DNA of 64,000 nucleotides, taken from the NCBI GenBank assembly GCA_029262455.1, contig JAJCZJ010000052.1, positions 1 to 64,000 of the forward strand, in the 5' to 3' direction. Below are positions 1-64,000 of this stretch, in pieces. This stretch comes from Deltaproteobacteria bacterium. GTDB taxonomy: Bacteria > Desulfobacterota > Binatia > HRBIN30 > CADEER01. Below the pieces are notes generated by a model. The model was not told the origin of the DNA. It searched no databases and was given only the letters and a program-made list of their open reading frames with translations. The position numbers and the translations under genes are program-made. Within the stretch, counting starts at the first letter, position 1, and each line of letters opens with the position of its first letter.

Positions 1-1488
1 GGTTCCGGAAGGGCAGTCTTCGTCAACGTGGCAAACCTCTGCGGGGTGGTCGTCACATTCGGCTGACAGTAGGGCCGACAGAATCGTACTAGAATCGGGA
101 GGCAGACTGCCACCTGGGGCCGCCACATCAACGCCCGAGCCAAAACTAGTAAAGTCCGTGGCCAGGTCATCCTCAGTCGAGGCCGAAACGACGATGCTCT
201 CGCTCTGATTCATTGGCAGCTGTCCGGCAAAGTTTTTCGCGAAGTTTCCAGCCGCCACGACAAAAACCACGCCGTTCGCGTAGCTATACTGCACTCCGAG
301 AGCGACTCCTGGACAGAAATCTAGGACGTGAATATACCCCCAGCTATTATTGCTGACGTCCGCACCCATGTCGGTCTGGTAGATCATCGCTTCGGAAATC
401 GATGAGCACGACACGGTCGGCGAGATACCTTTCAGCGGCATGATCTGAGCATTCGGCGCGACCCCCGCGATACCGATTCCGTTGTCCGCCACGGCTGCAA
501 TCGTTCCGGCAACGTGGGTGCCGTGGAAATCGTCGTCTTTGGGGTCATTGTCGTTCGAAGAGAAGTCCCACCCACGTATGTCATCGATGTAACCGTTCGC
601 ATCGTCGTCGATTCCGTTAAAGTCGCTGGCATCGACAACCCCATTCGAATTGAGGTCCTCGCCAGCGTTGATCCAAATGTTCTCCATCAAGTCGGGGTGC
701 TCGTAGTCAACCCCGGTATCGAGCACCGCGACGACGACACCCTGCCCTGGATCGTTCACGGGATCGGCGAAAAGATCCCACGCCTCCAACGCCTGGATCT
801 GCTGCAACCCCCAGAGATCCGGAAAGATTTGCCCCCAGGCCCCCTCGCTCCAATTGATATCATCCGTCGTGACGAACTCGTCGTTGGGAATGAACGGGAC
901 ATTGGGAAGCGCGTCGTACAGGACAGCTCCGATGTAGTTTGGATGAGCGAACTCGACATGGGGGTCGCGGCTCAGCTCGCGGGCCGCAGCCAAGGTGTCA
1001 GCTTCCGCGACCTTGAAGACATAGAGCTGGGAGAGGTCCGGGGGGCTTAGGCCCGCCGGCGCCCTTCGAGCCCGAACAGGAAAGCGAGCACGAACTCGCT
1101 CGACGTGAGCGTTCCATCGCAATGCGGGGTCAGGCTGTGCAGATCTCGCCGTAGCAGCGCCGGATTCGGACCAGCGACCGATGTGAGCTACCTCGGGTTG
1201 GTAGCGGTCGATGAGCGACTGAAACTCGCTACCTGCGGATGCTCCCGACAGCGTACTCGCTCCCGCAATGCTCGCGCTGAGAGCCCGACCTCGAGAAGCG
1301 TCCGCGAGGTCCGCGGTCAAAGCGCCGGACTTCAGCTTGACAACGACCTCACCGGGAACGAATGCGATCTGGCCCCGTGGGGCTCGTGATTGCGAGTTTG
1401 AGTTTGGCAACATTTGTCCATGAGCAGAGACTGCTATCGCTGCAACGAAGAGGATAAGGCTGGGGATCGTTGCCTTGCTTGCATTCAT
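1..1488 (-). CDS. Subtilisin-like serine protease (S8), secreted, 3' end outside window
   Basis: An open frame of 496 codons runs off the left edge, so the C-terminus is missing. The first 24 residues (MNASKATIP... then a hydrophobic stretch ending SAHG) form a signal peptide. Residues 30-200 resemble a fervidolysin-like propeptide (FVPGEVVVKLKSG). The catalytic domain shows the Asp site VAVLDTGVD (D257), the His site HGTHVAGTIA (H322) and the oxyanion-hole motif VVAAGN. The catalytic Ser motif (GTSMA) is not reached inside the window. Calcium-site text of the type DLNSNGVVDASDFNG follows the Asp block. The ATG at 1488 has GGAGGCGG upstream. It should be an exported peptidase; its substrate is unknown. 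Confidence 0.9.
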   Translation of the reverse strand, partial: MNASKATIPSLILFVAAIAVSAHGQMLPNSNSQSRAPRGQIAFVPGEVVVKLKSGALTADLADASRGRALSASIAGASTLSGASAGSEFQSLIDRYQPEVAHIGRWSESGAATARSAQPDPALRWNAHVERVRARFPVRARRAPAGLSPPDLSQLYVFKVAEADTLAAARELSRDPHVEFAHPNYIGAVLYDALPNVPFIPNDEFVTTDDINWSEGAWGQIFPDLWGLQQIQALEAWDLFADPVNDPGQGVVVAVLDTGVDYEHPDLMENIWINAGEDLNSNGVVDASDFNGIDDDANGYIDDIRGWDFSSNDNDPKDDDFHGTHVAGTIAAVADNGIGIAGVAPNAQIMPLKGISPTVSCSSISEAMIYQTDMGADVSNNSWGYIHVLDFCPGVALGVQYSYANGVVFVVAAGNFAKNFAGQLPMNQSESIVVSASTEDDLATDFTSFGSGVDVAAPGGSLPPDSSTILSALLSAECDDHPAEVCHVDEDCPSGT

Positions 1489-1797
1489 TGGACTATCCGC
1501 CTCCACTCTGGAGTCACATCTCCAGATTCAAACTTGCTATACAATCGATTGCGAGCTCCGTGAAAATCGACGGCCGGGCACGAGTCCTTCAGACCGTCCG
1601 ATACGCGTACCGCACAGCATCACGGGACGCAACGAAAAAAAGCTCTTCAATCAACGGGTCGGGAAGGCCGCTACACGCGCTGGTCCCACTTGTCTCGGGT
1701 TCGGTATCGCTGTCTGTTGGGCGAAGACTCGATACGAATCCTACGCTACGCAGCGGCGCCATTGAGTGGGCGCCACGCCCCGTGATAGTCGCTACTC
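1489..1797. other. Divergent intergenic region
   Basis: This 309-base stretch separates the leftward subtilase from the rightward sulfatase and must hold both promoters. I see the subtilase ribosome-binding site (GGAGGCGG on the minus strand near 1495) and an AT-rich patch around 1535-1550, but no promoter boxes I can defend. Small overlapping reading frames on the plus strand have no recognisable content. Confidence 0.4.
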
Positions 1798-3438
1798 GTG
1801 CCTCGCATTGGTCTCCTCAGGTTCTTGGTCGCCACCATCGCCCTTGCCTTGGCGCTTTGTGGCTGCAGCGGCGGCGATGATGACGCATCTCTCGGCACCG
1901 ACCGACCGAACATTGTCTGGATCGTGTCCGAGGATATGAACTTCGAGATCGGGGCGTTCGGCGATCCGGCCGCGGTGACGCCACGCATCGATGAGCTGGC
2001 GTTGCAGGGAGTGCGCTACACCAACGTGTTCGCCACTTCCGGTGTCTGCGCTCCGTCGCGCGCGGCGTTGATCACGGGCATGTACGCCACATCGATCGGC
2101 GCACATCACATGCGCAGTTCGGGCGGCGGCTACCAACCGGTACCTCCACCCGAGGTTAAGACGTTCACCGAACACCTACGGGCCGCCGGGTACTACACGA
2201 GCAATCTCGGCAAGACCGACTACCAGTTCAGCGGCGTCTTTGGCGACGCTCCGCGAACGAATTGGGACGAACCAAACGGAGACTGGCGCGGACGCGCGAG
2301 CAATCAACCGTTCTTCGCGTACATCACTCTCTTCGTCACTCACGAGAGTCTTCTTTTCGGCGACCGAGAGCCAGCGACCGATCCGGCCTCCGTAACCGTG
2401 CCGCCGTACTACCCAGACACACCGCTCGTGCGGCGCGATTTCGCCCGGCTCTACGACAACGTAGCCTCAATGGATGATTCCGTCGGCGTCATTCTCGATG
2501 CGCTGATCGAGGACGGCGTCGAAGACGAGACCGTTGTGTTCTTTTTCCCCGACAACGGACGCGGGTTCCCTCGCGACAAACGCTGGGTCTATGACGGCGG
2601 CATTCACGAGCCACTCGTCATTCGCTGGCCCGACGGACGCGATGCCGATGCGACCGTCGACCGACTGATCAGTTTCGTCGACTTCGCACCGACCGTCTTG
2701 TCCCTCGCAGGGGTGCCGATTCCGCCCTACATGGAGGGGCACGCCTTCCTCGGGCCGCAGGCGGTTGCCGAGCGGGAGTTCGTGTTTGCCGCCGCCGATC
2801 GCCACGACGAGGCAGTCGATCGCATCCGGGCCGTGCGCGACAAGAGGTACAAGTACATCCGGAACTATCAACCCGACACACCGTACGGGCAGCACATCAG
2901 CTTCCGTAACAACCTCGCCACGATGCAGGAAATCTTCCGTTTGGAAGACGAGCAGTCCCTGTTCGCTCCGGCTGATTGGTACTTCCGGACAACCAAACCG
3001 GTCGAGGAACTCTACGATACCGAGACGGATCCATTTGAAATCACGAACCTCGCCGACCGCGACGAAGTTCAACCGATCCTGCAGCGAATGCGCGAAGCCC
3101 ACCTGGACTGGGTCGAGCGCACCGGCGACCTCGGCGCCGTCCCCGAGTCCGAGTTGGCGGAACGATATTGGCCCGGCGGAACGCAGCCCCAAACACAGGC
3201 TCCTGTCTTTTCTCCTGCCGAAAGTTCCGACAGCACGCCGCTCGAAGTATCGATCAGCAGCCCGACCGAAGGGGCGTCGATCGCCTACACATTCGACATC
3301 GGCGAAGAACCACTTTGGCAGCTGTACACCGAGCCTGTCCTTATCGACTCGAACGCAACACTGCGCGCCAGAGCACACCGCTACGGATTCTCGGAAAGCA
3401 GCGAGACACAGTCGCAGTTTGAAGTGCCCGAAAGATAA
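1798..3438 (+). CDS. Sulfatase lipoprotein, formylglycine type, heparan N-sulfatase-like
   Basis: A 546-residue sulfatase exported as a lipoprotein: a hydrophobic leader ends in LCGC, giving C23 as the likely lipidated cysteine, followed by SGGDDD. The conserved CxPSR signature is CAPSR at 84-88, so C84 should be oxidised to formylglycine by a maturase not found in this window. The start PNIVWIVSEDM and the later block PDNGRGFP with GGIHEPL resemble N-sulfoglucosamine sulfohydrolase relatives. The last ~65 residues (SPTEGASIAYTFD... LRARAH) look like a CHB_HEX_C-type beta-sandwich. It probably removes sulfate from glycans in the periplasm or at the surface. The exact substrate is not determined. 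It is convergent with the next gene. Confidence 0.9.
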   Translation: MPRIGLLRFLVATIALALALCGCSGGDDDASLGTDRPNIVWIVSEDMNFEIGAFGDPAAVTPRIDELALQGVRYTNVFATSGVCAPSRAALITGMYATSIGAHHMRSSGGGYQPVPPPEVKTFTEHLRAAGYYTSNLGKTDYQFSGVFGDAPRTNWDEPNGDWRGRASNQPFFAYITLFVTHESLLFGDREPATDPASVTVPPYYPDTPLVRRDFARLYDNVASMDDSVGVILDALIEDGVEDETVVFFFPDNGRGFPRDKRWVYDGGIHEPLVIRWPDGRDADATVDRLISFVDFAPTVLSLAGVPIPPYMEGHAFLGPQAVAEREFVFAAADRHDEAVDRIRAVRDKRYKYIRNYQPDTPYGQHISFRNNLATMQEIFRLEDEQSLFAPADWYFRTTKPVEELYDTETDPFEITNLADRDEVQPILQRMREAHLDWVERTGDLGAVPESELAERYWPGGTQPQTQAPVFSPAESSDSTPLEVSISSPTEGASIAYTFDIGEEPLWQLYTEPVLIDSNATLRARAHRYGFSESSETQSQFEVPER

Positions 3439-3489
3439 CGGTCACCAATCCCCGGTTCCGACAGCGACCGCCCGATTCTTCGCACCCGC

Positions 3490-5595
3490 TCAATACCCGA
3501 GAGCGCGCAGTCGCTCCTGGACGACCGGGTCCACTTCAATCTGCTGATGCGTCGCACCGCCGGCGGCCGCAGTATCGGCGCTGTCGAGAAAACCTTTCGC
3601 GAAGTCTGAATAGTCAGAGATCAGGCGCTTGAGATCCGCACAGGCATTGGGACGAAGGTCCAAGATGTTCTTGTGCTCGCCAGGATCGTTCGCGAGGTCG
3701 TAACACTCATAGGTATGGCCAGACTTCGTTTTCGCGCGAAGCAGTTTGCGCTGGCCCAGCCGCACCGAGAAGGTCGGTTGAGGCACCATGGTGATCTTGT
3801 GCGGCCACCCCAGGGCGGCCCGTCGGTGCCACGCTTCGCTATAGAGAGGTTGTGGATCTAAGGAGTCGGGTGTGCCGCTCAACAAAGGTACTAGGCTGCG
3901 CCCCATTTGCTTCGAGCCTGATGTCACTCCCGCAAGCTCGAGCAAAGTCGGCATGATGTCGACATGGCCAACCGGGCCGGAGATGCGCCTGGCCGCGATT
4001 CCAGGACCGTGGATGATGAGCGGGACATTGATGATCTCCGGGTGGAGGAACGGACCGTGGAACATATAACCGCGCTCGAGAAACGACTCACCGTGATCCG
4101 AGGTGATCACCAGAACGGTCCGCTCCAGCAGTCCATCCCGTTTCATCTCGCCGACGAAAGAGCGCAGCTGATCGTCGACGTAGCGAATCGACTGATCGTA
4201 CGCCGCCACACGATTGGCAACGGCCGGATTCTGCTTCTTCTTGGTGCCTGAATCCACGAAGAGCTGGTGATAGCGCTCCGGGGGACTGAGCGGGAAGTGC
4301 GTTTGGTATGTGTGCAGAAACAGAAACCGTCGCCGCCCAGCATGCCGGCGCAGCCAGTCGCGTGCGTTTGATAGATTCTTTTCGATGTTGCCGACAGGCA
4401 CAGTCTTGCCTGGGTCCTCAATCACCTGGAAAGTGTTGAAGCCACGCTGGAAACCCATTTTCTCGCGCATCGGTCCCCCTTCGGTGATCGCACCGGTCTC
4501 GAACCCGGCCTTACGCATCGACTGCGCAACGGTTTCGACATCGGCGAATCTCTCAGGGTTGAGCATTTGGATGAGTCCATGCGTCGACGGCTGCAGGGAA
4601 GTAAAGATCGTCATGTGAGCCGGACCGGTCGTGGTCGACGACGCGACAACGTTCTCGAAAAGGCTTCCTTCGCGCGCAAGACGATCGATGAAAGGGGCCG
4701 TTTCGTGCTCGTACCCGTACGAACGAAGGTGGTCGGCACGAAGCGTATCGATCGAAAGCAAAATGATGTTGAGATCGTTCACGGGCTTGTCGCCAGCCCC
4801 GAAGAGAGTCGGATTGCCCCACACCGGCAACGACCACCCGCCCTCCTCGGCCGCGGCAGTCGCTTGGTTGCGAAAACGAAAGTGGGCGCTGCGGCCCTCA
4901 TGCTTGGAGAGATCCAGCTGGTGCACCTGCCAACCAACAGCGGTGTTCGGATCGAGCACTTGCGAAAACGCCGCTTCACACGTTCCGCTCGAACAAACAT
5001 CCACTTCAAACGACACCGCGGTCGAGCGCGGACTCGCGTCGAGCAACCCCGCCGCGAACTCCAGCAACCCGTGCGGAGGAATCTTAACCGACTTCGTCCG
5101 TATCTCCCGCCGCCCGATGACCGGGTCGCGAATCGCCATCGCGCCAACCACTTTGCCGCCAATCGCGACATCAGGCGGCACGTCGACATCGAACTCCAGC
5201 CCGGGACCGGAGACGCCGGCCTTGCGAACCAAAACCCCAGGAAGCTCGCGCACCGAGGTGCCATTCACAACCGTCACCACGAGAACGACGGGCGCGTCCC
5301 CCGGCACATCGGCCGCGACGCCGGTTTCGAAACTCAATCGACGCGATTGCGGAATCTCTACGGCAGCCTTGAGAACGCTCCCCGTGACGTAGCCCCGCAA
5401 CACATAGCGGGTATCGCCACCCAGCGTCGCCGTCGCCGGCTGTTTCTCCGCCCCGTCAACGAAACGGGCAATCGCCACCGTCGCAGGCGAAACCTCACGG
5501 GCATTCGCTATCACCGCCACTGGGAGCATCCCGCAGACGGCTAGAGCGAACGATCCGCCCTTGGTCCACAGACGTCCGCGCGATACGTGACCCAT
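3490..5595 (-). CDS. Sulfatase/alkaline-phosphatase-fold protein with Thr at the nucleophile site
   Basis: A 701-residue exported protein. I chose the ATG at 5595 because it places a signal peptide (hydrophobic core ending AVIANA) at the N-terminus; an upstream ATG at 5655 would add 20 residues. Residues 30-275 are a beta-rich N-terminal region. The sulfatase-like domain begins at NIILLSIDTLRADH (about 276-289). Where classical sulfatases carry CxPSR this protein has SSTTTGPAH (319-327), so no formylglycine is possible and a Thr is the candidate nucleophile, as in other alkaline-phosphatase-superfamily hydrolases. DHGE and HGP metal-site motifs follow. The C-terminus ends ERLRALGY, a tail shared with the phosphatase-fold protein at 20270-21544. 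Activity could be phosphodiesterase or phosphatase rather than sulfatase. Confidence 0.8.
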   Translation of the reverse strand: MGHVSRGRLWTKGGSFALAVCGMLPVAVIANAREVSPATVAIARFVDGAEKQPATATLGGDTRYVLRGYVTGSVLKAAVEIPQSRRLSFETGVAADVPGDAPVVLVVTVVNGTSVRELPGVLVRKAGVSGPGLEFDVDVPPDVAIGGKVVGAMAIRDPVIGRREIRTKSVKIPPHGLLEFAAGLLDASPRSTAVSFEVDVCSSGTCEAAFSQVLDPNTAVGWQVHQLDLSKHEGRSAHFRFRNQATAAAEEGGWSLPVWGNPTLFGAGDKPVNDLNIILLSIDTLRADHLRSYGYEHETAPFIDRLAREGSLFENVVASSTTTGPAHMTIFTSLQPSTHGLIQMLNPERFADVETVAQSMRKAGFETGAITEGGPMREKMGFQRGFNTFQVIEDPGKTVPVGNIEKNLSNARDWLRRHAGRRRFLFLHTYQTHFPLSPPERYHQLFVDSGTKKKQNPAVANRVAAYDQSIRYVDDQLRSFVGEMKRDGLLERTVLVITSDHGESFLERGYMFHGPFLHPEIINVPLIIHGPGIAARRISGPVGHVDIMPTLLELAGVTSGSKQMGRSLVPLLSGTPDSLDPQPLYSEAWHRRAALGWPHKITMVPQPTFSVRLGQRKLLRAKTKSGHTYECYDLANDPGEHKNILDLRPNACADLKRLISDYSDFAKGFLDSADTAAAGGATHQQIEVDPVVQERLRALGY

Positions 5596-5680
5596 CGGTC
5601 CAGGGTATTCCACAGACAAGAGAGATTCCACTGACTTCCAACGAACCGCGAGCAACCGGCCCGACGAGCGCGCGTCCTCC

Positions 5681-7435
5681 TTACAATTGAACCCGCACAG
5701 TCTGCACTGAGTTGGCTGCGATCGCGATCTCGGCGAACTGAGCGCCGATCTGCAGGGCGTAGCGGACTGGGCTCTTGGACGTATTCAGCAGTTGAACGCT
5801 CAACAAGTTGTCGCTGTTCAATGTCGCGCTCGCATGGAGCGTGTCATCGGCGAGGTCCACCAGATGTTTCGTTGCCTGGACGGCTTTGTCACCGGGACGA
5901 ATCGTCCGGCTGAACTGGGCCAGCACGTGATACACCGGAGTGTAGTAGACATTGCCGGATTGCACATCGATCATGATCGGGGCACCGCAGAAGTTGCCAA
6001 CGCGATTGGGTCCACCTTCTTGATCCAGAACGATGTTCCAGTCGATCCACCCCTCGACCCAGTGGTTGAGGCTGACGATGATGTTCCTCGCATAGCGATG
6101 AACCGGTGTGTAGATCGGGTGATCCTCCGGATTGGGCGCCCAAGACGCGGTGTAGGCCCAGTCGGTAGCGGTTTCATTCCACCAGAACTCGTCGTTCTCG
6201 AACCAGTCCGACTCCTTGAAGCGAAGTGGATCGAGAATACCCGCCGGAGCGTCCTTGCCCAGCGCGTCGATCGTCGCCTCGGTGTTGATGATTGAGAAAG
6301 TTGGGAATTTTTCGTGCACCCTTTCGAAGGTGTCTTCATGAACTTTGAAGGTGCTGGAGTACCAGTGCACCGCAGCACCGTAGACATAAGGTGCCGTTTC
6401 AGGGTCGCCGAAAATCTCGTCCGTCCAGTGCTCGAGACCGTCCCGGTTCTGATCGTAGATGAGTAGCTTTGTTTTGCCGTAGTCGCTCGCCCGCAGAGCC
6501 GGTCCCAGGTGGTTCTTCACGAAGACGTTCTGAGACTGCGGCGTAAAGTCCATGCTCTCCCAGGAACCGTTGTTGCCGTGCGGTTCATTCACTGGGGTCA
6601 GGCCCCAAATCTCGACGCCTTGCGCTCGGTAGGCATCGAGATACCGGACCAGGTAGTTCGCATAGGTCTGAACATAATGTGGCTTCAGCGCTCCGCCCGT
6701 CCCTTGGTAGTTGGTCTCGGGCGTCGCGGGCCGATACCAGTCTTCGATGTCCTTCATCCAAGCTGGAGCGGTCCACGCCGACGCAACGATGTTGAGATCC
6801 TTGTCGGCCTGCGCTCTCTTGATCGCCAGGGCTTCCTTGATCATCGGCAGCAGGTCGAAGGACTCGTCCTTCACGCCTGGGTACTTAGCGCGGTCAAAGC
6901 CATCACGGTCGACAGCGATACTGAAGTGCTGCAAGTCTTTGTCATCGGCGACATCGGCGTAGGAAAATTTCCCTTCGACGGAGAAGTCGGTCGAACCGAT
7001 GACGGTTCGCGCCAACGAAAAATTCGCGCCGCTTTTGCCGTAGATCTTTTCCATGACGGCGCTGCGCTGCTCTTTGTCGAGGTGCGCAAGGACAAAGGCC
7101 GAAGACTCCGTAAAAGACGTGCCTATACCGACAATCGTCTGCTTGACGATGTCCGGTCTGATAACGACGCGGGTCGCGCGCCAGGTACCGCTCCGAAAAG
7201 ATACGTTCTCTTGGCGGGCTACCTTGTCACCGGCCTCGCTGGTCAGCAGGATCTCTGCGGTCTGCAACAACTCATAGTTGGTGCCATCCGCGTGCGAGGC
7301 CAACCTGCCTCCCTGAAGGTAGGAGAGGCACGAGGCCAGGATCGCGCAAGAAGCGGCACCGACCAGCAGACTAAGGTTCTTCTTCAACATGTTCTTCCCC
7401 AACATGTTCTTCTCCAACATGTTCTTCTCCAACAT
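5681..7435 (-). CDS. Glycoside hydrolase family 30 lipoprotein
   Basis: A 584-residue GH30 enzyme (glucosylceramidase/beta-1,6-glucanase-like). The barrel is marked by IGIGTSFTESSAF, SAWTAPAWMK, then the acid/base motif PVNEPHG (E284) and the likely nucleophile in IINTEATID (E386). It ends in a beta-domain. The N-terminus holds four tandem MLxKN repeats, then a hydrophobic stretch ending ILASC, so C36 is the likely lipidated cysteine. Four ATGs (7435, 7420, 7405, 7390) are possible starts; the first is used here. It lies 44 bases after the small lipoprotein gene on the same strand, and the two are probably co-transcribed for glucan breakdown at the cell surface. Confidence 0.9.
   Translation of the reverse strand: MLEKNMLEKNMLGKNMLKKNLSLLVGAASCAILASCLSYLQGGRLASHADGTNYELLQTAEILLTSEAGDKVARQENVSFRSGTWRATRVVIRPDIVKQTIVGIGTSFTESSAFVLAHLDKEQRSAVMEKIYGKSGANFSLARTVIGSTDFSVEGKFSYADVADDKDLQHFSIAVDRDGFDRAKYPGVKDESFDLLPMIKEALAIKRAQADKDLNIVASAWTAPAWMKDIEDWYRPATPETNYQGTGGALKPHYVQTYANYLVRYLDAYRAQGVEIWGLTPVNEPHGNNGSWESMDFTPQSQNVFVKNHLGPALRASDYGKTKLLIYDQNRDGLEHWTDEIFGDPETAPYVYGAAVHWYSSTFKVHEDTFERVHEKFPTFSIINTEATIDALGKDAPAGILDPLRFKESDWFENDEFWWNETATDWAYTASWAPNPEDHPIYTPVHRYARNIIVSLNHWVEGWIDWNIVLDQEGGPNRVGNFCGAPIMIDVQSGNVYYTPVYHVLAQFSRTIRPGDKAVQATKHLVDLADDTLHASATLNSDNLLSVQLLNTSKSPVRYALQIGAQFAEIAIAANSVQTVRVQL
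7376..7435 (-). repeat. Four 15-bp tandem repeats over the GH30 start codon
   Basis: Four direct 15-base units on the minus strand each begin with ATGTTG and end AAGAAC. They encode MLEKN, MLEKN, MLGKN and MLKKN. Units one and two contain GGAG six bases before the next ATG, so the repeat duplicates a ribosome-binding site together with a start codon. Confidence 0.95.
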
Positions 7436-7479
7436 GGGGTGCCGCCTATTCTTCTTCGGATGGAGAGATCCGATCTCAC

Positions 7480-7965
7480 TTACTCGAGATGCTCGTAGCG
7501 ATCCGCCCGCAGATCGGCATTCTCCGCCGGGCGCCAGAACCAACCCTTCGGATCCCAGCACTGGCAGTACTTATAGTCCCCGGCCAGCGTTCGATAGGTC
7601 TGCACTGCTTCGGGGTACATTTTCATATCGACATACGCCTCGGCCATCATGAAGTGGCAAGCGCCCACATCATTGAGGGCCCATTTGTCTGAGGCAGTCG
7701 AAGAAGGCTCGTAAGACTTCATCGCCGCATTCATCTTCTTGGCCTCTTCACCGTACAGCTCGATGCACTTGCGCGTATACGCGAAGAGTTTTGGATAGTC
7801 CTTCTTCGCGAAAGCCTTCCAAGCCTCGCCGGTCAGTGTTTCAGACGAGAAGTTCCCGTAGTCGACCTCGGCCATCGCCGCTTGGATCGCCTGCTCGCTG
7901 AATTCGAACGAAGCGCAACCCGCCGCGCCGAATGTCAAGGCACAGATTAGAATACTAAACATCAT
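7480..7965 (-). CDS. Small lipoprotein with TPR-like helices, GH30 partner
   Basis: A 161-residue protein with a lipoprotein signal ending FGAAGC (C17). The mature part is helical and resembles a pair of TPR-like units (WKAFAKKDYPKLFAYTRKC; NDVGACHFMMAEAYVD; YPEAVQTYRTLAGDY), ending with a conserved CWDPKGWFW block. Proteins of this kind are often annotated as 'beta-glucanase precursor', but no catalytic domain is visible. Its place immediately upstream of the GH30 gene suggests a shared role in polysaccharide processing, for example as a scaffold. The function is not known. Confidence 0.75.
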   Translation of the reverse strand: MMFSILICALTFGAAGCASFEFSEQAIQAAMAEVDYGNFSSETLTGEAWKAFAKKDYPKLFAYTRKCIELYGEEAKKMNAAMKSYEPSSTASDKWALNDVGACHFMMAEAYVDMKMYPEAVQTYRTLAGDYKYCQCWDPKGWFWRPAENADLRADRYEHLE

Positions 7966-8064
7966 CGTTCCCCACCCTCAGCCGATTCGATAGCACGACG
8001 CCACCTCGAGCCAAGCCCCGCGCGAGCCCCGCGCGGGATCGACGGTTCAAGTTCCAAAGAAAAG

Positions 8065-8160
8065 AAACCGCAGATGAACGCGGATAAACGCAGATCGCGG
8101 GCAACGCCCGCATTCCAGTAGCGAAGATTCTCAGCGTTCATCCGCGATTATCTGCGGTTT
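8065..8160. repeat. Large imperfect extragenic palindrome
   Basis: Arms of about 30 bases at 8065-8094 and 8131-8160 are reverse complements with about four mismatches; the outer ends are AAACCGCAGAT and ATCTGCGGTTT. The spacer of about 36 bases contains a smaller GCGGGCAACGCCCGC hairpin. Sequences of the form 'ATCTGCG-TTTATCCGCG' recur between genes in many bacterial genomes. It sits between two leftward genes, downstream of the LLM oxidoreductase, and could terminate or stabilise that transcript. Confidence 0.85.
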
Positions 8161-8173
8161 GGATAGAACCGAT

Positions 8174-9172
8174 TCACCCTGTCGGAGCGATCGCCTTCAG
8201 AGCACTTTCGAGCATCTCGTAGGGAGCTCCCTGTGGAAGGTTCACCAGGCCGAGGCCCATGCCGTTGGAACGCCATTCGGCGAGCTTCTCGCGGCAGAGC
8301 TCGGGTGGGCCGCACACCGCAATTGCATCGATCAGCTCATCACTTACGGCCGCGGCGGCCTGCTTGCGATCACCCTTGTTGTAGAGTTCACGTACGAGGT
8401 CTGCGTTCTCTTGATACCCGAAGCGACAAAACATCGCGTGGTAGTACGTCCCCATGCCGCCGATGTAGAACGATACCAGCGGCTTGATCATCGAGCGCGC
8501 AAAGTCGACATCGTCGATCGGTACCACTGCCAGGAACGGCGCCAGCTCGACTTCAGCCGGATCTCGGCCGACCTCTTTCGCTCCTTCCGCGACCCATTCG
8601 AGACCGTCTTTGAAGTTCGCGTACGGCCAGAACGTCGGCACCCAGCCGTCGGCGCTTCGACCGATCTCGTTGATCGCCTTGCGCTGCAACGATGCGACGT
8701 AGATTGGGATGTCGGGCCGCGTCGGCGTCATCTCGAGCTTGAAATGGCGCAGGTCGGCGAGCGTACTCTGCTCGGGAGTCAGTCGTTCGCCCTTCCACAG
8801 CGTACGCAGAACGCCGATGGTTTCGCGCATCCGCGTCAGCGGTTTCTTGTACGGAATTCCGTGGAAGTTCTCGACGACGTTCTTGCCACTCGTCCCGAGC
8901 CCCAAGATCGCCCGCCCCTCGGAGATCTCGTCGAGAGTCGCCGCACTCATCGCCAGCAGCCCGGCGGATCGGCTGAAGATATTCGCGATCCCGGTCGCAA
9001 GTCCGATCCGCTTTGTATGAATTGCGATCTCGGTCAGGAGCTGAAACTGCTCATACGACCACGCTTCGGGGACCCACACCGAATGGTAACCGAGATCCTC
9101 AGCCAGCTGCGCGGTTCGAAGCACAACCTTACGGTCGTACTGCTTCCAGAAAGGAACAATTCCAAGTCTCAT
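8174..9172 (-). CDS. LLM-class flavin-dependent oxidoreductase
   Basis: A 332-residue luciferase-like monooxygenase-fold protein. The ATG at 9172 is preceded by a strong GAGGAGGTGG site, so the longer upstream reading (to 9220) is unlikely. Family features are the N-terminal LGIVPFW, AEDLGYHSVWVPEAW, the RIGLATGIANIF block and LGLGTSGKNVVENFHG. LLM-class enzymes bind FMN or F420; the cofactor cannot be told from sequence alone. It is monocistronic, divergent from the selenoprotein at 9491. A second, different LLM protein lies at 48493-49551. Confidence 0.9.
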   Translation of the reverse strand: MRLGIVPFWKQYDRKVVLRTAQLAEDLGYHSVWVPEAWSYEQFQLLTEIAIHTKRIGLATGIANIFSRSAGLLAMSAATLDEISEGRAILGLGTSGKNVVENFHGIPYKKPLTRMRETIGVLRTLWKGERLTPEQSTLADLRHFKLEMTPTRPDIPIYVASLQRKAINEIGRSADGWVPTFWPYANFKDGLEWVAEGAKEVGRDPAEVELAPFLAVVPIDDVDFARSMIKPLVSFYIGGMGTYYHAMFCRFGYQENADLVRELYNKGDRKQAAAAVSDELIDAIAVCGPPELCREKLAEWRSNGMGLGLVNLPQGAPYEMLESALKAIAPTG

Positions 9173-9490
9173 CTGCCACCTCCTCGCGAGCCAGCAATCA
9201 TGCCCGACAGCGGAGCGCACGACAACGCTTCAGCCACACAGCTCATGCCACCGCAATCGGCTCTCCGCAGCCCCCGGCACCGGGGCCGCAAAAATTCCGA
9301 GGGGAAGAAAACATCATCTACTTCGGCGGCTTCGATCACAACGGACAGCTCTTTCACAACACCGCCGAGATCGTAGAGGTCCACGCGGACGACTTGCGCG
9401 ACGGCGTCTCCCCGTCCGAGGTACAAACCGGCGCCACCGCTCAGCTCGCAGTCCGTTGAAGTTGCTTGCGTCGCATGTGAGGGTCTAGCG
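9173..9490. other. Divergent intergenic region upstream of a selenoprotein
   Basis: This 318-base region separates the LLM gene from the selenoprotein gene. The minus-strand site GAGGAGGTGG ends at 9180; the plus-strand site GAGGG lies 6 bases before the ATG at 9491. The selenoprotein frame is open upstream to 9377 but has no better start. I see no further gene. Confidence 0.4.
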
Positions 9491-10579
9491 ATGAAACTCG
9501 TCGTGTCGGCACAGAACGAAATCGAGGCACCGTCACCACCGCAGCGGCCCGACAACGAGCTGTGGCTACACACTGACCTCTTGGAAAAAGTCTGCGGCTG
9601 GAGACTGAAGCCGGAGGGTCTCTGCCGCGCAGAAGTCTGTGTCCCGATCGCACCCGAATTGCGTGAGAGATTCGTCGATCACGAGGCAGTGCACGCATCT
9701 GGACTGTGGGCTGCGCTCGACCGACCAGTCGTACACGATCGTTCTTTCTCTACTTGGGTGCTCGGTGAAGGAGCTGACGAACGCAGCCGCCCGCTCGTGA
9801 TCGGCGAAGCTCCGGAGTTCACGCTTCCCGACCTCGACGGTATAGAGCACAGCCTCTCCGACTTTCGCGGCCGCAAAGTGTTTCTCGCCACATGGGCTTC
9901 GTGGTGAGGATGCCGCTACGATCTGCCCGTGTGGCAGAAGCTCTACGAAGAACTCGAATCACAAGGGCTCACCGTTCTGACCGTGGCGATGGACTCACGG
10001 CCGGGCGCGTCGCGCCGCTACATAGAAAGGGCACGGCCGACGCACCCGTCACTGATCGACAGCAATCACCTCGTCGCGGAGCTGTACAACATGACGAACG
10101 TTCCGCAGGCTGTCTGGATCGACGAAAAAGGGCACCTAGTCCGCCCGACCGAAACCGCAGGCTTTTCGATCAGCCGCAAATTTCGAGACGTGCGCAAACA
10201 CTACCTCGAGGCGATCCGCGACTGGGCCGCCAAGGGCGAGCAGAGCAAGTTTGTGCAATCCTCGGCCGAGGCGAGTGAGCGGATGCCAAAGTTTTCTCCC
10301 AAACTCGCTCTCGCCCATGCCACCTTCCACCTGGGCCAGGCTCTGTCGAAGCACGGGAACAAGGAAGAGGCGCTGGAAGTGATCCGTAAGGCTGTCGAGT
10401 TGCATCCGCAGTCTTGGAACTTCTACCGGCAGATGAAGAACCTCGAGAAGCCCTGGAAGGCATCCGGCCCGGCTTACTTTGCACGAGCCATCTCCCGAGC
10501 CTTCAAAGGCGAAGAGTACTACCCCCTCGCCGACATGCCGGGAATGGCCGAAATTTTGGGCAAAGACGGAAGCAAGTAG
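9491..10579 (+). CDS. ResA/TlpA-like thioredoxin-fold selenoprotein (WAxxUGC type), in-frame UGA at 9905
   Basis: Read through the UGA at 9905-9907, one frame of 363 codons gives a 362-residue protein. Residues 1-95 form a separate N-terminal domain. The redoxin domain starts at [14 protein letters not shown] and reaches [18 protein letters not shown], placing selenocysteine at 139 and cysteine at 141, where other ResA/TlpA proteins have a redox-active Cys. The following text ([27 protein letters not shown]) is the conserved redoxin core, so coding clearly continues past the UGA. A helical TPR-like tail spans about 260-350. A small hairpin sits just after the UGA. No signal peptide is evident. 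The family is known in RefSeq as 'ResA-like WAxxUGC motif-containing protein'. An ordinary gene finder would split it into 9491-9907 and 9929-10579. Confidence 0.92.
9905..9938 (+). promoter_or_regulatory. Selenocysteine UGA with candidate bacterial SECIS hairpin
   Basis: After the UGA (9905-9907), bases 9922-9927 (TCTGCC) pair with 9933-9938 (GGCAGA) around the five-base loop CGTGT. The apical loop begins about 20 bases after the UGA, within the usual spacing for a SelB-bound bSECIS element, and carries G/U residues in the loop. Pairing was judged by eye. Confidence 0.65.
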
Positions 10580-10639
10580 TCCCAAGAAGTGCGCACCATC
10601 CCGGCGTGCACGCTATACCTACAGTTTGGTCACGCAATA

Positions 10640-11284
10640 TTAGTCGTCGCCGCCCCAGGATCTCGACACACCCAAGTTCATTCCATGACTGATTTCCTCG
10701 CTGTCCAGGATCTCTCCGCCGCTATCGTGTTCAGCGCGACGCGAGGACTCCAGCCGATAGCCAACTCCGAGGCGAGTCTTGCCCACATGCCAGTCCATGA
10801 GCACTCCAATCACGTCACGATCGCGAGCACTGGAAAAACCCCCGCCATCGCGCGAACGCAACGTACGCCCATCCTGTTTTGCAGACAGCAACACATGGTC
10901 GTAGCTCAACACCGCATTGACGTTGTCACCGAGGGCGCGGCGAAAGCCCTTTCCTGCAGCACCGCCCGACCCAGACCCGTACCGGCGCTTGGGTTGTGAC
11001 TCGTCGTCACCCGCCGCAGCCTCGATCAGGTCGACTGCTTGAGAAGACCTGTCGGCATCGCGTAGTTGATTGGGAGCAATGTCCCACTCATGGCGAAACA
11101 ATTTCAGCGCGACATAGTTGAGACTGAAGACGCGCCCGCGCGGCAACGGTCGGCGGATCGAGACCCCGCTCGCTTTACCATCTTTCTGTATTTCCGGCGG
11201 TTGCGGAGACTCCCACAACGAAAGGTGGTCAGCGCCGGACTGGGCAAAAGCGGGCTGGGCCGAGATCAGCACCAGCCACAACAT
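10640..11284 (-). CDS. Small exported protein, possibly a short outer-membrane barrel
   Basis: From the ATG at 11284 this gives about 214 residues with a signal peptide (MLWLVLISAQPAFAQ). An upstream in-frame ATG at 11398 would overlap the end of the transglutaminase-fusion gene (stop at 11346), so it is less likely. The mature part alternates polar and hydrophobic residues (VNAVLSYDHVLLSAK, IGVLMDWHVGKTRLGVGYRLESS), which suggests a few amphipathic strands. I recognise no family. It is on the same strand as the ATP-grasp/alpha-E cluster and may be its last gene. Confidence 0.6.
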   Translation of the reverse strand: MLWLVLISAQPAFAQSGADHLSLWESPQPPEIQKDGKASGVSIRRPLPRGRVFSLNYVALKLFRHEWDIAPNQLRDADRSSQAVDLIEAAAGDDESQPKRRYGSGSGGAAGKGFRRALGDNVNAVLSYDHVLLSAKQDGRTLRSRDGGGFSSARDRDVIGVLMDWHVGKTRLGVGYRLESSRRAEHDSGGEILDSEEISHGMNLGVSRSWGGDD

Positions 11285-11345
11285 CGACAAGACGACTACT
11301 GTAGAATGCCGGTCTCGCCTGACTCGCTGCCAGCACCGAGGTGGC

Positions 11346-13244
11346 TCACTTGGTGCCAACACTCTCTTCGAAAATTTCACGGACCTGAACCTGTACATTC
11401 ATGTTCTCATCTCCGCCGCCATCATAAATCGTACCTGACATTGGAGATGCATCTCGATAGTTGCGGCCACAAGCGACGCGTACATGATTCGTGCGCACCA
11501 GCTCGCCGTTGGTCGGATCGTAACCTACCCACCCAATATAGGGAAGATACACCTCGACCCAAGCATGCGACGCCTCGGCATTGATTGGCCCCGAATAGTC
11601 GGCGCCGGTAAACAGATATCCAGCACGGTATCGTGCCGGAATCCGAAGAAGACGAGCGACACAAATGAAAAGGTTGGCAAAGTCCTGACAAACCCCTCGG
11701 CGCGAAACCAACACTTCAAAAGGAGTCGTCTCGACGTTCGTAGTACCGGGGAGGTACTGGAAGTCGCGCTGGATCGACTGATTGATGTCCCATAACGTGG
11801 CCATCAAGTTGCGATCGTTGCGCAACACGAAGCCCTGCGCAAAGTCGACGAGCGCGTGAATCTGCGATTCCGGGAGTTCCGGAGGTAGCAGATACGGTGA
11901 CAAGACTTGCCCTTGCCACGGCATCCAGAAAAGCGGCAGCTCATTGTGCCGATCACCGGGTCCCGTCTGCGCCGCGGTCTGGACGCGAACCGTCGCCTCG
12001 GAGCGAACAATCAGCGAGGTGTAAGGCTCTTCCAACTCGAGATAGATCGCTCGATTGCCGAAAACATCCTCAAACTCCGACCGCTCCCCATCCACCGACA
12101 AAGTCACATCGGAGTACAGAAGTTCCTGGCAAAGGTCGCCCACTGGTATCAGGCGTAAGAGATGAGTGCTCCTCATCACCGGCGTTTTATAGTTGTAGGT
12201 CGTTTCATGAACGACGTTGAGGGTGCGCGAAAAACTCTCGGTCGACGCCGCCGAGGTCGGCATCGACGTCTGGCTCTGGCTCGCACCCACCGGCGCATCC
12301 GCGAAGAAGAGCTCGGATACAGCGTCGCACGCTGCCGCGATTTCACCGACGATTTCCGTCAGAACTTCGTGGACTCCGGCGCGCACGATCGCCTCCGCGT
12401 TCAGGACCGATAGGCGCTCACTCAAGTCCCACAAGATTCGTTCCGCCCGTGAAGTTCGCCGCCCCCTCGGCCCGCCGTCTCGAATTCGCTTCAAGAAGTT
12501 CAGTGCGCGATCAACATTGTGCAGGATCGAGCGCGGAAACGATGGGTCCGTCATCAAGAAGGCGGCCACCGTGGGCCCCCCGAAGTTGCGCGAAGACCGT
12601 TTGTGAAATGATTCAACCGCCGAGCAGGAGCGCAAGATCGCGAGCCATTGGGCCGCCTCGACCGATGATTCGATGCCAGGGCGAGTCGGCCCCAAGCTGT
12701 GGTACTTAACGTCGAGAATCCGCGCGATCTGTCCAGCCTGTTCGAGAGACCCCCCGAGGCGCATGAAATCGAATGCCTCGTCATGCGGCATCGTCGCAAA
12801 GCAGACTCCGTCGAACGACATAGCCGCTTGGCTCACGCGGGCGAAAAAGGAATGGCGGTCCCTGTCGTACAGCTTCCTCGCAGCTGAGTCGTTGAGCCAC
12901 AGCCACAAGTCGTTGACGGCTTCCCACATCTCGAGGCTGATCGTTTCGCGAATCGTCCGAGCGTTCTCACGGGCCCAAAACACAGAGCTCTGGATCGACG
13001 CCTGGTTGCGTTCGTCCCAAACCAAGTACTCCTGGACCACCTCGGCCTCTCCTGCGCCTCCAACGAGCTCGGCAAAACGTTCCGCTTCGCCCGTCACCGT
13101 AATCAACGGAAGCCAATGCTCATCAGGCGGGACATCGACGTCCAGAACGAACGCTAGATTGACGTCCATCAACTTCGCCAGGGTGTCGACACGGTCCCAG
13201 TATCGACTCAGCCAAAAACAGCTCTCTGCTACGCGCGATATCAT
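11346..13244 (-). CDS. Alpha-E domain fused to transglutaminase-like domain
   Basis: A 632-residue two-domain protein. Residues 1-320 ([18 protein letters not shown] start, helical throughout) are an alpha-E/DUF403 domain; residues 345-632 are a bacterial transglutaminase-like protein with its N-terminal beta-domain ([11 protein letters not shown]). The protease-like active site reads [13 protein letters not shown] (Cys), [10 protein letters not shown] (His) and VGYDPTNG (Asp). The start ATG at 13244 overlaps the stop of the ATP-grasp gene as ATGA, so translation is coupled. These three activities often occur as neighbouring separate genes and are predicted to act in peptide ligation and trimming; here two are one polypeptide. 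Substrate unknown. Confidence 0.9.
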
Positions 13245-14707
13245 CGTTTCGACAACACCCAAGTATCTTTCGAGCCGCCGCCCTGGCTCGAGTTGACGAC
13301 GTAGGATCCTTTCACCAACGCGACACGCGTTAGCCCGCCCGGCAGCACCCAAGTGCCGTCTCCCGAAATCACGTAGGGCCGCAGATCGACACGTCTTGGT
13401 TCGACCCGCCCGGAGGTCCACGTCGGACACGACGACAGCTCAACCAAGGGCTGCGCGATGTAGTTCCGCGGGTTGGCACGAATACGATCAGCAAAGTCGG
13501 CATGCTCAGCTGTCGTCGCGCGCGGACCCACGAGCATACCATACCCACCGGCCTCATTGACCGCTTTCACGACCAGCTCGCCCACATGCTCGAGCACATA
13601 GTCGCGATCGTCGTCACGGGCGCACACATACGTTTGCACCTGCCCGAGGATTGGTTCCTCACTCAAGTAGAATCGAATCATATCCGGTACGAATGGATAG
13701 ATCGCCTTGTCGTCGGCAATGCCATTGCCGACCGCATTCGCCAACACCACATTCCCCTTTGCATAGGCGCCAATCAGACCCGGTACACCTAGAGTGCTAT
13801 CCGGATTGAATACGTCAGGGTCGAGGAAATCGTCGTCGATCCGTCGATAGATGACATCGACCCGCATCGGCCCACGAGTCGTCTTGGCAAACACGCGCCC
13901 GTCGTCGACGAACAAGTCACGGCCCTCCACCAGTTCACACCCCATCCGTCTGGCGAGAAACCCATGCTCGAAGTAGGCCGAGTTCAACGGGCCCGGCGTC
14001 AGAACAACGACGCGCGCTTCATCCGCGGGATCGGGATGGACAGCCGTCAACGCTCGGCGCAATGCGTCCGGATACTCCTCAATCGCTCGTACCCCAGCAT
14101 TCTTGAAAATGTGGGGGTAGACCCGCTTCATCGCCATGCGATTCTCGAGAACGTACGAGACTCCCGACGGAGTACGAGCATTGTCTTCGAGGACGACAAA
14201 CGCTCCATCGGGGCCGCGAATCAGGTCGATTCCAGCAATATGGATGTAGACACCCTTGGCGGGACGTACCCCCCGCATGGCCGGAAGATATCCCGATGCA
14301 CCTTCCACCATGTACGAAGGGATGATCCCTTCCGAAAGGATTCGCTGGTCCCCGTAGACGTCGTTCAGAAACGCATTGAGGGCCTGGACTCGCTGCTTGA
14401 GCCCGCTTTCGACACGCAACCAGTCATCGGCAGCGACCACACGCGGAATCAAGTCGAACGGAAAGATCTTCTCCGCGCCGCGCTGATCCGTATACACCGC
14501 AAACGTAACCCCACCCTTGAAGAAGCTCGCATCGGCAAGCTTCAGCCGGCGTCGCAACTCTTGCGGGCCCAGCTGATCCAACTGGTCCACGACCCCTCGA
14601 ACCGCAGTGCGAACCTGCCTGCCGTCGTAAAATTCGTCGTAGGTTCCCGCTAACGTCTCGTAAGCTTCAAACAACCGCGATTCGCCAGGAACTAGCTTGC
14701 CAGCCAC
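13241..14707 (-). CDS. Circularly permuted ATP-grasp protein (COG2308 type)
   Basis: A 488-residue protein starting at the GTG at 14707, five bases after GGGAGG; an adjacent GTG at 14710 is possible. It opens with [13 protein letters not shown] and contains DLIPRVV, the [12 protein letters not shown] block with [19 protein letters not shown], and [19 protein letters not shown], all typical of the CP_ATPgrasp_1/2 family. The C-terminal [10 protein letters not shown] and [19 protein letters not shown] are also conserved. The family is predicted to make peptide or amide bonds, but the substrate is not known. It is coupled by ATGA to the alpha-E/transglutaminase gene. The longer frame to 14995 reads through the 22-base repeats and is not used. 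Confidence 0.9.
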
Positions 14708-14889
14708 CACACCCTCCCGTGCACGTAGGACCCCTCCCCATCCGGCTATACCTGAACTGTCGCCGTAAAACGTTGGCGCCCGAACTTGCACATGACGCCA
14801 AAAACAGGTCAAGATGGCCGACCCTGACCGCTCAACCCAAACAAACCATGACGACAGCCCCGGCACAAGCCGATGCCGTCTGCCACGCA

Positions 14890-14977
14890 GCGGAGCTGCC
14901 ACCGCATAGCGGCGGAGCTGCCAACGCAAAGCAGCGGAGCGGCCAACGCATAGCGGCGGAGCGACCAAAGCACACTG
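14890..14977. repeat. Four 22-bp tandem repeats in a divergent promoter region
   Basis: Units begin at 14890, 14912, 14934 and 14956, each starting GCGGAGC and continuing as C(A)CCGCATAGCG-like text. Units one to three differ at only a few positions; unit four is diverged. They lie between the leftward ATP-grasp gene and the rightward mechanosensitive-channel gene. No spacers are present, so this is a minisatellite, not a CRISPR. Confidence 0.9.
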
Positions 14978-15016
14978 CCCAAGGGCACTCGGCACCAGGA
15001 CACCGGAGAACGAAGC

Positions 15017-17305
15017 GTGCGTAGGTCCCCCTACGGGAGGTACGCCCGGAACGTCGACCGTCGAACCGTCATCCTGATCGCCACGCTGGCATGCTCGCTT
15101 CTAATCGTCACGCTTCCCGGTTGGTGTCTCGGGCAACAGCTACTGGAGGGTGCAGCCGAGGCTGGACCGAGCCCGACATCTGTCCCGGTCAGCGCCGAGG
15201 AAATCGCGGCACGGGCAACCGCCGTGGCGACGGAGATCGCCAACATTGAGCAATCTCTCGAAGCGTCCGACGAGACGATGGCCGAAAGGGCTCGCTACGA
15301 ACTAGCGCAGCTTCGGTCCATCGCAGAGCTGCTACGCAAGCAAGCCGATATCGCGGCAAGCACAGCTCCCGAAGAAGAGGAAGTCTCGGCAAAGCCCGTC
15401 GAATCTCTGCCCATATCCGTCTACTCGCTCAACGCGCTCTACCAGACGCGATTCGAGAACGAAGCTCGCACAGCAGGACGAAAGACCGCTCTCAGCCAGC
15501 ACAGGGAGCAGCTGACCGCCGCAAAAGATGCGCTCGAGAGTGCCGAGAGAGACCGGCGCAAAGCCAAGCGCGCGGCCGAAGAATCGACCGAACCGGTCGC
15601 CAAAGCAGCGGCTGAACGAGTTCTCACGAAAGCCAAGTTGGCCAGCCGGTTGGCTCGAGAACGCTTCCACCTGATCACCCTGCAGGTCCGAAAGGAAGCG
15701 CGGCAACTATCCGGCGCCGGCGCAGACGAAACCGCCCAACTCGACCAACAGATCGCCAACATGCGCGACGCTCTGAAACGCGGCGAAGGTGACCTCGAAC
15801 ACGGCGCCGCCGCCCTCGGCGAGCGCGAGCGCGAAGCGCGGCGACTCCGCGAAACCCTGGCACGCGACCTCGCTACGACCGAGCTGCGGCTCGCCGCCGC
15901 GCAAAAGCGTCTTGCCGATCAATCGGCTCCCAGTCAGGCCGCCATCGAAGAGCTCAAGGGCCTTCAGATCCGCGTCGACGCTGGACATCGCAGGGTTGCG
16001 ATCTGGGACGAGCAGATGCAACGCTTACTCGACGAGGAGCTGATCCTACAGCAGTGGAATTCGGCACTGCGCGGGACAACGGACCGCAGCGAGCTGGAGC
16101 AGTGGCTCGCGTCAGTCACTGCTAAAATCGCCGCCACCAAGGCTAGCGGCGTCCGAAGCCGGGAAAGCATTGAAGATCTGCAGCTCCGCGCCACCAGCCT
16201 CGACTCCCGACTCGTGGAACTTCCAGAAGGCTCACCGGAGCACGCCGCACTCACCGATCGCCGGAGCGCGGTCATCGAGCTGCAGGAGGCCGAGCGCTCG
16301 AGCCGACTCAGGCTCGCGAATCACCAGCGCGTGCTCGAACGTTTCCAGGACGAACTCCACGAACAGACGGGCCACATCGACTTGATGGGTCTCCTGCGCA
16401 GCGCTTCGAAGACAGCGCTAGATATCTGGACGTACGAACTCACTGTCGTCGAAGACTCCGCCATCACGGTCGGCTCAGCGATCACCGCGATCCTACTCGT
16501 TCTCATCGGGCTCTTCGCTTCGCGCCGCGGATCTTCCGTCATCGGCCGTCTAGCCGAAGACCGTTTCCATGTCGACGCCGGAGCAGCGCACGCTCTCCAA
16601 ACCCTCTCCTTCTACGCGCTCCTCGTTACCTTTACTCTTTTCGCTCTACGGGCCGTCCACTTCCCTCTGACGATCTTCACCGTCTTGGGCGGCGCGCTGG
16701 CCATCGGGATCGGCTTCGGCAGTCAGAACGTGATGAACAACTTCATCAGTGGCCTGATCTTGATGCTGGAGCGCCCGGTGCGCGCACGTGACGTCATCGA
16801 GGTCGACGGAAACCACGGGACGATCGAAAAGATCGGTGCAAGAAGTACGCAAATCCGATCGACGGACGGACGGCACATCATCGTTCCCAACAGCTTCTTT
16901 CTCGAAAGTAATGTCGTCAACTGGACACTTTCCGACGACATGATCCGAGCCAAAGTATCTGTGGGCGTCATCTACGGCTCCCCGACGCGGTTGGTCGGAG
17001 AGCTGATCAAAAAAGTGGTCGACGAGAATGAGCACGTGCTGAATCAGCCGAAGCCCATCATTCTCTTCGAAGACTTTGGCGACAATTCCTTGAATTTTGA
17101 GGTTCACTTCTGGGTGCGAGCTCGTTCGCCGATGTTGATGAAAAAAATCCAGAGCGAGGTGCGTTTCCGCATCGATGATCTGTTCCGTGAGCACACCCTG
17201 GTCATCGCCTTCCCGCAGCGAGACGTCCATCTGGACAGTGTCTCCCCCATCGAGATCAAGGTCGTTGGGCAGCGTGCCGACCAAGAGAAAACTGAGGAGG
17301 GGTGA
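15017..17305 (+). CDS. MscS-family mechanosensitive channel with long coiled-coil N-terminal domain
   Basis: A 762-residue protein with a signal peptide ([20 protein letters not shown]). Residues 50-440 are Ala/Arg/Glu-rich and strongly coiled-coil, as in the periplasmic parts of large MscS/MscK-like channels. Membrane segments follow at about 480-580, with [19 protein letters not shown] the pore-lining helix and [15 protein letters not shown] the start of the beta-domain. GTG at 15017 is preceded by GGAGAA. It releases solutes on hypo-osmotic shock. It heads a run of five rightward genes; the next starts one base after its stop. Confidence 0.93.
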
Positions 17306-17306
17306 A

Positions 17307-18425
17307 ATGGGATCGATGTTCGAAAAGCGACAACCTGAAGTCGGATCGCGCCCCGGCACTCTCGCCATTCCGCCCGGCTCGCCAGCGCCTCGAATCAGCG
17401 TCATCCGCTACGATCTGAACAATGTCGAAGAATTCGAGCTCAGCGACATCAGTCAGCTGTCCGCCTTACGCACCCCCGGTCACGTCGTTTGGGTCGACGT
17501 CCAAGGATTCGGCGACGAGCCGACGTTGCGGGCGATCGGAGCCGCTTTCGAACTCCACCCTCTTGCGCTCGAAGACGCGATCAACTTGCCGCAACGAGCC
17601 AAGACCGAGCTGTACCAGCAGCACCAACTGATCATCACTCGCGCCCCGATGCTCGCGGACGACGGTGACGTGACAGCGCCGCAAGTGTGCTTCATCGTCG
17701 GCGATGGTTACTTACTGAGCTTTCAGGATCGCTATTTTGGCTTTTTTGATAAGGTCCGAGACCGTATTCGCGACGGTCTCGGGCAATTGAGAAAGACGGG
17801 AGCCGACTACCTCGCCTACGCATTGATCGATACCATGATCGACAACTATTATCCGGTCGTGCAACACTTGGCCGAGCTACTCGAAGAGCTCGAGGACTTC
17901 GCTATCTCGAGTCCACATCCCGTCGTCTTGGCGCGCATTCATCATATCCGCAGGCAACTCGTTCGACTGCGCCGAATCGGCTGGCCACAGCGCGAAGCGA
18001 TCCACGCCATGCTGCGCGAAGAGACCGAGTTCGTACACAGCGGCACGATGCTCTATCTTCGCGACACCCACGGGCATATCGCGCAGATCGTCGAGCAGGT
18101 CGATGCCTGTCGCGACATGGCCGCCGACCTTGCCGAAGCGTATTTGTCGAACGTCAGCCATCGCACCAATGAAATCATGAAAGTCCTGACCCTCATGGCC
18201 AGCGTGTTCATTCCACTCACATTCATCGCCGGAATCTACGGGATGAATTTCGAGCACATGCCGGAGCTGAAAAACCCCAACGGCTACTTTTTCGCGCTTG
18301 GCTCGATGGGCATCCTCGGCCTCGCCATGGCGATCTACTTCTACCTGCGAGGCTGGATTGGCACCCCGCCACCGCCGGACCTCGGCACCACCACGATCAG
18401 AACACCCACGGGCGACAGCAAATAG
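17307..18425 (+). CDS. corA: CorA-family magnesium/divalent cation transporter
   Basis: A 372-residue CorA protein. The N-terminal cytoplasmic domain (VVWVDVQGFGDEPTLRAIG, HPLALEDAIN) leads to long helices and two C-terminal membrane segments, with the signature Y-GMN at 312-314 followed by FEHMPEL in the pore loop. The start at 17307 is one base after the channel gene's stop with GAGGAGGGG upstream, so the two are translationally linked. Pairing with an MscS channel suggests a shared role in ion balance or osmotic response. Confidence 0.95.
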   Translation: MGSMFEKRQPEVGSRPGTLAIPPGSPAPRISVIRYDLNNVEEFELSDISQLSALRTPGHVVWVDVQGFGDEPTLRAIGAAFELHPLALEDAINLPQRAKTELYQQHQLIITRAPMLADDGDVTAPQVCFIVGDGYLLSFQDRYFGFFDKVRDRIRDGLGQLRKTGADYLAYALIDTMIDNYYPVVQHLAELLEELEDFAISSPHPVVLARIHHIRRQLVRLRRIGWPQREAIHAMLREETEFVHSGTMLYLRDTHGHIAQIVEQVDACRDMAADLAEAYLSNVSHRTNEIMKVLTLMASVFIPLTFIAGIYGMNFEHMPELKNPNGYFFALGSMGILGLAMAIYFYLRGWIGTPPPPDLGTTTIRTPTGDSK

Positions 18426-18476
18426 GACCGCCATCCAGTCGCCAACAACTTTTTGCATTCCTTAAGGAGAATCCTC

Positions 18477-19709
18477 GTGAACCCAAAAGACGGTGGACAA
18501 ACGTCCGACACAATGCGCATCGCGATTCTTTCGCGCGGACCGAACCTCTACAGTACCCGGCGCCTTCGCGAGGCCTGCGAAGCCCGGGGGCATGAGGCAA
18601 AAGTTCTCAACACTCTCTCGTTTGCGATCGAAGTCGAAGGAGGCAGTCCCAGCCTCTACTACAAGAGCAAGAAGCTGCGACCGTACGATGCCGTCATCCC
18701 GAGAATCGGTGCCTCGGTGACGTTCTTCGGAACTGCCACCGTGCGGCAGTTCGAACAGATGGGGGTTTTTTGCCTCAACCCCTCGCACGCGATCAGTGTC
18801 TCGCGCGACAAATTGCGGGCTCTTCAGGTCCTCAGCCGACATCGAGTCGGCATCCCCAAGACGTTGTTCGTGAGAAACACCGCCGAGATCCTTCCCGGCA
18901 TCGAGCGTCTCGGTGGGGCGCCGGTCGTCGTAAAACTCCTCGAGGGCACGCAGGGGATCGGCGTGATTCTCGCCGATTCGACGAAGATCGCCGAAGCCAT
19001 CATCGAGACTCTCTCGGGGCCGGCCAAGATGAGTGTTCTCCTACAACAATTCGTCAAAGAAAGCCGGGGGCGCGACGTCCGCGCATTCGTCGTCGGCAAT
19101 CGAGTCGTCGCGGCAATGCGTCGTGTCGCCGCCGGGGACGAGTTCCGCAGCAACATCCACCGCGGCGGCAATGCCGAAACCGTCGAGCTCGACGAGGAGT
19201 ACACACGTGTGGCCGTGCACGCAGCCCAGATCATCGGCCTGCGCGTCGCCGGCGTCGACATGCTCGAAGGCAAAGACGGTCCGATCATCATGGAAGTCAA
19301 CTCGTCACCCGGACTGGAAGGCATCGAGGGAGCAACCGGAATCGATGTAGCCGGCGAGATCGTCAAGCTGATCGAGGACGAAGTGCTCTTCCCTGAAGTC
19401 GACCTGCGCCAGAGGCTGACGTTACAGAGCGGCTACGGGGCAATCGAGGTACCGATTACCGAACAGTCAGAACTCTGCAACCAAACGATCGAGGGCAGCA
19501 AGCTACGCGAACGCGATATCGTCGTTTTGACCATCCAACGTGGCTCGGTGACGATACCAAACCCACGCAGTGATCGTCAGATCCTCTCCGGTGACACTCT
19601 TCTTTGCTTCGGCAAGAACATAACGATGAAGAGTCTCCCACCCCCACGCAGGCGTCGGCCCGGGACGAAGAAGAAAACTAAAGACGGCGCTAAGAAGCAG
19701 GCCGGATGA
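18477..19709 (+). CDS. RimK-like ATP-grasp ligase with C-terminal TrkA-C (RCK_C) domain
   Basis: A 410-residue protein. I use the GTG at 18477 because AAGGAG lies eight bases upstream; an inner ATG at 18513 is the alternative. Residues 13-300 form a RimK fold: MRIAILSRGPNLYSTRRL, then the glycine-rich loop LLEGTQGIGVIL, RDVRAFVVGNRVVAAM, and the metal/ATP end IIMEVNSSPGLEGIEGAT. Residues about 335-390 (TEQSELCNQTIEGSKLRERD... ILSGDTLLCFGK) match a TrkA-C/RCK_C ligand-binding domain. RimK enzymes add glutamate to proteins or small molecules. The added sensor domain is unusual. A basic KKKTKDGAKK tail ends the protein. It overlaps the next gene as ATGA. Confidence 0.88.
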   Translation: MNPKDGGQTSDTMRIAILSRGPNLYSTRRLREACEARGHEAKVLNTLSFAIEVEGGSPSLYYKSKKLRPYDAVIPRIGASVTFFGTATVRQFEQMGVFCLNPSHAISVSRDKLRALQVLSRHRVGIPKTLFVRNTAEILPGIERLGGAPVVVKLLEGTQGIGVILADSTKIAEAIIETLSGPAKMSVLLQQFVKESRGRDVRAFVVGNRVVAAMRRVAAGDEFRSNIHRGGNAETVELDEEYTRVAVHAAQIIGLRVAGVDMLEGKDGPIIMEVNSSPGLEGIEGATGIDVAGEIVKLIEDEVLFPEVDLRQRLTLQSGYGAIEVPITEQSELCNQTIEGSKLRERDIVVLTIQRGSVTIPNPRSDRQILSGDTLLCFGKNITMKSLPPPRRRRPGTKKKTKDGAKKQAG

Positions 19710-20209
19710 GCGGACCGCGCCAACCTCCGGTGGTCATTGGGTGGACCGAGTACGTCGATTTTCCGGACTGGGGAGTCAAGAACGTGCGCGCCAAAATCGA
19801 TACAGGCGCTCGTTCGAGCGCCCTCCACGTCGAGAACATCGAGCTACTCGGCAACGGCCAAGTCGCGTTCGACCTCATCCGCAACCGCGAATCCAAAAAG
19901 GCGCATCGGCGGGTCAAGGCACGCCTGAGCCGTACCGGGAGAGTTCGTTCGAGCACCGGCCATGCGACCAAGCGCCTGTTCGTCAAAACCACGCTTCGAC
20001 TTGGCCCGGTCGAGAGACAGGTCGAGATCAGTCTCAGCGACCGCGGCTCAATGATTCATCGCATGCTGATTGGCCGCACGGCCCTCGTCGGCCCTTTCTT
20101 GATCGACGTCGACAAGCGGCTGGCTCTCGGACGACCAAAGCCGCGAAAGAAAATAGCCCGGCCAAAGGTCAGCCGTGCGAAGCCCTCCCGTAGGATTTCT
20201 AGAGAGTGA
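19706..20209 (+). CDS. Retropepsin-like zinc protease (RimB-type) partner of RimK
   Basis: A 167-residue protein of the 'ATP-dependent zinc protease' family (PF05618). The aspartyl-type site is AKIDTGARSSALHVE and the second conserved block is MIHRMLIGRTAL. The last ~30 residues are very basic. The start codon overlaps the ligase gene's stop. In other bacteria this protease is encoded next to RimK and is thought to process or reverse its products, which supports the ligase call. Family known, substrate here inferred. Confidence 0.85.
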   Translation: MSGPRQPPVVIGWTEYVDFPDWGVKNVRAKIDTGARSSALHVENIELLGNGQVAFDLIRNRESKKAHRRVKARLSRTGRVRSSTGHATKRLFVKTTLRLGPVERQVEISLSDRGSMIHRMLIGRTALVGPFLIDVDKRLALGRPKPRKKIARPKVSRAKPSRRISRE

Positions 20210-20269
20210 GGCCCCTTTCAAACCGTCCTTTTGCAGCCCCCTTCGATTGCTGGCACCATCGCTCCGCGC

Positions 20270-21544
20270 ATGCGGAGATCTGAGACAGACCGTCACTTGA
20301 CAGCGATCCTCGTCCTCGCGCTCAGCTCCGTCTTCTGCGGTTGCCTGGGCAGCGAGACGAACGACTCCGCTGCTCCCGAACGCATCATCTTCATTGTCAT
20401 TGACATGCTCCGCGCGGATCGCGTCGGATGTTACGGCAGTCCTACCGCTACCCCCGTCCTCGACAGTCTTGCCGACGGCGGCTTCATGCATCCACACGTA
20501 GTCTCCGCCTATCACCAAACCACCATGTCGATGGCCGCACTCTTCACCGGCCAGACTCCCAGCATCGAAGGCCCCGGACCAAGGCGCGCCCTCCCCTGGA
20601 ACAGCAGGACGTGGTGCGGAATGCGCCGTTTCGCCGTGGACGGTGACGAAAGTTGCGTCCCGCAACAGCTGACGACGGTCGCCGAAACCATGTCCGCAAG
20701 GGGATACTGGACCGCCGGTATCGTATCCAATCCACTAATCTTCGACCCGCTCGGCTACAGCCAAGGTTTCCAACAGTGGCGCGAGGTCGGGACCGTGACC
20801 GGCGCAAGAGCCAACCTGGCGCAAGTTCGTACCCGCGACGCGGGTAAAGTACTCGAGGCGGTTGCCTCGGTCCTCGACGAGCGACCAAGTGATCGCTTCT
20901 TTCTCTATGTGCATTTCATGGACGTCCACGATTACGGATACTACGGCCTACGGTACGATAAGCTTGTCGCCAGAACCGACGCGGCAATTGGAAAGCTCCT
21001 GGCCGACATCGACGGTCGGGGACTCCTTGAAGGAGCGACCATCGTGGTGACTTCTGACCACGGCGAACGCCTGGGCGAAAAGCACGCGCTGCCCGGTCGT
21101 CCGACCCACCAGGGAAGTCCCTCGTTCGAGCCCTTGTTGCGCGTCCCGCTGATCGTTTCTCCGTCCCCCGAAGTGCCGGTCGAACCCATCTTCCGAGGGC
21201 AGAACACTCGGTTTCTACTCGAACGAATCGCCGGGCAAGACACCGCACCCCCCGAGCTGCTACACCCCCAGGAAAGTTTTCTGAGCGAGATCGGTTTCCG
21301 CACCTACCGCCGCTACCCTTTCAAGGCGATGTGGAAACGCGGCCACAGCAAGTTGTGGCTCTTCCACCTCGGCACTGACCCGGGCGAAGTGCGCGACGTA
21401 GCCGCGCAACGGCCCGCACTCGTCAAGCGAATCAGGCACCGCATGCAAGTGTTGACGGGTAAGCTGCGATCCAAGAAGAAAGTCGCAGCAGGGCTAAGCG
21501 AGACCGACAAAGCAAGGCTGCGTGCCCTCGGCTATCTCAACTAA
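20270..21544 (+). CDS. Sulfatase/alkaline-phosphatase-fold lipoprotein with Thr nucleophile
   Basis: A 424-residue exported protein. The ATG at 20270 gives a lipoprotein leader ending VFCGC; a TTG at 20231 would add 13 residues. The domain starts RIIFIVIDMLRADRVGCYG. The nucleophile region is SAYHQTTMSMAALFTG, with T84 or T85 in place of the Cys of true sulfatases. Metal-site text TSDHGERLGEKH follows. The protein ends ARLRALGYLN, like the protein at 3490-5595. It is probably the last gene of the MscS-CorA-RimK run (60 bases after the protease stop), but its link to those functions is unclear. Confidence 0.8.
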   Translation: MRRSETDRHLTAILVLALSSVFCGCLGSETNDSAAPERIIFIVIDMLRADRVGCYGSPTATPVLDSLADGGFMHPHVVSAYHQTTMSMAALFTGQTPSIEGPGPRRALPWNSRTWCGMRRFAVDGDESCVPQQLTTVAETMSARGYWTAGIVSNPLIFDPLGYSQGFQQWREVGTVTGARANLAQVRTRDAGKVLEAVASVLDERPSDRFFLYVHFMDVHDYGYYGLRYDKLVARTDAAIGKLLADIDGRGLLEGATIVVTSDHGERLGEKHALPGRPTHQGSPSFEPLLRVPLIVSPSPEVPVEPIFRGQNTRFLLERIAGQDTAPPELLHPQESFLSEIGFRTYRRYPFKAMWKRGHSKLWLFHLGTDPGEVRDVAAQRPALVKRIRHRMQVLTGKLRSKKKVAAGLSETDKARLRALGYLN

Positions 21545-21682
21545 TGCGAGCGAGGGATCCGTTCCTCTCGAGAAATCAATCGCGAAACTCGCATCAAAAG
21601 TTCGCGCCACGCCGTGCAACTTGCGTATTGTATCGACCGCTAGGCGTCGATATCTTGCGCCATCAATCGAGTTGAGGGCGCA

Positions 21683-24583
21683 ATGCAAGTGACGGGCGAA
21701 CACAAGAAGTGGGTAAGAGCAGCCTTTGTGGCTGCGGCAATCGTTCGAAGCGTCGTGCCCGCGGCGAATGCGATCAACCTTCCGAGCGGATTCGTCGACG
21801 AAGTCATCGTCAACGGCATCGACTCGCCCGCCGGCTTCAAGTTCGCACCGGATGGCCGGATCTTTTTCAGCGAACGAGTCAACGGCGCGCTTCGGACGGC
21901 CACCTACGCAAGTGGAACCGACACCTGGAATGTCGAACCGTTGGACTACGCCACATTCGACATTCCGAACGACGGCAGCGGGACTCCCGATGCCCACCGC
22001 TCTTCCGGCTTGCGCGACTTTGCCTTCGACCCAGACTTCGCGACCAACGGATTCGTCTACGTCTTCTACATGAAGCACAACCCGCGCCACAATCGGGTCG
22101 TGCGGATCACACAGGATCCGAGCGATTCACGCGTGGCTCTTGCAGGAGAGACCCTGCTGATCGAGCTTCCCTTCAACTCCACCTCGTCGAGCGGCAGCCA
22201 CAACGGCGGCGCTATCGATGTCGGCAACGACGACTTCCTGTACATCGCCACCGGCGACGGCTGGAATGGTGGCGACGGCGTACAGTCTTTGGCGACCTAC
22301 ACGGGAAAGATCCTTCGCATCGATCTCGACGGCTCGATCCCTGCCGACAATCCGTTCTTCAACACCGCCACAGGACCGCTGCGCGCCATCTATGCGCTCG
22401 GGCTGCGCAATCCATACTCGATGACGTTCAATCCAGCCTCGGGCGCTCTGTACATCAATGAAGCCAACGGATCGAACAAGACCACAGTTCTGCAGGTCGC
22501 AGCCGCGGCAAACTACGGCCATCAAGGCTACGGTGGTATCGGTGTATCGACCGGCGACTGGCACAATACTTCGATCGACGGGAGCGCCAGTGACAAGCTC
22601 GTGACTGGCGGTGCGTGGTATTCCGGCGCAACCGGAACTCTCCCCGCCGAGTATTCAGGGCGCCTTTTTGTGTGCCACTGGGGGAGCAACAGCAGCTCCG
22701 TCGGTGTGATCAACACCGTCGCCTCCGAAACTGATCTAACCACCGAACGCTTCGCCGACAACGTGGACAAGCCGGTCAACCTAGGCATCGGACCGGACGG
22801 CGATATCTACTACATGGACACGACCTACGACACGACAGCAGGGGCGATTCACCGGATTCGATTCACCGGGCAGGCGTCGGCCGCCACGCCGCAGATTTCT
22901 CCGGCCGCAGGAACATACTTCCCCTCGGTCAACGTATCGCTTTCAACCACAACCCCCGGCGCATCGATCCACTTCACCGAGGACGGCTCGGACCCAACAA
23001 CTGCAAGCACGCTGTACGCAGCACCCTTCAATCTCTCTACTTCTACCACGGTCCGGGCGCGAGCCTATGCCACGGGACTCGACCCCAGCGGAATCGCAAG
23101 CTCCGACTACATCATTTGCGCCGATGCGAGCTGCAATCTTCCTCCGGTCGCCAACGCCGGAGCCGATCGCACCGTCGTCATCGACGAGCAGGCATTTATC
23201 AGCGGCTCGGCCTCGTTCGACCCCGACACCGACGAACTCTTATTGTCCGATTCGTGGCAGCAAAGTGCTGGCGCGACCGTAACCCTACTCAACGATGACG
23301 AAACAGTCGCCTACTTCACGCCCGCCATGCCAGGGTGCTACACCTTCGAATACGAGATCGCCGATGAGCTCTCAGCAGATCAGGACTCTGTCGATATCCT
23401 CGCGGTCCCTTGCCTGGACGATGTCCCTGTCGACCTGATTGCGGAGTGGCGCTTCGACACTGGCGCCGGAGACATCGCCCTCGAAACCGCCAGCGGAAGT
23501 CATCACGGTTCGCGCGACGGCGCCGACTGGGTTGCGGGGCGGACCACCGATGCCGGGTCGGCACTAGACTTTGACGGGATCGACGACGCGCTGGATCTCG
23601 GCGTCTTCGACATTGACAGTGGGGAACTTACCCTGAGTGCCTGGGTTCGGATCGACGACTTCGACCAAATGGACGGCCGCATCATCACCAAGGCCGATGG
23701 AGTTCAAGCCAACGACCACCTTTGGATGCTCAGCACCTTGGCCTCTGGGGGCAACCACGTACTCCGCTTCCGGGTGCGGACCGCAGGCAGCACAACGACC
23801 CTGATTGCCACCGGGGATTCTCTTTCAACCGGCGTCTGGACCCACGTAGCCGCCACTTATGACGGCTCGACGATGCGAATTTGGCAGGACGGGGTCGACG
23901 TCGGGCAAACGGCGAAGAGCGGGATGATCGATACCGATCCAACCGTCCTAGTCGCAGTCGGAAACCAACCGGCGCGCGACCGGCCCTTCGATGGAATCAT
24001 CGACGATGTCCGGATTTTCTCACGCGCGCTGGCGGTAAATGAAGTAGCACGCCTAGCAGCCTACTACCGGCCCTTCGATATCGACGGCAGCGGCAATGTA
24101 GACGCGGCGGACCTCTCTGCATTCTTGGTAGCGCCGGAAGATCTCAACGGAGACGGAGAAGTCGACAACGAGGATGAGACTTGCTTGAGCACATTTCTCC
24201 AGCACAGCTGCGGTACTCCTGCGGCGACGCCAACCGCCACAGCCACTGCGACCGCCACTCCAACATCCACCGACACCGCAACCCAAAGTGCGACCAATAC
24301 GCCGACGGCCACCCCGACGGCCGAACCAATCTGTGGCAACGGAATCGCCGAAAGCGGAGAAGCCTGCGACGCTGGAGCCGACAACGCCACCGGCAACTCC
24401 TGCTGCGCCGTCGATTGCCAGTTCAAGGCAGACGGCACCGCAAGCTGTGATGGCAATTCATGCACGCGAACCGATACCTGCACTGTCGGCGTGTGCAGCG
24501 CCGGCCAATGCGCAGACGGCGAGGCGTGTACTACTTGCGGCGGGACCTGCGCTGACAATGGAACATCATGCGACTGCGAGTAG
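21683..24583 (+). CDS. Secreted PQQ-type sugar dehydrogenase with LamG, dockerin-like and Cys-rich tail
   Basis: A 966-residue exported multidomain protein with a signal peptide ending PAANA. Residues 30-395 are a soluble glucose/sorbosone dehydrogenase-like beta-propeller (FAPDGRIFFSERVNG, GSHNGGAIDVGNDDFLYIATGDG, YALGLRNPYSMTFNP). Then come a CHB_HEX_C-like domain (~400-470), a PKD/cadherin-like domain (~483-575), a LamG-type lectin domain (~590-790), a dockerin-like EF-hand pair (DIDGSGNVDAADLS and DLNGDGEVDNEDE, ~797-840), a Thr/Pro/Ala linker and a Cys-rich segment (CGNGIAESGEACDAG). It should oxidise sugars while bound to a carbohydrate surface. It is monocistronic and convergent with the SulP gene (8 bases between stops). 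Confidence 0.9.
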   Translation: MQVTGEHKKWVRAAFVAAAIVRSVVPAANAINLPSGFVDEVIVNGIDSPAGFKFAPDGRIFFSERVNGALRTATYASGTDTWNVEPLDYATFDIPNDGSGTPDAHRSSGLRDFAFDPDFATNGFVYVFYMKHNPRHNRVVRITQDPSDSRVALAGETLLIELPFNSTSSSGSHNGGAIDVGNDDFLYIATGDGWNGGDGVQSLATYTGKILRIDLDGSIPADNPFFNTATGPLRAIYALGLRNPYSMTFNPASGALYINEANGSNKTTVLQVAAAANYGHQGYGGIGVSTGDWHNTSIDGSASDKLVTGGAWYSGATGTLPAEYSGRLFVCHWGSNSSSVGVINTVASETDLTTERFADNVDKPVNLGIGPDGDIYYMDTTYDTTAGAIHRIRFTGQASAATPQISPAAGTYFPSVNVSLSTTTPGASIHFTEDGSDPTTASTLYAAPFNLSTSTTVRARAYATGLDPSGIASSDYIICADASCNLPPVANAGADRTVVIDEQAFISGSASFDPDTDELLLSDSWQQSAGATVTLLNDDETVAYFTPAMPGCYTFEYEIADELSADQDSVDILAVPCLDDVPVDLIAEWRFDTGAGDIALETASGSHHGSRDGADWVAGRTTDAGSALDFDGIDDALDLGVFDIDSGELTLSAWVRIDDFDQMDGRIITKADGVQANDHLWMLSTLASGGNHVLRFRVRTAGSTTTLIATGDSLSTGVWTHVAATYDGSTMRIWQDGVDVGQTAKSGMIDTDPTVLVAVGNQPARDRPFDGIIDDVRIFSRALAVNEVARLAAYYRPFDIDGSGNVDAADLSAFLVAPEDLNGDGEVDNEDETCLSTFLQHSCGTPAATPTATATATATPTSTDTATQSATNTPTATPTAEPICGNGIAESGEACDAGADNATGNSCCAVDCQFKADGTASCDGNSCTRTDTCTVGVCSAGQCADGEACTTCGGTCADNGTSCDCE

Positions 24584-24591
24584 GCAGCGCC

Positions 24592-26658
24592 CTAGTCCGC
24601 TCGGCGCTCAAATAAGTAGTTGATGGCCTCAGCCTCTTCGCTGTGGAGTAGTCCGTGCACTGCCTCCTGCGTTTCGGCACAGAGGATCGATTCGCGCAAC
24701 TCCGGCGCCCCGATAAAGAGGCGTGCGAAGGCGCCCAGTACAGCGAGGTGATGAGAGGCTTCGGCTTCTGGTGTCGCCAGAAGAACCACACAGCGGACCG
24801 GTTCGCCATCAATAGCACCAAAATCCCACCCGGTCTTCGACACGGCCATCACGCCACTCAGGGGAAACCGCTCCTCGAGCGTACCATGTGGGATCATCAA
24901 CCCCTGGCCAATACAGGTCGAACTTTCCTGTTCACGAGCGACCGCTGACGCGATGACCGTCGAAACCCGGGCGTCGACCGACGTCACCGCGATCAACAAG
25001 TGCGACATGATCTCGATGGCGTTCCACTTGTCGCGAAACGATGGCTCGATCAGGATGCACGCCGGTGTCAAGAAATCGAGTAAATGCTCGTCGAGCGCAG
25101 GCGATTCGTCGGTCTCCGTCGGCGGCGAATCCAAGGCATTCTTTGCGTGGTAACGACGGTGCAGGGTATTCCATTGCACGCGAACAGGCGCTCGCGATTT
25201 GATTCGATCGCGTTCCCATCTTTCCAGCAGATCGAGCACCGCGTGGTCGATGTATTCGAGATCTTCGACGTGCAAGTGCACTTCGCGGTCTGGTGGCATA
25301 TTCTCTAGAGCCGCAGCCAAGCGCGGAATGCGCAGAAACGACGCCGCGCCTCGCAGGTGCAAGTGGACGCGCCCCCCTTCCCCGTCGTCGACAACCTCCG
25401 TTTCGAGACGGTGAAAGCTCTGCCCGCTCGAGTACAACAACTTGGCGGCTGCCAGCGCGATGCCGAAGACAATTCCGGTCAACAGGTTGATCAGTACAAT
25501 CGTTACAACCGTCGCACCGAAAATGATGACTTCGCTAAGCCCGTACTGGCGCAACGCGGCTAGGGGCCGGGTGCGAACCAGATTGAAACCGATGAAAACC
25601 AGCAGCGCAGCCAGACTCGCGGTCGGAACGATTTCGAGGGCTCGCGGCGCGACCAGCATCGAGAACAAGATCATTCCACCCAGGAGCAAGACCGAAGCAC
25701 GCGAGGTGGCCCCGGCCCGCACATTCGCCGTACTGCGAGTAATGACGCCAGTCGTCGGAAGAGCACCCAGCAAACCACAGATCGTATTGCCAACGCCTTG
25801 GGCGAAGAGCTCGCGATCGTAGTCTGTGCGCTGCCCATCGTGCATGCCGTCCACAGCCGTCGCACACAGCAACGTCTCCGCACTGGCGACGAAGGTGAGT
25901 GCGACAGCCGTACCGAGGATGGCTGGACTCAGGAGCAGCGCAAAGTCCGCCCCGCCAGGAGGCGCCAGCGCTGCCAGCAAGGATTCCGGCATCGACACAT
26001 AGCGGACCGGGAGATCACCGATCCAGGCAACAAACGTCGCAGTCCCCACCGCCGCCAGCGGTGCTGGAACGTAGGACAATGGACCACGCTTGATCAGATT
26101 GAAAACGACCAGCACCACCAATGTAAGAACGCCAAGCTGAGCTGCCAGGACGTGACTCGAACCATCGGCCCCCCTCAACCCCTTGATGATCGCTTCAGGA
26201 ATCGTAACCAGATTCTCCAGGCCGCTCGACTTGGGGTTGTCATCGACCATCACATGGAACTGAGCGGATAAGATCAGCACCCCGATACCGGCCAACATCC
26301 CGTTGATCACGGCCGGCGAGACGGCCCGAAAGATTTGCCCCAATCGCAACAGCCCCGCTGCCGCCTGCAGGATCCCCATGACGACCACAATCACCGCGAG
26401 CCCCGCAGCGCCGTAGTCGGTCACGGCGTCCAGCACCATCACCGCGAGGCCGGCCGATGGCCCACTCACTTGCAGCGGACTTCCTGCCAGCGAACCGACG
26501 ATCAGGCCACCAACAATCGCCGTCACCATTCCACTGGCCGGCGGCATACCCGATGCGATCGCAATCCCCATCGACAGAGGTAAGCTAATTAGGAACACTA
26601 CCACCGCCGGAGCTAAGTTCTCGCGGATAGGTCGAATGATATCGTTTGCTTGGTTCAC
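24592..26658 (-). CDS. SulP anion transporter fused to STAS and PTS EIIA-like domains
   Basis: A 688-residue protein. Residues 1-420 hold the SulP transporter (AVVVFLISLPLSMGIAIASGMPPASGMV, about ten or more membrane segments; sulfate/bicarbonate family). Residues ~430-500 are a STAS domain (VHLHLRGAASFLRIPRL, LEYIDHAVLDLLERW). Residues ~530-685 are a fructose/nitrogen-type EIIA domain, with the phosphorylatable His in GQGLMIPHGT (H591). The EIIA tail suggests transport is controlled by a phosphotransfer chain or by a metabolite signal. No other PTS gene is in the window. Confidence 0.92.
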   Translation of the reverse strand: MNQANDIIRPIRENLAPAVVVFLISLPLSMGIAIASGMPPASGMVTAIVGGLIVGSLAGSPLQVSGPSAGLAVMVLDAVTDYGAAGLAVIVVVMGILQAAAGLLRLGQIFRAVSPAVINGMLAGIGVLILSAQFHVMVDDNPKSSGLENLVTIPEAIIKGLRGADGSSHVLAAQLGVLTLVVLVVFNLIKRGPLSYVPAPLAAVGTATFVAWIGDLPVRYVSMPESLLAALAPPGGADFALLLSPAILGTAVALTFVASAETLLCATAVDGMHDGQRTDYDRELFAQGVGNTICGLLGALPTTGVITRSTANVRAGATSRASVLLLGGMILFSMLVAPRALEIVPTASLAALLVFIGFNLVRTRPLAALRQYGLSEVIIFGATVVTIVLINLLTGIVFGIALAAAKLLYSSGQSFHRLETEVVDDGEGGRVHLHLRGAASFLRIPRLAAALENMPPDREVHLHVEDLEYIDHAVLDLLERWERDRIKSRAPVRVQWNTLHRRYHAKNALDSPPTETDESPALDEHLLDFLTPACILIEPSFRDKWNAIEIMSHLLIAVTSVDARVSTVIASAVAREQESSTCIGQGLMIPHGTLEERFPLSGVMAVSKTGWDFGAIDGEPVRCVVLLATPEAEASHHLAVLGAFARLFIGAPELRESILCAETQEAVHGLLHSEEAEAINYLFERRAD

Positions 26659-26873
26659 AGAGTCCAGTTAGCGGAAGTTTCGGGGCGACGCGAGTCAATC
26701 GAGCGGGACGAAGGCTCGCGCTGGCAAAGTCAGCGCCGCTCTAACCAACCACAAAGGCGAGGCAGGAACCTCGTGACTACGCACATTATCGTCAACGGGC
26801 ACTGGCGTTGTTCTCGGATCTGTCATCAGCGCAAACTCGGAGACCTCTGGATCATCGCGCGCTGCACGGTTCG
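26659..26873. other. Intergenic region
   Basis: About 215 bases between two leftward genes. It should contain the SulP promoter and the end of the deiodinase operon. I find no gene, repeat or clear terminator. Confidence 0.3.
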
Positions 26874-27929
26874 TCACTCGGTCCGCGGCAGTCGGACCTT
26901 CATCGCCAACATCAGACTGAAATCGGCGCCGCGCTCGACTCCGCTCAGATTATTGACTCCAAAGAGCTGAAAGGTCAGACCTCGGCGTGGAGTGAAGTTC
27001 AAACCGAGACCAAGCTCCAGAACCTCTCCTTCCAGGAGGCTGGCGCCGCTTCCACGAATCGGGCTGGTGTAGAAGGCCTGATGCAAGAATGTCGTCCAAC
27101 GTTCGGTGAGGGCAAGCTCCAATGCGAGGGCCTGCGAAAACATCGGCTTCAGAGATATCGCACCCGCCGCCGGTTTGATCGGGCCAATCGGGTACACAAG
27201 GTTGGCGTTCGCATAGACGAACAGCCGCGAAAACAGCTGCTCCTGCAGCGCCACACCAATCCCGAAGTCCGGTTTGCCACTGCCAACAGCCTGGTGTCGG
27301 TTGCCGCTCGGGAGCTTCAAGCCAAAACGAAGCGAGGTGGTCGGCCACTTCTCCTCTAGCGGCACTTCGAGCTTGCCTGAAAACCATAGATCGCCGAGCT
27401 CGAAACCGACCTGCCCGGCGCGTAATAAATCGGTGTCCCCGCGCCGCACCCTGAACTCTCCGAAACTGTTGTCGGGGTAAAGACTTCGCTCGACGTTACG
27501 CAATCCTACGAGCGACTCAACCCCATCGATGAAGCCATCGAGAAATCCACCGTATCGAGTCAGAAAGGGCAGATGGATTCCGACCTCGACGCGGTCGAGG
27601 ATTCCATACCGCAGACCGAAGACCGTTCGATTGGTTTCGAACTTCAACCTCGATTCGATGCGACCGGTCGAGGTCCCGATCACATCGCTTTCGGTCGTTT
27701 CGAAGTCGAGCTGCCACTCCCCAATCGATACGACGCGCGCGCCTTCAAACGGTAGCTGAAGGAAGATCAGCTGGATCGGATGAAAGTTTCGTGTCGGCGC
27801 AGGCCCAGCGAACCGGTAGCCTGGGTCCTCAGCCAGACCATCGAGAGCCAACACCGAAGTCGTTTGCGACAGCAGAATAAGCGCCGCAACGTAGTGCGAC
27901 CAACCAGCTGCCTTCGTCGGGATGCTCAC
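26874..27929 (-). CDS. DUF3187-type outer-membrane beta-barrel
   Basis: A 351-residue exported protein with a signal peptide (ALILLSQTTSVLA). The mature part opens FAGPAPTRNFHPIQLIFLQLP, typical of DUF3187 proteins, and continues as repeated amphipathic strands (RLKFETNRTVFGLRYGILDRVEVGIHLPFL; LFVYANANLVYPIG; LELGLGLNFTPRRGLTFQLFG), ending in a strand with MKVRLPRTE. It probably sits in the outer membrane. It is the last gene of a three-gene chain with the deiodinase-like selenoprotein; its ATG overlaps the preceding stop (ATGA, 27929-27926). Confidence 0.85.
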   Translation of the reverse strand: MSIPTKAAGWSHYVAALILLSQTTSVLALDGLAEDPGYRFAGPAPTRNFHPIQLIFLQLPFEGARVVSIGEWQLDFETTESDVIGTSTGRIESRLKFETNRTVFGLRYGILDRVEVGIHLPFLTRYGGFLDGFIDGVESLVGLRNVERSLYPDNSFGEFRVRRGDTDLLRAGQVGFELGDLWFSGKLEVPLEEKWPTTSLRFGLKLPSGNRHQAVGSGKPDFGIGVALQEQLFSRLFVYANANLVYPIGPIKPAAGAISLKPMFSQALALELALTERWTTFLHQAFYTSPIRGSGASLLEGEVLELGLGLNFTPRRGLTFQLFGVNNLSGVERGADFSLMLAMKVRLPRTE

Positions 27930-28546
27930 GGCTCAGAACGCCCGTGCGAGGGTCCTGAGGAAACGACAGCCTCCAACGAGTGCTCCAGGCTCTCGAGGTC
28001 GAAGTCGCGGCCGAGCGCGACCGCGCGATGTGCTGCCAGAGTAATTTCCCCGTCGATGCCGAACAACAACACATCGAACCATCCTACAGGACCTGCGCTA
28101 GCCGGGACCACGCACGGAATCGAAACCTTGTGATCTTCGACATACGCGTTGGCGCGACGCATTCGATCGATCATCGTAGTCGCAGTCGCGTCGCCGGAAA
28201 AGACGAACAGGAACTGCACCTGACTGCCATACCGGCGGTCCAGGCGCTGGAACGCTTCGAGCAACGCCATCTCGCGCTCGCTCGAGCCGCCCATAGCAAG
28301 CAGCGCCACTGCCTTTTGACCGAGAAAGTCGCTGATCCGCACCGGCTCGTACAACGCCCCCGCGTTTTCCCGAGTGATCTCACGTTGACCCACTTTGAAG
28401 TCATAAAACCTGAGCGGCGTGAGCTCTAGGACATAGAAGTTGAGTGGACTGATTGAAGTCGCCGATCCTGTAGCCGCAGACAATGTGACGAACGCAGCGA
28501 TCAAGGTGCACGCATGCCTGCTTCCGCGACCACCTGAGCGCCTCAT
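27926..28546 (-). CDS. Sec-less deiodinase-like thioredoxin-fold homologue, exported
   Basis: A 206-residue protein starting at 28546, where ATGA joins it to the upstream selenoprotein stop. Residues 1-30 look like a signal peptide. It aligns with the selenoprotein next door: ELTPLRFYDF against ELLPLRVYDL, RISDFLGQKAVALL against RLSDFRGFKPVALV, and YGSQVQFLFVF against YRNEVQFLLVY. Where the neighbour has GSYT-U-PPF this one has MGGSSERE, so Ser89 falls at the Sec position and no Cys replaces it. It therefore looks like a tandem duplicate that has lost redox chemistry and may be a structural or binding partner. Confidence 0.8.
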   Translation of the reverse strand: MRRSGGRGSRHACTLIAAFVTLSAATGSATSISPLNFYVLELTPLRFYDFKVGQREITRENAGALYEPVRISDFLGQKAVALLAMGGSSEREMALLEAFQRLDRRYGSQVQFLFVFSGDATATTMIDRMRRANAYVEDHKVSIPCVVPASAGPVGWFDVLLFGIDGEITLAAHRAVALGRDFDLESLEHSLEAVVSSGPSHGRSEP

Positions 28547-29271
28547 GGCTGAACGCCTCCAAGTCTCGCCAGCTCCTCTTCGATCGCCGCCTCGAGTGGA
28601 CCCGGACGAAAACCGAACGGGCCGCGTGCCCCCTTGAACGCGATCCTTCCATCTCTCCCGACCAGGTACAGCCGGTCTGGCAGCGCGTTGTACGCGGTCA
28701 TCGTGCTGTCGTCGAGGTCGTCGATCAGGCACGGCATGGCGATCTCGAGGTCGTTGACGCAGCTGTTGGCAACCTGAAAACGCTCGACACTCGAAGTCGG
28801 GTGCTCGACGTACCGCAGGCGTGGGTTGACCTGAACGCTCCACCCATCGGCCGGATGAGCTTCGCGAATGTATACGAGAAGAAACTGCACTTCATTGCGG
28901 TAGCGTTCGTAGAGATCGTCGATGGCGCCAACCTGGCTCCGAAAAGGCGGTCAGGTATAGCTCCCGAAGACGAGCGCGACCGGCTTGAATCCACGAAAAT
29001 CGCTCAGCCGGATCGCACCGTTCTTCCTAGGCACCTCTCGATAGTGTGTCGCCAGGTCCAGGTCGTAGACCCGCAATGGAAGCAGCTCGAAGTCCGGCGC
29101 GAGGTCGCCCTCATCGACCAGGTCGCTGCGCTTCCAGTAGTCGACCATTTCGCGAAAGAACTCTACGACGCGCCACGACGGCGCCTCAGCCGACACTCCG
29201 AACGCAGGATATCGCACAAAGCCAAGCAAAACGGTCACGAGCAATGTCTGTATCAGCAGTGTCTTGGTCAT
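28543..29271 (-). CDS. Iodothyronine-deiodinase-like selenoprotein, in-frame UGA at 28953-28951
   Basis: Read through the UGA, one frame of 243 codons gives a 242-residue exported protein (signal peptide from the ATG at 29271, LLIQTLLVTVLLGFVRYPAFG). Sec is residue 107 in VALVFGSYT-U-PPFRSQ, matching the deiodinase active site GS-x-T-U-PPF. The later VYIREAHPADGW is the deiodinase block that includes the conserved His and Glu. The C-terminus (DRLYLVGRDGRIAFKGARGPFGF) is also typical. Eukaryotic members remove iodine from thyroid hormones; bacterial ones have no settled substrate. It heads a three-gene chain (ATGA links). The two halves would be called as separate genes at 28951-29349 and 28543-28890 if UGA were read as stop. 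Confidence 0.93.
28921..28953 (-). promoter_or_regulatory. Selenocysteine UGA with candidate bSECIS hairpin
   Basis: On the minus strand the UGA is 28953-28951. Downstream, GGAGCCA pairs with TGGCGCC around the loop GGT (loop at 28933-28931), with one A-G mismatch in the stem. The loop starts 17 bases after the UGA and carries GGU, as in the E. coli fdhF element. Pairing judged by eye. Confidence 0.65.
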
Positions 29272-29330
29272 GGCTTCAACGCAACGGGCGATCCAACAAC
29301 CCCTACAAAGTCGCGCGACAAGTTGCCAGG

Positions 29331-29366
29331 AGGACCCAAAGGGACCCAAAGGGACCCAAAGAGACC
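29331..29366. repeat. 10-bp tandem repeat between divergent operons
   Basis: Three consecutive 10-base units (AGGACCCAAA, then GGGACCCAAA twice) and a partial fourth (GAGACC) lie 60 bases upstream of the deiodinase operon and 85 bases upstream of the VOC gene. They could reflect slipped-strand expansion in a regulatory region. Confidence 0.85.
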
Positions 29367-29450
29367 AAGATCCATATGTGGAAGTCTTCGTTCAAGTTCG
29401 ATAGATCCGAATCTCGCTCCTGCGCGCAAAGCCCAAAGAGAGGATCCGCC

Positions 29451-29936
29451 ATGATCAAGGGATTGCATCACGCGGCCTACCGTTGCCGCGACTCCGAAGA
29501 GACGCGAGCCTTCTACGAGGACTTTCTCGGCCTTCCGTTGGTTGAGGCATTCGCCATCGGCACCACCGCCACTGGTCGATCGGCGAAAGTCCTCCACACT
29601 TTCTTCCAGATGGACGACGGCTCCTGCATAGCGTTCTTCGAATCCCCCGACTCTCCATTCGACTTCAAGCAGCAACACGACTTCGACCTCCACATCGCGC
29701 TGACCGTAGACGACGAGAACCTGGAGAAGATGCTCGAGAAAGGTCGTTCAAATTCGATCGACACACGCGGCCCCTCCGACCACGGCTTTGTTCGGTCGAT
29801 CTACTTCCGCGACCCAAACGGCTACGTTGTCGAGCTCGCCGCGCCCACCGGATCCAAAAAATCAGAATTCGACCAGGACAAGGCGATCCAGTCGCTAAAG
29901 GATTGGCAAGCGTCAAAGGGGACCGGTGTTGCATGA
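29451..29936 (+). CDS. VOC (glyoxalase/bleomycin-resistance/dioxygenase) family protein
   Basis: A 161-residue single VOC domain pair. It begins IKGLHHAAYRCRDSEETRAFYEDFLGLPL and ends with FVRSIYFRDPNGYVVELAAPT, which contain candidate metal ligands (H6, H-x and the E of VVELA). AGAGAGG precedes the ATG; longer upstream frames run through the repeats and are not used. VOC proteins bind a divalent metal and act on diverse small molecules. It leads a rightward six-gene run. Confidence 0.88.
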   Translation: MIKGLHHAAYRCRDSEETRAFYEDFLGLPLVEAFAIGTTATGRSAKVLHTFFQMDDGSCIAFFESPDSPFDFKQQHDFDLHIALTVDDENLEKMLEKGRSNSIDTRGPSDHGFVRSIYFRDPNGYVVELAAPTGSKKSEFDQDKAIQSLKDWQASKGTGVA

Positions 29937-30412
29937 GAGCTTCTGCGCACGCGTCGACAACCGTACCGCTCCCGAGAGAGACGGTTTTCGATTACGCCGT
30001 TTCCAACGAATGCTTCGAACGCGATCTCCACTCGTACGGTCCGATCAGTGGAATCAAGAGCGGCGAGATGCTCGACGGAGAGCCCCTTGGCACAGGCGCC
30101 CGACGAAGGATGACGTTGCTCGATGGAACGGTTCTCGTTGAAGACATTCTGCAATTCGATCGACCCGAGGTACACCGCTATCGCTGGACGAACGGATTGA
30201 AACCGCCATTCAGCTGGTTGGTCCAAAGCGGCGAAGGCTGCTTTACCTTCTCTGATGTCGAATCAGGAACCCAGGTCGATTGGGGTTACACCTTCGAGCT
30301 CAGGAGCTTCGCCTTCTACCCGCTGGCGATACCGATCGTTCGGTTGTTCCAGCAGTGGCAGAAACAAGGATTGGCGCAAGTTCGCAAATCACTTCTGGCA
30401 AGCGCCGACTAG
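29933..30412 (+). CDS. SRPBCC/START-fold ligand-binding protein
   Basis: A 159-residue protein whose ATG overlaps the VOC stop (ATGA). It has the SRPBCC pattern: ASTTVPLPRETVFDYAVSNECFERD at the start, a central sheet (RRMTLLDGTVLVEDILQFDRPEVHRYRW) and a long C-terminal helix (LAIPIVRLFQQWQKQGLAQVRKSL). Such proteins bind hydrophobic small molecules or act as cyclases. Its partner genes suggest a role in breakdown of an aromatic or terpenoid-like compound, which is inference. Confidence 0.8.
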   Translation: MRASAHASTTVPLPRETVFDYAVSNECFERDLHSYGPISGIKSGEMLDGEPLGTGARRRMTLLDGTVLVEDILQFDRPEVHRYRWTNGLKPPFSWLVQSGEGCFTFSDVESGTQVDWGYTFELRSFAFYPLAIPIVRLFQQWQKQGLAQVRKSLLASAD

Positions 30413-30486
30413 CTGTCTCCACCCTCTCCAATCTTCGGTCGCAGAGCACTCGCCACCGTGGCCGGAATGGGCTACCTTTCCGCGCC

Positions 30487-30939
30487 ATGGCAGCCAACGA
30501 ACTTCAAGCACTCGTCCGCGGCCTGGCAGACAAAGAGGCGATCCGAGACCTCACCTACCTCTACGTTCACCACGTTTGGCAAGACAACCCAGCCGCGGTC
30601 GCAGAGTTGTTCGCTGAAGACGGTCAGATGGACACCAGTCTAGAGGACCCGATCCAAGGTCGAGACGCCCTGCGGGCCGCCTTCGAGAGACTCCTCGACG
30701 GCGCCGACCTGCAACCATTCGTCCACAACCACATCATCGACATCGACGGGGATACCGCTTCCGGCGTCTGCTACATCGACTTGCGTTCGGTACAGGACGG
30801 CAAGAGCATGATGGGTTCGGGGTACTACACCGACCGCTACGTGCGGATCGAGGGCCAATGGAAGTTCCAATCACGCGCCCTCACCCTGCGCCACTTCGTG
30901 CCGCTCGAAGACGGTTGGGCGAACCACAACGACAAGTAG
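30487..30939 (+). CDS. NTF2/SnoaL-like protein
   Basis: A 150-residue protein from the ATG at 30487. It has the SnoaL_4-like pattern LADKEAIRDLTYLYVHHVWQ, VAELFAEDGQMD, GRDALRAAFERLLDG and a C-terminal sheet ending GQWKFQSRALTLRHFVPLE. The family includes isomerases, hydrolases and dehydratases for small hydrophobic substrates; Asp/His residues that could act in catalysis are present but the activity cannot be assigned. It lies 74 bases after the SRPBCC gene in the same run. Confidence 0.85.
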   Translation: MAANELQALVRGLADKEAIRDLTYLYVHHVWQDNPAAVAELFAEDGQMDTSLEDPIQGRDALRAAFERLLDGADLQPFVHNHIIDIDGDTASGVCYIDLRSVQDGKSMMGSGYYTDRYVRIEGQWKFQSRALTLRHFVPLEDGWANHNDK

Positions 30940-30964
30940 CGCTTCGAGATCGGGGATCCGCTCC

Positions 30965-32218
30965 ATGCCACGTACAGTATTTCGAGGCGCCAACTTGCTC
31001 GACGGGACCAACCCGGCGGTCGCCGGCAATACTGTGGTCATCGAGGGACAACGCATCGCGGCCGTGGCCGTGGATCAGGAGTTTTCACCCGCGCCGACCG
31101 ACGCCATCTATGAGCTGAACGGCGCTACGCTACTTCCCGGTATGGTACAGGCACACTGGCACGGCTCCTATCACGGCTTGGATTTCGAGCCGGCACCCGT
31201 CGGCCTCGAGCGTCCGCCCGGCTACCTGATGCTACTCGCTGCTAAGCAAGCTCGGATGGCCCTCGACTACGGGTTCACCGGTGTCATCGGCGCCGCCACC
31301 GGCGACGCCCTAGACGCGCAACTCAAGACTGCCATCGCCGACAACATCTTGGTCGGCCCTCGTATCATGGCTAGCGGGCGTTGGCTCATCACCACCGGCG
31401 ATTCCAATGACCTCCCCGAGTTTTGGTGGTGGGGAATCACTGCCGAAGGCAGCCAGCGCATCTGCGACGGCGCCAACGAATTCCGCAAGGCCGTACGGCA
31501 GGAAATCAAAGAGGGCGCCGAAATCATCAAGATCTTCAGCGACAGTGGGCACGCCCTGATCTACGGCACCGACTTCGTTTCGATGATCGACGACGAGTTG
31601 AAGGCGGTCGTCGAAGCCGCGCATCACCGTGGTGCAAAAGTTCGATCGCACGTAACCTCGAAGAAGAACATTCTCGCATGCATCGCGGCCGGCGTAGACG
31701 TACTCGACCACGCCGACTGGATGGACGACGAATGCATCGAGGCAATGGTCCAAGCCGGCACCTACGTCTGCCCGAGCCTCTGGCTCCCTCACGCCATCAT
31801 CGAACGGCTTACCAACGAGGGCCAAGGCGACGAACCATTCGTCGCGACCATGCGCACCGAAGTCGAGAACATGCGCACGATGCTACCGCGTGCCACGGCG
31901 GCGGGGGTAAAACTCATGGTCGGCGACGACTGGGGAACAGCCATGACGCCCCACGGTGACTACAACAAGGAGATGCAGCTCTACGTAGAAGACGTCGGTA
32001 TCAAGCCGCTCGACGTGCTGCGCTGGGCGACCCTCCATGGAACCGAGTGCATGGGGCTGGGCAGCGAACTCGGAACGATAGCCGAAGGCAAGCTGGCCGA
32101 TCTGGTGATCGTGAACGGTGACCCGAGCGAAGACATCGGAGTCCTCGGAGATCCTGCGAATATCCAGGCGGTGATGCGAGACGGAACCTTCGTCAAAGAA
32201 CCTCAGAAGGATCAATGA
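30965..32218 (+). CDS. Amidohydrolase (imidazolonepropionase/prolidase-like)
   Basis: A 417-residue metal-dependent hydrolase. The HxH metal motif is AHWHG (H64, H66); EIIKIFSDSGH carries a Lys that could be the carbamylated bridging ligand; RSHVTSKK and VDVLDHADW give further His ligands and MVGDDWG the catalytic Asp. The C-terminal beta-domain has GTIAEGKLADLVIVNGDP. It acts in the cytoplasm on a cyclic or amide substrate not identified here. It is placed directly before a second, unrelated-subfamily amidohydrolase, suggesting consecutive pathway steps. Confidence 0.9.
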   Translation: MPRTVFRGANLLDGTNPAVAGNTVVIEGQRIAAVAVDQEFSPAPTDAIYELNGATLLPGMVQAHWHGSYHGLDFEPAPVGLERPPGYLMLLAAKQARMALDYGFTGVIGAATGDALDAQLKTAIADNILVGPRIMASGRWLITTGDSNDLPEFWWWGITAEGSQRICDGANEFRKAVRQEIKEGAEIIKIFSDSGHALIYGTDFVSMIDDELKAVVEAAHHRGAKVRSHVTSKKNILACIAAGVDVLDHADWMDDECIEAMVQAGTYVCPSLWLPHAIIERLTNEGQGDEPFVATMRTEVENMRTMLPRATAAGVKLMVGDDWGTAMTPHGDYNKEMQLYVEDVGIKPLDVLRWATLHGTECMGLGSELGTIAEGKLADLVIVNGDPSEDIGVLGDPANIQAVMRDGTFVKEPQKDQ

Positions 32219-32260
32219 CTCGATATCCGGGGCGACACAGTAGAGGACCAAGGAAAGACG

Positions 32261-33430
32261 ATGCGTAACGGATTCAAAGTCTTCGACGCCGACGCGCATG
32301 TCGTCGAGCCACGCGACCTCTGGGAACGGTTCCTCGACAAGAGTTACCAAGCGCGAGTGTCCTGGCGCCAGCCCTTCGACGGGATGGACCGCTTTCGACC
32401 GGTCACCGTCGACGGGGTGTACACCCAGAGCCTCAAGACCCTCTACGGCCGGCAACAAGAGGCGGTTCGGTGGACTACCGAAGCCATGGTCGCCAAGTAC
32501 GGTGAGGTTGTGAACCGTGGCTTCGACGGCGCCGGCGTCGCCGAGTCGTTGCGCGCGGAGGGAGTCGACCTATGCGTACTCTACGGTCCGGGATACGACA
32601 TGTGGGTCGATGGCATCGCCCCCGATCTACAAGCGGCGATGGCGCGTGCTTACAATCGCTGGGCGGAGGAGATGCGCGAGACGTCCGGCGGACTCGTATT
32701 GGCCGCCGGCCCGGTCCCTCTCAACGACATCACGCGCGCTGTCGAGGAAGTACGCTATGCACACGAGCGTTTGGGCACCCCCTGCTTTTGGGCGAGACCC
32801 AACCCCTTCAACCACCGCACGTTGGGGGATCGCTACTACGACCCACTTTGGGAGGTACTCCAGGATCTCGACGTCGCCTTCGCCACGCACGAGTTCATGG
32901 GACTCAACGGACCATCGGCCGGCAGCGACCGATTCGAATCATTCGTCGAGTGGCATAGCTGTGTGCACCAAATGGAAGCCCAGATGGCGATGCTGTCGAT
33001 GATCGTCAACGGGGTCTTCGAGCGCTACCCGCGACTGCGGGTCGGATACATGGAGGCCGGCTCGTCGTGGGTGCCCTCCTGGCTGCACCGCATCGAGGAA
33101 CACGTCGAGCTCGCCGGCTGGCTCGAGACCCCCGAATGCACCAAATCTCCGCTCGAGTATTTCACGAGCAATTGCTACGTAACTACCGAATGTGATGAGC
33201 ATTTGGTCCACCACACGGTCGCCGAGCTCGGCGACGAGCGGATCCTTTTCGAGACCGACTATCCGCACCCTGATTCGAAGTATCCGCACGCTGTGACGAC
33301 TTTCCTCGCGCAGGACGGCATCAGCGATGAGAACAAGCGGAAGATTCTCTGGGACAACGCGATCGACTTCTACCGGTTTCCCGAAAGCTTGATGCCAACG
33401 AAGTTCGAGGAATCAACGCCGCGCACTTGA
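32261..33430 (+). CDS. Amidohydrolase family 2 protein (ACMSD-like TIM barrel)
   Basis: A 389-residue protein of the PF04909 family. It starts KVFDADAHVVEPRDLWERF (the D-x-D-x-H metal site), with FATHEFMG and ending motif ERILFETDYPHPDSKYP carrying the metal-binding Asp, then KRKILWDNAIDFYRF. AAGGAAAG precedes the ATG. Members include decarboxylases and hydrolases of ring-cleavage products, which fits a catabolic operon with the VOC protein. Confidence 0.9.
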   Translation: MRNGFKVFDADAHVVEPRDLWERFLDKSYQARVSWRQPFDGMDRFRPVTVDGVYTQSLKTLYGRQQEAVRWTTEAMVAKYGEVVNRGFDGAGVAESLRAEGVDLCVLYGPGYDMWVDGIAPDLQAAMARAYNRWAEEMRETSGGLVLAAGPVPLNDITRAVEEVRYAHERLGTPCFWARPNPFNHRTLGDRYYDPLWEVLQDLDVAFATHEFMGLNGPSAGSDRFESFVEWHSCVHQMEAQMAMLSMIVNGVFERYPRLRVGYMEAGSSWVPSWLHRIEEHVELAGWLETPECTKSPLEYFTSNCYVTTECDEHLVHHTVAELGDERILFETDYPHPDSKYPHAVTTFLAQDGISDENKRKILWDNAIDFYRFPESLMPTKFEESTPRT

Positions 33431-33446
33431 GGTGAAAGGAACATCG

Positions 33447-33962
33447 ATGGCAGGCATCGAATACAACGTCGCACCGATTCCTCCCGACGCCGAGCACACG
33501 ACGTACGTCGAAGCCGGCATCGTGTCTTTCGGAATCGAGTACCGACTGCTCGACGAGGCCGAGCTAGCCGCCAACTACGAAGGCGAAGCAATGCAGGAGA
33601 TTCAAGACGCGGTGGACGCCAACACCGTAGAAGACAACGGCGTCTCAATCCATGTCATCGCGCCACACACGGGGCACGAGTACTTGCGCTTCGACTGCTT
33701 CGCCAACGGCCCACACTATCACTACATCGAACCGTCCGGGGAAAAGCAGATCATCGTCGAGTACGACCCCATCGCCATGGGCGACATGCTGGCGTGGACG
33801 ATGCGCCAACTGCGCACCCGACTAGCGCCGATGCTGGTTCACGCCGGAGGGGGTGACCTGGTACCCGACCTCGACATGGCCCTCATCAATGAACGGCTCG
33901 TCGACGTAGAACAAATCGCCAGCGAAGCAGAAGCCGCTCTAGCTGCGCGTCCAAAAACGTAG
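33447..33962 (+). CDS. Conserved protein of unknown function, end of catabolic run
   Basis: A 171-residue protein from the ATG at 33447, preceded by AAAGGA; an upstream ATG at 33432 is one base after the previous stop and is a weaker choice. It contains a His-rich patch (HVIAPHTGHEYLRFDCFANGPHYHYI) that could bind a metal, then an amphipathic C-terminal half. I do not recognise the family with confidence. It is probably co-transcribed with the amidohydrolases. Confidence 0.75.
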   Translation: MAGIEYNVAPIPPDAEHTTYVEAGIVSFGIEYRLLDEAELAANYEGEAMQEIQDAVDANTVEDNGVSIHVIAPHTGHEYLRFDCFANGPHYHYIEPSGEKQIIVEYDPIAMGDMLAWTMRQLRTRLAPMLVHAGGGDLVPDLDMALINERLVDVEQIASEAEAALAARPKT

Positions 33963-34108
33963 CTTACAACGTCACCATCGCTCAGGGCAGCCACCCGCTC
34001 GACAACTGCGACCGCTTCGACCTTGACGGCGACGGCTCAGTCACCATCGCCGATTTGGTGCGCGCCGTCACCAACGCCCTCGAAGGCTGTGCGATGATTC
34101 CGCAATGA
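33962..34108 (+). pseudogene. Orphan dockerin-like EF-hand fragment
   Basis: A frame shifted from the preceding gene encodes DLDGDGSVTIADLVRAVTNA followed by LEGCAMIPQ and a stop. This is the C-terminal half of the EF-hand repeat seen at the ends of secreted proteins elsewhere in the window. There is no start codon or upstream domain, so it is read as the leftover tail of a deleted secreted-protein gene. Confidence 0.7.
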
Positions 34109-34129
34109 GGAGCAGCTCCGAGGGGGGGC

Positions 34130-34165
34130 GCGGGGATGACCGGCTGGGGAACCGGCCACCCCCGC
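34130..34165. terminator. Hairpin between convergent genes
   Basis: GCGGGG at 34130-34135 pairs with CCCCGC at 34160-34165, with an inner CCGG/CCGG pair. There is no U-tract on either strand. It lies just before the stop of the leftward gene at 34189 and after the rightward run, so a role in termination is plausible. Confidence 0.3.
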
Positions 34166-34188
34166 TTGGGAGGCTCAGCCAGGGAAGA

Positions 34189-36990
34189 TCAGCCGAGCCG
34201 TCCGAGAAAAATAGCTACGCGCGCCGACCCGCCGAGCGGGTAGCCCAAAAACACAACGGACTTCTTGTTCTTCGACGGGCGCACATCCATCGAACCCAGG
34301 ACACCACCGACCGCAGTCGGCAAGGCCTGGTCTGCCTGGGCAACCAAAGTGTAGACGCCACGTCGCTCGGCGACGATCGACTGGAAGAAGCGATCGCTCT
34401 CAACGACGAAGACCACTCCCTTGCCACGCACAGTCGCGGAGGGCCCGTACGTCTCGTACGGTCGAACCGAATCGATCCAGTCACCGCCGGGCAGCTCGTC
34501 CGTGTCACAGAGAAGCTCACGATCGCCTGCAACCCCGCGTTGAAACACGCATGCATCGTGCGAGCCACCCGAAACCGTCGTCGTGAAATAGATCGACTTG
34601 CGGCGAATCGACGGAGGCACTTCGATCTCGTCATACGTACCGCCGATCGGCGACACATCGCCAACACAGACCTCCTCGATCAACGGCGGTCCAGTCTTCG
34701 GAACACGGATCAAGCAATCGCCGGCGCTGGTATCTCCGCTAAAAACACCCGTCTTCGCGGAGACACTGGGACTGCGAAACCCGTCGATCGTGGCCCCGCT
34801 AGGTAGCAAGTCTCCCTCGAGAGCCATCGTCAACACGCCAACCCCACGAACGTATCGAAACATTCCCACGCTTGCAGTCGGGTGATCGAGTTGGGCGACG
34901 AATTGAACGTGTCGACCGTCCACCGAGGGAACGGCCAGCGCTTCGGAGTCCGACGTGAAGTTGAAAAACGTACCGACACCACCCGGCAACAGCGCCCCGG
35001 AATCCGCCACAATATCCAAGGCACCGGACCTCCTGGCGAGAAACACCGACTCGCCGGTCGTGTTGAACGTCTTGCCGGAAAAAACAATTCGACTGGTGGT
35101 TGCGTTCAATGACTCAGGCTCAATCTCCTGCACGACCTTGCCACCAGGTCCGATATCAAGCGGCGCAACGATGGTCGCAACGACACCACAGCCGGCGATC
35201 GTGCACTTTCTGCCGTAAATCGCACTTCGATGACCCCGGACCACCATCGTGCCGGCGACGTTGGTCGAAGGAAACGCGACCTTGAAACCAGCACCCACGG
35301 TCGTCGGAGCCGTCACTTGCATGCCGCTCGAAATCACACCCGCCGGCGTCACCTGAAAGGCGCCGTGACCATTCGCACACTGCGCGGTGAAAGCTACCTC
35401 TGCGGCACCGTTGATTGATACGTCGGCAGAAAAGTCCTCGAACGCACCGAAAGGACAAGCCGAGGCCAGGGAGGCCACCGAGCTCAGAGCCGCCGCCGGC
35501 GCTTGCCGCAGGGCAATGATCTCATCGTTCGCGGCAACACAGGGGGCGACACCACCGGTATCGACCTCGATGGAAATCGCCACGTCCTTGAGATCGTTGA
35601 CGGCTGGAGCAAAGCGCTTACCGGCAAAGTCACAGACGACTTCCCCGGTCGTCAGTACATCGTTCACACGCACCAACGGATTCAAACCACCGGTTCCCGG
35701 CGCAACCGCCAAGGTCTTGCCCAATACACTGTCTTCGAATGCAAAGACCACATCGTCGGAATTGTTGATCACCGGCTGCGCGAAAAATTGATCAATCACC
35801 CCTCCACTGGGCAGAGCAGCCCCTTCGCAAGCAACCGCACTCACACCCCCAACGATGAACTTGTAAACCCCGGCGGGATCGGCCCCATGGCCGCGATCGT
35901 GTAGTACGACCACTCCATTGTCGTTGAGATCAAAGCTGCGCGGACTCTCCCGATCGAAGGAGCGAATGTCGCCGCCGCACGGTCCGGGATCGCGCTCGAG
36001 GGCCATCAAGGTAGTGACAGCCCCGCTGAGCAGGTAGAGCCCCGCTTCCGATTGAGTCGTCTCGCGCCCCACGAAGGCGACGTCACCGACATCGTTGAGC
36101 GAGATCTGACCTCGATTACCGAACTTGCGGAAGGTGCCGCCACCGGGACCGACATCGCCTTCGGCGACGAGCGTTGTAATCAATCCGGTCGCCGCCGTGT
36201 ACAGGTAGAAACCGGTGCTCACACCCAAACCACCGTCGATCGATGCCCAGAACGCAACGTCCCCGAGCGCGTTCATCTCCGGCTCGCCGAACGAGCTGAA
36301 CGTACCCCCACTGGGACTCGCGTCTCCGGACAGGGCAACTTCGATGAGTCCCGCCGGGCCGTGGACAAAGATACCTTCATCGGTGGCGGCGAAGACGTAC
36401 TGCTTACTCTTCATGGCAATCGGGCGATGGAGAGTTCCAAACGTCGAGCCGAACGGGTTGAGGTCGCTCGATGCGACGACGACTTCGAGATCGGACGTCG
36501 GGCCCCAGGTCGTCGCGGAAGCGTCAGCAATAAAGTCGAGAGTCCCGCCACCAGCTGGGTCAGATGAGACAGAAATCAAAACCGTGTCGCCGCCCGCAAC
36601 CGGCACGATCAATCTCGCCGCTCCGCCAGTCGAGGACTCCTCACTACACCCCACCTCCGTCAGAACACCGCAGGCGCCCTGGTATACAGACACCACCGCG
36701 TCGAACGTCGAACCCGCCGTGTCGAGCAGAAGCGAGGTGTCGCCAACCGCAGTGAACGAGTACCAGACGTTGTTGTCCTCACCCGCGCACGATGGAATCG
36801 GATCCCCCGGATCAACGGTCGCGAGAGTGGTGTCACTCGATTCAAAAAATGGCAATGCGCCAATGGGCGTGGCACCGAGACAAGTGTCGCTGGGCAAGGC
36901 CCAGGTGGGTGAAGCGGCCAGCATGGCCAGCAGGGTCAATCCGCCCACGCGGATCGACACGCTAATCCTCGACTGCTTATTCGCTTTCAT
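34189..36990 (-). CDS. Large exported protein with NxxGxxAF-type repeats
   Basis: A 933-residue secreted protein with a signal peptide (LTLLAMLAASPTWA). Residues 35-155 resemble a pre-peptidase C-terminal-like beta-sandwich (NNVWYSFTAVGDTSLLLDT). The rest is a tandem array of propeller-like units of about 55-60 residues. Each has an NxxGxxAF-like core (MNALGDVAFWAS, LNDVGDVAFVGR, INNSDDVVFAFE, INGAAEVAFTAQ) followed by a GGxF/GGTF loop. It resembles the 'choice-of-anchor tandem repeat NxxGxxAF' proteins. The function is unknown, probably surface-associated. The final part carries no obvious anchor. Confidence 0.85.
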   Translation of the reverse strand: MKANKQSRISVSIRVGGLTLLAMLAASPTWALPSDTCLGATPIGALPFFESSDTTLATVDPGDPIPSCAGEDNNVWYSFTAVGDTSLLLDTAGSTFDAVVSVYQGACGVLTEVGCSEESSTGGAARLIVPVAGGDTVLISVSSDPAGGGTLDFIADASATTWGPTSDLEVVVASSDLNPFGSTFGTLHRPIAMKSKQYVFAATDEGIFVHGPAGLIEVALSGDASPSGGTFSSFGEPEMNALGDVAFWASIDGGLGVSTGFYLYTAATGLITTLVAEGDVGPGGGTFRKFGNRGQISLNDVGDVAFVGRETTQSEAGLYLLSGAVTTLMALERDPGPCGGDIRSFDRESPRSFDLNDNGVVVLHDRGHGADPAGVYKFIVGGVSAVACEGAALPSGGVIDQFFAQPVINNSDDVVFAFEDSVLGKTLAVAPGTGGLNPLVRVNDVLTTGEVVCDFAGKRFAPAVNDLKDVAISIEVDTGGVAPCVAANDEIIALRQAPAAALSSVASLASACPFGAFEDFSADVSINGAAEVAFTAQCANGHGAFQVTPAGVISSGMQVTAPTTVGAGFKVAFPSTNVAGTMVVRGHRSAIYGRKCTIAGCGVVATIVAPLDIGPGGKVVQEIEPESLNATTSRIVFSGKTFNTTGESVFLARRSGALDIVADSGALLPGGVGTFFNFTSDSEALAVPSVDGRHVQFVAQLDHPTASVGMFRYVRGVGVLTMALEGDLLPSGATIDGFRSPSVSAKTGVFSGDTSAGDCLIRVPKTGPPLIEEVCVGDVSPIGGTYDEIEVPPSIRRKSIYFTTTVSGGSHDACVFQRGVAGDRELLCDTDELPGGDWIDSVRPYETYGPSATVRGKGVVFVVESDRFFQSIVAERRGVYTLVAQADQALPTAVGGVLGSMDVRPSKNKKSVVFLGYPLGGSARVAIFLGRLG

Positions 36991-37032
36991 TTCTCTCCCC
37001 TTCTCGAGGCCGCCTCGGCCGGGACTCGATCT

Positions 37033-37054
37033 CCCTCACCAATCCGTATTGGCC
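37033..37054. promoter_or_regulatory. Upstream element shared with 56348-56368
   Basis: CCCTCACCAATCCGTATTGG plus CC lies 43 bases upstream of the leftward start at 36990. The same text with one base deleted and one changed occurs upstream of the secreted-protein gene starting at 56219. It also forms the left arm of a dyad CCAATCC...GGATTGG (37039-37075). Confidence 0.45.
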
Positions 37055-37101
37055 AATTAGCAATCATTGGATTGGCCCATAGCTGGTAGGATTGTATTTT
37101 G

Positions 37102-37112
37102 TCAAGCCTTGA
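37102..37112. promoter_or_regulatory. Palindrome upstream of the TetR gene
   Basis: TCAAGCCTTGA is an 11-base palindrome 50 bases upstream of the TetR start, followed by related TTGAATGC and CTTGATGAG text. It could be an operator for the TetR protein or for the divergent secreted-protein gene. No binding data are implied. Confidence 0.3.
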
Positions 37113-37162
37113 GTATCCTTTGCACTTGAATGCTTGTGCTTGATGAGATCTAAGAGGACCCA

Positions 37163-37783
37163 ATGTCGATGCGAGAGCGCCTTATCGGCGAGGCAACCCG
37201 CCTCTTCGCCGCGAACGGGTACCGTGGGACCACTGTGGGGCAGATCGAGGCCGCGTCTGGCCTATCGCCACGCGCCGGCGGGTTCTACGCCCACTTCAAG
37301 AGCAAAGAGCAGATCTTCGCTTCCGTGATCGACCGTCATATCGAACAGCAGCGCACGACCCTCGAGTCGGTAGCCAAAATGCTTCCACTCGGAGACCTGC
37401 GTTCGGAACTCACCTTGGTTGCGCGATTTCTCTTGCACTTCATGCAGGAGTCTAGCGACCGCTACCGACTCCTACTTCAGGAATCGCAGAGCTTTCCGGA
37501 GCACGTTCGGCGGGTCCGAGACGAGGTCATCGCACCGGGCTACGAACAGGCGTCGGAGATTGTCGCGCGGTTTTTGGGCGACCGCGTCGAAGGCATCGAC
37601 GTCCAGGCTCTGGCCGTCATCTTCGTCGGCGCAGCGATCAACTTCCGAACGGAAGAAACTCTGTACGGGACCGTGCCGGGAAACATCGACGACGAACGCT
37701 TTATCAAGACTTGGGTCGACAGTCTGATCGACTCCATCGAGCGAGCGAAAGCCTCGCCGGCGTCGGTCAAGAAAACTGGATAG
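37163..37783 (+). CDS. TetR/AcrR-family transcriptional regulator
   Basis: A 206-residue regulator. The N-terminal helix-turn-helix is MRERLIGEATRLFAANGYRGTTVGQIEAASGLSPRAGGFYAHFKSKEQIF with the usual TetR spacing. The C-terminal two-thirds is helical and should bind an unknown ligand. It is divergent from the NxxGxxAF-repeat gene with 172 bases between starts, so it may regulate that gene or itself. Confidence 0.92.
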   Translation: MSMRERLIGEATRLFAANGYRGTTVGQIEAASGLSPRAGGFYAHFKSKEQIFASVIDRHIEQQRTTLESVAKMLPLGDLRSELTLVARFLLHFMQESSDRYRLLLQESQSFPEHVRRVRDEVIAPGYEQASEIVARFLGDRVEGIDVQALAVIFVGAAINFRTEETLYGTVPGNIDDERFIKTWVDSLIDSIERAKASPASVKKTG

Positions 37784-37870
37784 CTGCTAGCCTGATCCGA
37801 TAGATGGCTGCGCTTGCACTCCCTGTGCTAGTCGCTATCAAGCGAAGATCCACGATCGGAGGTACACTCA

Positions 37871-38098
37871 ATGGCAGTCGACCAAGAAACGGCACGACAG
37901 GGGATTCTCAGGTTCCTCAACAAGAAGGGCGGATCGGTTCCTATGGGCCTACTCCACGGCCACAGCAAGGTCGCGTACCAGGCCGCCCACCAGGCGTTCT
38001 CGGAACTAATGGAAAGTCTAGTTACCGATGAGTTGGTCACGTTCAGCGACGAGACCTTTCACCTGACCGACGAGGGTCGCGCCAAAGCCGACGGGTGA
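37871..38098 (+). CDS. Small winged-helix-like protein
   Basis: A 75-residue protein with a strong GGAGGT ribosome-binding site eight bases before the ATG. The sequence RQGILRFLNKKGGSVPMGLLHGHSKVAYQAAHQAFSELMESLVTDELVTF reads like a small winged helix-turn-helix or a MarR-like fragment, ending HLTDEGRAKADG, as in winged-helix C-termini. It could be a regulator or a protein-protein module. No family is assigned. Confidence 0.65.
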   Translation: MAVDQETARQGILRFLNKKGGSVPMGLLHGHSKVAYQAAHQAFSELMESLVTDELVTFSDETFHLTDEGRAKADG

Positions 38099-38108
38099 CA
38101 CCACACGA

Positions 38109-38675
38109 TTATCGCAAGGCCCAGATTGCGATCAGCGTGGGCAACGTGAAGTTCCAAGCCAAAACGACCAGCACGCAGCCGACGAACATCGACACGTCCA
38201 TTGCGGTTGGCACCGCAGGATCGGACGCTAGTCCGAGCTCGGCACGCAGTTGCCGCACCGGCATGTCGAGTAGCTCGTCATCGATCCCCTGGGCCCGATG
38301 ATAGAGGTTTGCCGAATGGCGTCCTCGTACAAAGGCGCGAAAGGTCGCTCTCGGCGAAATCAATAGCCCAATCATCATCCCGCCCAGGTTCAAGACCCAA
38401 GCCGCAAAGTAGTCGCGGCACCCGGAAGCCAGCTCCCACGTTGAGATCTCCCCCTCCCCGAGCCAATGCGTGGAGTATCCGGTAACCAGATGGTGGATAT
38501 CGTGGCAGCGCACCGCGCGTACCCGCGACGCCAGGTTTGGAAACCCGATCGGGATCGGCCCCTTGACCAAGGCCACCCAGCGAGCGCCGTAGCCACCATC
38601 GTCACCAAAGCCGTTGTGGCGAAAGTACTGCTGCCGCGCATCTTCAACGCGCAGCTCATCGTCGATCGCGATCAT
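38109..38675 (-). CDS. COQ4-like protein
   Basis: A 188-residue protein with the COQ4 metal signature HDIHHLVTGYSTHWLGEGE (H58, D59, H62, E74/E76). COQ4 homologues act in ubiquinone biosynthesis and bind zinc. Unlike typical COQ4, there are hydrophobic segments at about 88-107 and at the C-terminus (SMFVGCVLVVLAWNFTLPTL), suggesting membrane attachment. A COQ7-like ferritin-fold protein is encoded at 61781-62398, but the two are far apart. It could act on a different lipid quinone or isoprenoid. Confidence 0.75.
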   Translation of the reverse strand: MIAIDDELRVEDARQQYFRHNGFGDDGGYGARWVALVKGPIPIGFPNLASRVRAVRCHDIHHLVTGYSTHWLGEGEISTWELASGCRDYFAAWVLNLGGMMIGLLISPRATFRAFVRGRHSANLYHRAQGIDDELLDMPVRQLRAELGLASDPAVPTAMDVSMFVGCVLVVLAWNFTLPTLIAIWALR

Positions 38676-38702
38676 TGGGCCCGAACGACCGGCTCCCGCG
38701 CT

Positions 38703-39512
38703 TTACTCCAGCCCGACGGTCGCGAGAGAAATAAAGCCATTGAGGAAGGCTTCGACATCGTCCGCTGGATCTTCCAATGTCGATTCGCAGTCCTGCGTCC
38801 CCAGCGCCGCGGCGGTGTCGTCCGATAGCGCCAACCCATCGATGGTGCCACGAATCTCGCCGCTGCTGCAGCTCGGGATGTTCATACTTTCGATTCCAGT
38901 CGGAACGAAACCGGCGAGCAACGTCGCGCGATTCTCCGCCAGCCAAACCAGGACAGCGTCCGCACCGGCCGCGTAGTCAAACGCTCCGCCGCTCACTGGC
39001 AACCCCTGCGACGCCGCCAGGGCCGGGATGCCGTTGCGCGCAGCAGTCTTTGCCGCCCCTACCGTTCCCGAGAGGCCTGCGATCACGACGCTGGCGTTTT
39101 GCCCCTCATTGATACCGGAAATCACAACATGAGGCCTGGCGTCGGCTGGAAACAATTCGTCCAAGGCGTAGATCACCGAGTCCGCCGGGCATCCGTTGAC
39201 CGCTGTCGCGTCGACGCCACTGATCGTCGTGGCGGCGGTGACCGAGAGATCTCCGCAAAACTCAGACGGCCCCATTTGATCGCTGCTGCCGCTCCGATTC
39301 GAGCTCGGCGCACAGACCGTGACGTCGTTGGCGGGATTCGCCAGCAGCGCCTCCACGACAGCATCAATGCCCTCGGCGCCGACGCCGTCATCGTTCGTAA
39401 CGAGAACGCGCAAACGGTCCGCGCTCGAATCGTCATCGCCACTGCAACCCACCAGTCCAAGCAACAGCAGCAGCGCGACACATAGGGCCTTCACCAACAC
39501 AACTCTCTCCAT
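38703..39512 (-). CDS. SurE-like 5'/3'-nucleotidase, exported as a lipoprotein
   Basis: A 269-residue SurE-fold phosphatase. The metal site LVTNDDGVGAEGIDAV (D41, D42), SSNRSGSSDQM and the conserved SGINEGQN match SurE. Most SurE proteins are cytoplasmic, but this one has a lipoprotein signal ending LVGC (C23) and a DDDSSADR linker, so it should be in the periplasm. A divergent insertion (CGDLSVTAATTISGVD) follows the Ser motif. It could scavenge phosphate from nucleotides or other esters. It is followed closely by the COQ4-like gene on the same strand. Confidence 0.85.
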   Translation of the reverse strand: MERVVLVKALCVALLLLLGLVGCSGDDDSSADRLRVLVTNDDGVGAEGIDAVVEALLANPANDVTVCAPSSNRSGSSDQMGPSEFCGDLSVTAATTISGVDATAVNGCPADSVIYALDELFPADARPHVVISGINEGQNASVVIAGLSGTVGAAKTAARNGIPALAASQGLPVSGGAFDYAAGADAVLVWLAENRATLLAGFVPTGIESMNIPSCSSGEIRGTIDGLALSDDTAAALGTQDCESTLEDPADDVEAFLNGFISLATVGLE

Positions 39513-39578
39513 CGCTTTCGACTACTCCCCTCCAACTACCCAGTCAACGTGGCGCAGCTAGATTCGCTCCCGGACAAC

Positions 39579-40193
39579 CTACTGACCCCAAGTCGCGGCA
39601 CCCGCCGCTAGAAACTCAAGTTCCTCGCGCGTCGCCTCTCGGCCGAGAATCGCGTTGCGATGGGGAAATCGACCGAAGCGACCTATCACCGCTGCGTGCT
39701 CACGAGCGTAAGAAATCGTGCTCTGCACCTTGGCAGACCAATCCGTCGGACAACGTGCGCCACAGTCCTCGAGGCACTCGATCCCAAAGGTCTGATCCGA
39801 CTGATCCTCAGAGTGCATGAAAGGCGTGAGAAAAAAGCACTGCTCTACTGGCTGCAAGTCGTCCAAGTAGCCCCGCCCCACTCCCTCGCGGGCAATCGTG
39901 CATACCCGCGCGTCATTCGCAAAAGCTTTGGCCCGACCACGATACACATTGCGCGGAAACTGGTCGAGCAGCAGAATCAAAGCCAAGCAAGTCTTCGCCG
40001 CTTCGCGCCAACGCTGAAACCCTCCGTTCGCAGCTGTATCGACCGCGCCGCCGAAGCGCTCGAGAATTTCCCTATCGACCTCGGGGCCGCCCGCGAACCA
40101 AAGACCTGCCCTCGCATTCGCCTGCACAGGGTCGTGACAATCGTCTCCAAACCAATAGTCGAGAACTTCCTCTGCTATCTCTACGTCCGACAC
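39579..40193 (-). CDS. DUF924 family protein
   Basis: About 204 residues from the GTG at 40193, with GAGGTGG upstream; a GTG at 40205 that overlaps the previous stop is also possible. The DUF924 pattern is clear: EEVLDYWFGD, LWFAGGPEVDREILERFGG, LALILLLDQFPRNVYRG, ARVCTIAREGV and HSEDQSDQ...GRFPHRNAILGRE. It is an all-helical, TPR-like cytoplasmic protein; its function is not established. Last gene of a leftward run starting with the M48 protease. Confidence 0.88.
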   Translation of the reverse strand: MSDVEIAEEVLDYWFGDDCHDPVQANARAGLWFAGGPEVDREILERFGGAVDTAANGGFQRWREAAKTCLALILLLDQFPRNVYRGRAKAFANDARVCTIAREGVGRGYLDDLQPVEQCFFLTPFMHSEDQSDQTFGIECLEDCGARCPTDWSAKVQSTISYAREHAAVIGRFGRFPHRNAILGREATREELEFLAAGAATWGQ

Positions 40194-40201
40194 AAACCAC
40201 C

Positions 40202-40795
40202 TCACGCTTTCTTCGCGGCAATCAGCACCGGCGAGGTGGAGACCAACCCTTCTTCCACCCGCACCGAGAATCCTTGGGTCCGCCAGCCATCGAGTAAGTG
40301 TCGGACAGCGAGATACTCGTCTGCCCCACCGCGATGTCCACGATACGCCACCACGCTGATGACGCCGCCAGATTTCAACCAAACGGAAGCCGCCGTGAGC
40401 GCGCGTACCGTCGTGCCCGGAACGGTCACCAGCGACTTGTCCCCACCTGGCAGGTACCCCAGGTTGAACATTGCAGCCGAAACCCTGCCCAGAAGCTTTG
40501 CCGGCAAGTGTCTCTCGAGATCCTCGTGCCCTGCATGGATCAGTGTCACCGATTCTTCCAGTCCCGCGGCGGCAAGTCGTCGGCGGGCCTGAGACAGTGC
40601 CTCCTCCTGCACATCGTACCCGAAGACACGGGCACCGGACGCAGCCAAGAACTCCGTGTCGCGGCCGGCCCCTACCGTCGCGTCGATAGCCACGCCGCCG
40701 GGTCCCAGAACGGGCAGAACAACCGCATGCGCCCGCTCCGTTAGGCGTAGCCGCGCCGGGCTCTTACCAGCAACACTCCCGTCAGCTTCACGCAC
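40202..40795 (-). CDS. Class I SAM-dependent methyltransferase (YtqB/rRNA methylase-like)
   Basis: A 197-residue protein with the SAM-binding motif VAIDATVGAGRDTEFLAASGARVFGYD and the family block FNLGYLPGGDKSLVT, followed by GGVISVVAYRGHRGG. This is the putative rRNA methylase family (PF06962) that includes B. subtilis YtqB. It overlaps the upstream TraB/TIKI-like gene by 8 bases and its stop touches the DUF924 start. The target is unknown; some relatives modify tRNA. Confidence 0.88.
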   Translation of the reverse strand: MREADGSVAGKSPARLRLTERAHAVVLPVLGPGGVAIDATVGAGRDTEFLAASGARVFGYDVQEEALSQARRRLAAAGLEESVTLIHAGHEDLERHLPAKLLGRVSAAMFNLGYLPGGDKSLVTVPGTTVRALTAASVWLKSGGVISVVAYRGHRGGADEYLAVRHLLDGWRTQGFSVRVEEGLVSTSPVLIAAKKA

Positions 40796-41573
40796 GCACT
40801 TCCTCCAGAGCCGCCCGCAGCGCTGGCTCGAGCATCACCGCGTGCGACACCCCAACCGTCGCAAAGACCCGTCGATAATTCGACACACTCTCGATGAGGC
40901 GGTGCAGCATGTACTCGTCCCTGACCCGATTCGACATCGCCGCAATACGCTGGGTCGGCAACTCCACACGCGTCGGGTCGGTCATCCGCCCGTCGACTTC
41001 CCGAGCAATCAGGGGCACGCCGAGCATGCGCCGGTGCTCGCTTTCAATCAGCTGCCAGGTGATTCTACCAACTTCCAAATGGGGCGCGATCAACTCGAAG
41101 AACTCCTCGAAATAGGCGTCGAAGTTCATTTTCAATGTCTTGCGATTGTAGGACGCCAGCTGCCGTACGACCATAAACACCAGCGCGTCACCGCCGCCGA
41201 CGCGACGCTGGAGCCAACCCGCTTCTTTCGGCAAAGGAACATCCATACTCGCCGTGGAACTTCCCTGCCGAGCCGCGAGGTGTCGCACCAATCCAGCCTC
41301 ACCGTGGCGGCGTATCGCAATATCACGGTCCGGCTCGACTTGCGGCGGCGTTCCTTCGTGGAGCGCCAATACCGGCGACACGTCGAGGAACAGCTCCTCG
41401 ATCAAAGCAAACATCGGGTCGGCCAGCTGCGAGCTGTGCAGTCCACCGAACAAGAGCAACCTCGTATCCGCTGCGCGGATCTCAACGACATAGGGCGCCG
41501 GGTGGCGAATCCTACTGTATTCGGCAAACGTCAGAATCTTTCGACACGCGTCCGCTGCGGAGGCGACACTCAC
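40788..41573 (-). CDS. TraB/TIKI-like putative metalloprotease-fold protein
   Basis: A 261-residue protein. The N-terminal sheet with RLLLFGGLHSSQLADPMF and the following LALHEGTPP give the GxxH and E features, and the C-terminal VFATVGVSHAVMLEPAL gives the second VG-x-x-H, the layout of the TIKI/TraB/GumN superfamily. The middle (Gly-rich loop, helical FDAYFEEFFELIAPHLEVG) is variable. No signal peptide is seen, so it is probably cytoplasmic. It starts 13 bases after the M48 gene's stop. Confidence 0.6.
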   Translation of the reverse strand: MSVASAADACRKILTFAEYSRIRHPAPYVVEIRAADTRLLLFGGLHSSQLADPMFALIEELFLDVSPVLALHEGTPPQVEPDRDIAIRRHGEAGLVRHLAARQGSSTASMDVPLPKEAGWLQRRVGGGDALVFMVVRQLASYNRKTLKMNFDAYFEEFFELIAPHLEVGRITWQLIESEHRRMLGVPLIAREVDGRMTDPTRVELPTQRIAAMSNRVRDEYMLHRLIESVSNYRRVFATVGVSHAVMLEPALRAALEEVRA

Positions 41574-41585
41574 AGAACACCCGAG

Positions 41586-43058
41586 TTAGTTTGGCAGATC
41601 CCCGCCAACGACGCGCTTGACCAGGGTCCCAGCCGGCATCTCTTCGTCCGGCTCGAAGCGGTTGATCAAGGCCAGCTGCTCGAGCTCTACCGAGCCCCGG
41701 TAGAGCTCGACAAATTGCCGCATCGTCAACGCGCGCGGAATCTTCACGATGTCGAGGCGGCCCGCTTCAACCGACAGCACCCGCCGGTCGGTAACACGTT
41801 GAAAACTGTCCGCCACCAAGGCAAGTGATGATTCATAGTCGGGCCACTTCTGCACGCTTGTGTAACCCAGCAGTTGGTAGACACGCTTGTCGTACTCGAC
41901 AAAAGTCACTGTACCCGCGATCTCCGCCGCCTGCTGCTGCGCGGCCGCGAAGCGCGCAGAAACGGCCGTCAAACCGTGAACCGCGCCGCGGCGCGGTCGT
42001 TCGCCCCGCACTCCCTCTTGCGAGAAGAACCCTTTCACTGCTTCCTCTGCCGACTTTGCCCCAACCAACGAGAGTCCGACCATGGCGTCCTGGTTGGGAC
42101 TCACCCCGATCACGCTCGACGGTTGATTCACTTTCTGCCAACCGCTGGGAAAATCGATCTGAAACGCCAACTCCGGATGGTAGAAACGATCGCCGCTGAA
42201 GTAGCCTTGGCGCGGGTCGCTGCCAAATGTCATGCCGTCCAACCGTGCAAGGTACTCGGCGCTCAGGACCTTTCGTTCCTTGGTCTGGGCAAGAGCTTGC
42301 TCGATCGCAGCGCGCGACCGCTGCGCCCGCTCTTCCGGCGCAGGGTGCGTCGACATCCACGGTGGGGCCCTCCCGGGTCCGGCAGCCTGAGAAACCCTCG
42401 AGAGCATGTCGAAGACTTCTGGCATCTCGCGCGGATCGTAATCCTCACGCACCAAATAGCGCAGCCCGAGGTCGTCTGCCTGCCGCTCGTCATCGCGACC
42501 ATACTTCAAGAACAGCAGGCCGAGCCCGGCCTGCGCCGCCTGCCCGTACTGTCGAAAATCCTCGGACAGGACCATTCCGGCCATCAGTCCAATTCCGGCC
42601 AACTGCTGCCGGCTCATCTGTTCGACCGAGTGCCGCCCCGTCACGTGTCCAATTTCGTGACCAAGCACCGCGGCCATCTCCGCCTCACTGTTGAAGTGCG
42701 CCATGATCCCGCGCGTCAGGTAGATGAACCCGCCGGGCAAGGCGAACGCGTTGACCGCAGAGTCATCGACGACGCGGAAAGACCACGGCAAGTCTGGGCG
42801 CTCAGAACGCGCCGCAAGGCGCTGACCAATTTCGTTCACATAACGCTGCAGGTCTTCGTCGGGATAGAGCCCCATGGACTGGCCGACTTGCTTGTCAGCC
42901 TCGATCCCCATGGCGATCTCCTGCTGCTCGCCGATCAATGTCAGTTGGCGCTCGCCGGTGGCTGGGTTGACCGTACAGCCCGAGAGCGCCACGAGAACCG
43001 CCAAACCCGCAATCCGCTTGATCCAAGCCATCCGCGCCAACTTTTTTAGGTCCTTCAT
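41586..43058 (-). CDS. M48-family metalloprotease lipoprotein
   Basis: A 490-residue protease. From the ATG at 43058 there is a lipoprotein leader ending VALSGC (C28). The zinc motif HEIGH is at 134-138 with the third ligand in the ERQADDLGLRYL region. Repeats in the C-terminal half look TPR-like with an unannotated ~180-residue tail domain (FQIDFPSGWQKVNQP). It belongs to the BepA/Loi-type periplasmic proteases that act in outer-membrane protein quality control. Downstream genes follow closely. Upstream ATGs at 43067 and 43106 are weaker. Confidence 0.9.
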   Translation of the reverse strand: MKDLKKLARMAWIKRIAGLAVLVALSGCTVNPATGERQLTLIGEQQEIAMGIEADKQVGQSMGLYPDEDLQRYVNEIGQRLAARSERPDLPWSFRVVDDSAVNAFALPGGFIYLTRGIMAHFNSEAEMAAVLGHEIGHVTGRHSVEQMSRQQLAGIGLMAGMVLSEDFRQYGQAAQAGLGLLFLKYGRDDERQADDLGLRYLVREDYDPREMPEVFDMLSRVSQAAGPGRAPPWMSTHPAPEERAQRSRAAIEQALAQTKERKVLSAEYLARLDGMTFGSDPRQGYFSGDRFYHPELAFQIDFPSGWQKVNQPSSVIGVSPNQDAMVGLSLVGAKSAEEAVKGFFSQEGVRGERPRRGAVHGLTAVSARFAAAQQQAAEIAGTVTFVEYDKRVYQLLGYTSVQKWPDYESSLALVADSFQRVTDRRVLSVEAGRLDIVKIPRALTMRQFVELYRGSVELEQLALINRFEPDEEMPAGTLVKRVVGGDLPN

Positions 43059-43117
43059 TTCCCACATCTGTACCAGCTCCGGCCCCTTCAATGCACGCAC
43101 CGACAAAATCCGCTAGG

Positions 43118-44680
43118 ATGCGGCTCCTTATGCAACAACTCCGCACGAACCGATGCCTACCTGGCCCATGGTCGCTTGCTCTCACCCTGGCCATGTTGTT
43201 TGCATCAAGCGGCGCAACAGCCACCACGCAGACGATTCCCGCAACACGGCTGATGACCGTGTACCAGTTCAGCGGTCCGCTCGAGATTCCCTTCTACGAT
43301 GGTCGCACTTTCCGACCCGGTGACCGCTCCAATCAGCCGAGCGGACTCATCGCGCAAGGCAGCGCCGTCACACCCTGCGTCTTCCTGCGCAACGGAAAGC
43401 CACTTACCGATTCCAACGGCACTCCGTACGTCGGCTTCGATGTGCTCTTCGACGCGCGTTCCGCCAAGCCCGGCGACGCAGACCGCTTCGCAGAAGCCGC
43501 TGCAGCGCGAAAGCAACTCACGGTGCAGCACCACCACTGCGATGCCTCGGCGCGAAACGTCATGGACGCGAGGTACCTCTACGCGCTCGACAAGAAGCCC
43601 CACTTCGCTTTTTCGGCCACCGCGTCCGCCGCCACTCAGCAGCCAGCTACGAGCGCGGTCGACGGCATCGTCAAGGCGTTCCACGACTCCCCCCAGTGCG
43701 CCTCGATCAATCGACACCTCACGGAAAGGCGCGCCGCGCTCGAACGCGCTTGGGACAACTTCACGCGTATCAACGCAAAGCAGTGGTCCCCGCACTTGAC
43801 CGAACGAGCGAAACAACTCGACTACGTCATGCGCACCGCTCTTTACGAGGGCCATCTCGACCGGGGTTGTAACGCCTACGGCGCGTGCGAACGCAACGCG
43901 ATCGTTCTGTCGATTCGCAACCGAGCCCTAGAAAAGTGCCGCGAAGCTCAAGGGTGTCGATTCCCCGGCGACTTCCAGGGGGTCTCGTCGAAACCGAATC
44001 AGTACAACATCTGGGACGAGTATCTCTTGCAGAGTTCCGGTATCACCTCTTGTTTCCTGGCGAAGGATTCGGGCGCGGGACGACTTCAGAAGATGTACCA
44101 ACAGAGCGTCAAGGACGCCGTGTCGCTGATGTTCGACGGCCATCGCGGCCTCAACCGTGTCTTCTCCGGCCAGAGCCTCCAGGACCTCAAGCAAGTGCGA
44201 CACTACTACCATCCACCAGCGATGGGATCGTGCTTCCCCAACCATAAACGCATCGAGTACATCTCCGGCGCAATCGCCCGCAATGGGACACGCCACGCAC
44301 TGATCGTCAACACCAGGATTGGCGTTGAGAGCGCCCACCAGGGCGGCTACCTATTTCGCAGCGCCCGCATCGACAAGACCGGACCAACCGATGTCATTGC
44401 CCTCTCCGATGACTACCACGCCTTTGTCATCGACGCGCGGAAGATTGCTCTGCGCGCACCGCGCCGCTGTGCGCCGTTCGGCACTCCAAGTGGTTGTGGA
44501 TTTCGCAACGTCGGCCGCTACCGCAAGACCCCCAGCTGGATTTCCGACGGCAAGCCCCTGCAGTTGACATGCCGCGTACAAGCGACCGGTGCCGATTGCT
44601 CAGATCCAGTCCAACCAGTCACCGCACGAGTCGGCGGCAAGTGCGATATTGAAATGCAGCCCTTCGCCGGCGTTCGCTGA
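43118..44680 (+). CDS. Exported Cys-rich protein of unknown function
   Basis: About 520 residues with a signal peptide (LALTLAMLFASSGATA) from the ATG at 43118 (43130 is also possible). It begins QTIPATRLMTVYQFSGPLEIPFYD. At least ten cysteines (for example RGCNAYGACERN, CREAQGCRFPG, CAPFGTPSGCGF) suggest disulfides and extracellular location. I recognise no domain. It is divergent from the M48 protease (59 bases between starts). Confidence 0.7.
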   Translation: MRLLMQQLRTNRCLPGPWSLALTLAMLFASSGATATTQTIPATRLMTVYQFSGPLEIPFYDGRTFRPGDRSNQPSGLIAQGSAVTPCVFLRNGKPLTDSNGTPYVGFDVLFDARSAKPGDADRFAEAAAARKQLTVQHHHCDASARNVMDARYLYALDKKPHFAFSATASAATQQPATSAVDGIVKAFHDSPQCASINRHLTERRAALERAWDNFTRINAKQWSPHLTERAKQLDYVMRTALYEGHLDRGCNAYGACERNAIVLSIRNRALEKCREAQGCRFPGDFQGVSSKPNQYNIWDEYLLQSSGITSCFLAKDSGAGRLQKMYQQSVKDAVSLMFDGHRGLNRVFSGQSLQDLKQVRHYYHPPAMGSCFPNHKRIEYISGAIARNGTRHALIVNTRIGVESAHQGGYLFRSARIDKTGPTDVIALSDDYHAFVIDARKIALRAPRRCAPFGTPSGCGFRNVGRYRKTPSWISDGKPLQLTCRVQATGADCSDPVQPVTARVGGKCDIEMQPFAGVR

Positions 44681-44761
44681 TCCCACCTCGCACTCAGGGG
44701 CCGTCGCCGCAGCCACTCTCTCGTTTGCCTCGCTCGACACATCCTTGTTAGGGCTGCCAAG

Positions 44762-47539
44762 ATGAGGCCTTCCATCGCTCTCGCGTTCCTCCTCAGCGGT
44801 TTCGCGGGTCTCATGCACGAGATCATCTGGTCGAAGCTGCTTGCCGGTTTGATCGGAACCACAGCCCACGCCCAAGCCGCCGTGCTGGCCGTGTACATGG
44901 GTGGGCTCGCTCTTGGCGCGATGGCCTTTGGTCGGCGATCTGATCGCGATACGAATCCGGTTCTCGTCTACATGGTGCTGGAAGTCATCGTCGCGATCTA
45001 CTGTCTTGCATTGCCATCGATCCTGGCCGCGGTGGCGGTTGTCTACGTATGGTCGGCAAGCTTGGTCTTCGAGGCTCCACAGCTCAAGTTCGCACTGCGA
45101 TTTCTATTCGCCTTGTCGACGGTTCTTTTGCCAGCGGTTCTCATGGGCGGCACCCTGCCACTGCTGGCGCGTGCGATCATTGGCAAGCCGCAACAAACAC
45201 GACGCCTCGTCGCAGCCCTCTACACCTTGAACAACTTCGGGGCCGTCCTCGGCGCTGCAGTCGCGGGTTTCATCACCCTGCCCGCTCTCGGCATCTATCC
45301 ATCGATCGTCATCGCTGCGGCGGCCAACGTCGTCGCGGCATTGCTCGCTTGGCCACTCGCAAGAGATACGAAACGCGCCATCTCGACGACCTTTGACTCA
45401 GCCGCCGCAAGGCAGAACGCTTACCCCCACTCGACCTACACCATCGCCTTGATCGCACTGATCATGAGCGGCTTCGCCGCGATGGGATACGAAGTCGTGT
45501 TCATCCGGGTCATCGCGCTCGCCTTCGGCTCGACGACCCACTCGTTCACCGTCATGCTGATGACCTTCATCACCGGCATCGGCATTGGCAGCCTTCTGCT
45601 CACTCGCTTCAAAGTGAATCGCCCACTCGGCTTGCTAGGAGTCACCCAACTCGTCGCAGCCATTGGTTTCCTCGCGGCGACACCCCTAATGGAGCGGCTG
45701 CCGTATTTTGCCAGCCTGCTCCGCATCGCGGCGCACGAATCCGGTGCCAGTTTCCTGTACTATCAGCTCGGCAAAGCCGCGCTCTGCCTCATGGTCCTTC
45801 TGGTTCCGACGATATGCCTCGGCGCCGGCTTTCCGTTGGTGGCTTCGATTCAAGCCAGACATCCGGACCGGATCGGATCCTACATCGGGTCGACCTACGC
45901 ATGGAACACCCTCGGCAATGTTCTCGGCGTTCTGGTCACGTCGCTCGTCCTGATGCCGACAATCGGCCTCCCCGGCTCGTTCCACGTCAACGTCGGACTC
46001 AGCATCGTCGCCGGCTTGATGGTGCTCGGTGTCGCCGAAGAGACCGCGCCAAAAGTTCGATTCGGCGCTGTGCTGGTGACCGCCGCGGTGCTCGCCACCT
46101 ACGGCGGCATGGGGCGCGACTGGACAGACACATTGCGCTACGGCTTCAGCCACATGACTATGCGGTCCGGGCCGCCCGAAGGAGCCGATGCGTCGGCCAT
46201 CGCCCAACATCCCGCATCCAGCTTCCAAGCATGGCGCCGCGCCTTCGTGTTGCGGCCCCAAGAAAATGACACGCAAGTTTTGTTGCAAGAAGAATCGCAC
46301 GCCAACGTGGTCGTGGCGACAATCCGCGGCGGGGCGCGTCTCATCGTCAATACCAAGGTCGATGCATCCAGCGCGGGTGGTGATTTAGAGACCCAGCTCA
46401 TGTTGGCTCATGCCCCGCTCTTCATGCAGCCCGATGCGAAATCGCTGCTCATCGTCGGTTACGGATCCGGAATCACCGTCGGCTCGGCACTGCGGCACCC
46501 GGTAGAGCACGCCGATGTCGTCGAGATTTCCGACGGCGTTCTCAAAGTCGATCGGGCTTTCGCCAAGCACAACTACCACGCCCTGAGCGATCCTCGGCTG
46601 CGCGTTTACATCGACGACGCCCAGAGCTTTTTGCAGACCGTACCGCGCACCTACGACGTGATCATCTCCGAACCGTCGAACCCGTGGATCTCCGGTATCG
46701 CTGGCCTCTTTACCGTCGAGTTCTTTGAAATTGCGCGCCGAAAATTGAATCCTGGCGGAGTCTTCGCCCTTTGGTTCCACGAGTACGACCAGAGCGACGA
46801 CGCCATCCGGCTCATCCTGCGTACGTTCCATTCACAGTTTCCGCACATCACGCTCTTCGCCGAACAACAGTACAAAGACATCATCGCGATCGGGTCCGTG
46901 CAGCCACTGGGAATCGACGCCTCGAAACTGGAAGACCGCTTCGATCTTCCCGAAGTGCGCAACGACCTGGCGCGTATTGGAATTTCCAATCTCACCGCAT
47001 TCCTCACCCATCACGCCGTGCCTTCGAGGCTGGTCAACGACATGATCGACGCCGGGCCGATCAACTCAGCCTCCCACCAGCTGCTCGAATACATTTCGAT
47101 CCAGGGGCTGTTCTCAGGACACAGCTCGGCTCTGGTCGAACAGTCCAACCCGCTGCTGCGCCAGGAGGTCGGCACGCTGGTCGACGGCTATATAGCGCAC
47201 CGCAACAATGTCGGCGAGCCGATTCGACCGCGCGAGTTCGAAACGGCGATCCGGCACATCACGGCTCGCGGGCACTATCAGCAGGAGCATCGCAGTGCCC
47301 TCACCGCGCGGGCTCGGGTCGTTCCAACAATCGAGACACCGGCGACGCGGCCGGCGCGCGGCGCGCCGCCGGATCCCGAACAGGCGGGCTACTACGAATC
47401 CGTGCTCTGGCAAGGCCTCGCCAGCGAAGAAAACCAGCCCATGCTCGCCGCCGCGTTCGCCAAGCGCCGCGACGCCCTCTTGGCCAGGGGCCAAACCCTA
47501 CCGGCTGTCGTGACGAGCCCTACAAACAGCTCTGAGTGA
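44762..47539 (+). CDS. Membrane protein with spermidine-synthase-like domain (MFS/polyamine-aminopropyltransferase fusion)
   Basis: A 925-residue protein. Residues 1-440 contain about 12-14 membrane segments (LMHEIIWSKLLAGLIG; MGGTLPLLARAII; GYEVVFIRVIALAFGSTTHSFT). Residues 480-720 are a spermidine-synthase-like Rossmann domain: SLLIVGYGSGITVGSAL, HADVVEISDGVLKV, VYIDDAQSFL and SEPSNPWISGIAGLFTVEFF. The tail is polar. Such fused proteins are common; proven activities are rare, so aminopropyl transfer is only inferred. It ends 20 bases into the convergent endonuclease-type gene. Confidence 0.88.
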   Translation: MRPSIALAFLLSGFAGLMHEIIWSKLLAGLIGTTAHAQAAVLAVYMGGLALGAMAFGRRSDRDTNPVLVYMVLEVIVAIYCLALPSILAAVAVVYVWSASLVFEAPQLKFALRFLFALSTVLLPAVLMGGTLPLLARAIIGKPQQTRRLVAALYTLNNFGAVLGAAVAGFITLPALGIYPSIVIAAAANVVAALLAWPLARDTKRAISTTFDSAAARQNAYPHSTYTIALIALIMSGFAAMGYEVVFIRVIALAFGSTTHSFTVMLMTFITGIGIGSLLLTRFKVNRPLGLLGVTQLVAAIGFLAATPLMERLPYFASLLRIAAHESGASFLYYQLGKAALCLMVLLVPTICLGAGFPLVASIQARHPDRIGSYIGSTYAWNTLGNVLGVLVTSLVLMPTIGLPGSFHVNVGLSIVAGLMVLGVAEETAPKVRFGAVLVTAAVLATYGGMGRDWTDTLRYGFSHMTMRSGPPEGADASAIAQHPASSFQAWRRAFVLRPQENDTQVLLQEESHANVVVATIRGGARLIVNTKVDASSAGGDLETQLMLAHAPLFMQPDAKSLLIVGYGSGITVGSALRHPVEHADVVEISDGVLKVDRAFAKHNYHALSDPRLRVYIDDAQSFLQTVPRTYDVIISEPSNPWISGIAGLFTVEFFEIARRKLNPGGVFALWFHEYDQSDDAIRLILRTFHSQFPHITLFAEQQYKDIIAIGSVQPLGIDASKLEDRFDLPEVRNDLARIGISNLTAFLTHHAVPSRLVNDMIDAGPINSASHQLLEYISIQGLFSGHSSALVEQSNPLLRQEVGTLVDGYIAHRNNVGEPIRPREFETAIRHITARGHYQQEHRSALTARARVVPTIETPATRPARGAPPDPEQAGYYESVLWQGLASEENQPMLAAAFAKRRDALLARGQTLPAVVTSPTNSSE

Positions 47540-48443
47540 AATCCGGTGCGGCTCGCCAATCGAAGCGAACTGCCAACGGCTCATGATCGCTGAGCGGACC
47601 GCCCTCCGCGTTGACAAAGAGGTCGCTCTCGAAACGACAGGTTTGCGGGTCGAGCGTAACTCGGTCATTCGACCGAAACATGAACTTATCGATGTCTTCG
47701 ATGTCGCCGAGCCCGAGATGTTCGCAGACATCGACAACGCCGGTTTCATCCATAAACGCGGTCAGATCCATATCGTCGGAATCGCGACGTCGGCGTAGAT
47801 TGAAATCACCGCCGACAATCACCGCCCGACCGGCGGAAAAGTCCGCCATAAAGTCAGCCACGGCTCGCATGTTCGCTTCTTTAGCGACTTGATCGGCTTC
47901 ACTGTTCCCGGCTTCACCGTGCAGATTGTAGACATCGACGCAGACGCCCGGTGAAAGCTCGGTGCGAGCAACGCTGAACCCCTTTAGAGACAAGCAGTCG
48001 GCAGAAGTGTCGACACAGTCTTGCCACCTTTGGCGGATCATCTCACCAAAGGGGAAGCGGGAGAAACGATTGAGCCCGTCGCTCACCAGGGCGCTCGGCC
48101 GGTCCGGATCGGTCCCGAATGGTAGTGGCGCCGGTACCGATTGGAAGGGATGGTTGGCTTCGGCGGCCAGGACCTCGTGGTACACCCGCAGAGGGGCGAG
48201 CGGGTTCGGCTCGGGGGTTTCCCAGTCTTCCTGCACCAACACCAGGTCGTAGCCGTTGAGCAGAGGGCTGATCAGCGGCGTGTGAACTTCGGGATTCGAG
48301 CTCGACAACCCTTCAGGAAGGCCCGCCACATTGTAAGACAGCGCTAGAAAACTACCGCTTTGCTCTTCCGGATCGTCGTCACCACACCCGAGAACACAGG
48401 CAACGAGGACCCCTGCGAAACACAATCGCCGACAGCTGCTCAT
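47520..48443 (-). CDS. Endonuclease/exonuclease/phosphatase-family lipoprotein
   Basis: About 307 residues from the ATG at 48443, with a lipoprotein leader ending VLGC and a DDDPEEQSG linker. The DNase-I fold is shown by ALSYNVAG, DLVLVQEDWE, VDVYNLHGEAGN, AVIVGGDFNLRR and the final SDHEPLAVRF. Bacterial lipoproteins of this type include sphingomyelinase-like phosphodiesterases; the substrate here is unknown. Alternative start 48473. Confidence 0.88.
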   Translation of the reverse strand: MSSCRRLCFAGVLVACVLGCGDDDPEEQSGSFLALSYNVAGLPEGLSSSNPEVHTPLISPLLNGYDLVLVQEDWETPEPNPLAPLRVYHEVLAAEANHPFQSVPAPLPFGTDPDRPSALVSDGLNRFSRFPFGEMIRQRWQDCVDTSADCLSLKGFSVARTELSPGVCVDVYNLHGEAGNSEADQVAKEANMRAVADFMADFSAGRAVIVGGDFNLRRRRDSDDMDLTAFMDETGVVDVCEHLGLGDIEDIDKFMFRSNDRVTLDPQTCRFESDLFVNAEGGPLSDHEPLAVRFDWRAAPDFTQSCL

Positions 48444-48492
48444 TCGGTTTCCTCCGCGCACGGCTCGATTCATCCTGCGCCTCCGATCGGTC

Positions 48493-49551
48493 CTACAAAT
48501 GCGGCATGACTTCGCGCGCGATCAGTCGCATCGAGGCCTCCGCCTCGGTCTGGGGCATGCTACCGTACTTCACCAGCCCTAGGACGTCACTGCTACTGCC
48601 GATGATCTCTCGCTGCTGTTGGATCTGGGCAACGATCTCGCTCGGAGTGCCAAAGGTGTTCACCCCGGCGTACATATCCGCCATCACATCAAGGCCCGCG
48701 GCCTCGATAAAATCCGCGGCGTTGCCGTAGTACTCGTAGCCCTTCGTGTCTTTGAAATGCTTGCCGGCTATCTCGTAGTGCTCCGCGACGGTCAGGAAGT
48801 ACTCTTTGACGTAGCGCTCGCCCAACTCGCGAGCGCGTTCGCCGTCTTCGTGGCAGTACATCAGCTGCCCGGTCAGCGGAACCGGCGGTTCGCTATCGCG
48901 CAGCGAGCGCCAACGCTCCCGGTAGGGATCCAGCGCCTGCTCGCGAAACACCTCCCAAGGCTGCTGCGCCAAGACCATCAGCTTGGCCCCCAACACCGCG
49001 GCTTGGACGGCCGAATCGGGCGAAACTCCAATCGCATAAACACGGTTCTCGAATGACGCCGTCGGCCGCGGCCGGAGGTCGGCGCGCGGCCCCTTGTAGT
49101 ACTCGCCATCGGCCTCGAAGTACCCCTGGTTGAGAGCATCGACGACCAACCGCGTACCGCGGTCGAAGCGACCACGTGCCTCGTCCATCGGAATCTGGAA
49201 CCGCTCGTACTCGCGCCGCGACAGCCCGCGCCCAAATCCGAGCAGGGCGCGGCCCCCCGTCTGCTGGTCGAGCAGCGCCATCTTCGCCGCGACCCGATAG
49301 GGATCGTTCCAAGGCATGATCACCGCGCCCGTACCGAGCTTGATGCGGTCCGTCATCCCGCCGACCTGCGCCAGCCATTGAACATTGTCCGGACACATCG
49401 AGTACCCGAAGAAGTGATGCTCGGTGGCCCAATAGCTATCGAAACCAACCTCTTCGGCGATGCGTGCAATCGCCAGCTCACCGGCCATCACCTCGCTATC
49501 GTCGTGCTGGTCCCGGTAATTTTGAAAAATCGATAGTACTCCGAACTCCAT
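48493..49551 (-). CDS. LLM-class flavin-dependent oxidoreductase
   Basis: A 352-residue luciferase-like monooxygenase. It begins MEFGVLSIFQNYRDQHDD and carries EEVGFDSYWATEHHFFGYSMCPDN, IKLGTGAVIMPWNDPYRVA and LGFGRGLSRREYERFQI. AGGAGCAGGG precedes the ATG. It differs from the 8174-9172 protein by having the EHHF segment of alkanal-monooxygenase-like subfamilies. FMN- or F420-dependence cannot be told. It is in single-gene context. Confidence 0.92.
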   Translation of the reverse strand: MEFGVLSIFQNYRDQHDDSEVMAGELAIARIAEEVGFDSYWATEHHFFGYSMCPDNVQWLAQVGGMTDRIKLGTGAVIMPWNDPYRVAAKMALLDQQTGGRALLGFGRGLSRREYERFQIPMDEARGRFDRGTRLVVDALNQGYFEADGEYYKGPRADLRPRPTASFENRVYAIGVSPDSAVQAAVLGAKLMVLAQQPWEVFREQALDPYRERWRSLRDSEPPVPLTGQLMYCHEDGERARELGERYVKEYFLTVAEHYEIAGKHFKDTKGYEYYGNAADFIEAAGLDVMADMYAGVNTFGTPSEIVAQIQQQREIIGSSSDVLGLVKYGSMPQTEAEASMRLIAREVMPHL

Positions 49552-49580
49552 CCCTGCTCCTCACTTGTGCGCCCAGCGAG

Positions 49581-50294
49581 TCAGCTACAACCCACCAAGC
49601 TATCGTTGACCGCGCCGATGATTTCCCCAATCGCGATTTCACCATCGCCGTCCGTATCGCCAGACTCGCAAGCGGAGACCGCTTCTAAACCGAGTGATAT
49701 ACGCACCAAGAGCACGAGCTCGGCAATCGACACGCGTCCATCGTCATCGCAGTCGCCGCGGCACGGCCGGCTCGTCGTGCGACGCAACACCAGGTCGACA
49801 CATTGGTAGTAGATATCGTTCCCCGGGGTTACATACGGAGGCTTGTCGTACATCACTTGAATCACTTGCAGCGTGCAACGCTCACATTCGATGTTGGGCA
49901 ATGTCACTTGAACCCGACTCGTACCGCCCGCCGTATCGGGAATGCCGTCTAGCAAAACCGACTCATCCGAGTACGTCTCGATCTCCGGCTCGCGACCGAA
50001 GCAACCGCTCAGGCACAAGGGATCGGCGAAGTCGTCATCGCCGTCCGCATCGAAAGCAATGCGAAAGTGGCCTGGGTGATCGACGTACTCATTCCAAGAC
50101 ACTGCGATCGTCGCACCCGATTCGACCTCGAGCACGTTCGAGCTACGCTCGCCGCCGGGCATCCCACAAGGCCCGACCTTGAGGACGTTCCCACCGTAAC
50201 GAGACACCGGCGACAACAGCTCGAGATGAGCCTCGGCACTCGCCCCCACCAGGAGAAGCACAACCATCGCCAATGCTCGCTGCCGCCATCTCAT
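49581..50294 (-). CDS. LPMO-like (SCE4755-type) protein with dockerin-like EF-hand tail
   Basis: A 237-residue exported protein. From the ATG at 50294 the signal peptide ends ASAEA, so the mature chain starts with H23, as needed for the copper 'histidine brace' of polysaccharide monooxygenases. The conserved sequence VSRYGGNVLKVGPCGMPGG and YVDHPGHFRIAFDADGDDD (H73, H76) match the SCE4755 polysaccharide-monooxygenase-like family. Residues ~180-237 are two EF-hand loops (DCDDDGRVSIAELV; DTDGDGEIAIGEII), a dockerin-like module. It probably cleaves or binds a polysaccharide oxidatively; activity is inferred. Confidence 0.82.
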   Translation of the reverse strand: MRWRQRALAMVVLLLVGASAEAHLELLSPVSRYGGNVLKVGPCGMPGGERSSNVLEVESGATIAVSWNEYVDHPGHFRIAFDADGDDDFADPLCLSGCFGREPEIETYSDESVLLDGIPDTAGGTSRVQVTLPNIECERCTLQVIQVMYDKPPYVTPGNDIYYQCVDLVLRRTTSRPCRGDCDDDGRVSIAELVLLVRISLGLEAVSACESGDTDGDGEIAIGEIIGAVNDSLVGCS

Positions 50295-50442
50295 CCTACC
50301 GAACCTATGGCTTCGATCTCGATCTAGCAATCACCGCAGTCTGGCAGGTGGAGGGTCACTTGGATTCAAGCGAGCGGGAGCGGCCGCGTACCGGGAGGGC
50401 GAGCCGCCGCCGAGCCGCGTACAACGAGAGGTCCGTGCAGGA

Positions 50443-50604
50443 TCAGTGAGTTGTGCTCGGACCGGTCCGAGCCTGTTGAGGTCGCCCCCGGTATGCGACG
50501 CCGAGCGAAAGTAGTACCGCAACCAGAATCGACAGAGCGAAGAACATCGGGGAGGTACGCAACCCACCACTTGTGAGGGGAAGCACGCGCCAGCCTATCT
50601 CAGA
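50443..50604 (-). pseudogene. Orphan C-terminal membrane-anchor fragment
   Basis: A frame open from 50604 encodes VLPLTSGGLRTSPMFFALSI, then VAVLLSLGVAYRGRP and a polar tail. This has the form of a C-terminal sorting or anchor segment: short motif, one membrane helix, Arg-rich end. No start codon or upstream domain is joined to it, so it appears to be a detached gene end. Confidence 0.5.
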
Positions 50605-50941
50605 TCAGACAATTCCCCGCTAAACCTCGACCGATTTCTTGCCAGCTCTGAGGCGACCCAGCCGGGTCGGCGCAGATGAGAAAGGGCAGCGGGGGGGTTC
50701 CCGGCGGAGCAAACGGAGTCCCAGAGTCCTGCACACCCCCCATCATTACCGTCCCGTCGGCGGGACTCACAGAACCATGAAAGAACGCCTGCGTGCTGAG
50801 CCCGATATTGTGACCAACCCAGGTCGCGCCGTCATCCATGGTGCTATAGAGACCGCCATCGTTGCCGACCCGCAAGCGATTGCCGACCCATTCGAAAGTA
50901 TGCTGGTCCACATGAATCCCGCCACAATCGGCACCTGGCAC
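50600..50941 (-). pseudogene. BNR/sortilin-like propeller fragment
   Basis: About 113 codons encode VDQHTFEWVGNRLRVGNDGG, then STMDDGATWVGHN and MMGGVQDSGT, a VPS10/BNR-type repeat module that normally is part of a much longer propeller. Both ends are cut. Its upstream end lies inside the end of the EF-hand/beta-propeller gene in another frame, so a deletion has joined two genes here. Confidence 0.7.
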
Positions 50942-52239
50942 TGCGCCAAGCGGACCCCTGTAACCAGCTCCGAGACGAAGACGCGATCGTCATCGTTGCA
51001 GTCCATCGGGCAAGGACAACGAACCACGGTCAGGGCCGCCGGCGAGCAGCGAGCATTCGGGTTGTCCGATATTTTCGGCTCAGCGTGAAGCCGTCCGCAG
51101 TGCTCACCGTCCATCCGGAGGGTTCGAACACCATCGCCCTTTTCCAGACCGAACGCGGCAACTCGATCGAACGGAATCGTACGATCCACTTGCGGAACCA
51201 ATCCAAAAATCCTGGACTCGTCCGCGGAAAAGACGAGAGACACGACAGGCAGATCGGCCAAGTCGACTTCGTCGATCTGCGCGCGGGTTCGCGCATCGAC
51301 CACTTCTAGATTCTCTCCCCTGAGATAGACCCTCTCGCGGCTCGGCCCCGAGGCCACTGTGCGCGACGCCTGTGAGTCGACGATTTCACCCGAGTCCACT
51401 TCGATAACGACAATGCGCCCAGAACCATCGCCGTCGGTGACGCTCGCGTAGAGCCAGCGAGCATCTGGTGAAAAAGCGATCGCCCTGAACCGTAGCTCGT
51501 CGAACCCGGCCCTCGAGCTCTCCCCGGTGAGCGGATCTACGCGGTGCAGGCCTCCAACTTCGCCAAGCATGTAGAGCTCCCCGCTTGGGTGCTCTACGAG
51601 ATCACGTACCGACCCGACATCCTCGATCCGCACCTCGTGAACCTCGAGAGTCTCCATATTGATGATCGCCACACCGCCTCGTTCGCTCGTCGGAAGTGTG
51701 CTGCCAACGGCCAAGTAGGACCCATCGCGCGAGAACCGAACAGTGACCCTCTCCAAGGGATGACCGACGTTGAACGAATCGAAAAAACGCATCGTACGAG
51801 CATCGAAGAGATGAACGACACACGTACCTGTACTAACCGCGACGACGCCCGTCTCCCGCACCGCATCGATCTTGGTCGCCACCAAACCAGGCCATCTCGC
51901 CTCGCGATTACAACCGACGGCAATCCGATCCGGGAGTCGCACGACAGCTCTGATTGCGAGATCAGTGGCGTCAACCACCGCCACGTTGTCCGACTCGGCA
52001 TCAACCGCTACCAAGCACTCGCGCGCTCCGACGTGCTCGACGCGCAAAAGGACGATCGCAAGAACCGCCGGCAGCAAGGGAAGCAACCTCGATGGAACCA
52101 GCCGCGTTGGCGAACACCCAAATGAGACGGAGGAGGACGAACTGGCTTCCAAGACTTTGATGCTCCCCGGCACGCCGAAAGAGCCCAGGAATAGCCGCAC
52201 AGAAGAAATCGCGACCTGAACGATAAGTCTAGGCAGAAC
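50767..52239 (-). CDS. Exported YVTN-type beta-propeller with truncated dockerin-like tail
   Basis: About 490 codons. Residues ~75-400 form a WD40/YVTN-like propeller (LVAVDAESDNVAVVDATDL; VTVRFSRDGSYLAVGS; AIAFSPDARWLYASV; LVFSADESRIFGLVPQ). Then CPMDCNDDDRVFVSELVTGV begins an EF-hand module which should continue for another ~30 residues, but near 50945 the protein changes into out-of-frame text that shadows the BNR fragment. The real product is therefore truncated. The start is uncertain (ATG at 52239, or an inner TTG at 52086 that would give a signal peptide LLPLLPAVLAIVLLRVEHVGA). Confidence 0.7.
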   Translation of the reverse strand, partial: VLPRLIVQVAISSVRLFLGSFGVPGSIKVLEASSSSSVSFGCSPTRLVPSRLLPLLPAVLAIVLLRVEHVGARECLVAVDAESDNVAVVDATDLAIRAVVRLPDRIAVGCNREARWPGLVATKIDAVRETGVVAVSTGTCVVHLFDARTMRFFDSFNVGHPLERVTVRFSRDGSYLAVGSTLPTSERGGVAIINMETLEVHEVRIEDVGSVRDLVEHPSGELYMLGEVGGLHRVDPLTGESSRAGFDELRFRAIAFSPDARWLYASVTDGDGSGRIVVIEVDSGEIVDSQASRTVASGPSRERVYLRGENLEVVDARTRAQIDEVDLADLPVVSLVFSADESRIFGLVPQVDRTIPFDRVAAFGLEKGDGVRTLRMDGEHCGRLHAEPKISDNPNARCSPAALTVVRCPCPMDCNDDDRVFVSELVTGVRLAQCQVPIVAGFMWTSILSNGSAIACGSATMAVSIAPWMTARPGLVTISGSARRRSFMVL

Positions 52240-52637
52240 CATTTTTTCGACTAGGAAAGCTATCAGGTCGATGAATGTCAATCATTAGTTCCGACCAATC
52301 GGCTGGCATCGAAGCTGGCGCTCAGAAAGGTCGTTGTCTAGCGGTATCTGCTCGTCCTCGAGAGATTCGAGAGACCGAACCTAGCCCCCCTGCTGATGGT
52401 CACGCCGCGGATCGGGCCCGCCGTCGGCGAGCCTCCTCACTTTCTCTTTGTGGTTGTTCCACCACTTCCCCTCCCCTCTACCTCCGGGTGACGGGTTAAG
52501 GGGATCAAAGAAGCAAATTCCGCTCCCCCCTGCGGCACAACCCGTAGCGAGACTCAAGGTTCCTTCGGGAATCAAAGCAACCCACTACCGTGGCACAGTC
52601 ATTGCGCCTACCAACCGAGGCGTGGGAGACAAAACCA
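52240..52637. other. Intergenic region, divergent promoters
   Basis: About 400 bases between the leftward propeller gene and the rightward serine hydrolase. It contains pyrimidine-rich text (52430-52500) and no recognisable gene, repeat or RNA. The hydrolase ribosome-binding site GGGAG is near 52624. Confidence 0.3.
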
Positions 52638-53786
52638 ATGACGCAAATCGCCGGCAAATGCGCCGCTGGGTTCGATCGAGTCGAGCAGGCCTTCGCCGCC
52701 AACTTTGCCAGCGGCGAGCACGGCGCCGGGCTTTGCGTCGTCCTAGACGGGCGACCCGTCGTCGACGTATGGGGCGGCTTCACCGACGAGGCTCGACAAT
52801 CTCTGTGGCAGCGAGACACCCTGGTCAACTGCTTCTCGGTCGGCAAGGGAGTGCTGGCGATCCTCGCTCTCGATTGCATAGGTCGCGGCGAAGTCGAGCT
52901 CGACGCGGCGCTGTACGATCTCTGGCCTGAGGCGGCTTCTCTCGGCCCGAAGATGACCCTGCGCACTTGCCTGTCACACCGCGCCGGAGTGCCAGCCGTC
53001 CGACGCCGACTCGCCGACGACGTGATGTACCATTGGGAAACCATGTGCGCCGCCATTGTCGACCAGCAACCGTATTGGGATCCCGATTCGGCGCACGGAT
53101 ATCACGTCAACACCTGGGGCTTTCTGGTCGGCGAGATCTTGCGCCGCGCCACCGGGACTCCAGTGCGCGAGCTCTTTCGCGAGCGCATTGCTCTACCGGT
53201 CGCTGCCGACTTTCACTTCGGGCTCCCGGCCACCGAGCATCATCGGGTCGCCAAACTGATCATGCCCGAAGCGACGCTGAGCACCCCGGAGGAATGGGCG
53301 CTGGCCTTTCCTGCGACCGGCGACGCGGAACACGATGCCATGGTTTGGCACAGCTACTTCAATCCCAACGGGCTCAGCGGAATCGGAACAGTCAACACAC
53401 CGGCCTGGCGTTCAGCAACGATCCCATCGACGAACTCTCACGCCGACGCCCGAGGCATCGCCCACGCATACTCGGCCCTAGAGGGCACAACACGCCATGT
53501 CATCAGCAAGCTCCTGCGCGCCGAAGCAGCGTCGATCCACTCAGAGGGGCTCGATCGCGTGTTGTCAAAGCCGTCCGCCTTCGGACTCGGATTCCAGCTC
53601 GGCCAATCAGGAGGCCGCTTCGGTCCCAACCCCGCCGCTTTCGGCCACTACGGCTACGGCGGCAGCCTCGGGATGTACGACCCCGACAACAACCTGGCGG
53701 TAGGCTATGTAACCAACAAACCCGGCGCCCGCTTCGACACCGCACGTACGCAAGGAATCTTGGACGCACTCTACCCTTGCCTCTAA
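52638..53786 (+). CDS. Serine hydrolase (class-C beta-lactamase/esterase family)
   Basis: A 382-residue cytoplasmic beta-lactamase-fold hydrolase. The SxxK motif is SVGK (S67, K70); a Tyr-x-x-Asn at YHVN (Y155) stands where YxN is usual; the third motif is in the HYGYGGSLGMYD region near the C-terminus. ADDVMYHWETMCAAIVDQQPYW and LSHRAGVPAVRRRLADD are also conserved in EstB-like esterases. No signal peptide. It is more likely an esterase or lactonase than a resistance enzyme. Start ATG at 52638; the longer frame (52590) is unlikely. Confidence 0.88.
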   Translation: MTQIAGKCAAGFDRVEQAFAANFASGEHGAGLCVVLDGRPVVDVWGGFTDEARQSLWQRDTLVNCFSVGKGVLAILALDCIGRGEVELDAALYDLWPEAASLGPKMTLRTCLSHRAGVPAVRRRLADDVMYHWETMCAAIVDQQPYWDPDSAHGYHVNTWGFLVGEILRRATGTPVRELFRERIALPVAADFHFGLPATEHHRVAKLIMPEATLSTPEEWALAFPATGDAEHDAMVWHSYFNPNGLSGIGTVNTPAWRSATIPSTNSHADARGIAHAYSALEGTTRHVISKLLRAEAASIHSEGLDRVLSKPSAFGLGFQLGQSGGRFGPNPAAFGHYGYGGSLGMYDPDNNLAVGYVTNKPGARFDTARTQGILDALYPCL

Positions 53787-53895
53787 GCGATCTCGCTGAC
53801 GCGGTCCCGCCAGCACCTGCGCTGGCGACACAACCCCCTGAACCCGGACCGAATGCGGGACCCTCTGCTTCACCGGCAGTGGCGAACGAGGCCGA

Positions 53896-54861
53896 TCAGC
53901 GGATGTCGGGCGGTGGGAAATTGATGCATGCACGACCGCTGCAGGAACCGGTGCCCCTGACCAGGCCACCGGCACTTGTGCACTCAGCGGCAGTGCGTTT
54001 CTCGCATTGCCGCTCGCCCAGGCAGCAACGGACCTCCATCAACTGGTGTCCTCCCGATGGAGTCCAATCGGGAATCGTCCGCTCAGGTCGCGCGCCGGGT
54101 GGCAGCGTCGGCGCCGACAGGCCAACCCTAGATCCCCAACCGTGGGGGAAGCGGTCCAACCAGGAGCCGCCGCGTACCAGGCGCACGGAAAACTGGTGAG
54201 CCGATTTATTGAAAAAGGTCACATCGCCGAGGGTGAAGGCGACGACCCACACGCCAGCCGGATTGCGCGCCAAGGAGGACGCCGACCAATAGGAGTTCTT
54301 CCGCGTGCAGCTGCAGGCAGGGTCGGACACATCGCGGCAGGCCGGACCGCAGCCCGCGGCGTGAAACGCCACGTCGGTCATCGGATAGGTCGTCGCCCGG
54401 TAGTCGACGATCGAGACCAGCTCCTCCCGCGTCGGCACGCGCCAGTCCGCCTGACCGGCGAAGCGGGCGGCATTGCGCTCCGCCGCGGCCGTCCAGACGG
54501 TGGTCGCCGCGTCGCACGTACGTCCTTCGCCGGTACATTGGTCGCAGCCAGTCGTGCCGTCTTCGGCGGTAGCCGCACACAGCGCCGCTGCAGCTGCCGT
54601 CGGCTGGCAGTACTTGCGGGTCACCGTGCAACGCCCCGCCCAGCGATAGTAGTTGTCGACGTCGTGCGGATTGTCGACGCTGCCGCGGCGATCGAGCTCG
54701 ATCTGCTTCTCCCACTGCAGACCGGTCAGCTTGTCGGTGATTGTGCCGTTGGCGTTGTCCACGAAGCGCGGGCCGCGGGAAGCGCAGCCCGATTCACAGC
54801 CAGCCAGCACCATGCCATGCAGCACGGCCAGCACCAATCTCGTCGCACTCGTCACTCTCAT
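53896..54861 (-). CDS. DUF1566 lipoprotein
   Basis: About 321 residues from the ATG at 54861, with a lipoprotein leader ending VLAGC. The DUF1566/Lcl pattern is seen: RFVDNANGTITDKLTGLQWEKQ, ADWRVPTREELVSIVDY, then SYWSASSLARNPAGVWVVAF and FSVRLVRGG. Extra Cys-rich text (CTVTRKYCQPT, CTGEGRTC) is inserted. The last ~60 residues have another Cys-rich block (CCLGERQCEKRTAAECTSAGG) seen in many secreted proteins of related bacteria. A surface sugar- or substrate-binding role is possible; not established. Confidence 0.85.
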   Translation of the reverse strand: MRVTSATRLVLAVLHGMVLAGCESGCASRGPRFVDNANGTITDKLTGLQWEKQIELDRRGSVDNPHDVDNYYRWAGRCTVTRKYCQPTAAAAALCAATAEDGTTGCDQCTGEGRTCDAATTVWTAAAERNAARFAGQADWRVPTREELVSIVDYRATTYPMTDVAFHAAGCGPACRDVSDPACSCTRKNSYWSASSLARNPAGVWVVAFTLGDVTFFNKSAHQFSVRLVRGGSWLDRFPHGWGSRVGLSAPTLPPGARPERTIPDWTPSGGHQLMEVRCCLGERQCEKRTAAECTSAGGLVRGTGSCSGRACINFPPPDIR

Positions 54862-55103
54862 CACGTTCGTCAGAAACAGCACTGCCTGATGCGGCCTAAC
54901 GTCCTTGCCGGGTCAGCCGCGCGGCTTTGGCCGAGTCGGCTGCAACGGCCTGTTAGATCAGTCGCACACAGCATACAACGTCCGCTGAAGATTCTGCGCC
55001 CGCCGGGAAGCACTCGCGAGAGAATCTAGTACCCGGTGTTCGGCGGAGTCCTCTGAGAAAAACTCTTTCGCTAGCTCGCACTCCCAGTTCTCACTGGCAT
55101 TGA

Positions 55104-56219
55104 TCAACCTCTCAGATAAAGCCCTGCAGCCAAGACATTGCCGCCTGCCGCGTCATCGACTCTGACACCGTGAATCTCGACCGAGTAGGCCTCCTCCTCT
55201 ACGAACCAGGTCTGCCCCGAGGTTGTTGACAGAGTTGATCGATCGAATTTGCATTTTCCGGACGATACCGTGCAGCTTCCCAGTTCTTGACCGACGACTT
55301 GCTCTGCAGTGCAATCTCCGATCGGGCAATCGGTCGTACTCAGGGTAAGGTCGCCGGTGAGCGATAGAGAGCGGCCTTCGCAGCCTGGCGTTAGACCGCT
55401 GAGACTCATCTTCGATCGGATGTCGCGCCGAGCACCGACGATCTCGAAGCTACCCCGTCCGGACTCCGAAAAAGCGCAGGTCGGATCGGCGGGAACAACC
55501 GGGTCGCATGCGGAGGTTGCCAAAATGCCCAACGTCGTTGTGTTCGTTGCAGTACAGGCGGTGACGCCGTTGACCAAGTTCCCTCGCGCATACCTCGCCC
55601 GTCTTGGCCCGGGGGGAAGAGACTGACGGGCTGGAGCGATGCCGCTCACTAGCGACACTTGGGCTGTCGGCCCAGTGCGAACCATTGTGACCCGACCGAG
55701 CGGAACCGAATGACGTCCGACAGAGAAAACGCCGGGAAGGGCCTCTTCGATCGATGTGTTGATCTTGCATTTGCCGTTGCCGACCGTGCAGCATGAGGCG
55801 CCCAACGGAAGGTCCTGCAGCTGCGTCCAAGTACAGTCCCCTGCTGACGAGCAGAACTCGCTGGACACGGCCGGTAAATCTGCCGCGACGCAGAGGACTT
55901 CTCCGTCGGGGCAGGACAGTCCGCGTATCCGCACTTTTATTTCGATGTCGGAACCATTGCTGTCGGACTCGAGCCAATATTTTGCCCGACCGCGTGACCC
56001 GAGCGTGCATACCGGGTCGCTCAGCACGGAGGGGCAAGCGCTGCCTGGCGCGTTGTTGGTGGATGTCGTACCGGTACCGGTCGGGCACTCTTCGTAGGAA
56101 TTGACGAACCATCCTTCATAAGACCGCGCGCGCTTCGGCGCGTCGGGGAAAATGGCAAACGCTGCCGATGCAAACATTGCGACGAGAAGCCAGCTGATGC
56201 CGCGTGAGACTCTTATCAT
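55104..56219 (-). CDS. Exported protein with two copies of a Cys-rich beta-domain
   Basis: A 371-residue protein with a signal peptide (LLVAMFASAAFA) and AAAGGAGG before the ATG. The mature chain is an internal duplication: SDPVCTLGSRGRAKYWLESD with IRGLSCPDGE and CCTVGNGKCKINTSI in the first half match ADPTCAFSESGRGSFEIVGA with LSGLTPGCEGR and CTVSSGKCKFDRSTL in the second. Each copy carries about six cysteines. Function unknown; probably extracellular. It has the same upstream element as the gene at 34189-36990. Confidence 0.78.
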   Translation of the reverse strand: MIRVSRGISWLLVAMFASAAFAIFPDAPKRARSYEGWFVNSYEECPTGTGTTSTNNAPGSACPSVLSDPVCTLGSRGRAKYWLESDSNGSDIEIKVRIRGLSCPDGEVLCVAADLPAVSSEFCSSAGDCTWTQLQDLPLGASCCTVGNGKCKINTSIEEALPGVFSVGRHSVPLGRVTMVRTGPTAQVSLVSGIAPARQSLPPGPRRARYARGNLVNGVTACTATNTTTLGILATSACDPVVPADPTCAFSESGRGSFEIVGARRDIRSKMSLSGLTPGCEGRSLSLTGDLTLSTTDCPIGDCTAEQVVGQELGSCTVSSGKCKFDRSTLSTTSGQTWFVEEEAYSVEIHGVRVDDAAGGNVLAAGLYLRG

Positions 56220-56347
56220 GGATCCTCCTTTGCTTCGCTGAGTTACGTGCGTCGAGAAGGTAGCGTTAGTTCGTCATTGGCCCCGCTGTCAAGAAGCATT
56301 TTTGCTTGGCGACGATGTTCGATGATTAGATCCCCAACGGCCGCTTC

Positions 56348-56368
56348 CCCTCACCATCCATATTGGCC
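56348..56368. promoter_or_regulatory. Second copy of the shared upstream element
   Basis: CCCTCACCATCCATATTGGC plus C lies 129 bases upstream of the start at 56219. It differs from 37033-37054 by one deletion and one substitution. Both copies precede leftward genes for large exported proteins. Confidence 0.45.
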
Positions 56369-56427
56369 GTTGCCGAGAAACCCAGGCACACAGCCCTTGA
56401 TGCCAACCGCCCCCCTGTCCCTGGCTC

Positions 56428-56847
56428 CTACTGCAGTTTATGTGGGTAGGGAAGCGGCGGGGCTAGGGTGATATTGGAGCAGCAGAGGTAGATCCAAGCG
56501 ATCATGGCTTGAGGACGGATGACTTGCTTGGACACCTGTGAATCGCCGCGAGATCGCTCGCAACTAGCGGTTTTTCTTGAAGCTAAGAGTGGTGTCCACC
56601 AACTTTCATTGAAGCTAAGAGTGTCCACCAACTTTCGCCAACTTTCTTCCCCCAGGGGCAGGTGTTTCCATCGCCACGTCGGTTGGCGATCGTACGTTGA
56701 GCCCGGTTTGCCGCACTGCCCGCAGCGGGGTCGCCGTGCCCGTCGCGGGCGTACTGCGATCACCAGGCCCTCAAACTCGAAGCGGGCCTCTTGCACGACA
56801 ATGGACGTGACACACAACAGCTTTCTCAATACGGTGGCAACGCGCAC
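56428..56847 (-). pseudogene. ISL3-family transposase remnant
   Basis: The frame starts at a GTG (56847) preceded by GAGGAGGG. Residues 1-66 (RVATVLRKLLCVTSIVVQEA; then VRPRRARRPRCGQCGKPG and TWRWKHLPLG) match the N-terminal zinc-finger part of ISL3 transposases. The catalytic core is absent. The end (AWIYLCCSNITLAPPLPYPH) resembles the region near the 3' end of such elements. An internal direct repeat pair occupies the deletion site. Confidence 0.8.
56578..56636. repeat. Direct repeat pair inside the deleted element
   Basis: Two copies of TTGAAGCTAAGAGTG-(GTG)TCCACCAACTTT, about 28-30 bases each, are adjacent at 56578-56607 and 56609-56636. They fall exactly where the transposase coding sequence stops matching, so they may be the scar of the deletion. 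Confidence 0.8.
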
Positions 56848-57131
56848 GTGAAGTCCCTCCTCTTGTTCGGTGGCGGTTTGGTCGCTTCCACCAACGAGAT
56901 TCAGGGATTTCCGTGCGTTTTTCTATTCGTCGCCGAGGCGAAAAACTTGTTTTTTCGCGCAGCCGCCAAACAGCCGTAGCGGAGCGGGTGTCAAGCTGCT
57001 TTTTGGTGCGCGAGGAATCGGCGACGACGCAGGAGTCGCCGAGGGAAAAAGCTGTTTGATACTCGCGTGAGCGCAGGCTACCCACGCCCAATCAAACCCT
57101 CAAACCCACCCACATAAACTGCAGAAGAGCC

Positions 57132-57394
57132 GAGATCTGGGCGACTGCACCCACCTGCCCTTCAAACACCTGGGATGCCGAAGCCGAATCACTCCGCACG
57201 CAACCCTCGGAGTTGGGGGACGTGGCTCCGACTTCGAAACCAAAAGAAGAAGCTCCCGCAGACCGGGAGCTTCTTGAATGAGCCGTCCGCGGATCGAACG
57301 CGTTCCAGTTGTCAGTAGTATTAGGCGCGATGCCCCAGTCTTCTGCTCTGCCATCGTGGCGAGGCAGAAGACCGAGACCCCGCTAGTCCTGAGG
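57132..57394. other. Non-coding stretch with two strong hairpins
   Basis: One hairpin at 57247-57275 has a perfect 12-base stem (AAGAAGCTCCCG/CGGGAGCTTCTT) with a five-base loop and, read on the minus strand, is followed by TTTT, so it is a good intrinsic terminator. A second at 57341-57374 pairs GTCTTCTGC with GCAGAAGAC around an inner GCCA/TGGC stem. Between them the minus strand has a T-loop-like GTTCGATC with flanking CGCG, but no full tRNA cloverleaf. These follow the secreted-protein gene ending at 57395. Confidence 0.55.
57247..57275 (-). terminator. Intrinsic terminator
   Basis: Perfect 12-base stem, CAGAC/GTCTG loop, followed on the minus strand by TTTTGG. It should stop leftward transcripts coming from 57395-59662 or from a former RNA gene between. 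Confidence 0.75.
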
Positions 57395-59662
57395 CTAGAA
57401 CGGCGCCGCACTGTAGCAACTAACCTGATTGCCGTCGTAAGCGGCGAACCGCGCGGGCGGCTCGGGTGCAAAGCCGGCAAACGAGTCACCCCAGATAGAG
57501 AAGATGTGCGACCCTCCGATCGGAGTCCCCCTGGCGCCTCGAAACGCTGGGCAAGAACTTCCGAAGGGACTAGGAACCGACGGAGCGGCCCCAATCCGAA
57601 ACGCATAGCCGAGAGTTAGACCGCAATCGTAGCCAGCCTGCTGGAGTGCGCCGTAGTCACCGCTCCCACGTTCAACCAGAATGTGATCACTGCCCGCCTT
57701 CGAACACTGCGCCAATGGGAAGCTACCAACCACATTAAATCGGGCCAGGACGAAGGCAAAGCGGTCAAATACGTATCCCGAGCATCCTGGCGGTCGCGAG
57801 CTAGGGCTCGTTGACCAACAATGATTGCTATAGATCGGGTGCATCCACCGGTAGACCGTGAGCCAGCAGTCAAAGCCGCTCTCGTAGCCGTCGAAACTTC
57901 CATCTCCGTTGTTGTCAATTCCGTCGCAGATCTCCTGAGCCTGCGGAGGAGTAAGAGTGCGCGTCGCGGTGCGCGTTCTCGTCGCGGTTGCCGTCCCCGT
58001 CCGTGTGCGGGTGGGCGTTGACTCTGGCGCGGGCGTACGACTCGCCGTCTCAGTCCGTTGCTGCGTCGGAAAGGCGGTCGGCGTCTCCACAACTGCCGTC
58101 GCAGTAGCTGATGGCAGTGCAGTGCAGGCCTGCCTACTGGCGACCAGTACTCTGAGGAGCATAGACTGCGCCGCGCCCACGACAACATCGCGCGGAGGGA
58201 GATCACCGCCGAAACCAAGAAGCGGAAAAGAAAGGCCCAACTCGGCGGCAGACGCATCCACTAGCGCTTCCGCGTTCGCCAGCTCAAACTTCAGAGCACC
58301 CATTTTGCGGAGGACATCCGCCAGAACTCCCTGCAAAAGCACCGCCTTTGCCGACCTCGAGATCGTCATCGCAGCACGAAGATTCAAACCCGACTGAATC
58401 AGCTCGCCGGTCAGGTACTCGGCGCAAGCAATCGGCGAGCCGGTTGACGCGTGGCAAGAAACCACACCGTCCGTGAAACTGATCGCGAAACTTGCAAATG
58501 CGGAATCATCTAGCCCCAAACTCAGGAGCAGTCCTTCAGCAGCCAGGACACCCAGCTCATCGACATCGACATGAGATCCGGTTGCATATTTCGCAACAGC
58601 GGAGGTTGAGGCCATCGAATGTGCGACGATTTCGTAGGTACCAACAGTAAGGTCAGCCCCAGCTGCCATCGCTCTCAAGGAGCGCGCACGATCGACGATC
58701 AGTCCCAGCTCCTCCCTAGCGATCGCGCTCCTGTGCGCTTCACATTCAGTGGAAGCACTCCGACCGCTCACGACGAGGTCTCGGGGATCGATTGAAACCG
58801 CCATCGGATCGCAGCGAAGGTCCGCAACTCGCAGCAGGTCTTTGCGGTTGCGCTCGACGCAACGTGCATGAGTACGCTGGTGCCTCTTGACGCTCCTCGC
58901 AACCTGGAAGGCTCGTTGCCGATCGCCCCCCGCCGCCGCCAAGAAATCCATCTCTCGTCGGCCGACTTCGAACGCCAGAGCCGCGGCAATCAGATCGTCA
59001 TTCCCGGCACCTACACGTACGAAGCCCCAGTCGCTGCGGCATACAGGAATCAAGCGGCGCGCCGCTTCCCGATCGAAATCGACGTCCGAACCTCGAAGCT
59101 TCTTCAACGTCATCTTCGTCGCCGCGCGGTCAAAGCGCTTGAAGCAACGACGCCCACCATTGAGGAGAGCGTCGATGACGACGCTCGCGTCGACCGGAGA
59201 GGGGGGCGGCGGAGCATCAATCTCATTGACAATGACATCCAACTCTCCCGCAAACTCCCAGGCACCCGCGGCTTGCGACACCTCCGCAACTACACGGTAC
59301 GCGCCCGGGAGCTGCATCGACGCGGGCTTCTCCTCGAACGCCACAGCCCAGAGCCATTCCGGCGGCACCGTAATTACGACCCCAGTGACAATCGTCTCGA
59401 TCAACGCGTCGCCGCGATAGACATTCCAGATTGTCGTGAAGTACCCTTCCTGAACGGTGAACCGAGTGTACAAAACGAATTCATCGGTCGATGCGACGCC
59501 AATAGGATCCAGCGGCTCGACACAGTTGACAAAGCCTTCGACCGACCGACATAGCCTCGTCTCAACGGGGCTGACCGCAAGCGCCGGTCGGGCGAGACCC
59601 AGCACAGCGAGCACGACAGCGGCTTTACCTAGAGCCATCTTTGGATTCCGCCATCGCAACAT
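57395..59662 (-). CDS. Large exported protein with Thr/Arg-rich linker and MopE-like segment
   Basis: About 755 residues from the ATG at 59662 (GGCGGAG upstream), with a signal peptide (VVLAVLGLARPALA). Residues ~30-165 form a beta-domain (FVLYTRFTVQEGYFTTIWNV). Residues ~170-530 are helical and without a recognised family. A Thr/Arg/Ala linker (TRTRTGTATATRTRTATR) follows, then a MopE-like EICDGIDNNGDGSFDGYES and a Cys-containing C-terminal domain of ~170 residues (FDCWLTVYRWMHP...). It is probably surface-exposed. Function unknown; no catalytic motif seen. Confidence 0.75.
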   Translation of the reverse strand: MLRWRNPKMALGKAAVVLAVLGLARPALAVSPVETRLCRSVEGFVNCVEPLDPIGVASTDEFVLYTRFTVQEGYFTTIWNVYRGDALIETIVTGVVITVPPEWLWAVAFEEKPASMQLPGAYRVVAEVSQAAGAWEFAGELDVIVNEIDAPPPPSPVDASVVIDALLNGGRRCFKRFDRAATKMTLKKLRGSDVDFDREAARRLIPVCRSDWGFVRVGAGNDDLIAAALAFEVGRREMDFLAAAGGDRQRAFQVARSVKRHQRTHARCVERNRKDLLRVADLRCDPMAVSIDPRDLVVSGRSASTECEAHRSAIAREELGLIVDRARSLRAMAAGADLTVGTYEIVAHSMASTSAVAKYATGSHVDVDELGVLAAEGLLLSLGLDDSAFASFAISFTDGVVSCHASTGSPIACAEYLTGELIQSGLNLRAAMTISRSAKAVLLQGVLADVLRKMGALKFELANAEALVDASAAELGLSFPLLGFGGDLPPRDVVVGAAQSMLLRVLVASRQACTALPSATATAVVETPTAFPTQQRTETASRTPAPESTPTRTRTGTATATRTRTATRTLTPPQAQEICDGIDNNGDGSFDGYESGFDCWLTVYRWMHPIYSNHCWSTSPSSRPPGCSGYVFDRFAFVLARFNVVGSFPLAQCSKAGSDHILVERGSGDYGALQQAGYDCGLTLGYAFRIGAAPSVPSPFGSSCPAFRGARGTPIGGSHIFSIWGDSFAGFAPEPPARFAAYDGNQVSCYSAAPF

Positions 59663-60054
59663 GTACTCCGCCGACAGCGACTCAACCACTACACAACGCC
59701 CGCGAATCCCGGGCATCCGACGGCCACCCCGTCTCATGACATTTCGCTCAGCGCACCAAGAGGGCCAGCAACGTATTACACCTATCACGGCAGGCACGCT
59801 CGCGATCGCTGCCGACACCCCTCTGACGAGCCTCGCACCAACTTGCTGAACAACAACAGAACCAACCATAAAATCCTCCGATCTCTAGTTACGGAGAACA
59901 ATAGGCACTGCCTTGCCCGCGAGCACCGGACGACGGACAACAAGTCATCGTTCAATGACTCGATTTTGTCTTTTTCTGAAAGGCGCGTTCGGAGGAATCG
60001 TCCATTGCCCACACGACTGCTGGACACCACGATCCGCGCGAAACTCCCAGAGTT

Positions 60055-60825
60055 TTAACGGTCTAGCGAGATCGGCTGGTGGCCATCGTGAATCGGGCCA
60101 GGACCAAAGGTCAGATGCGCCGCGCTATCAGGTAGGCCAACTTCCCCCTGCGAAACCATCTCGCTCAAGCCAAACCGATCCTCGGATCGAACCATGAACC
60201 TGACGGCCTTGCCATCGTTCCACGTGCGGAACCAAAGGTGGTCCGGAGGAGGCGACTCTTTCAGGTGATGGCGAATCCCCGTAAAGTACTCGATGCCTGT
60301 CGCTGATTTTGGTCCTACGCGAATTTCGGCGAAATCGATATACACTAGCTCTACGAGTTTATAGCTGACCACGTACACGGTGTCCTTACCTTTGGTCTCG
60401 GAGAGAGTCTTGTCGAACTCAATCTTGAGCCACTCCCATCCCGAATCATCGGTCTTCGGCTCACGAGTACACCGAAAGTCTCTCCCGGACCTCGGCGTTC
60501 CCAAGTGAATATGCTTGAACAGCCTAACCCCCGAAGCCCAAAGTTCCAGGATCGGCCTGCCCCACCTTGAGAAGCCGTTCCGAATTAGCGACGTCACTTC
60601 GATGGAGTCGATAATAACATCGTCGGCGTGTTCACCGTAGAACTCAGCGATCATCACCGCCTTGCCGCGGCTGGGCCTGTTCTCACCATAAGCCCACCGT
60701 TCAATCGTTTTTGGATCAACGTCGAGCTGGAACGCAAGATCGTCGCAGTTTGGGTCTCGGCGAATTCGATCACGTATCCCCTCAGTCAATTGAACGCGTG
60801 TCGTTCTGGAGAAGGGTCCTGACAT
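60055..60825 (-). CDS. HTH-domain protein of unknown function
   Basis: A 256-residue protein. Residues 10-70 (LTEGIRDRIRRDPNCDDLAF, DVDPKTIERWAYGENRPSRG, KAVMIAEFYG) are a helix-turn-helix region. The rest (DDVIIDSIEVTSLIR onward) is a mixed alpha/beta domain that I do not recognise, with no catalytic motif. It could be a regulator with a large effector domain. It contains more AT-rich codons than its neighbours and lies near a mobile remnant, so horizontal origin is possible. Confidence 0.6.
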   Translation of the reverse strand: MSGPFSRTTRVQLTEGIRDRIRRDPNCDDLAFQLDVDPKTIERWAYGENRPSRGKAVMIAEFYGEHADDVIIDSIEVTSLIRNGFSRWGRPILELWASGVRLFKHIHLGTPRSGRDFRCTREPKTDDSGWEWLKIEFDKTLSETKGKDTVYVVSYKLVELVYIDFAEIRVGPKSATGIEYFTGIRHHLKESPPPDHLWFRTWNDGKAVRFMVRSEDRFGLSEMVSQGEVGLPDSAAHLTFGPGPIHDGHQPISLDR

Positions 60826-60867
60826 TCGCTCACCTCGGTGTTGGGATAACGTAATGCTAAGGTCATC

Positions 60868-61113
60868 CTAGAAGCTACCGCCACCCCAAAAAGGCTTTCC
60901 ACATTTCGCCGGTTGCCCGGAACCCGATTGACTATAGCCCAAAATCAACCGGACATGCGGCCAGCGGCAACTAGGCCGATCAGCTTGCGATGCCCTCGCC
61001 ACCGCGCAGCCGACCAAGAATCCACCCTCCAAGCAAGCAATGAGCCCCACCGAACCGACCACCACGGGCAACACCTCGTGCCATTCAGCGAGATCTTTCC
61101 AAGCAAGGACCAC
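60868..61113 (-). CDS. Possible small membrane protein
   Basis: An 81-codon frame with one hydrophobic segment (VLPVVVGSVGLIACLEGGFLVG). It is on the same strand as the membrane protein at 61198-61686. No homology is recognised and the C-terminal half looks uncoded, so this may be chance. Confidence 0.25.
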   Translation of the reverse strand: MVLAWKDLAEWHEVLPVVVGSVGLIACLEGGFLVGCAVARASQADRPSCRWPHVRLILGYSQSGSGQPAKCGKPFWGGGSF

Positions 61114-61197
61114 GATTTAGGTACTTCGAAACCGCTACACGCGAATGCCACCCCGTAGGCCAGACCCCGTCGACGCCTCGGCGGAAGGTGCGCGCGA

Positions 61198-61686
61198 CTA
61201 GACACACATCCCTCTAGCCGCCTCAACTAAGACCAAGCGCCCGACGACGAAAGAGCCCACAGACCACCCAACTGCGAAGGTGATACCACCACGGATCAGC
61301 GGGAGCTTGATGTGATCGTGGCGTAGCAACTCTCCGAGGTAGTGCTGAACCAGTGCCGCCCCATTACCCGACCAAACCCACGCAAGAATCGCAGCCCAGG
61401 ATAGAACGACAACAAGGAAAGACAGCCCAATCGCCGGCTCAGACAACGGGCGGACGTAAAGGCAGAAGGGACTGGGAAATCCCCCGATCCACTGTAGGGC
61501 CGCAAGCAAGAAACAGACCCCACCAATTGCCGACAAGGTCACAACAGCGAAGGCGTTGATCTGCGACTCGGTCAGACGACCCGGAGCCCTCCGATGAAGT
61601 CGCAGCCACAACCACAGAAACACAACGTTGGCCAACCAGACAGCGGCTACAATCAGCCAGAAATACTTTTCCATCCAATTGCTCAA
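61198..61686 (-). CDS. Small integral membrane protein
   Basis: A 162-residue protein with about four membrane segments (FWLIVAAVWLANVVFLWLWL; AFAVVTLSAIGGVCFLLAAL; LSFLVVVLSWAAILAWV; GGITFAVGWSVGSFVVGRLV). ATG at 61686 or 61674. There is no recognised family or operon partner. Confidence 0.6.
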   Translation of the reverse strand: MSNWMEKYFWLIVAAVWLANVVFLWLWLRLHRRAPGRLTESQINAFAVVTLSAIGGVCFLLAALQWIGGFPSPFCLYVRPLSEPAIGLSFLVVVLSWAAILAWVWSGNGAALVQHYLGELLRHDHIKLPLIRGGITFAVGWSVGSFVVGRLVLVEAARGMCV

Positions 61687-61780
61687 ACGCCACGCCTTTC
61701 AACTCGCGGCCTGCGGCGGCCTCGCGTACTGGACGCTGAGTCGCCCGTTCCGTAACGGGACTCGAAACCCCGGTCTGCCG

Positions 61781-62398
61781 TCAGGCAACCTCACTGACGC
61801 GATCTACAGGAACTTGATCCGGCGTCGTCGCAGTTTGGGCAGTCTCGGCAGTCTCGGCAGCGAAGGACTCGCGGATCGAGGCGCGGGGTGGCGGCTTCTG
61901 CCACAGTGGCATGCGGCGCCAGAAGCGGTGTTGTTCGAGACGGGCGCGGAAGTATAGTTCGTGGTCCCATTCGACTTCTGCCATCCCGAGTAGGCACTCG
62001 ACCCATGCCGTGCGCCCGCTGCGCCAGGCTACGCGCGCGGCATCTTCGTACTCGACGATGTTGCGGCTCTCCAGGCGGCCGGCTCCGAACATCGGCATCA
62101 TCCAACCCGACACGAAGCAACCGTACTTGAGGACCGTGCCGATCATGAGAAAGACGATCTCCCGCCATTGGAGCGGCGTCGCTCCGAGCTCAGCCAACAT
62201 CTCGCCCACGACACCTCGATGTTGCCACTCCTCGAGCTCGATCTTGCGGATCTCCCTGCGCTCGTCGGGGTCGCGGACTGAGCGCCAGTGTCCGTTGTAG
62301 GCGTGGCCAGCAGCTCGCTCTCCAGAGTAAGCCCCTTGCAGTATGCTGACTAATCGCGAGTCAGCCTCATGCGTCACAGATCGTCTGTCCTTGAGCAT
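61781..62398 (-). CDS. COQ7-like ferritin-fold di-iron protein
   Basis: A 205-residue protein. The first helix has QGAYSGERAAGHAYNGH, the second KIELEEWQHRGVVGEMLAELG, and the later helices NIVEYEDAARVAW and MAEVEWDHELYFR, giving the E/ExxH pairs of a carboxylate-bridged di-iron centre as in demethoxyubiquinone hydroxylase (COQ7). The final 30 residues are a low-complexity Ala/Glu/Thr tail. It probably hydroxylates a membrane-borne quinone or related lipid; the exact substrate is not known. Not in an operon. Confidence 0.72.
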   Translation of the reverse strand: MLKDRRSVTHEADSRLVSILQGAYSGERAAGHAYNGHWRSVRDPDERREIRKIELEEWQHRGVVGEMLAELGATPLQWREIVFLMIGTVLKYGCFVSGWMMPMFGAGRLESRNIVEYEDAARVAWRSGRTAWVECLLGMAEVEWDHELYFRARLEQHRFWRRMPLWQKPPPRASIRESFAAETAETAQTATTPDQVPVDRVSEVA

Positions 62399-62450
62399 CG
62401 GTCCCAGGGCTCACGGTAGCAGCGCCGCCGACGCGAATCGACAGCGGAGT

Positions 62451-62807
62451 TCAGCGACGCGAACCGGGGGTTCCCAGCTGGACTAGCGCGTTGAGTGAAG
62501 GCATCGTCCCGAGCAGCGCCGGCAACCCCTCCATGATGATCCAGCGGCGATCTGCCCCTACATCAATCCGTGCGATATACTTGTCGACATCGTCGGCCCA
62601 CAGATAGACTTTCGTCGTCGCCGCACCCGACGCGGGAAATCCCGCCATGCGCCGCCAGCCTTTGTCAGCCGGCTTTGCATCCCCCTTATCCTCGACAATC
62701 TGTAGCCAGCCCTTTCGCGCAATGCCAGTCACATCGAAGATCCACGCATGAGTCTTCTTGATCGGTGATTCCTTGGTGGCCGGAGGCTGTTCTGCAGTAT
62801 CGCTCAT
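62451..62807 (-). CDS. Small conserved protein of unknown function
   Basis: About 118 residues from the ATG at 62807. The core (KTHAWIFDVTGIARKGWLQIVEDKGD; TTKVYLWADDVDKYIARIDVGADRRWIIMEGLPAL) is a short beta-rich protein with no known family that I can name. It is near, but not coupled to, the COQ7-like gene. Confidence 0.55.
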   Translation of the reverse strand: MSDTAEQPPATKESPIKKTHAWIFDVTGIARKGWLQIVEDKGDAKPADKGWRRMAGFPASGAATTKVYLWADDVDKYIARIDVGADRRWIIMEGLPALLGTMPSLNALVQLGTPGSRR

Positions 62808-62885
62808 GACTCCATTCACATTTAGAAGATTGTGACATGTTTCTCTATCCCAGAAGTGCCGAAGTGCGCGGGATGGCCGAATCAG

Positions 62886-64000
62886 TCACTTCGCATCTTC
62901 GGCCATCGATTCATCGACCAACTCAAAGGACTCGGCGATCCCGCTGCCAGCCTTCACTCCGCAATGCAGAACCAGGACCTCACCCTCACGAGCCACGCCA
63001 ACCTCCGCTCCGTCCGACAAGCGCCGACCGATCGGCCCCACCGACAGCTCGCCCGGCACGTTGATGCGAACCGTCGCAGCCGGCACACCCAATACGATCA
63101 CGTAGAGCTTCGCCCCCTTGCTGGTAAACCGCACCGGGAGGGAGTTCCAAGTCTCGGCCTCGGCAACGCGCCACGGCCGCGTGTCGTAGATCGCCGCGCC
63201 GTTCTGAGACAGCCAATCGCCAAGAACCTCCAAGCGTTTCACTTGCATCTCGGGAATCGTCGCGTCCTCGCCACGCGGTCCGACGTTGAGCAACAGGTTG
63301 CCGTTCTTCGATACCGTATCAATGAAGCTCTGCACCAGCGCGACGGGATCTTCGTAGTGCTCCTCGCGATCGGATCGGTTGTAACCAAACGACGACGACA
63401 TCCCCCGGGTCGCCTCCCACTTCTTCTCTACGATGCGCGGGAACGACGTATACTCAGGCGTTCGAAAGTCGCAGTGCAGCGGCTTCGGGGGAATCAGTCC
63501 GGGAGTGTAGGTACCGGCCTCCACCTGACGCGCAATGCGGCGCTCGAGAATCGCGTCCAGGAGCTTCTGAACCGGCCTCCACCCCAGCGCTTTCAACAGG
63601 AAGCCGCGGTGCATCCATCGATCGTTGACGACGCCATCGGGGACAGCCGCGTAGTAGTCCTCCATCAGCTGCAACATCGGACCACTGCCTGTGGGCCACG
63701 AGATATCGTTCCAAAGCACTTCGGGCTCGTAGCGTTCAATCAACTCCCGCACCTGAGCTTCTGCGTAGCGAGGATAGTCACCACCCGGGACCGAACTGAC
63801 GAATTCGACCAGCGTGCGGACGGGGCGCGGATTGAAGCTCCAATCGATTCCGCCCGAATAGTAGACGCCGAACCGCAACCCCTCGGCGCGCACCGCTGCC
63901 GCCAAGTCACCGACCACATCTCGCTCGGACGCCCACCCCTGCCGATGCGGATTCGCAACCGCGGTCGGCCACAGACAGAAGCCGTCGTGGTGCTTGCTGA
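62886..64000 (-). CDS. GH29 alpha-L-fucosidase, 5' end outside window
   Basis: The frame is open to the right edge, so the N-terminus is missing. The visible part begins SKHHDGFCLWPTAV, the typical GH29 His block, and has LRFGVYYSGGIDWSF, then EVLWNDISWP with the catalytic Asp nucleophile, and GNLLLNVGPRGEDATIPEMQVKRLEVLGDWL near the end of the barrel, followed by a C-terminal beta-domain (VRINVPGELSVGPIGRRLSDG). It releases L-fucose from glycans and fits with the GH30, LPMO-like and sulfatase genes. Confidence 0.92.
   Translation of the reverse strand, partial: SKHHDGFCLWPTAVANPHRQGWASERDVVGDLAAAVRAEGLRFGVYYSGGIDWSFNPRPVRTLVEFVSSVPGGDYPRYAEAQVRELIERYEPEVLWNDISWPTGSGPMLQLMEDYYAAVPDGVVNDRWMHRGFLLKALGWRPVQKLLDAILERRIARQVEAGTYTPGLIPPKPLHCDFRTPEYTSFPRIVEKKWEATRGMSSSFGYNRSDREEHYEDPVALVQSFIDTVSKNGNLLLNVGPRGEDATIPEMQVKRLEVLGDWLSQNGAAIYDTRPWRVAEAETWNSLPVRFTSKGAKLYVIVLGVPAATVRINVPGELSVGPIGRRLSDGAEVGVAREGEVLVLHCGVKAGSGIAESFELVDESMAEDAK

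Follow-up and report, generated by a model that had tools for sequence, protein, structure and literature searches.

We propose that a minus-strand gene in this window, by which we mean the whole stretch of 64,000 nucleotides analysed, encodes a selenoprotein of the deiodinase family, and that the gene beside it encodes a related protein without selenocysteine. As a whole, we hold with good confidence that the pair is best explained as a selenocysteine-containing, deiodinase-type periplasmic reductase accompanied by a dead partner. The features concerned are the following.

28543 to 29271, minus strand: deiodinase-like selenoprotein gene (242 aa, Sec107; signal-type hydrophobic N-terminus; predicted thioredoxin-fold domain from about residue 53)
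28951 to 28953, minus strand: in-frame UGA, read as selenocysteine, in GSYT-U-PPF
28924 to 28940, minus strand: bSECIS-type hairpin with a GGU loop at 28931-28933, covarying in relatives
27926 to 28546, minus strand: probable Sec-less deiodinase paralogue, the partner (206 aa; active-site residues lost; hydrophobic N-terminus)
26874 to 27929, minus strand: DUF3187 protein (351 aa; Pfam 39.3 bits, cut-off 24)

The selenoprotein frame starts with an ATG at 29271, passes through a single UGA at 28953-28951 and ends at a UGA stop at 28545-28543. An earlier sequence-only reading had joined two minus-strand open frames over that one UGA into a protein of 242 residues, with GSYT-U-PPF at the joint and VYIREAHPADGW after it in the same frame; its coordinates and content are correct, and both segments are present in the read-through translation. 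The profile search it suggested gave a match to Pfam T4_deiodinase (PF00837) that covers residues 53-231 and runs over the joint (E 5.4e-29; 101.6 bits against a curated cut-off of 27; model positions 74-234 of 237). The NCBIfam model NF038285, “deiodinase family protein”, matches at 191.9 bits (E 2.1e-56), which is below its cut-off of 250 and restricted to the model's latter portion (positions 192-340 of 347). Pfam AhpC-TSA matches too (E 5.9e-7; 29.9 bits, cut-off 26). The nearest solved structures by sequence are mouse DIO3 (4tr3, E 4.7e-24) and DIO2 (9h48, E 2.2e-20), followed by the next at 0.012. A predicted model built with 30 rows (mean pLDDT 81.4, pTM 0.79) has as its top fold matches DIO2 (Z 19.4, rmsd 2.8, 170 residues aligned) and DIO3 (Z 18.7, rmsd 3.2, 171 aligned), with ResA-like and peroxiredoxin folds, AhpE among them, at Z 15-17 (best 16.8), and Foldseek again ranked DIO2 and DIO3 as the first two. 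Membership of the product of 28543 to 29271 in the deiodinase family, as a selenoprotein, is well supported by these comparisons. Its export, also claimed earlier, is very likely: the hydrophobic N-terminal stretch is there, and is found in two orthologues as well, though export itself is read from the sequence.

The UGA is almost certainly translated as selenocysteine, judging by the host's gene content and by conservation among relatives. Profile searches of the host genome (7.34 Mb, 127 contigs) recovered selB (375 bits, cut-off 242), selA (562 bits) adjoining selB on one contig, selD (272 bits) and one tRNA-Sec gene (selC) above cut-off, with the anticodon tca. The sequence-only reading had proposed looking for these four genes, counting a lack of selB and selC against itself, and all four are present. 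It had likewise counted against itself a normal stop in relatives with nothing conserved after it; conservation instead runs on past the UGA. The selD match (L040, G000:C11:27816-28724) lies in an open frame of 749 residues, more than twice the length of the model, and is possibly a fusion. Another contig of the host genome holds a second deiodinase-like gene interrupted by an in-frame TGA.

Among 193 related genomes, the window's own counted in, PF00837 at E 0.001 or better matched 35 places in 27 genomes, tallies that are lower bounds, another profile picking up further places within the class. An in-frame TGA interrupts 27 of the 35, one of them also with a TAG; the other eight lack it, and one of these is the partner gene in genome G020. 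The TGA falls at the active-site position in all 26 places whose frame was read, the 27th place being in G139. selA is present in each of the 23 genomes that carry a TGA form and in 162 of the 193 relatives as a whole (one-sided Fisher p 0.014), modest evidence given that most relatives carry selA. Four genomes have only TGA-less matches, and two of them, G099 with a Cys form and G126 with a Ser form, gave no selA match. Sec forms occur in records of Acidobacteria, Rhodospirillales, Rhodospirillaceae, Alphaproteobacteria, Phycisphaerae, Verrucomicrobia and Planctomycetaceae, Cys forms in Planctomycetaceae and Schlesneria records, and a Ser form in one Phycisphaerales record. A wider protein search of genome contigs returned 15 loci, two of which were not used (L072, L082) and two of which repeat G003 and G020 (L068, L069). 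Viral contigs searched with the selenoprotein yielded no relative, and a plasmid search yielded a single record, a Mycolicibacterium plasmid gene annotated as deiodinase-like that is 27.9% identical over 65% of the query.

We hypothesize, with little doubt, that SelB would recode the UGA with the aid of a hairpin lying 14-30 bases on. With the U of the UGA counted as 1, positions 14-20 pair with 24-30 around the loop GGU at 21-23, and in the window six of the seven pairs are formed, with an A.G mismatch at 16/28. The GGU-loop hairpin reported in the sequence-only reading is therefore found, as weak evidence in the window alone and as strong evidence across relatives. The predicted fold of the 50-base stretch beginning at the UGA is a different structure, and its stability is equalled or exceeded by 188 of 200 shuffles (z +1.31). 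A rule of at least six of seven pairs with G first in the loop, the loop criterion (G in a small apical loop) being taken from PMC1088965, is satisfied at 11 of the 1675 TGA sites on the two strands of the window. With the window's stretch no more stable than its shuffles, the case for the hairpin rests on the relatives. Over 17 loci in a common register, 92.4% of 119 cells are paired, against 59.4% in shuffles, and 31 cells are double-changed, against 10.2 in shuffles and 9-16 in versions slid along the sequence. For paired cells, double-changed cells and the covariation score alike, the observed value was reached by none of 500 shuffles. The other two of the five measures are less clear, the count of pairs changed on both sides being reached by 184 of 500 shuffles and that of further pair types by two of 500. 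Pair 16/28 is unpaired in four of the 17 rows, including the window, and pair 20/24 in three. These 17 were drawn from 25 UGA contexts; L002, L019 and L038, a membrane-fused subfamily with another predicted hairpin, were excluded, as were L027, L028, L029, L030 and L033, in which the stem carries a four-base loop and the register is moved by one. Rfam at gathering thresholds gave no match over the window, which we did not count against the hairpin.

The selenocysteine, Sec107, would lie in a deiodinase-type active site with a proton relay made up of Ser104, Thr106, Tyr134, Glu137 and His139. The protein alignment on which this is based comprises the window protein plus 29 of the 38 stretches extracted. 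Its rows were picked for TGA, and the presence of Sec in 30 of 30 rows follows from that choice. Excluded were L001, which equals the window, second copies in L024 and L026, and L026, L029, L031, L033, L034 and L078, including Trp, Ser and Cys forms. Seven other residues are invariant in all 30 rows (Ser104, Thr106, Pro109, Phe110, Glu137, His139 and Pro140), Tyr134 is kept in 29 and Trp144 in 23. Matched by distance from Sec, Ser104, Thr106, Tyr134 and Glu137 correspond to DIO2 Ser127, Thr129, Tyr157 and Glu160, and His139, Pro140 and Trp144 to DIO2 His162, Pro163 and Trp167. The relay proposed for DIO2 in PMC11592359 consists of Ser127, Thr129, Tyr157, Glu160, His162 and His182. Five of these six are conserved here (S104, T106, Y134, E137 and H139 in the window). 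The equivalent of His182 appears not to be, with His in one of 30 rows at the nearest column; the window has His157 nearby, where the alignment is uncertain. The residue at U+3 is Phe in all 30 rows (Phe110 in the window), and the site is accordingly neither CxxC nor UxxC.

The selenoprotein gene is the first of an overlapping string, its stop and the start of the partner gene sharing ATGA, and the stop of the partner gene and the start of the DUF3187 gene sharing GTGA. The sequence-only reading had placed the selenoprotein in its own operon. An overlapping gene string does exist, but that description was incomplete, as the string also holds the Sec-less paralogue and the DUF3187 gene. A general link of DUF3187 to the pair was considered and dropped, no such gene being recognised by eye among the open frames after the G020 pair.

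The partner at 27926 to 28546 is probably a Sec-less deiodinase paralogue, and probably exported. Against Pfam it gave no match, PF00837 included; the corresponding protein of G020 matches PF00837 at 31 bits (cut-off 27), and the window's partner as query retrieves the window's own selenoprotein at E 4.5e-5. A profile of the three partners scores the exported deiodinases at 104-121 bits and all other places at 69 bits or below, which fits a local duplication. Opposite Sec, the three partners carry Ser, Ala and Thr in an alignment made uncertain there by gaps, and none retains an intact EAHP motif. Cys181 (enzyme numbering) is kept in all six enzymes and partners, and is Cys in only four of 30 rows of the wider family. 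A hydrophobic N-terminal stretch is present in all six proteins, weakest in the G003 partner. The predicted partner model (mean pLDDT 77.2) has a thioredoxin fold with no clear preference for deiodinases, its top matches being general thioredoxin folds (Z 14.4), and DIO2 (13.5) and DIO3 (13.4) are tied with many others.

The distribution of the partner follows that of the exported enzyme. Of the 148 genomes searched within the class, three (G000, G003 and G020) have strong matches (at least 244 bits), and the window's partner alone as query finds the same three among the 193 relatives. Weaker matches to the profile occur in 31 more genomes of the class, most or all of which are to deiodinase-like genes, and 395 genomes sampled evenly across the phylum added no strong match. 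These three are also the genomes with the exported enzyme subfamily, whose members form one clade (support 100/99). The pair is complete and adjacent in G000 and G020. In G003, which belongs to the window's genus, the contig of the enzyme breaks off within the neighbouring partner gene, and a very similar partner opens a different contig. We found no description of such a partner next to a selenoprotein of this kind in the open-licence PMC literature.

Several other deiodinase-like loci were observed alongside the pair. One group (L002, at 976-2073 stop to stop on G000:C1, with L019 and L038) represents a second type of selenoprotein with membrane-like hydrophobic N-terminal segments and a different predicted hairpin downstream of the UGA. 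On G139:C307 (L057/L026), three deiodinase-like genes stand in a row; in one of them TGG (Trp) occupies the Sec position, giving GSITWPPF, next to a gene that reads GSLTUPYC. Either a single-base change has converted a Sec codon to Trp, or the TGG is a sequencing error. In another subfamily (L045, L052, L056), the deiodinase-like gene adjoins, by eye, a biotin synthase-like gene, and F420 biosynthesis-like genes come next. Family f5 (L031, L034) reads TGAVTSPMC, with Ser at the Sec place and Cys at +3, and G126, one of its two genomes, has no selA match.

If the UGA were an ordinary stop, the locus would be a pseudogene or two separate short proteins. Hairpins do arise by chance, as the 11 of 1675 TGA sites attest, and shuffled versions of the window's stretch fold just as well; however, conservation past the UGA in several phyla, a covarying hairpin and the full Sec machinery stand against this explanation, which we dropped on those grounds and regard as highly improbable. 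What the selenoprotein does is far more evenly balanced. By homology, we favour, with some reservation, a one-Sec reductase, in which the selenolate would attack a soft electrophile, for instance a halogen on carbon, an oxygen centre or a sulfur centre, and a thiol would regenerate the enzyme. Within that chemistry, halogen removal and the reduction of peroxides or disulfides are about equally likely.

One serious candidate is a periplasmic peroxidase or thiol-disulfide enzyme, in which Sec107 would reduce peroxides or disulfides and the likeness to deiodinases would reflect ancestry only. The AhpC-TSA match (E 5.9e-7) and the similarity of the model to AhpE and ResA-like chains (Z 16-17) point that way, and a redox function was thought possible for bacterial deiodinase-like selenoproteins by Zhang et al. 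2005 (PMC1088965). 1-Cys peroxiredoxins and ResA-like proteins have both the thioredoxin fold and the AhpC-TSA match in common with the window protein. However, deiodinases outscore them in sequence and in fold, the window protein has no CxxC or UxxC (Phe at U+3 in 30 of 30 rows), and it retains the EAHP motif and the five relay residues of deiodinases. We consider this function plausible but somewhat short of an even bet. Slightly less probable in our estimation, and likewise short of even, is a periplasmic reductive dehalogenase of halogenated aromatics such as iodo- or bromophenols or halotyrosines. The Sec, the five relay residues and the His and Trp positions match the animal enzymes, but no halogen-linked family was recognised by eye among those common to at least three of 28 compared regions. 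Nor, in the same 28 regions, did we see by eye a conserved neighbour of the exported subfamily that hints at a substrate.

For the partner, we propose with even confidence either way that it serves as a dimer partner or regulator of the Sec-containing reductase. Animal deiodinases require dimerisation for activity, according to PMC11592359, and because of this the partner may be one half of a heterodimer. A more specific version is speculative and rather unlikely: a periplasmic heterodimer of a Sec subunit and a translation-coupled dead subunit, replacing the animal homodimer, which would remove halogen from natural halogenated aromatics at the expense of a thiol.

The selenoprotein adds one more member to a known family, of which the exported pair is a variant. 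The sequence-only reading had spoken of an unexplored role, which is fair as to function; however, bacterial deiodinase-like selenoproteins have been known since 2005, as statements in four papers attest (PMC1088965, PMC2398784, PMC9312934, PMC13188914). The Sargasso Sea survey of that year lists four Sec and six Cys sequences (PMC1088965), and the 2008 Global Ocean Sampling study, whose table has no motif, gives 22 Sec and 21 Cys sequences (PMC2398784). The family passages of reviews from 2022 and 2026 give its motif as UxxC (PMC9312934, PMC13188914), and the latter places it among families found by bioinformatics with largely uncharacterized functions. The window protein resembles the family, as outlined in the two marine surveys, in its PF00837 match, UGA-encoded Sec and bacterial SECIS. 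It differs from the motif given in those reviews in having UPPF, with Phe at U+3, and from the family as these texts describe it in its probable export and in its pairing with a Sec-less paralogue. With animal DIO2 and DIO3 (9h48, 4tr3) it shares the TUPPF site, the Ser/Thr/Tyr/Glu/His relay, the start of the EAHPxDGW loop and the thioredoxin fold, whereas identity in structural alignment is 28-29% and the sixth relay His appears not to be conserved in the bacterial rows. In our tree, which excluded L036, L068, L072, L082 and second copies and in which L013 and L069 are the same record, the animal enzymes sit on a branch of length 2.05; the tree, rooted at its midpoint, does not fix where they branch.

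The window enzyme retains most of the animal relay and has beside it a naturally occurring partner that is apparently dead, such that one small operon could serve to test both the reaction chemistry and whether a dimer is needed. A partner without an active site makes the function of the bacterial family easier to test.
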